In this document: in pieces, positions 1 to 11,942 of the stretch
Layout: every line of letters begins with the position of its first letter
How positions within the stretch are numbered: position 1 is the first letter of the stretch
Origin: Acidimicrobiaceae bacterium
Lineage (GTDB): Bacteria > Actinomycetota > Acidimicrobiia > Acidimicrobiales > UBA8190
Direction: 5' to 3'
Assembly: GCA_003453695.1 (NCBI GenBank)
Contig: DMNK01000051.1
Coordinates: forward strand, 3,334 to 15,275
Length of the DNA stretch: 11,942 nucleotides
The notes under the pieces: generated by a model
What the model saw: only the letters and a program-made list of their open reading frames with translations
What the model was told of the DNA's origin: nothing
Database searches by the model: none
Made by a program: the position numbers and the translations under genes

Positions 1-1090
1 GGCCGGGCGCAGCGGCGGCGAGCTCTTCGAGGTCGCGCACCCAGTGGGCGAACACGAGGTCGTCTTCGTCCAACGTGGCCAGGTAGCGCCCGGAGGCGAA
101 GCGCGCCCCTTCGTTGAGGGGACGGGCACGCTGGCCCCCTTTCACCTCGATCAGCCGCACCCGCTCGGCGAAGCGCGGGTGGAACTCCGCCACCAAGGTC
201 TCGACATCCTTGCGCGCCGACGGATCGGCGTCGTGTGCGACCAGGATCACCTCGAAGTCGTCGCTGGTCTGGGCGGCCAAGCTCAACAACGCCTCCTGCA
301 GGGTGGCGAGGCGCCTTCCTTGGGTGCGGAGAAGCACAGATAAGAACAGTGCGTCCGGCGCCGGCCCCCGGTCGGCCGGCGTGGCGGCGCCTGGACGGCA
401 CAGCCGCACGAACTCCACCACCCGCCCGCCCGGTCCTGCTGAGTCACGGACACGGGCCAGATGTCCGCCCAGGGGGGTGGCGGGGTCGAGAGCCGGGTCG
501 TCGACGGACAGACCCGGGTCCGGATGTTCGAGGACGAGATCGTTCTCGTCGGCCTGCTCCCACCCGGTCGTGGCGAGAAGACGCTCGAACGGGGCGGCCG
601 CGTACAGCACCGTCGCCCGCCCCTCATCCGCCGGCGGGTCGCCGGCGGGCTCCCACCGGTTGGTCAAGAGGCTGCCGACCACATCGACGTGGGTGGCGTT
701 GGCCACCGTGAACACGACGGGCAGGGCACGGCGCGTCTCTGCCCACCGACGCAATCGGGACAACAGCGCCCCGGGAGACCGCACCTCGGAGAGGGTGCCC
801 ACTAGGCACAGCGCACCAGGGGGGCGCCCTTCCAGGCCCGATTCGATCTCCTGCAGCAGTGTCTCGGGGTCAGAGGGGTCCGCCAGGCGCGTCGCGAAGC
901 CGCGGCGCGCCAGATCGGCGCTGACGGCCGGGTCGTCGCCCACTCCGAGAAAGCCGAACCCGAGCTCCCGCATGCGCTCGGCGACGGGCGCCATACCGAA
1001 GGCCACGTCGACCACGACGTCGCCCGGACGGAGCCCGTACCGTTCGAGAAGGTCGAGCGCAGACCGGGCCGCACCCTTCCGTGTCGTCAT
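1..1090 (-). CDS. Methyltransferase-like / GT2 glycosyltransferase fusion protein (3' end outside window)
   Basis: Reading from the ATG at 1090-1088 toward base 1, the frame stays open for 363 codons and leaves the window, so the C-terminus is missing. Residues about 10-130 resemble a class I SAM-dependent methyltransferase fold: VVVDVAFG at 25-32 sits where motif I would be, but the usual glycine-rich D-x-G-x-G loop is degraded. From about 248 a GT-A glycosyltransferase domain begins (FLSVLLRTQGRR, then a repeated-strand core with DFEVILVAHD at 278-287), and DEDD at 341-344 is a good DxD-type metal/nucleotide-sugar motif. The start overlaps the stop of the upstream glycosyltransferase as ATGA, which suggests translational coupling in one operon. 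The likely role is transfer of a sugar onto a surface polysaccharide or glycan. The methyltransferase part may be inactive or structural. The glycosyltransferase call is firm; substrate and product are unknown. Confidence 0.8.
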   Translation of the reverse strand, partial: MTTRKGAARSALDLLERYGLRPGDVVVDVAFGMAPVAERMRELGFGFLGVGDDPAVSADLARRGFATRLADPSDPETLLQEIESGLEGRPPGALCLVGTLSEVRSPGALLSRLRRWAETRRALPVVFTVANATHVDVVGSLLTNRWEPAGDPPADEGRATVLYAAAPFERLLATTGWEQADENDLVLEHPDPGLSVDDPALDPATPLGGHLARVRDSAGPGGRVVEFVRLCRPGAATPADRGPAPDALFLSVLLRTQGRRLATLQEALLSLAAQTSDDFEVILVAHDADPSARKDVETLVAEFHPRFAERVRLIEVKGGQRARPLNEGARFASGRYLATLDEDDLVFAHWVRDLEELAAAAPG

Positions 1091-2037
1091 GGCGTCTGGT
1101 AGGAGAAGCGCTCGACGGCGTGCCCGCCCGCCACGAACTGCCCGACGGCGTGCTCGGGGTCGACCGGCTCCGGCATCGCGTCTCCGTCGATCCGGGCGCG
1201 GAGTTCTTCGGCCACGGCCCGCTCCACGGCGTCCGACGAAGCCGTCAAGGAGGCGAGGCGCTCGACTGCCACGTCAGGTCGGTTGTAGCGCCACGGCAAC
1301 AGCACGCGTGCCCGCGCCCGGTGCCGGCGTGCTTCCGGCTCTTGCTCATCGCGCCGCAGGGGCACACCACTGGGCTCGAGCCTGTCGTCGACAAAGACGC
1401 GGGCGCCGGGACGGTGCACCACCCGCCATCCTCGCTGGCGGGCGCGCCACGACAGGTCGACGTCGTAGCCCGACCACGCCAGATCCGTCGTGTCGAAGCC
1501 ACCCGTCTGCTCGATCACGTCGGTACGCACGAGAAAGCACGTCGCCGACGCCCAACTCGTGTCGCCGGTGTCGGGGTCGTACGACTTCGAGAGCTCGAGG
1601 GGAAGCTGTCGCGCTTCCACGATGCCCACCTTCGGATCTGCAAGCGGCGTCATGAGCTCGCCGACGAGACGCGGGCCCGCATACGCGTGTGGGACCGCGA
1701 CTATGGCCACATCGGGGCTCGTGCCCCCGCCCGGGCCGGCCTGCTCGAAGAGGCGATTGTGCGCTCCAGCCGGCCCGACGTCCTCCTCGACGCGGACGTA
1801 CGCCGTTTCGTCGAACAGCTCGTCGGCGAGTTCGTCGACGCTCGGCGCCGACGCCCACGGCGCACGCGACAGGTCGGCCACCGCCAGAGTGGCTGTGGCG
1901 ATCCGCCCTGCGTCCTTTGCCAGAGCGCATGCCGCCGACATGCCTTGGACGAACCGGCCGAATGTGGCCGCATCCGTGCCGTGCAGCACCGTCTGGACCC
2001 GCAGGCCGTGGCGGGAACCCTCGTCAGGCCTGGTCAT
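1087..2037 (-). CDS. GT2-family glycosyltransferase
   Basis: This is a 316-residue protein if started at the ATG at 2037-2035. An in-frame TTG at 2115 would add 26 residues, but the ATG is preferred because the GT-like core begins soon after it (GLRVQTVLHG at 11-20). Neither start has a convincing Shine-Dalgarno. Recognisable GT2 features lie in the C-terminal half: the acceptor-side region TSWASATCFLVR (160-171) followed by GGFDTTDLAWSGYDVDLSWR (179-198) and GWRVVHRPGARVF (203-215), the layout of rhamnosyltransferase-like GT2 enzymes. The usual Y-x-E-D-V-D-L acidic motif reads SGYDVDL here, and the expected NPD/DxD site near 113-119 reads VAVPHAY, so metal binding may differ from the standard enzyme. 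It is predicted to be cytoplasmic or peripheral to the membrane. It overlaps the next minus-strand gene by four bases and diverges from the CAP-domain gene at 2147. Confidence 0.75.
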   Translation of the reverse strand: MTRPDEGSRHGLRVQTVLHGTDAATFGRFVQGMSAACALAKDAGRIATATLAVADLSRAPWASAPSVDELADELFDETAYVRVEEDVGPAGAHNRLFEQAGPGGGTSPDVAIVAVPHAYAGPRLVGELMTPLADPKVGIVEARQLPLELSKSYDPDTGDTSWASATCFLVRTDVIEQTGGFDTTDLAWSGYDVDLSWRARQRGWRVVHRPGARVFVDDRLEPSGVPLRRDEQEPEARRHRARARVLLPWRYNRPDVAVERLASLTASSDAVERAVAEELRARIDGDAMPEPVDPEHAVGQFVAGGHAVERFSYQTP

Positions 2038-2144
2038 CGGCGGGTCAGCGTACTCCGTCGGTTCCGGCCACAACTCCGCAACAAAGTGCCGATGGTACGG
2101 CCGTTGTCGCTTCAATCAGGCACGAGGTCCGCCCGATAAGCCTT

Positions 2145-2160
2145 GTGTGAAATTTCACAC
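2145..2160. promoter_or_regulatory. Perfect 16-bp palindrome, candidate operator at a divergent promoter
   Basis: GTGTGAAATTTCACAC is a perfect inverted repeat. It lies in the region between the divergent glycosyltransferase operon and the CAP-domain gene and covers the likely GTG start of the latter (2147-2149). Its half-sites TGTGA/TCACA look like those of CRP/FNR-type regulators, but the spacing is four bases rather than six, so the regulator family is open. A repressor bound here would block the start region of the plus-strand gene. The AT-rich centre stands out in a GC-rich background. The palindrome is seen directly; the function is inferred. Confidence 0.5.
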
Positions 2161-4165
2161 CCACTTCCCCCAGGGTCCTGTTCGTCTCGCTTCCCGTGCC
2201 ATCCGTCGGCGTGTCGGCGCCGCGGTGCTGATCGGTGCATGCGGTGTCTGCGGTAGCGCCATGGTCACGACGCCCGGTGTCGCCCAGCCCGGCGCGGTCA
2301 AGGGGCCGGCTCACGGACAGCCTGCTCCCGTCACGGCCGCGGCCGGCATCGTTCCGCCGAGCAACCCACCGCAGAACATCCCGCCCAGTCCGAACTTCCT
2401 GAACAACTGCTCGGGGAGTCAGTACGACAATTCGTCGAGCTGCACCAACGCAGCCATCACGGCCATCGACAACGCCCGGACCCATGAAGGGCTCGGTCCC
2501 ATGGCGCTGCCGTCGCAGTGGTACTCGCTGAGCCCGGCTCAGCAGCTCTACGTCGCCACCAACCTCGAGCGTGCCGATCGCGGGCTGCCTGTTCTGTCCG
2601 GCATGGCGAGCGCCCTCGACGGTTCTGCCGCTCAGGGCGCGGCGACGAGCCAGGACCCCGAGCCGCCCGCCGGGTTCCCCTGGTCGTCGTGGGGCAGTAA
2701 CTGGGCCGGCGCCGTCGGCAACCCTCTCGAGGCCATCTACTACTGGATGTACGACGACGGCCAGGGGTCGGGGAACATCGACTGCACACCGTCGAACACG
2801 AGCGGCTGCTGGGGACATCGCGACAACGTGCTCATGAACCTGCGGTGCCAGCCGTGCGACATGGGGACCGCATACAACGGATCCGGTTACCAGGGGTACC
2901 CGAGCTGGGCCGAGATCCTCGTGGACACCTCGGGCAGTCCGCAGCTCGACTACTCGTGGGCCCAGGTCTACCCGGCTGGTCCGGGACCTTCCGCACCGCC
3001 TCCGGGCCCGTCGACGGCCCAGGGCGGGAACGGTCCTGCTCCGGGGGTGATCGAACAGTCGAACGGCGCGCCCTCGATGTTCGTCGAGGGACCCGGTGGC
3101 TCGCTCATGAACTACTGGTACATCCCCCAGAGCGGGTCCTGGGGCGCGGGCACCGTGGCCGGGCCCGGCAATGCCGCCTCGGCGCCCGGAGTGGTGGCGC
3201 AGTCGAACGGCGCGCCGTCGGTGTTCGTGGAGGGCCCTGGTGGCTCGCTGCTCAACTTCTGGTACATCCCGTCCTCGGGTTCGTGGGGTGAGGGCACGGT
3301 GGCCGGGCCCGGGAGCGTCAGCTCCGAGCCCTCGGTGATCGAGCAGTCCAACGGCGCACCCTCGGTGTTCGTCGAAGGCCCGGGCGGGGCCCTCATGAAC
3401 TACTGGTACATCCCCCAGAACGGGTCCTGGGGCGCCGCCACCGTCGCCGGCCAGGGCAATGTGGCGTCCACCCCCGGCGTCCTCGAGCAGTCCAACGGCG
3501 CTCCCACCGTGTTCGTGGAGGGCCCTGGTGGCTCGCTCATGAACTACTGGTACATCCCCCAGAACGGGTCCTGGGGCGCGGGCACCGTGGCCGGCCTGGG
3601 CAACGTCGCCTCGGCTCCGACCGTGGTCCCGCAGTCCAACGGTGCCCCGTCGGCCTTCGTCGAGGGCCCGGGTGGGTCGCTGCTCAACTTCTGGTACATC
3701 CCACAGGGCGGCGGCTGGGGTGCGGGCACCGTGGCCGGCCTGGGCAACGTCGCCTCGGCTCCGACCGTGGTCCCGCAGTCCAACGGTGCCCCGTCGGTCT
3801 TCGTCGAGGGCCCGGGTGGGTCGCTGCTCAACTTCTGGTACATCCCACAGGGCGGCGGCTGGGGTGCGGGCACCGTGGCCGGCCTCGGCAACGTCGCCTC
3901 GGCACCGACCGCCTTGGAGCAGTCCAACGGTGCCCCGACCGTCTTCGTCGAGGGCCCGGGTGGGTCGCTGCTCAACTTCTGGTACATCCCACAGGGCGGC
4001 GGCTGGGGTGCGGGCACCGTGGCCAGCCTGGGCAGCGTCTCATCGGCGCCGGGAGTGATCGCCCAGTCCAACGGCGCACCCTCGGTCTTCGTCGCCAACC
4101 CGGACCTGAACTACTGGTACATCCCGCAAAGTGGATCGTGGGGAGCGGGCACCGTCGCCGGGTGA
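2147..4165 (+). CDS. Secreted CAP/SCP-domain protein with C-terminal propeller-type repeats
   Basis: 672 residues from GTG 2147, the only start codon in this frame that keeps the basic n-region (RLASRAIRRR, 13-22) of the signal peptide; its hydrophobic core is about 23-40. Residues about 100-265 form a CAP (cysteine-rich secretory protein/antigen 5/PR-1) domain: a helix with NLERADRGLP (139-148), then GSNWA (183-187), IYYWMYDDG (197-205) and the signature CWGHRDNVLMNL (221-232). His224 of the conserved GH pair is present, but the usual GEN motif reads GSN, so one Glu of the CAP metal/acid cluster is missing. Cysteines at 88, 99, 213, 221, 234 and 237 suggest disulfides and an extracellular site. 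A Pro/Gly-rich linker (277-298) leads to eight tandem repeats (305-672). CAP proteins have varied roles, and no enzyme activity is claimed. No good Shine-Dalgarno is seen; the start codon lies inside the palindrome at 2145-2160. Confidence 0.82.
   Translation: MKFHTHFPQGPVRLASRAIRRRVGAAVLIGACGVCGSAMVTTPGVAQPGAVKGPAHGQPAPVTAAAGIVPPSNPPQNIPPSPNFLNNCSGSQYDNSSSCTNAAITAIDNARTHEGLGPMALPSQWYSLSPAQQLYVATNLERADRGLPVLSGMASALDGSAAQGAATSQDPEPPAGFPWSSWGSNWAGAVGNPLEAIYYWMYDDGQGSGNIDCTPSNTSGCWGHRDNVLMNLRCQPCDMGTAYNGSGYQGYPSWAEILVDTSGSPQLDYSWAQVYPAGPGPSAPPPGPSTAQGGNGPAPGVIEQSNGAPSMFVEGPGGSLMNYWYIPQSGSWGAGTVAGPGNAASAPGVVAQSNGAPSVFVEGPGGSLLNFWYIPSSGSWGEGTVAGPGSVSSEPSVIEQSNGAPSVFVEGPGGALMNYWYIPQNGSWGAATVAGQGNVASTPGVLEQSNGAPTVFVEGPGGSLMNYWYIPQNGSWGAGTVAGLGNVASAPTVVPQSNGAPSAFVEGPGGSLLNFWYIPQGGGWGAGTVAGLGNVASAPTVVPQSNGAPSVFVEGPGGSLLNFWYIPQGGGWGAGTVAGLGNVASAPTALEQSNGAPTVFVEGPGGSLLNFWYIPQGGGWGAGTVASLGSVSSAPGVIAQSNGAPSVFVANPDLNYWYIPQSGSWGAGTVAG
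3059..4162 (+). repeat. Eight tandem 144-bp units (48-residue propeller-like repeats) in the CAP gene
   Basis: Seven full units start at 3059, 3203, 3347, 3491, 3635, 3779 and 3923, and a shortened eighth starts at 4067. Each encodes 48 residues on the plan SNGAPSVFVEGPGGSL, then NYWYIP or NFWYIP, GWGAGTVAG and a closing strand ending in Q. Unit 8 lacks three residues in the EGPGGSL part and stops after GTVAG. The repeat length and the aromatic W/Y spacing resemble lectin-type beta-propeller blades such as those of the Photorhabdus lectin PLL; this is a pattern match by eye, not a search result. Copies around 3578-3741 and 3722-3885 are almost identical in DNA, with one visible mismatch (C3654/T3798), so expansion is recent or the units are kept alike by recombination. 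Confidence 0.9.
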
Positions 4166-4380
4166 CCAGGCAGGCCCTCGTGCGCCATGCCCGACGCCGA
4201 CTGACACGACGGAGGTAGGCGGAGCGCTTCGAGTGGAAGCCGACAGGCCGAAACAACCCCCATTGTCCATCCAAACAATTCCTTCCCTGCCCACCGAGTT
4301 TCCTGTACCGTTTTCCCCCGTTGTCGTGCCGGGTGGCGGGCCCGGTCTCTTCCCCCAGATCTTTCAGAAAGGCCCTCGTC
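4166..4380 (+). promoter_or_regulatory. Intergenic leader before the lysozyme-like gene, with Shine-Dalgarno
   Basis: 215 bases without a convincing gene. AAAGG at 4368-4372 is a Shine-Dalgarno placed eight bases before GTG 4381 and decides that start. The stretch about 4255-4315 is richer in A/T than its surroundings and holds TACCGT (4306-4311), a weak -10-like hexamer of the TAnnnT type with no good -35, so a separate promoter here is possible but unproven. A five-base-stem hairpin at 4226-4240 is too weak to call a terminator. Confidence 0.45.
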
Positions 4381-6009
4381 GTGGTGCGTTCGCTCGCAAG
4401 CCCGAGACGGTGTTTCGCCGTCGGGCTGTCCGCTCTCGTCCTCCCGGTGTTGCAACTGTGCTCGCAGCCCATGGCGACGGCGGCGGTGCAGACACCGGCG
4501 CCGCCCACCGTCCCGCCTTGCGTCTACAACCCGGTGGACTTCGCCCACGCCTTTCTGAATTCCATCTCGATGCCGATCACGGCCCAGAACGTCGAGGCCA
4601 TCATCGCCTGGGAGCGCGCCGAGGGAGGCAACTGGAAGAACACCGCCAAGTTCAACCCGTTGGACACGACTTGGCCGGGAGGCGGGGCCCACTACGACGG
4701 GTCCACCTCCATGAACAGCGTCAACGTGCAGGCGTACAGCAACTGGGACGACGGCGTCTACGCCACGGCCGAGACCATCACCGACAACGGCGCCTACCCA
4801 CCGGGTGACTCGTTCACCGCTTCCACCGGTTACGACCAGATCCTCTCTGCCCTGAAGGCGGGCAACAACGCCCAGGCCGTGACCGATGCCGTGGACAACT
4901 CGGCATGGGGAACGACCAACGCCACCGGCAACCTCGGCCTTGCCTACAACCCGCCCGCCCCACCCTGGGAAGGCCCGTGCGTCGGCACCCCGTCGGTGTT
5001 CGTGGTCCCGGGTAACAGCGCCCTCATGAACTACTGGTACACCGACGGCACCTGGTACAGCTCGGCCGTGGCGGGCTCGGGCGTGGCGTCGCAGGTGGCC
5101 ACCTTGAACCAGCCCAACGGGGCCGCCACCGTCTTCGTGGCCGGCGCCGGCAACGCCCTCATGAACTACTGGTACGTGCCCGCTACGGGGGGCTGGGGCG
5201 CCGCCACGGTGGCCGGCCAGGGTTCGGCCTTCTCCGCTCCGGGCGCCATCAACCAGCTCAACGGCAGCCCGTCGGTGTTCGTCGAGGGTCCCGGGGGGTC
5301 GCTGTTCAATTACTGGTACATCCCCCAGAGCGGGGCCTGGGGCGCCGCCACCGTGGCGCCGCCCGGATCGGTGGCTTCGGCCCCGGCCGTGGTGGCACAG
5401 AACAACGGGGCACCCTCGGTGTTCGTGGCGGGGCCCGGTGGCACGTTGGTCAACTACTGGTACGTGCCCGAGACCGGAGGCTGGAACAGCCACGTCATCG
5501 CCGGTCCGGGGAGCACAGCGGGGGCGGTGGGTGTCGTGAACCAGCCGGCCAACGGTGCGCCCACGGTGTTCGTCCACACGCCGGGTGGTGCGCTCATCAA
5601 CTACTGGTACATCCCCGATCCCGGGATCTGGGGCGCAGGCACGGTGGAAGGTTCGGGCTCCACGGCGAGCACCCCGGCCGTCATGTTGCAGCCCAACACC
5701 GCCCCCACGATCTTCGTGCAGTCACCCGGGGGTGCGCTGCTCAACTACTGGTACATCCCCCAGGGTGGCTTCTGGGGTGCCGGCACCGTGGCCGGCAACG
5801 GCTCTGTGTACTCGGCGCCCGGGGTGGTGCCGCAGTCGAACGGCGATCCGTCGGTGTTCGTCCAAGGCGGGAACGGGGCTCTCCTGAACTACTGGTACAT
5901 CCCCCAGGGTGGCTTCTGGGGTGCCGGCACCGTGGCCCCGGCCAACAGCACCTCGACGGCGCCCGGACTGCTGGTGAGCGCCAACATGCAGACCAGCCAG
6001 TCGTCCTGA
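4381..6009 (+). CDS. Secreted lysozyme-like protein with C-terminal seven-unit propeller repeats
   Basis: 542 residues from GTG 4381, chosen because AAAGG lies eight bases upstream and because it yields a clean signal peptide: basic RSLASPRR, hydrophobic core about 12-27, likely cleavage near ATAA at 32-35. GTG 4384 is equally possible. Residues about 50-190 resemble the lysozyme-like/phage-tail muramidase group: AIIAWERAEGG (73-83), FNPLDTTWPGG (91-101), then VQAYSNWDDGVYATAETI (116-133), a Y-x-x-I-x-x-A-L repeat (151-158) and a closing SAWGT (174-178). Glu78 or Glu81 is the likely catalytic acid. The expected role is cleavage of the glycan backbone of peptidoglycan outside the cell. From residue 202 seven repeats follow, of the same type as in the gene upstream. 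It runs in the same direction as the CAP gene, 215 bases downstream. The muramidase assignment rests on motif memory and would need a profile search. Confidence 0.78.
   Translation: MVRSLASPRRCFAVGLSALVLPVLQLCSQPMATAAVQTPAPPTVPPCVYNPVDFAHAFLNSISMPITAQNVEAIIAWERAEGGNWKNTAKFNPLDTTWPGGGAHYDGSTSMNSVNVQAYSNWDDGVYATAETITDNGAYPPGDSFTASTGYDQILSALKAGNNAQAVTDAVDNSAWGTTNATGNLGLAYNPPAPPWEGPCVGTPSVFVVPGNSALMNYWYTDGTWYSSAVAGSGVASQVATLNQPNGAATVFVAGAGNALMNYWYVPATGGWGAATVAGQGSAFSAPGAINQLNGSPSVFVEGPGGSLFNYWYIPQSGAWGAATVAPPGSVASAPAVVAQNNGAPSVFVAGPGGTLVNYWYVPETGGWNSHVIAGPGSTAGAVGVVNQPANGAPTVFVHTPGGALINYWYIPDPGIWGAGTVEGSGSTASTPAVMLQPNTAPTIFVQSPGGALLNYWYIPQGGFWGAGTVAGNGSVYSAPGVVPQSNGDPSVFVQGGNGALLNYWYIPQGGFWGAGTVAPANSTSTAPGLLVSANMQTSQSS
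4984..5979 (+). repeat. Seven tandem 48-residue propeller-like units in the lysozyme-like gene
   Basis: Units start at about 4984 (short, 43 residues), 5113, 5257, 5401, 5545 (49 residues), 5692 and 5836. They share the plan of the CAP gene repeats (SVFVEGPGGSL, NYWYIP, GWGAATVAG, a closing strand ending in Q), but individual units are more diverged. An exception is the 51-base stretch 5743-5793, which is identical to 5887-5937. The last unit keeps its closing strand (TAPGLLV), unlike the last unit of the CAP gene. Seven blades of this length suit a closed propeller, and the shared repeat type suggests both proteins bind the same kind of ligand. Confidence 0.88.
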
Positions 6010-6030
6010 CCCCTCGCTACGCGTGCCGGT

Positions 6031-6053
6031 CCCGTCGGCGCTCGCCGAGCGGG
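6031..6053. terminator. Candidate bidirectional hairpin between convergent genes
   Basis: CCCG TCGGC at 6031-6039, loop GCTC at 6040-6043 and GCCGA g CGGG at 6044-6053 form a nine-base-pair stem with one bulged G. It sits between the stop of the lysozyme-like gene (6009) and the stop of the convergent lipoprotein gene (6061), where a shared terminator would be expected. No U-tract follows on either strand, so intrinsic termination is uncertain. Confidence 0.4.
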
Positions 6054-6060
6054 TCCGTGC

Positions 6061-6552
6061 TCACTGTGGTGCCGCGGTCAGGGTGAAGCTGCACTGGGAG
6101 GCTGAAGCCACGAAGCGCAGGTAGCCGGTGCACCCCCCGAGCACGAAGGTGCTGCCCGAGTAGGTGGCGGTGAACTGGCCCGGCCCGCCGCCTTGGGACG
6201 TGAGCTGCGCCTGTCCTCCTCCGGCACTGCCGGTGAAGGAGAACTCCGGCTTCGACGTCCCGTCCTGGTAGACGTAGTTGACGGTGCCGCTCACGGCACC
6301 GTCAGGCTGCACGGCGAGCACGACGTAGGTGTGCGGTGTTCCGGTGGGCCCGTCGGCGTAGGTCCCGTTCGCCGGCAGGGCCCCAGCCCCGGCCGACGAG
6401 GTCGACGTCGTGCTCGGGGCGGACGTGAGCGGTACGGCCGTGGGGCTCGAGCTCGTCGATGACGTCGACCCGGACGGACCTCCGTTGCCGCAGCCGGCGG
6501 CGCCCAGTGCCGCTGCCAGCATGCCGATGCCGAAGACGGCGCCGCGCCGCAA
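6061..6552 (-). CDS. Small secreted lipoprotein of unknown function
   Basis: 163 residues from TTG 6552-6550, with GAGG six bases upstream. The N-terminus is a lipoprotein signal peptide: RR at 2-3, a hydrophobic stretch, and a lipobox-like GAAGC ending at Cys21. A Ser/Thr/Pro-rich spacer (about 25-60) follows, typical of exported actinobacterial lipoproteins. The globular part (about 60-163) looks all-beta: TYVVLAVQPDGAVSGTVNYV, then FSFTGSAGG, FTATYSGSTFVLGG and a closing strand. Cys141 and Cys154 could form a disulfide. It starts 31 bases after the stop of the YfhO-type gene on the same strand, so the two are probably co-transcribed and may work together at the outer face of the membrane. 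The family is not recognised. An ATG ten codons in would leave too short a signal peptide. Confidence 0.7.
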   Translation of the reverse strand: MRRGAVFGIGMLAAALGAAGCGNGGPSGSTSSTSSSPTAVPLTSAPSTTSTSSAGAGALPANGTYADGPTGTPHTYVVLAVQPDGAVSGTVNYVYQDGTSKPEFSFTGSAGGGQAQLTSQGGGPGQFTATYSGSTFVLGGCTGYLRFVASASQCSFTLTAAPQ

Positions 6553-6583
6553 AGGGCGCCTCGAACGCAGGCGTGAAAGGGAC

Positions 6584-9106
6584 TCAGGAGGGCGAATGAC
6601 CGGACCTTATCGGTCGCGCCCGGTCGGTCTCGTGCACCCTCGGCACTGTGCCGCCACGCCACAACGCCCACACACCGGCGCCTACGAGCACGGCCAATCC
6701 GACGAAGAAGGCGAGCAACGCCCACAACAGATGCGGTGGGGCGAAGCTGAAGTGCACGGTCGACACCCCGGCCGGCACGGACAGCGCCTCGAAGATGCCC
6801 CCCACCGTCTTCACCGGCGCCGCCCGGCCGTCCACGGTGGCGCTCCAACCCTGCAGCGAGAGCTCATGACGGACGAGCACGGCCCGCCGTGGGCACGACA
6901 CCGTGGCCGTGGCCCAGTCCTGCGCTGCCACCGTGCACCGGGCGTCCGCCACGGAGAAGAACGGTGCCGGATGGGGCAGCTGGTACACCCTGGTGAGCTG
7001 GTCGGCGAACACCAGGGGCACCCCGGACAGCTGTGGTGGCGGCCACGGGTGGCCGGTCGAGTCCAGCCCGCTGAGGAATTCCACGACGTACTTGACGCCG
7101 ATGGCCTCGTAGCTGGCCAGGTGACCGGTGAGCTCCTCGCCGGCGGAGGTACCGGCAGGGTTCTTGGTGACGGCCCCCGTGAAGTTGAGCGGGTCCACGT
7201 TGGTGTCGAGATGGTGGGCGATGTAGTGCGCGTAGGCGGTGGGGACGGGGACGTCGTTGACGTTCACCTGGGCGATGTCGAAGTAGGACCCGTAGTTGGG
7301 CTGCAGCGGTCCCAGCGTGGCGAATCGGTGCAGACCGAGGTTGTGCTGGAGGAATTGGACGACGGCCAGGTCGACCGGTTGGCGCGTGGGCGCCGAGAGA
7401 AGCGGGGTGGCGAACATCACCACGGCGTCGAGGACCACCACGCACCCGGCCAATGCCAGCGCACCACGGCGCAGCCGTCGCCGGTTCGGTGGTGCGCCTT
7501 CGGGGGCGCCCCGTCGCCCGGCCACCAGGAAGCACGCCGTGATGACCGCCACGGTGACCATCGCCCACATCCCGTTGGCGAGGTCGTAGACGTGGCGGTG
7601 GGCCGTCCCCACCGTGCTCGTGCCCGCATTGCCGACGCTGTGGGTGACGACGGGCCAGGCGGCGGCCATGGCCCCCGTCACCAGGCCCAGGGTGACGGCG
7701 GCGGCGGCGACGGGCACCCAGGGGCGGACTCGTCCCCGCACCACGTCGTCGATCCCGAGGGCGGCGAGCACCACCACCGCCATCTCCCACGACGCCGGCG
7801 AATAGCGGTAGGTGGCGGTGTGCTGGAGCCCGGGGAAGTGGGTGAGCCACCGAGCCAGGGGATCCAGGCCGTAGCTCTTGGCCAGGGCCAGGAAGATCCA
7901 GAGCACCAGGGCCAGGCGCAGCAGACGCAGGCGCCGGCCCACGACGCCGACCAAGGCGCACACGGTCAGGGCGGCGCTGACATAGCCGCCGACATTGCCC
8001 CAGATGACGGTCAGGGTCTGCGAATCAGTGGAGTGGAAGGCGAAGATCGGGCCGTACACATAGGGCAGCACCACCGTGGACAGCGCCCGGGGCGGCAGGG
8101 CGGCGTTGGCCACCGATGTGGCGTGCACGCCGATGTCGGCGTGGGGCAGGTAGGTGGCGAACGCCACCAGGATGGGCGCGCTCAACAAGCCGCCGACGAT
8201 CGCCCCCACCGCCAACTTGCCGACGAACCGGCTCCGATCCGTTCCGCTCGTGACGAAGCGGACCCCCACCCACAGCACGGCGAACAAGCCGTCCAGATAT
8301 GCCGTCTCTGGAAATCCGGAGACGGCGGCCAACGCCAGTGCCACCGCCAGGAGGGCCCAGCCGCTCATTCTCTTGTGTCGCGCCCCGTCCAGGCAGCGCT
8401 CGACTGCCAGCAAGGTGAGCGGCAGGAAGGCGACGGGGTTGGCAGGGGCGTGGGTGAACCAGGCGAACGTGCCGCACAGGCCGAAGGCGACGGCGCCTGC
8501 CGTTGCCCCGAGTCGCCCGATGCGCAGCCGTCGCAGCAGGAAGTAGGTCGACCAACCGGCGGTCAGCTCGAGAAGGAGATGGAAGAGGACGAATCCCCAG
8601 GCGCCGCCGTCGAACAGCAGCACCAGCGGGAAGAAGGCCGCTGATTGCATCTCGCCGGCCAGCGGGGCGCCGATGCCCTCGAAGGGATTCCACCAAGGGA
8701 CGTGTCCGTGCAGCCAGGAGCTGGCCGAGAGCCGACCGAACGACTGGGTGATGTAGCCGGCGTTCGGATCGATGCTCGGCACGCCGGGGAACAGCTGGTG
8801 CGCGTTACCCGATTGCAATACCGCATCGAGCTGCAGCGGGTTGTTCGTGACGACATGAAGCAGTGTTGGAACGTTGACGATGAGCACGCACAGCGTTACC
8901 ATCACGACGGGCGGGGAGTGCTCGTGCAGGAGAAGCTCCCGACAGAACTGACGAGGTCGTGTCAGCAATCGCTGTGTTTCCCCCGTCAGCGCGTCACGCC
9001 CGCGTGTCGACGCCCTGCCCCTTCGCTTCCTGCCAATCAACGTCGGCATCGACGGTTGCGCCGGCGTCGGGCCGTGCGACGCCTCGCTCTGGTCCTCCCC
9101 GGGCAC
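6584..9106 (-). CDS. YfhO-type polytopic membrane protein (GT-C-like glycosyltransferase family)
   Basis: 840 residues from GTG 9106; ATG 9049 (residue 20) is an alternative and neither has a strong Shine-Dalgarno. After a basic cytosolic N-terminus come roughly a dozen hydrophobic segments, the first near 67-86. The first extracytoplasmic loop holds VPWWNPFEGIGAPLAGEMQ, the P-W-W-N-P...G-x-P-L...Q motif of YfhO and related lipid-linked-sugar transferases. The C-terminal third contains an extracytoplasmic domain with LQPNYGSYFD and the late segment GWSATVDGRAAPV followed by a last membrane helix, also typical of YfhO. In Bacillus, YfhO helps decorate lipoteichoic acid with sugars; here the acceptor is unknown. 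It stands alone on the minus strand with the small lipoprotein gene downstream, between the propeller proteins. The family is fairly sure; the substrate is not. Confidence 0.85.
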   Translation of the reverse strand: MPGEDQSEASHGPTPAQPSMPTLIGRKRRGRASTRGRDALTGETQRLLTRPRQFCRELLLHEHSPPVVMVTLCVLIVNVPTLLHVVTNNPLQLDAVLQSGNAHQLFPGVPSIDPNAGYITQSFGRLSASSWLHGHVPWWNPFEGIGAPLAGEMQSAAFFPLVLLFDGGAWGFVLFHLLLELTAGWSTYFLLRRLRIGRLGATAGAVAFGLCGTFAWFTHAPANPVAFLPLTLLAVERCLDGARHKRMSGWALLAVALALAAVSGFPETAYLDGLFAVLWVGVRFVTSGTDRSRFVGKLAVGAIVGGLLSAPILVAFATYLPHADIGVHATSVANAALPPRALSTVVLPYVYGPIFAFHSTDSQTLTVIWGNVGGYVSAALTVCALVGVVGRRLRLLRLALVLWIFLALAKSYGLDPLARWLTHFPGLQHTATYRYSPASWEMAVVVLAALGIDDVVRGRVRPWVPVAAAAVTLGLVTGAMAAAWPVVTHSVGNAGTSTVGTAHRHVYDLANGMWAMVTVAVITACFLVAGRRGAPEGAPPNRRRLRRGALALAGCVVVLDAVVMFATPLLSAPTRQPVDLAVVQFLQHNLGLHRFATLGPLQPNYGSYFDIAQVNVNDVPVPTAYAHYIAHHLDTNVDPLNFTGAVTKNPAGTSAGEELTGHLASYEAIGVKYVVEFLSGLDSTGHPWPPPQLSGVPLVFADQLTRVYQLPHPAPFFSVADARCTVAAQDWATATVSCPRRAVLVRHELSLQGWSATVDGRAAPVKTVGGIFEALSVPAGVSTVHFSFAPPHLLWALLAFFVGLAVLVGAGVWALWRGGTVPRVHETDRARPIRSGHSPS

Positions 9107-9114
9107 GGGCCTGG

Positions 9115-9120
9115 ATCATA
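9115..9120 (-). promoter_or_regulatory. Candidate -10 element of the YfhO-type gene (possible leaderless mRNA)
   Basis: On the minus strand TATGAT lies eight bases before GTG 9106. With this spacing transcription would start on or next to the start codon, the arrangement of leaderless actinobacterial transcripts. It would also explain the lack of a Shine-Dalgarno. No -35 match is seen 17 bases upstream. Confidence 0.4.
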
Positions 9121-9122
9121 GG

Positions 9123-9147
9123 GTCCGGGCCTTTCGGGCCCCGGGAC
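9123..9147. promoter_or_regulatory. GC-rich hairpin in the divergent intergenic region
   Basis: GGGCC (9127-9131), loop TTTCG and GGCCC (9137-9141) form a tight stem, extended by CC/GG pairs with one bulged C (9142). It lies directly behind the -10 candidate of the YfhO-type gene and about 120 bases before the CHAP gene start. It could be an operator or an RNA hairpin in a CHAP mRNA leader. The rest of the 9107-9266 gap shows no gene. Confidence 0.3.
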
Positions 9148-9254
9148 ACCGAAGTTCTTGCGCTGTCGCTCAACTCGAGCGCTGATCTGCCGAATTCCCT
9201 CTGAAGCCGTCCGCTGTGCCGCGCCTCGACCGCCCTCGTCGTTCATCAGGCCCC

Positions 9255-9259
9255 AGGAG
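9255..9259 (+). promoter_or_regulatory. Shine-Dalgarno of the CHAP gene
   Basis: AGGAG lies seven bases before ATG 9267. This fixes the start at 9267 over the in-frame GTG at 9216, which has no such site and would add 17 residues in front of the signal peptide. Confidence 0.75.
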
Positions 9260-9266
9260 CCGTCCC

Positions 9267-11042
9267 ATGCCCACCATGACTCCGACATCGTCCATCCGAG
9301 CAGGCGGTCGCCGCCGGGTGCGCTCCGCCGCCGGCCACTGCTGGCGCCGGGTCCTCACCGCCCTCGGGGCCTCCGCAGCGCTGTCGTTCCTTCCCGCCGT
9401 GCTGGCGGCGCCGAGCGCTCTCCCCGCCGCGGCGGCGTCCACGGCACCGAGCATGGCCTCCACCGTCCCCAACCTGCCCGTCGTGGCGGTGCAGGGGCCC
9501 AATCACAGCCTCTGGATCTACTGGCAGCTCGCCAACACCACCTGGCTCGGCCCCGCCGGCCCGGGCGCCCCCGGGTCCACCTGGTCGAGCCCGTCGGTCG
9601 CCGTCACCAAGGCGGGACTGGGCGTGGTGGCGGTGCAAGGCCCCGACCACTCGTTGTGGATCTACTGGGAGCTCCCGACCGGCCAGTGGATCGGCCCCGC
9701 AGGACCGGGCGCACCGGGCTCGACGTACGGCTCGCCCACGGTGACGATCCTCCCCTCGGGGCTGGCCATGGTGGCGGCGCAGGGGCCGTCCAACACGCTG
9801 TACATCTACTGGGAGCTGCCCGACGGGCAGTGGGCCGGCCCGGCCGGCCCGGGCCAGATCGGCACGACCTATTCGTCGCCGAGCATCGCCGTCGGCTCCA
9901 AGGGCCTGCCCGTGATCGCCGTCCAGGGTCCCGCCAACAGCCTGTGGACCTACACCCAGCAACTGAACGGCTCGTGGACGACCCAGATGGGTGTGGGCGC
10001 CGCCGGCACCACGTGGTCGTCACCGTCGTTGGCCGCCGGTCCGAAGGGTCTGCTCTACGCGGCCGTGGAGGGACCGAGCAACACCCTGTACATCTTCCAA
10101 CAGAACTCGACGGGACAGTGGATCGGCCCGGCCGGGCCGGGAGGGTGGGGGTCCACCAATGGTGCACCCTCGATCTCCGTCGACCAGAACGGTGTCGCCG
10201 ACGTCGCCGTGCAGGGACCGGGCAACAGCTTGTGGATCTACTGGCAGGAACCCGACGGTGCCTGGTACGGGCCGGCCGGCGCCGGGGGCCCGGGGTCCAC
10301 GTACTCGTCGCCGAGCATGGCCCTCGGGCCGGGAGGTCTGCCCGAGGCAGCGGTCGAGGGCCCGTCCAACAGCTTGTGGATCTACTGGTACCTGCCCACC
10401 GGCCTGTGGGTCGGACCGGCTGGGCCGGGGGCGCCGGGATCGGACAACCCCTCGGGCGACCCCGGGACCGCCAACATCCCTCCGCCGCCGTCGGGGGTGG
10501 GCGATGTCACCGCCGCCATCGCCACCGGCCAGGACGGCACCGCCGACAATCCGCCCAGCACCCGGTTCGCCTTGGACTGCAACCCCTACACGGCGGTGCT
10601 CTACGGGCGCCCCATCGCAGCAGCGTGCGGGGTCAACAACTACTTCGGCGTCCGCAACGCCAACGAGGAGTGGTGCGCCGACTTCGCCAAGCTGGTGTGG
10701 CTCTCCGCCGGTGAGGGGTGGAACACCGGAGTACTTAGCCCCAGCGCCGCCAGCTTCTACGCCTGGGGTGCCCAACGGGGCGAATCGCTGGTGGCCAACA
10801 GCGGCTCACCGCAGGTGGGAGACGCCATCGTGTTCTTCCCGCCCGGCTCTGTCGGCGGCGGCTACGCCGACCACGTGGGTATCGTCTCGGCCGTGAACCC
10901 GAACGGGACGATCGACATCGTGAACGGCGACTTCCTGCAGAGCCAGAACATCGCCGTCGAGCAGGACAACGACGTTCTGCCCGGTCCGTACGCGTCGAGC
11001 ATCTGGAGTCCCGGCGAGCAGTGGGTCTACGTCGCCCCCTGA
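9267..11042 (+). CDS. Secreted CHAP-domain peptidoglycan hydrolase with N-terminal seven-unit propeller
   Basis: 591 residues from ATG 9267. The signal peptide has a basic n-region (RAGGRRRVRS, 11-20; RR at 27-28) and a hydrophobic core of about 30-48, with likely cleavage near AAAA at 54-57. Residues 69 to about 393 are seven repeats of exactly 48 residues. After a Pro-rich linker (about 394-412), residues about 435-591 form a CHAP (NlpC/P60-like cysteine amidase/endopeptidase) domain: EEWCADFAKLVW with nucleophile Cys470, GDAIVFF (518-524), DHVGIVSAV with His536, and IVNGDF (551-556), where Asn553 or Asp555 is the likely third residue. Cys438 and Cys454 may pair. Such domains cut peptide or amide bonds in peptidoglycan, outside the cell. 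The order of modules is reversed relative to the CAP and lysozyme-like proteins, where the catalytic or CAP part comes first. It is divergent from the YfhO-type gene. Confidence 0.88.
   Translation: MPTMTPTSSIRAGGRRRVRSAAGHCWRRVLTALGASAALSFLPAVLAAPSALPAAAASTAPSMASTVPNLPVVAVQGPNHSLWIYWQLANTTWLGPAGPGAPGSTWSSPSVAVTKAGLGVVAVQGPDHSLWIYWELPTGQWIGPAGPGAPGSTYGSPTVTILPSGLAMVAAQGPSNTLYIYWELPDGQWAGPAGPGQIGTTYSSPSIAVGSKGLPVIAVQGPANSLWTYTQQLNGSWTTQMGVGAAGTTWSSPSLAAGPKGLLYAAVEGPSNTLYIFQQNSTGQWIGPAGPGGWGSTNGAPSISVDQNGVADVAVQGPGNSLWIYWQEPDGAWYGPAGAGGPGSTYSSPSMALGPGGLPEAAVEGPSNSLWIYWYLPTGLWVGPAGPGAPGSDNPSGDPGTANIPPPPSGVGDVTAAIATGQDGTADNPPSTRFALDCNPYTAVLYGRPIAAACGVNNYFGVRNANEEWCADFAKLVWLSAGEGWNTGVLSPSAASFYAWGAQRGESLVANSGSPQVGDAIVFFPPGSVGGGYADHVGIVSAVNPNGTIDIVNGDFLQSQNIAVEQDNDVLPGPYASSIWSPGEQWVYVAP
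9471..10445 (+). repeat. Seven tandem 144-bp units (48-residue repeats) in the CHAP gene
   Basis: Units start at 9471, 9615, 9759, 9903, 10047, 10191 and 10335; the first six are each exactly 48 codons. The plan is GLPVVAVQGP, xNSLWIYW, LPxGQWIGPAGPG, GSTYSSPSxAV. It aligns with the CAP and lysozyme-like repeats through G-P-x-x-S-L-x-x-Y-W-x-x-P-x-x-G-x-W. It forms a separate clade, however, with a GPAGPGAPG segment where the others have GAGTVAGPG. Unit 7 lacks the closing SPSxAV strand, and a matching APSMAS stretch stands just before unit 1 (residues 60-65), as in propellers closed by pairing of N- and C-terminal strands. Confidence 0.9.
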
Positions 11043-11059
11043 CGCCGTGCCGGCCGGCC

Positions 11060-11626
11060 GTGTCGACGGCCGTCGCCCGCAAGGCAGGAGGAGGGGTTCT
11101 CATCTCGTTGACGGTGACGCTGGCCGCCTGCAGCGCCTCTCCGTCGGCGAGCCACCACGCCGGCTCCACGACGTCGTCTTCGACCACCTCCACGGTCGCC
11201 CCGACGACGGGCCCCAAGCCGGTGCCGTCGACGTCCGCCACCACGCTGCCGCAGTACCCCGCGTCGGGACCGACTGAGAACATCATCCCGAGCGCCCAGG
11301 ACCTCGCCGCCTTCGAAGCGGCGTACGCGTCTTTCCGCGGCATCCCAGAATCCGACATCGGCAGCACCCAGCCGGGCTCGACCCACGAGGCCTTCCAGCC
11401 TTCGGCGCAGATGTTCTGGGGAACGGCGCGATACGAGCCGTCCCAGTCAGCGGGTCAGGATGCAGCTTCCTTTCAGGACGGAGGGAACGTGGGCGTCTTC
11501 ACCCGCACCCCGGCCGGTGCGTGGAAGATGACCGAGGTCGGCGGCGAGCCGTTCCCGTGCCCCGGCGAGCTGCCGCCGGACGTGCTCAGCGTGTGGGGCA
11601 TGACCACCTCGGCCTACTGCCATTAG
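11060..11626 (+). CDS. Small secreted lipoprotein of unknown function
   Basis: 188 residues from GTG 11060, giving MSTAVARKAGGG, a short hydrophobic stretch and the lipobox LAAC with lipidated Cys24. GTG 11021 in the same frame would overlap the CHAP gene by 22 bases and lengthen the signal peptide to 36 residues; it is less likely but not excluded. A Ser/Thr-rich spacer (about 25-65) precedes a small globular domain (about 70-188) with FEAAYASFRGIPESDIG, a central FQDGGNVGVFTR and a C-terminal PCPGELPPDVLSVW segment; two Cys near the end (in FPCPG and AYCH) may pair. The gene follows the CHAP stop by 17 bases and is probably co-transcribed with it, which suggests a role at the envelope. The purine-rich AGGAGGAGGGG near 11086-11096 lies inside the gene and serves no sensible start. 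The family is not recognised. Confidence 0.68.
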   Translation: MSTAVARKAGGGVLISLTVTLAACSASPSASHHAGSTTSSSTTSTVAPTTGPKPVPSTSATTLPQYPASGPTENIIPSAQDLAAFEAAYASFRGIPESDIGSTQPGSTHEAFQPSAQMFWGTARYEPSQSAGQDAASFQDGGNVGVFTRTPAGAWKMTEVGGEPFPCPGELPPDVLSVWGMTTSAYCH

Positions 11627-11649
11627 GCCCCCCTTCACCCCTCAACAGG

Positions 11650-11655
11650 TAGCAT
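11650..11655 (+). promoter_or_regulatory. Candidate -10 element of clpP (possible leaderless mRNA)
   Basis: TAGCAT (TAnnnT type) is followed by seven bases and then ATG 11663, so the transcript would begin at the start codon. There is no Shine-Dalgarno at a usable distance (AGG is 13 bases away), which fits leaderless translation. No clear -35 is seen. The gap 11627-11662 otherwise shows nothing. Confidence 0.45.
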
Positions 11656-11662
11656 CTCGCCC

Positions 11663-11942
11663 ATGGAGAGTGAATTTCGAGGCTCGTCGGGGCCTCTCAG
11701 GGCACCGGGCACGCCGTACATGCGCACGAGCTTGAGCGACGCCGCCTCCACCGAGATCTTCCAGCGCCTGCTCAAAGAGCGCATCATCTTCATCGGCACG
11801 GCCATCGACGAGAACGTGGCCAACCTGGTGTGCGCCCAGCTGCTGCTGCTCGCCGCCGAGGACGCCGAGCGTGACATCGCCGTCTACGTCAATTCGCCGG
11901 GAGGTTCGGTCACCGACGGCCTGGCCATCTACGACACCATGC
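11663..11942 (+). CDS. clpP: ATP-dependent Clp protease proteolytic subunit ClpP (5' part, runs off window)
   Basis: 93 codons from ATG 11663 to the right edge. The protein begins with a short variable leader, then [36 protein letters not shown], a helix rich in Leu ([11 protein letters not shown]) and the near-invariant ClpP segment [20 protein letters not shown] (residues 72-91), the oxyanion-loop region of the S14 serine peptidase family. The catalytic Ser, His and Asp lie further on, outside the window. ClpP forms a barrel of two heptamer rings that degrades proteins fed by Clp ATPases in the cytoplasm. Actinobacteria usually have two adjacent clpP genes followed by clpX; this may be either copy. 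It is a housekeeping gene and probably marks the edge of the envelope cluster, with its own promoter. Confidence 0.95.

What the first reader, a model, noticed from the sequence alone, without database searches (positions are those of the whole stretch)
2147..11042. Three exported proteins with different wall-active modules share one 48-residue propeller-type repeat
A CAP domain, a muramidase-like domain and a CHAP hydrolase domain are each joined to seven or eight repeats on one scheme (G-P-x-x-S-L-x-x-Y-W-x-x-P-x-x-G-x-W). The order of modules is catalytic-first in two and repeat-first in one. Repeats of about 48 residues with conserved aromatics are known from lectin-type beta-propellers. 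The inference is that a shared glycan-binding propeller directs different hydrolases to the same surface polymer, beside genes that glycosylate that polymer (glycosyltransferases 1-2037, YfhO-type 6584-9106). I do not know of this set being described as a system.
Basis: partly seen in the sequence, partly recalled or inferred. Interest (0 to 1): 0.8.

Follow-up and report, generated by a model that had tools for sequence, protein, structure and literature searches.

The report
Exported proteins sharing lectin-like propellers
Three neighbouring bacterial genes encode proteins, probably exported, that each join a different domain, one of them a likely cell-wall cutter, to the same kind of ring-shaped, lectin-like module, and a related bacterium has matching genes in which two of the modules are of a different version.

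Summary
The repeats are real and are PLL-type (DUF346) propellers: sequence of all three, and predicted folds of two, match Photorhabdus PLL/PHL lectins. CHAP is confirmed; 'CAP' is weakly supported and divergent; 'muramidase' has no family support. The module is not special to wall hydrolases: this genome has ten further propeller ORFs or fragments, with S53, PQQ-like and other partners. Clustering recurs: in a same-genus genome CHAP-, CAP- and 'Lys'-propeller genes lie, over two contigs, beside ClpP, a Wzm/Wzt-type exporter, a glycosyltransferase and an S53-propeller gene; the window's genome has the same set, also over two contigs. New: two propeller types. Between the genomes the CAP and Lys domains are 75% and 51% identical, their propellers 29% and 32%; CAP and Lys propellers of one genome are 60-61% identical. 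A single origin of type A on the CAP tree is rejected (p-AU 5.6e-5, tested after seeing a tree). Best reading: exoenzymes tethered to a surface glycan by exchangeable lectin propellers. Sugar binding, ligand, and self versus competitor targeting are unproven; PHL's sugar-contact residues are mostly replaced.

The parts
2147..4165 (+). P0001: divergent CAP-like domain + type A PLL propeller (8 repeats); export inferred by eye
2324..3001 (+). divergent CAP-like domain (residues 60-285)
   Evidence: relatives in 36 of 148 genomes
3044..4162 (+). type A propeller repeats of P0001; 144-bp period at 3056-4094
4321..6009 (+). P0002: 'Lys' domain + type A PLL propeller (7 blades)
4483..4986 (+). 'Lys' domain (residues 55-222), conserved AEGG, NP[LQ][DN]T, WGT; enzyme class not established
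4987..5979 (+). type A seven-bladed propeller (model, residues 223-553)
9216..11042 (+). P0003: type B PLL propeller (7 repeats) + CHAP
9474..10418 (+). type B propeller (NCBIfam beta_propeller_lectin, residues 87-401, below its cut-off)
10458..11039 (+). CHAP domain (Cys in EEWC, His in DHVG)
2..1090 (-). glycosyltransferase family 2, runs out of the window
   Evidence: its continuation L047
1087..2115 (-). glycosyltransferase-like (PF13641, 27.1 bits against a cut-off of 27)
6584..9106 (-). YfhO-like membrane protein
11720..11942 (+). start of ClpP, in G001 and G003 the gene between Lys-propeller and Wzm/Wzt

Best explanation
The window holds part of a set of probably secreted proteins, several of them enzymes, that share an exchangeable, PLL-type seven-bladed propeller. 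The set lies on both sides of a ClpP / Wzm-Wzt-type polysaccharide-export / glycosyltransferase cassette. Most likely each propeller binds, with several weak sites, a glycan on or around the producing cell and so holds its partner (CHAP hydrolase, CAP-like protein, 'Lys' protein, S53 peptidase) at the envelope, where it trims wall or envelope polymers. The two propeller types would match different glycans. Shown: propeller homology, predicted fold of two, CHAP family, clustering in two genomes, two types, at least one exchange on the CAP tree. Inferred: export, sugar binding, glycan identity, self-targeting, enzyme activity, and the adjoining of contigs.
For: Propellers; models give 7 blades for P0002 (residues 223-553) and 7 blades of moderate to good confidence for P0001; the top 22 Foldseek PDB matches of each model are PLL/PHL lectins. 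Clustering: G001 C86 has CHAP-PLL then CAP-PLL; G001 C102 has at one end a propeller fragment, then Lys-PLL, ClpP, Wzm, Wzt, GT, S53-PLL, PLL; G003 has Lys-PLL, ClpP, Wzm, Wzt, GT; in G000, C106 ends inside ClpP and an end of C64 carries the next part of ClpP, then Wzm, Wzt, GT, S53-PLL. In another MAG Lys-PLL and CAP-PLL bear consecutive locus tags and equal contig lengths (VK386_03700/03705). Module exchange: identities; CAP tree with P0008 (type A) inside type B at branches 99/94 and 99/98, p-AU 5.57e-05. Precedent: a beta-propeller lectin of Streptomyces umbrella toxins binds hypervariable wall teichuronic-acid-like polymers (PMC13274773, abstract and passages).
Against: PHL's sugar contacts are mostly gone: the Glu93 position is Ser, Thr or Asn in 168 of 168 type A blades; the Trp199 position is Trp in 40 of 168 (A) and 119 of 182 (B); the Trp214 position is Trp in 0 of 182 (B) and Trp is not among the six commonest residues in A. 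Partners such as PQQ-like, S53 and GH5 are not wall enzymes. CHAP has type B in the genome where CAP and Lys have type A. G002, same genus, 89% complete, has no propeller match. The Lys fold is unresolved and CAP is weak. Similarity follows type rather than genome: the G001 CAP propeller is 64% identical to the Lys propeller of G003. Within type A, CAP and Lys propellers mostly match their own gene family best.
Confidence: 0.5

Rival explanations
1. The set is offensive: lectin-guided bacteriolysins that bind glycans of competing bacteria, like the lectins of umbrella particles, and cut their walls. Propeller exchange reflects an arms race with target glycans.
For: The CHAP domain matches two PHROG endolysin families (E 8.6e-7 and 2.8e-4); propeller lectins diversify for target binding in Streptomyces; module exchange on the CAP tree.
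Against: Genes sit beside a polysaccharide exporter conserved in synteny; several partners (PQQ-like, S53, Ig-like) are not bacteriolytic. No search for immunity genes was made, so their absence is not claimed.
Confidence: 0.2
2. The propellers are general extracellular modules for matrix polysaccharide, environmental polymers or protein contacts; the wall-active partners are incidental and adjacency reflects local gene duplication of a secreted-protein family.
For: 13 propeller ORFs or fragments on 10 contigs of one genome, mixed partners; loss of most PHL sugar-contact residues; a putative hydrophobic site of PLL3 is occupied by a peptide in the crystal (PMC6943638, passages).
Against: Same cluster with the exporter in two genomes; partners elsewhere include PF03734+PF01471 (L,D-transpeptidase and peptidoglycan-binding, names recalled), polysaccharide deacetylase and CHAP.
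Confidence: 0.27
3. Propeller type differences arose by ordinary divergence and horizontal transfer of whole genes, not by module exchange tied to function.
For: Within type A, CAP and Lys propellers mostly group by gene family; the four genomes of the genus are MAGs, 58-89% complete; the Lys tree needs only one change of type, though weakly supported.
Against: CAP domains 75% identical carry propellers 29% identical in syntenic loci; AU test on CAP.
Confidence: 0.2

Closest known systems
PLL/PHL lectins of Photorhabdus (DUF346, UniLectin PropLec7A)
   Same: Seven-bladed propeller, repeated W-motif blades, best sequence and fold matches; DUF346 named a PLL-like lectin in PMC7778903 (passage)
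   Different: Those are single-domain lectins (PHL: passage); here fused to other domains, several of them enzymes; most PHL sugar-contact residues replaced
Choline-binding and GW-module autolysins of Gram-positive bacteria (recalled; search listing only)
   Same: One repeated surface-binding module shared by different hydrolases
   Different: Different fold; there the ligand is known (recalled)
Streptomyces umbrella toxin UmbA lectins (PMC13274773)
   Same: Diverse lectin domains, seven-bladed propellers among them, aimed at variable actinobacterial wall glycans (abstract and passages)
   Different: Multi-protein toxin particles; here single-chain fusions, no toxin domain seen
Wzm/Wzt polysaccharide export loci
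   Same: In G001 ABC-2 permease and Wzt with Wzt_C over Pfam cut-offs, and a GT2 protein; NCBIfam Wzm and Wzt/TagH models match far below their cut-offs
   Different: ClpP and propeller-fused proteins are part of the neighbourhood; exported polymer unknown

Membership tests
PLL-type (DUF346) propeller lectins | Sequence homology to DUF346 / PLL lectins | tested here: met
   PF03984 over cut-off in P0001 and P0002; P0003 by PDB search E 2.2e-12 and NF052348 E 1.8e-17 below its cut-off, no PF03984
PLL-type (DUF346) propeller lectins | Seven-bladed closed propeller fold | tested here: met
   P0002 model, TM 0.84 to PLL4 normalised by target; P0001 7 blades plus an unplaced 8th repeat; P0003 not modelled
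PLL-type (DUF346) propeller lectins | Conserved sugar-contact residues of PHL | tested here: not met
   against the PHL contacts in passages of PMC5584973; the stacking Trp is fixed by the search pattern and so untested
PLL-type (DUF346) propeller lectins | Sugar binding | not testable with these tools
   needs protein
CHAP peptidoglycan hydrolases | PF05257 with catalytic Cys and His | tested here: met
   motifs in 8 of 10 rows (two of the 10, P0156 and L106, are one protein), P0158 and P0159, whose CHAP lies in front, lacking them
CAP/SCP superfamily | PF00188 match | tested here: inconclusive
   none on P0001; 1 of 36 and 3 of 27 members at E up to 1; hhalign E 3.7e-4, prob 36% versus 0.2% and 1.5% in two cross comparisons
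CAP/SCP superfamily | GEN-type Glu of the CAP cavity (role recalled) | tested here: not met
   GENV of true CAP relatives lies at GSNW in P0001
Lysozyme / lytic transglycosylase | Match to a lysozyme-type family | tested here: not met
   SLT profile prob 0.1%; other lysozyme families not compared as profiles; parts of the domain model have low confidence
Choline-binding-like autolysin sets | Shared module confined to wall enzymes and binding the cell's own wall polymer | tested here: inconclusive
   module also on non-wall partners; ligand unknown

The most novel reading that the evidence does not exclude
A lectin-module exchange system: several exoproteins at one polysaccharide-export locus (CAP-like, Lys, S53) carry propellers of one type that are exchanged together for another type when the cell's exported glycan changes, so that they stay matched to the cell's own envelope.
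Probability: 0.22. Interest if true: 0.75.

Novelty: new variant of a known kind. Interest (0 to 1): 0.52.

Why it matters
The PLL-type propellers with solved structures are free lectins of Photorhabdus. Here they look like an interchangeable targeting part of exported enzymes in uncultured Acidimicrobiales, next to genes for polysaccharide export. Conserved enzyme halves with two unlike lectin halves in syntenic loci make a direct test possible: does the lectin type follow the glycan?

Tried and rejected
Muramidase reading: rejected as stated. CAP by a single-sequence Pfam search: no hit; only relatives and a profile comparison give weak support. Propeller similarity set by genome (homogenisation): rejected; similarity follows type, and within type A mostly the gene family. 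Eight-bladed propeller for P0001: the model leaves the 8th repeat out and repeats 5 and 6 are 98% identical DNA, so the copy number may be a recent duplication or an assembly effect. Phage origin: PHROGs hits for CHAP and one weak one (E 0.05) for the type A propeller; the phage and viral collections were not searched. Co-occurrence in the rest of the family: no propeller match.

Limits: the AU test was run after the tree had been seen, which the tool warns of. The lgn contig with P0008 and P0018 and the VK386 contig could not be opened; their linkage rests on equal contig lengths and, for VK386, consecutive tags. In some searches only 5 or 6 candidates per genome were scored, so those counts are lower bounds. 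One search counts come from patterns that fix some columns and run over 245 sequences (231 proteins and 14 locus ORFs) with duplicates. Only 120 of 284 P0001 relatives were listed. CAP trees used 24 rows (16 propeller fusions and 8 of the 91 without) and 16 rows; rows with under 75% coverage were dropped. Gene calls in loci come from a home-made codon-position score.

Full report
Observation. Three ORFs lie at 2147-4165, 4321-6009 and 9216-11042 on the + strand. Each has a leader-like N-terminus (read by eye; no signal-peptide tool was run) and 8, 7 and 7 repeats of about 48 residues. The first array is a 144-bp tandem repeat. Pfam reports DUF346 in P0001 (E 5.3e-14) and P0002 (5.9e-9), CHAP and an FG-GAP-like stretch in P0003. 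NCBIfam's 'beta propeller lectin' matches P0003 (E 1.8e-17, below its cut-off), not P0001 or P0002.

Fold. PDB sequence searches give Photorhabdus PLL/PHL lectins for all three. The P0002 model (mean pLDDT 71.7, 11 aligned sequences) has seven blades between 223 and 553; its 22 best Foldseek PDB matches are PLL/PHL lectins, then BP39L and fucose lectins. The P0001 model (mean 57.7, 14 sequences) has seven blades at moderate to good confidence, an unplaced last repeat and an unresolved CAP part; again the 22 best matches are PLL/PHL lectins. P0003 was not modelled.

Other halves. CHAP is sound. The 'CAP' half belongs to a family seen in 36 of 148 genomes; among the 107 sequences with it that my searches returned, 91 carry no propeller of these types. 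P0001 itself has no PF00188 match; 1 of 36 full-length relatives (E 0.005) and 3 of 27 domains (best E 0.0017) do. A profile comparison with true CAP domains aligns NLERxxRGLP and GHRxNIL at E 3.7e-4, probability 36%, against 0.2% and 1.5% in two cross comparisons; the GEN motif is replaced. The 'Lys' half has conserved AEGG, NP[LQ][DN]T and WGT (11 of 11 propeller fusions) but no family match and none to SLT. I treat it as an unassigned domain.

Two propeller types. P0001/P0002 repeats (type A) and P0003 repeats (type B) differ. In 231 proteins scanned only P0207 and P0209 showed a match to both patterns, one each. Of 107 sequences with the CAP-like domain 8 carry type A, 8 type B, 91 neither; of 19 with the Lys domain 6, 5 and 8; of 28 with this CHAP 0, 9 and 19; of 6 with this S53 peptidase 3, 3 and 0, two pairs of which are the same protein twice. 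PQQ (P0074 A, P0162 B), PF03734+PF01471 (P0133 and P0137 A, P0160 B) and polysaccharide deacetylase partners (P0127 and P0131 A; G001 C131 B) also occur with either type.

Genome and neighbourhood. The genome (MAG, 3.1 Mb, 71% complete) has 13 propeller ORFs or contig-edge fragments on 10 contigs, the window's three included. Pfam names PQQ_2, pro-kumamolisin and, below its cut-off, Big_1 among the partners. With a type A query 3 of 148 genomes match, all of one genus; the same-genus G002 does not. With type B, 5 of 397 of the order, two of them weakly; with a G001 propeller 6 of 396 of the phylum, only the own genome strongly. In G001 CHAP-PLL is followed by CAP-PLL on C86, which ends inside CAP; C102 has at one end a propeller fragment, then Lys-PLL, ClpP, Wzm, Wzt, a glycosyltransferase, S53-PLL and a further propeller. 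That the two contigs adjoin is an inference. G003 has Lys-PLL, ClpP, Wzm, Wzt, GT. In the window's genome ClpP starts at 11720 and contig C106 ends in it; an end of C64 carries the next part of ClpP, then Wzm (79% identical to G001), Wzt (83 and 67%, in two pieces), GT (61%) and S53-PLL (S53 family). YfhO and a lipoprotein-like ORF lie between Lys and CHAP here; in G001 CHAP and CAP are direct neighbours.

Exchange of modules. G000 versus G001: CAP halves 75%, propellers 29% (146 residues, the G001 gene being cut); Lys halves 51%, propellers 32%; CHAP halves 60%, propellers 51%. CAP and Lys propellers of one genome are 60% (G000) and 61% (G001, 135 residues) identical, but the G001 CAP propeller is also 64% identical to the G003 Lys propeller: type, not genome, sets the similarity. 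On the CAP tree P0008, type A, sits inside type B at branches 99/94 and 99/98, and one clade of type A is rejected (p-AU 5.57e-05, tested after one search had been seen). The P0008 propeller (three repeats) is nearest to other CAP type A propellers (72-73%), so a recombination at the domain border is likely. The Lys tree needs only one change, weakly supported. Neighbouring CAP and Lys share a type in 4 of 4 loci known or inferred to hold both (G000, G001, VK386, the lgn contig), too few and too related for statistics.

Ligand. PHL contacts were taken from passages of PMC5584973 and placed by me on the PDB alignment. In one search (168 type A and 182 type B blades; patterns fix the stacking Trp) the Arg91 position is mostly Ala/Ser (140 of 168, A) or Leu (149 of 182, B), Glu93 is Ser/Thr/Asn (168 of 168, A), Thr194 is Thr in 16 of 168 (A) and 1 of 182 (B), Trp199 is Trp in 40 of 168 and 119 of 182, and Trp214 is replaced (Pro in 165 of 182, Trp in none, B). 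The specificity cannot be read from PHL.

Mechanism. Best reading: lectin propellers hold different exoproteins at a glycan of the cell envelope, probably linked to the exported polymer. This rests on fold, clustering and exchange; glycan binding and self-targeting are inferred. Competitor targeting, as for umbrella toxins (PMC13274773), and a general matrix-binding role remain open.

Literature. Searches for 'DUF346' (15 papers), 'CHAP domain + propeller + peptidoglycan + lectin' (none), 'beta-propeller + peptidoglycan hydrolase + lectin + Actinobacteria', 'PropLec7A', 'PLL-like...' (12 of 63 listed) and 'beta-propeller + lectin + CHAP + endolysin' listed no paper whose title or abstract start describes such a set. 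I saw listings, and passages of PMC6943638, PMC5584973, PMC12203525, PMC7778903, PMC13274773 and PMC12355970; no paper was read whole. The library lacks most subscription papers.

Noticed in passing
A4 members such as P0038, P0077: Many relatives of the CAP-like domain are joined to another repeat (consensus ..GYW..ASDGGIFAFGDA..GS.GG..); sources name several of them 'ribosomal protein L24E'.
   Followed up: partly
genomes G000-G016 (family f1): Canonical CAP (PF00188) is found in only 1 of 17 genomes of this family, while the divergent CAP-like family is present in all 17.
   Followed up: partly
window 3050-4165: P0001 repeats 5 and 6 are 98% identical in DNA; CAP-propeller relatives show 2 to 8 repeats, several with a shortened last repeat, so copy number may vary or be an assembly effect.
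   Followed up: partly
L040 (C154) and L046 (C68): Two propeller proteins share an unnamed C-terminal domain ending ..AGIAMI.Q.W.GQ.
   Followed up: no
L277:3210-4594 and L048:275-431: Wzt of the own genome is split over two ORFs and its ClpP has about 150 extra bases near the contig end; assembly errors are possible.
   Followed up: no
window 6061-6552 (-) and 11021-11626 (+): Two lipoprotein-like ORFs without a family match over cut-off lie beside YfhO and behind CHAP.
   Followed up: no
L156, L157, window 11720: A ClpP gene sits directly before Wzm/Wzt in G001 and G003, and here follows the CHAP-propeller and lipoprotein-like genes; the link is unexplained.
   Followed up: no
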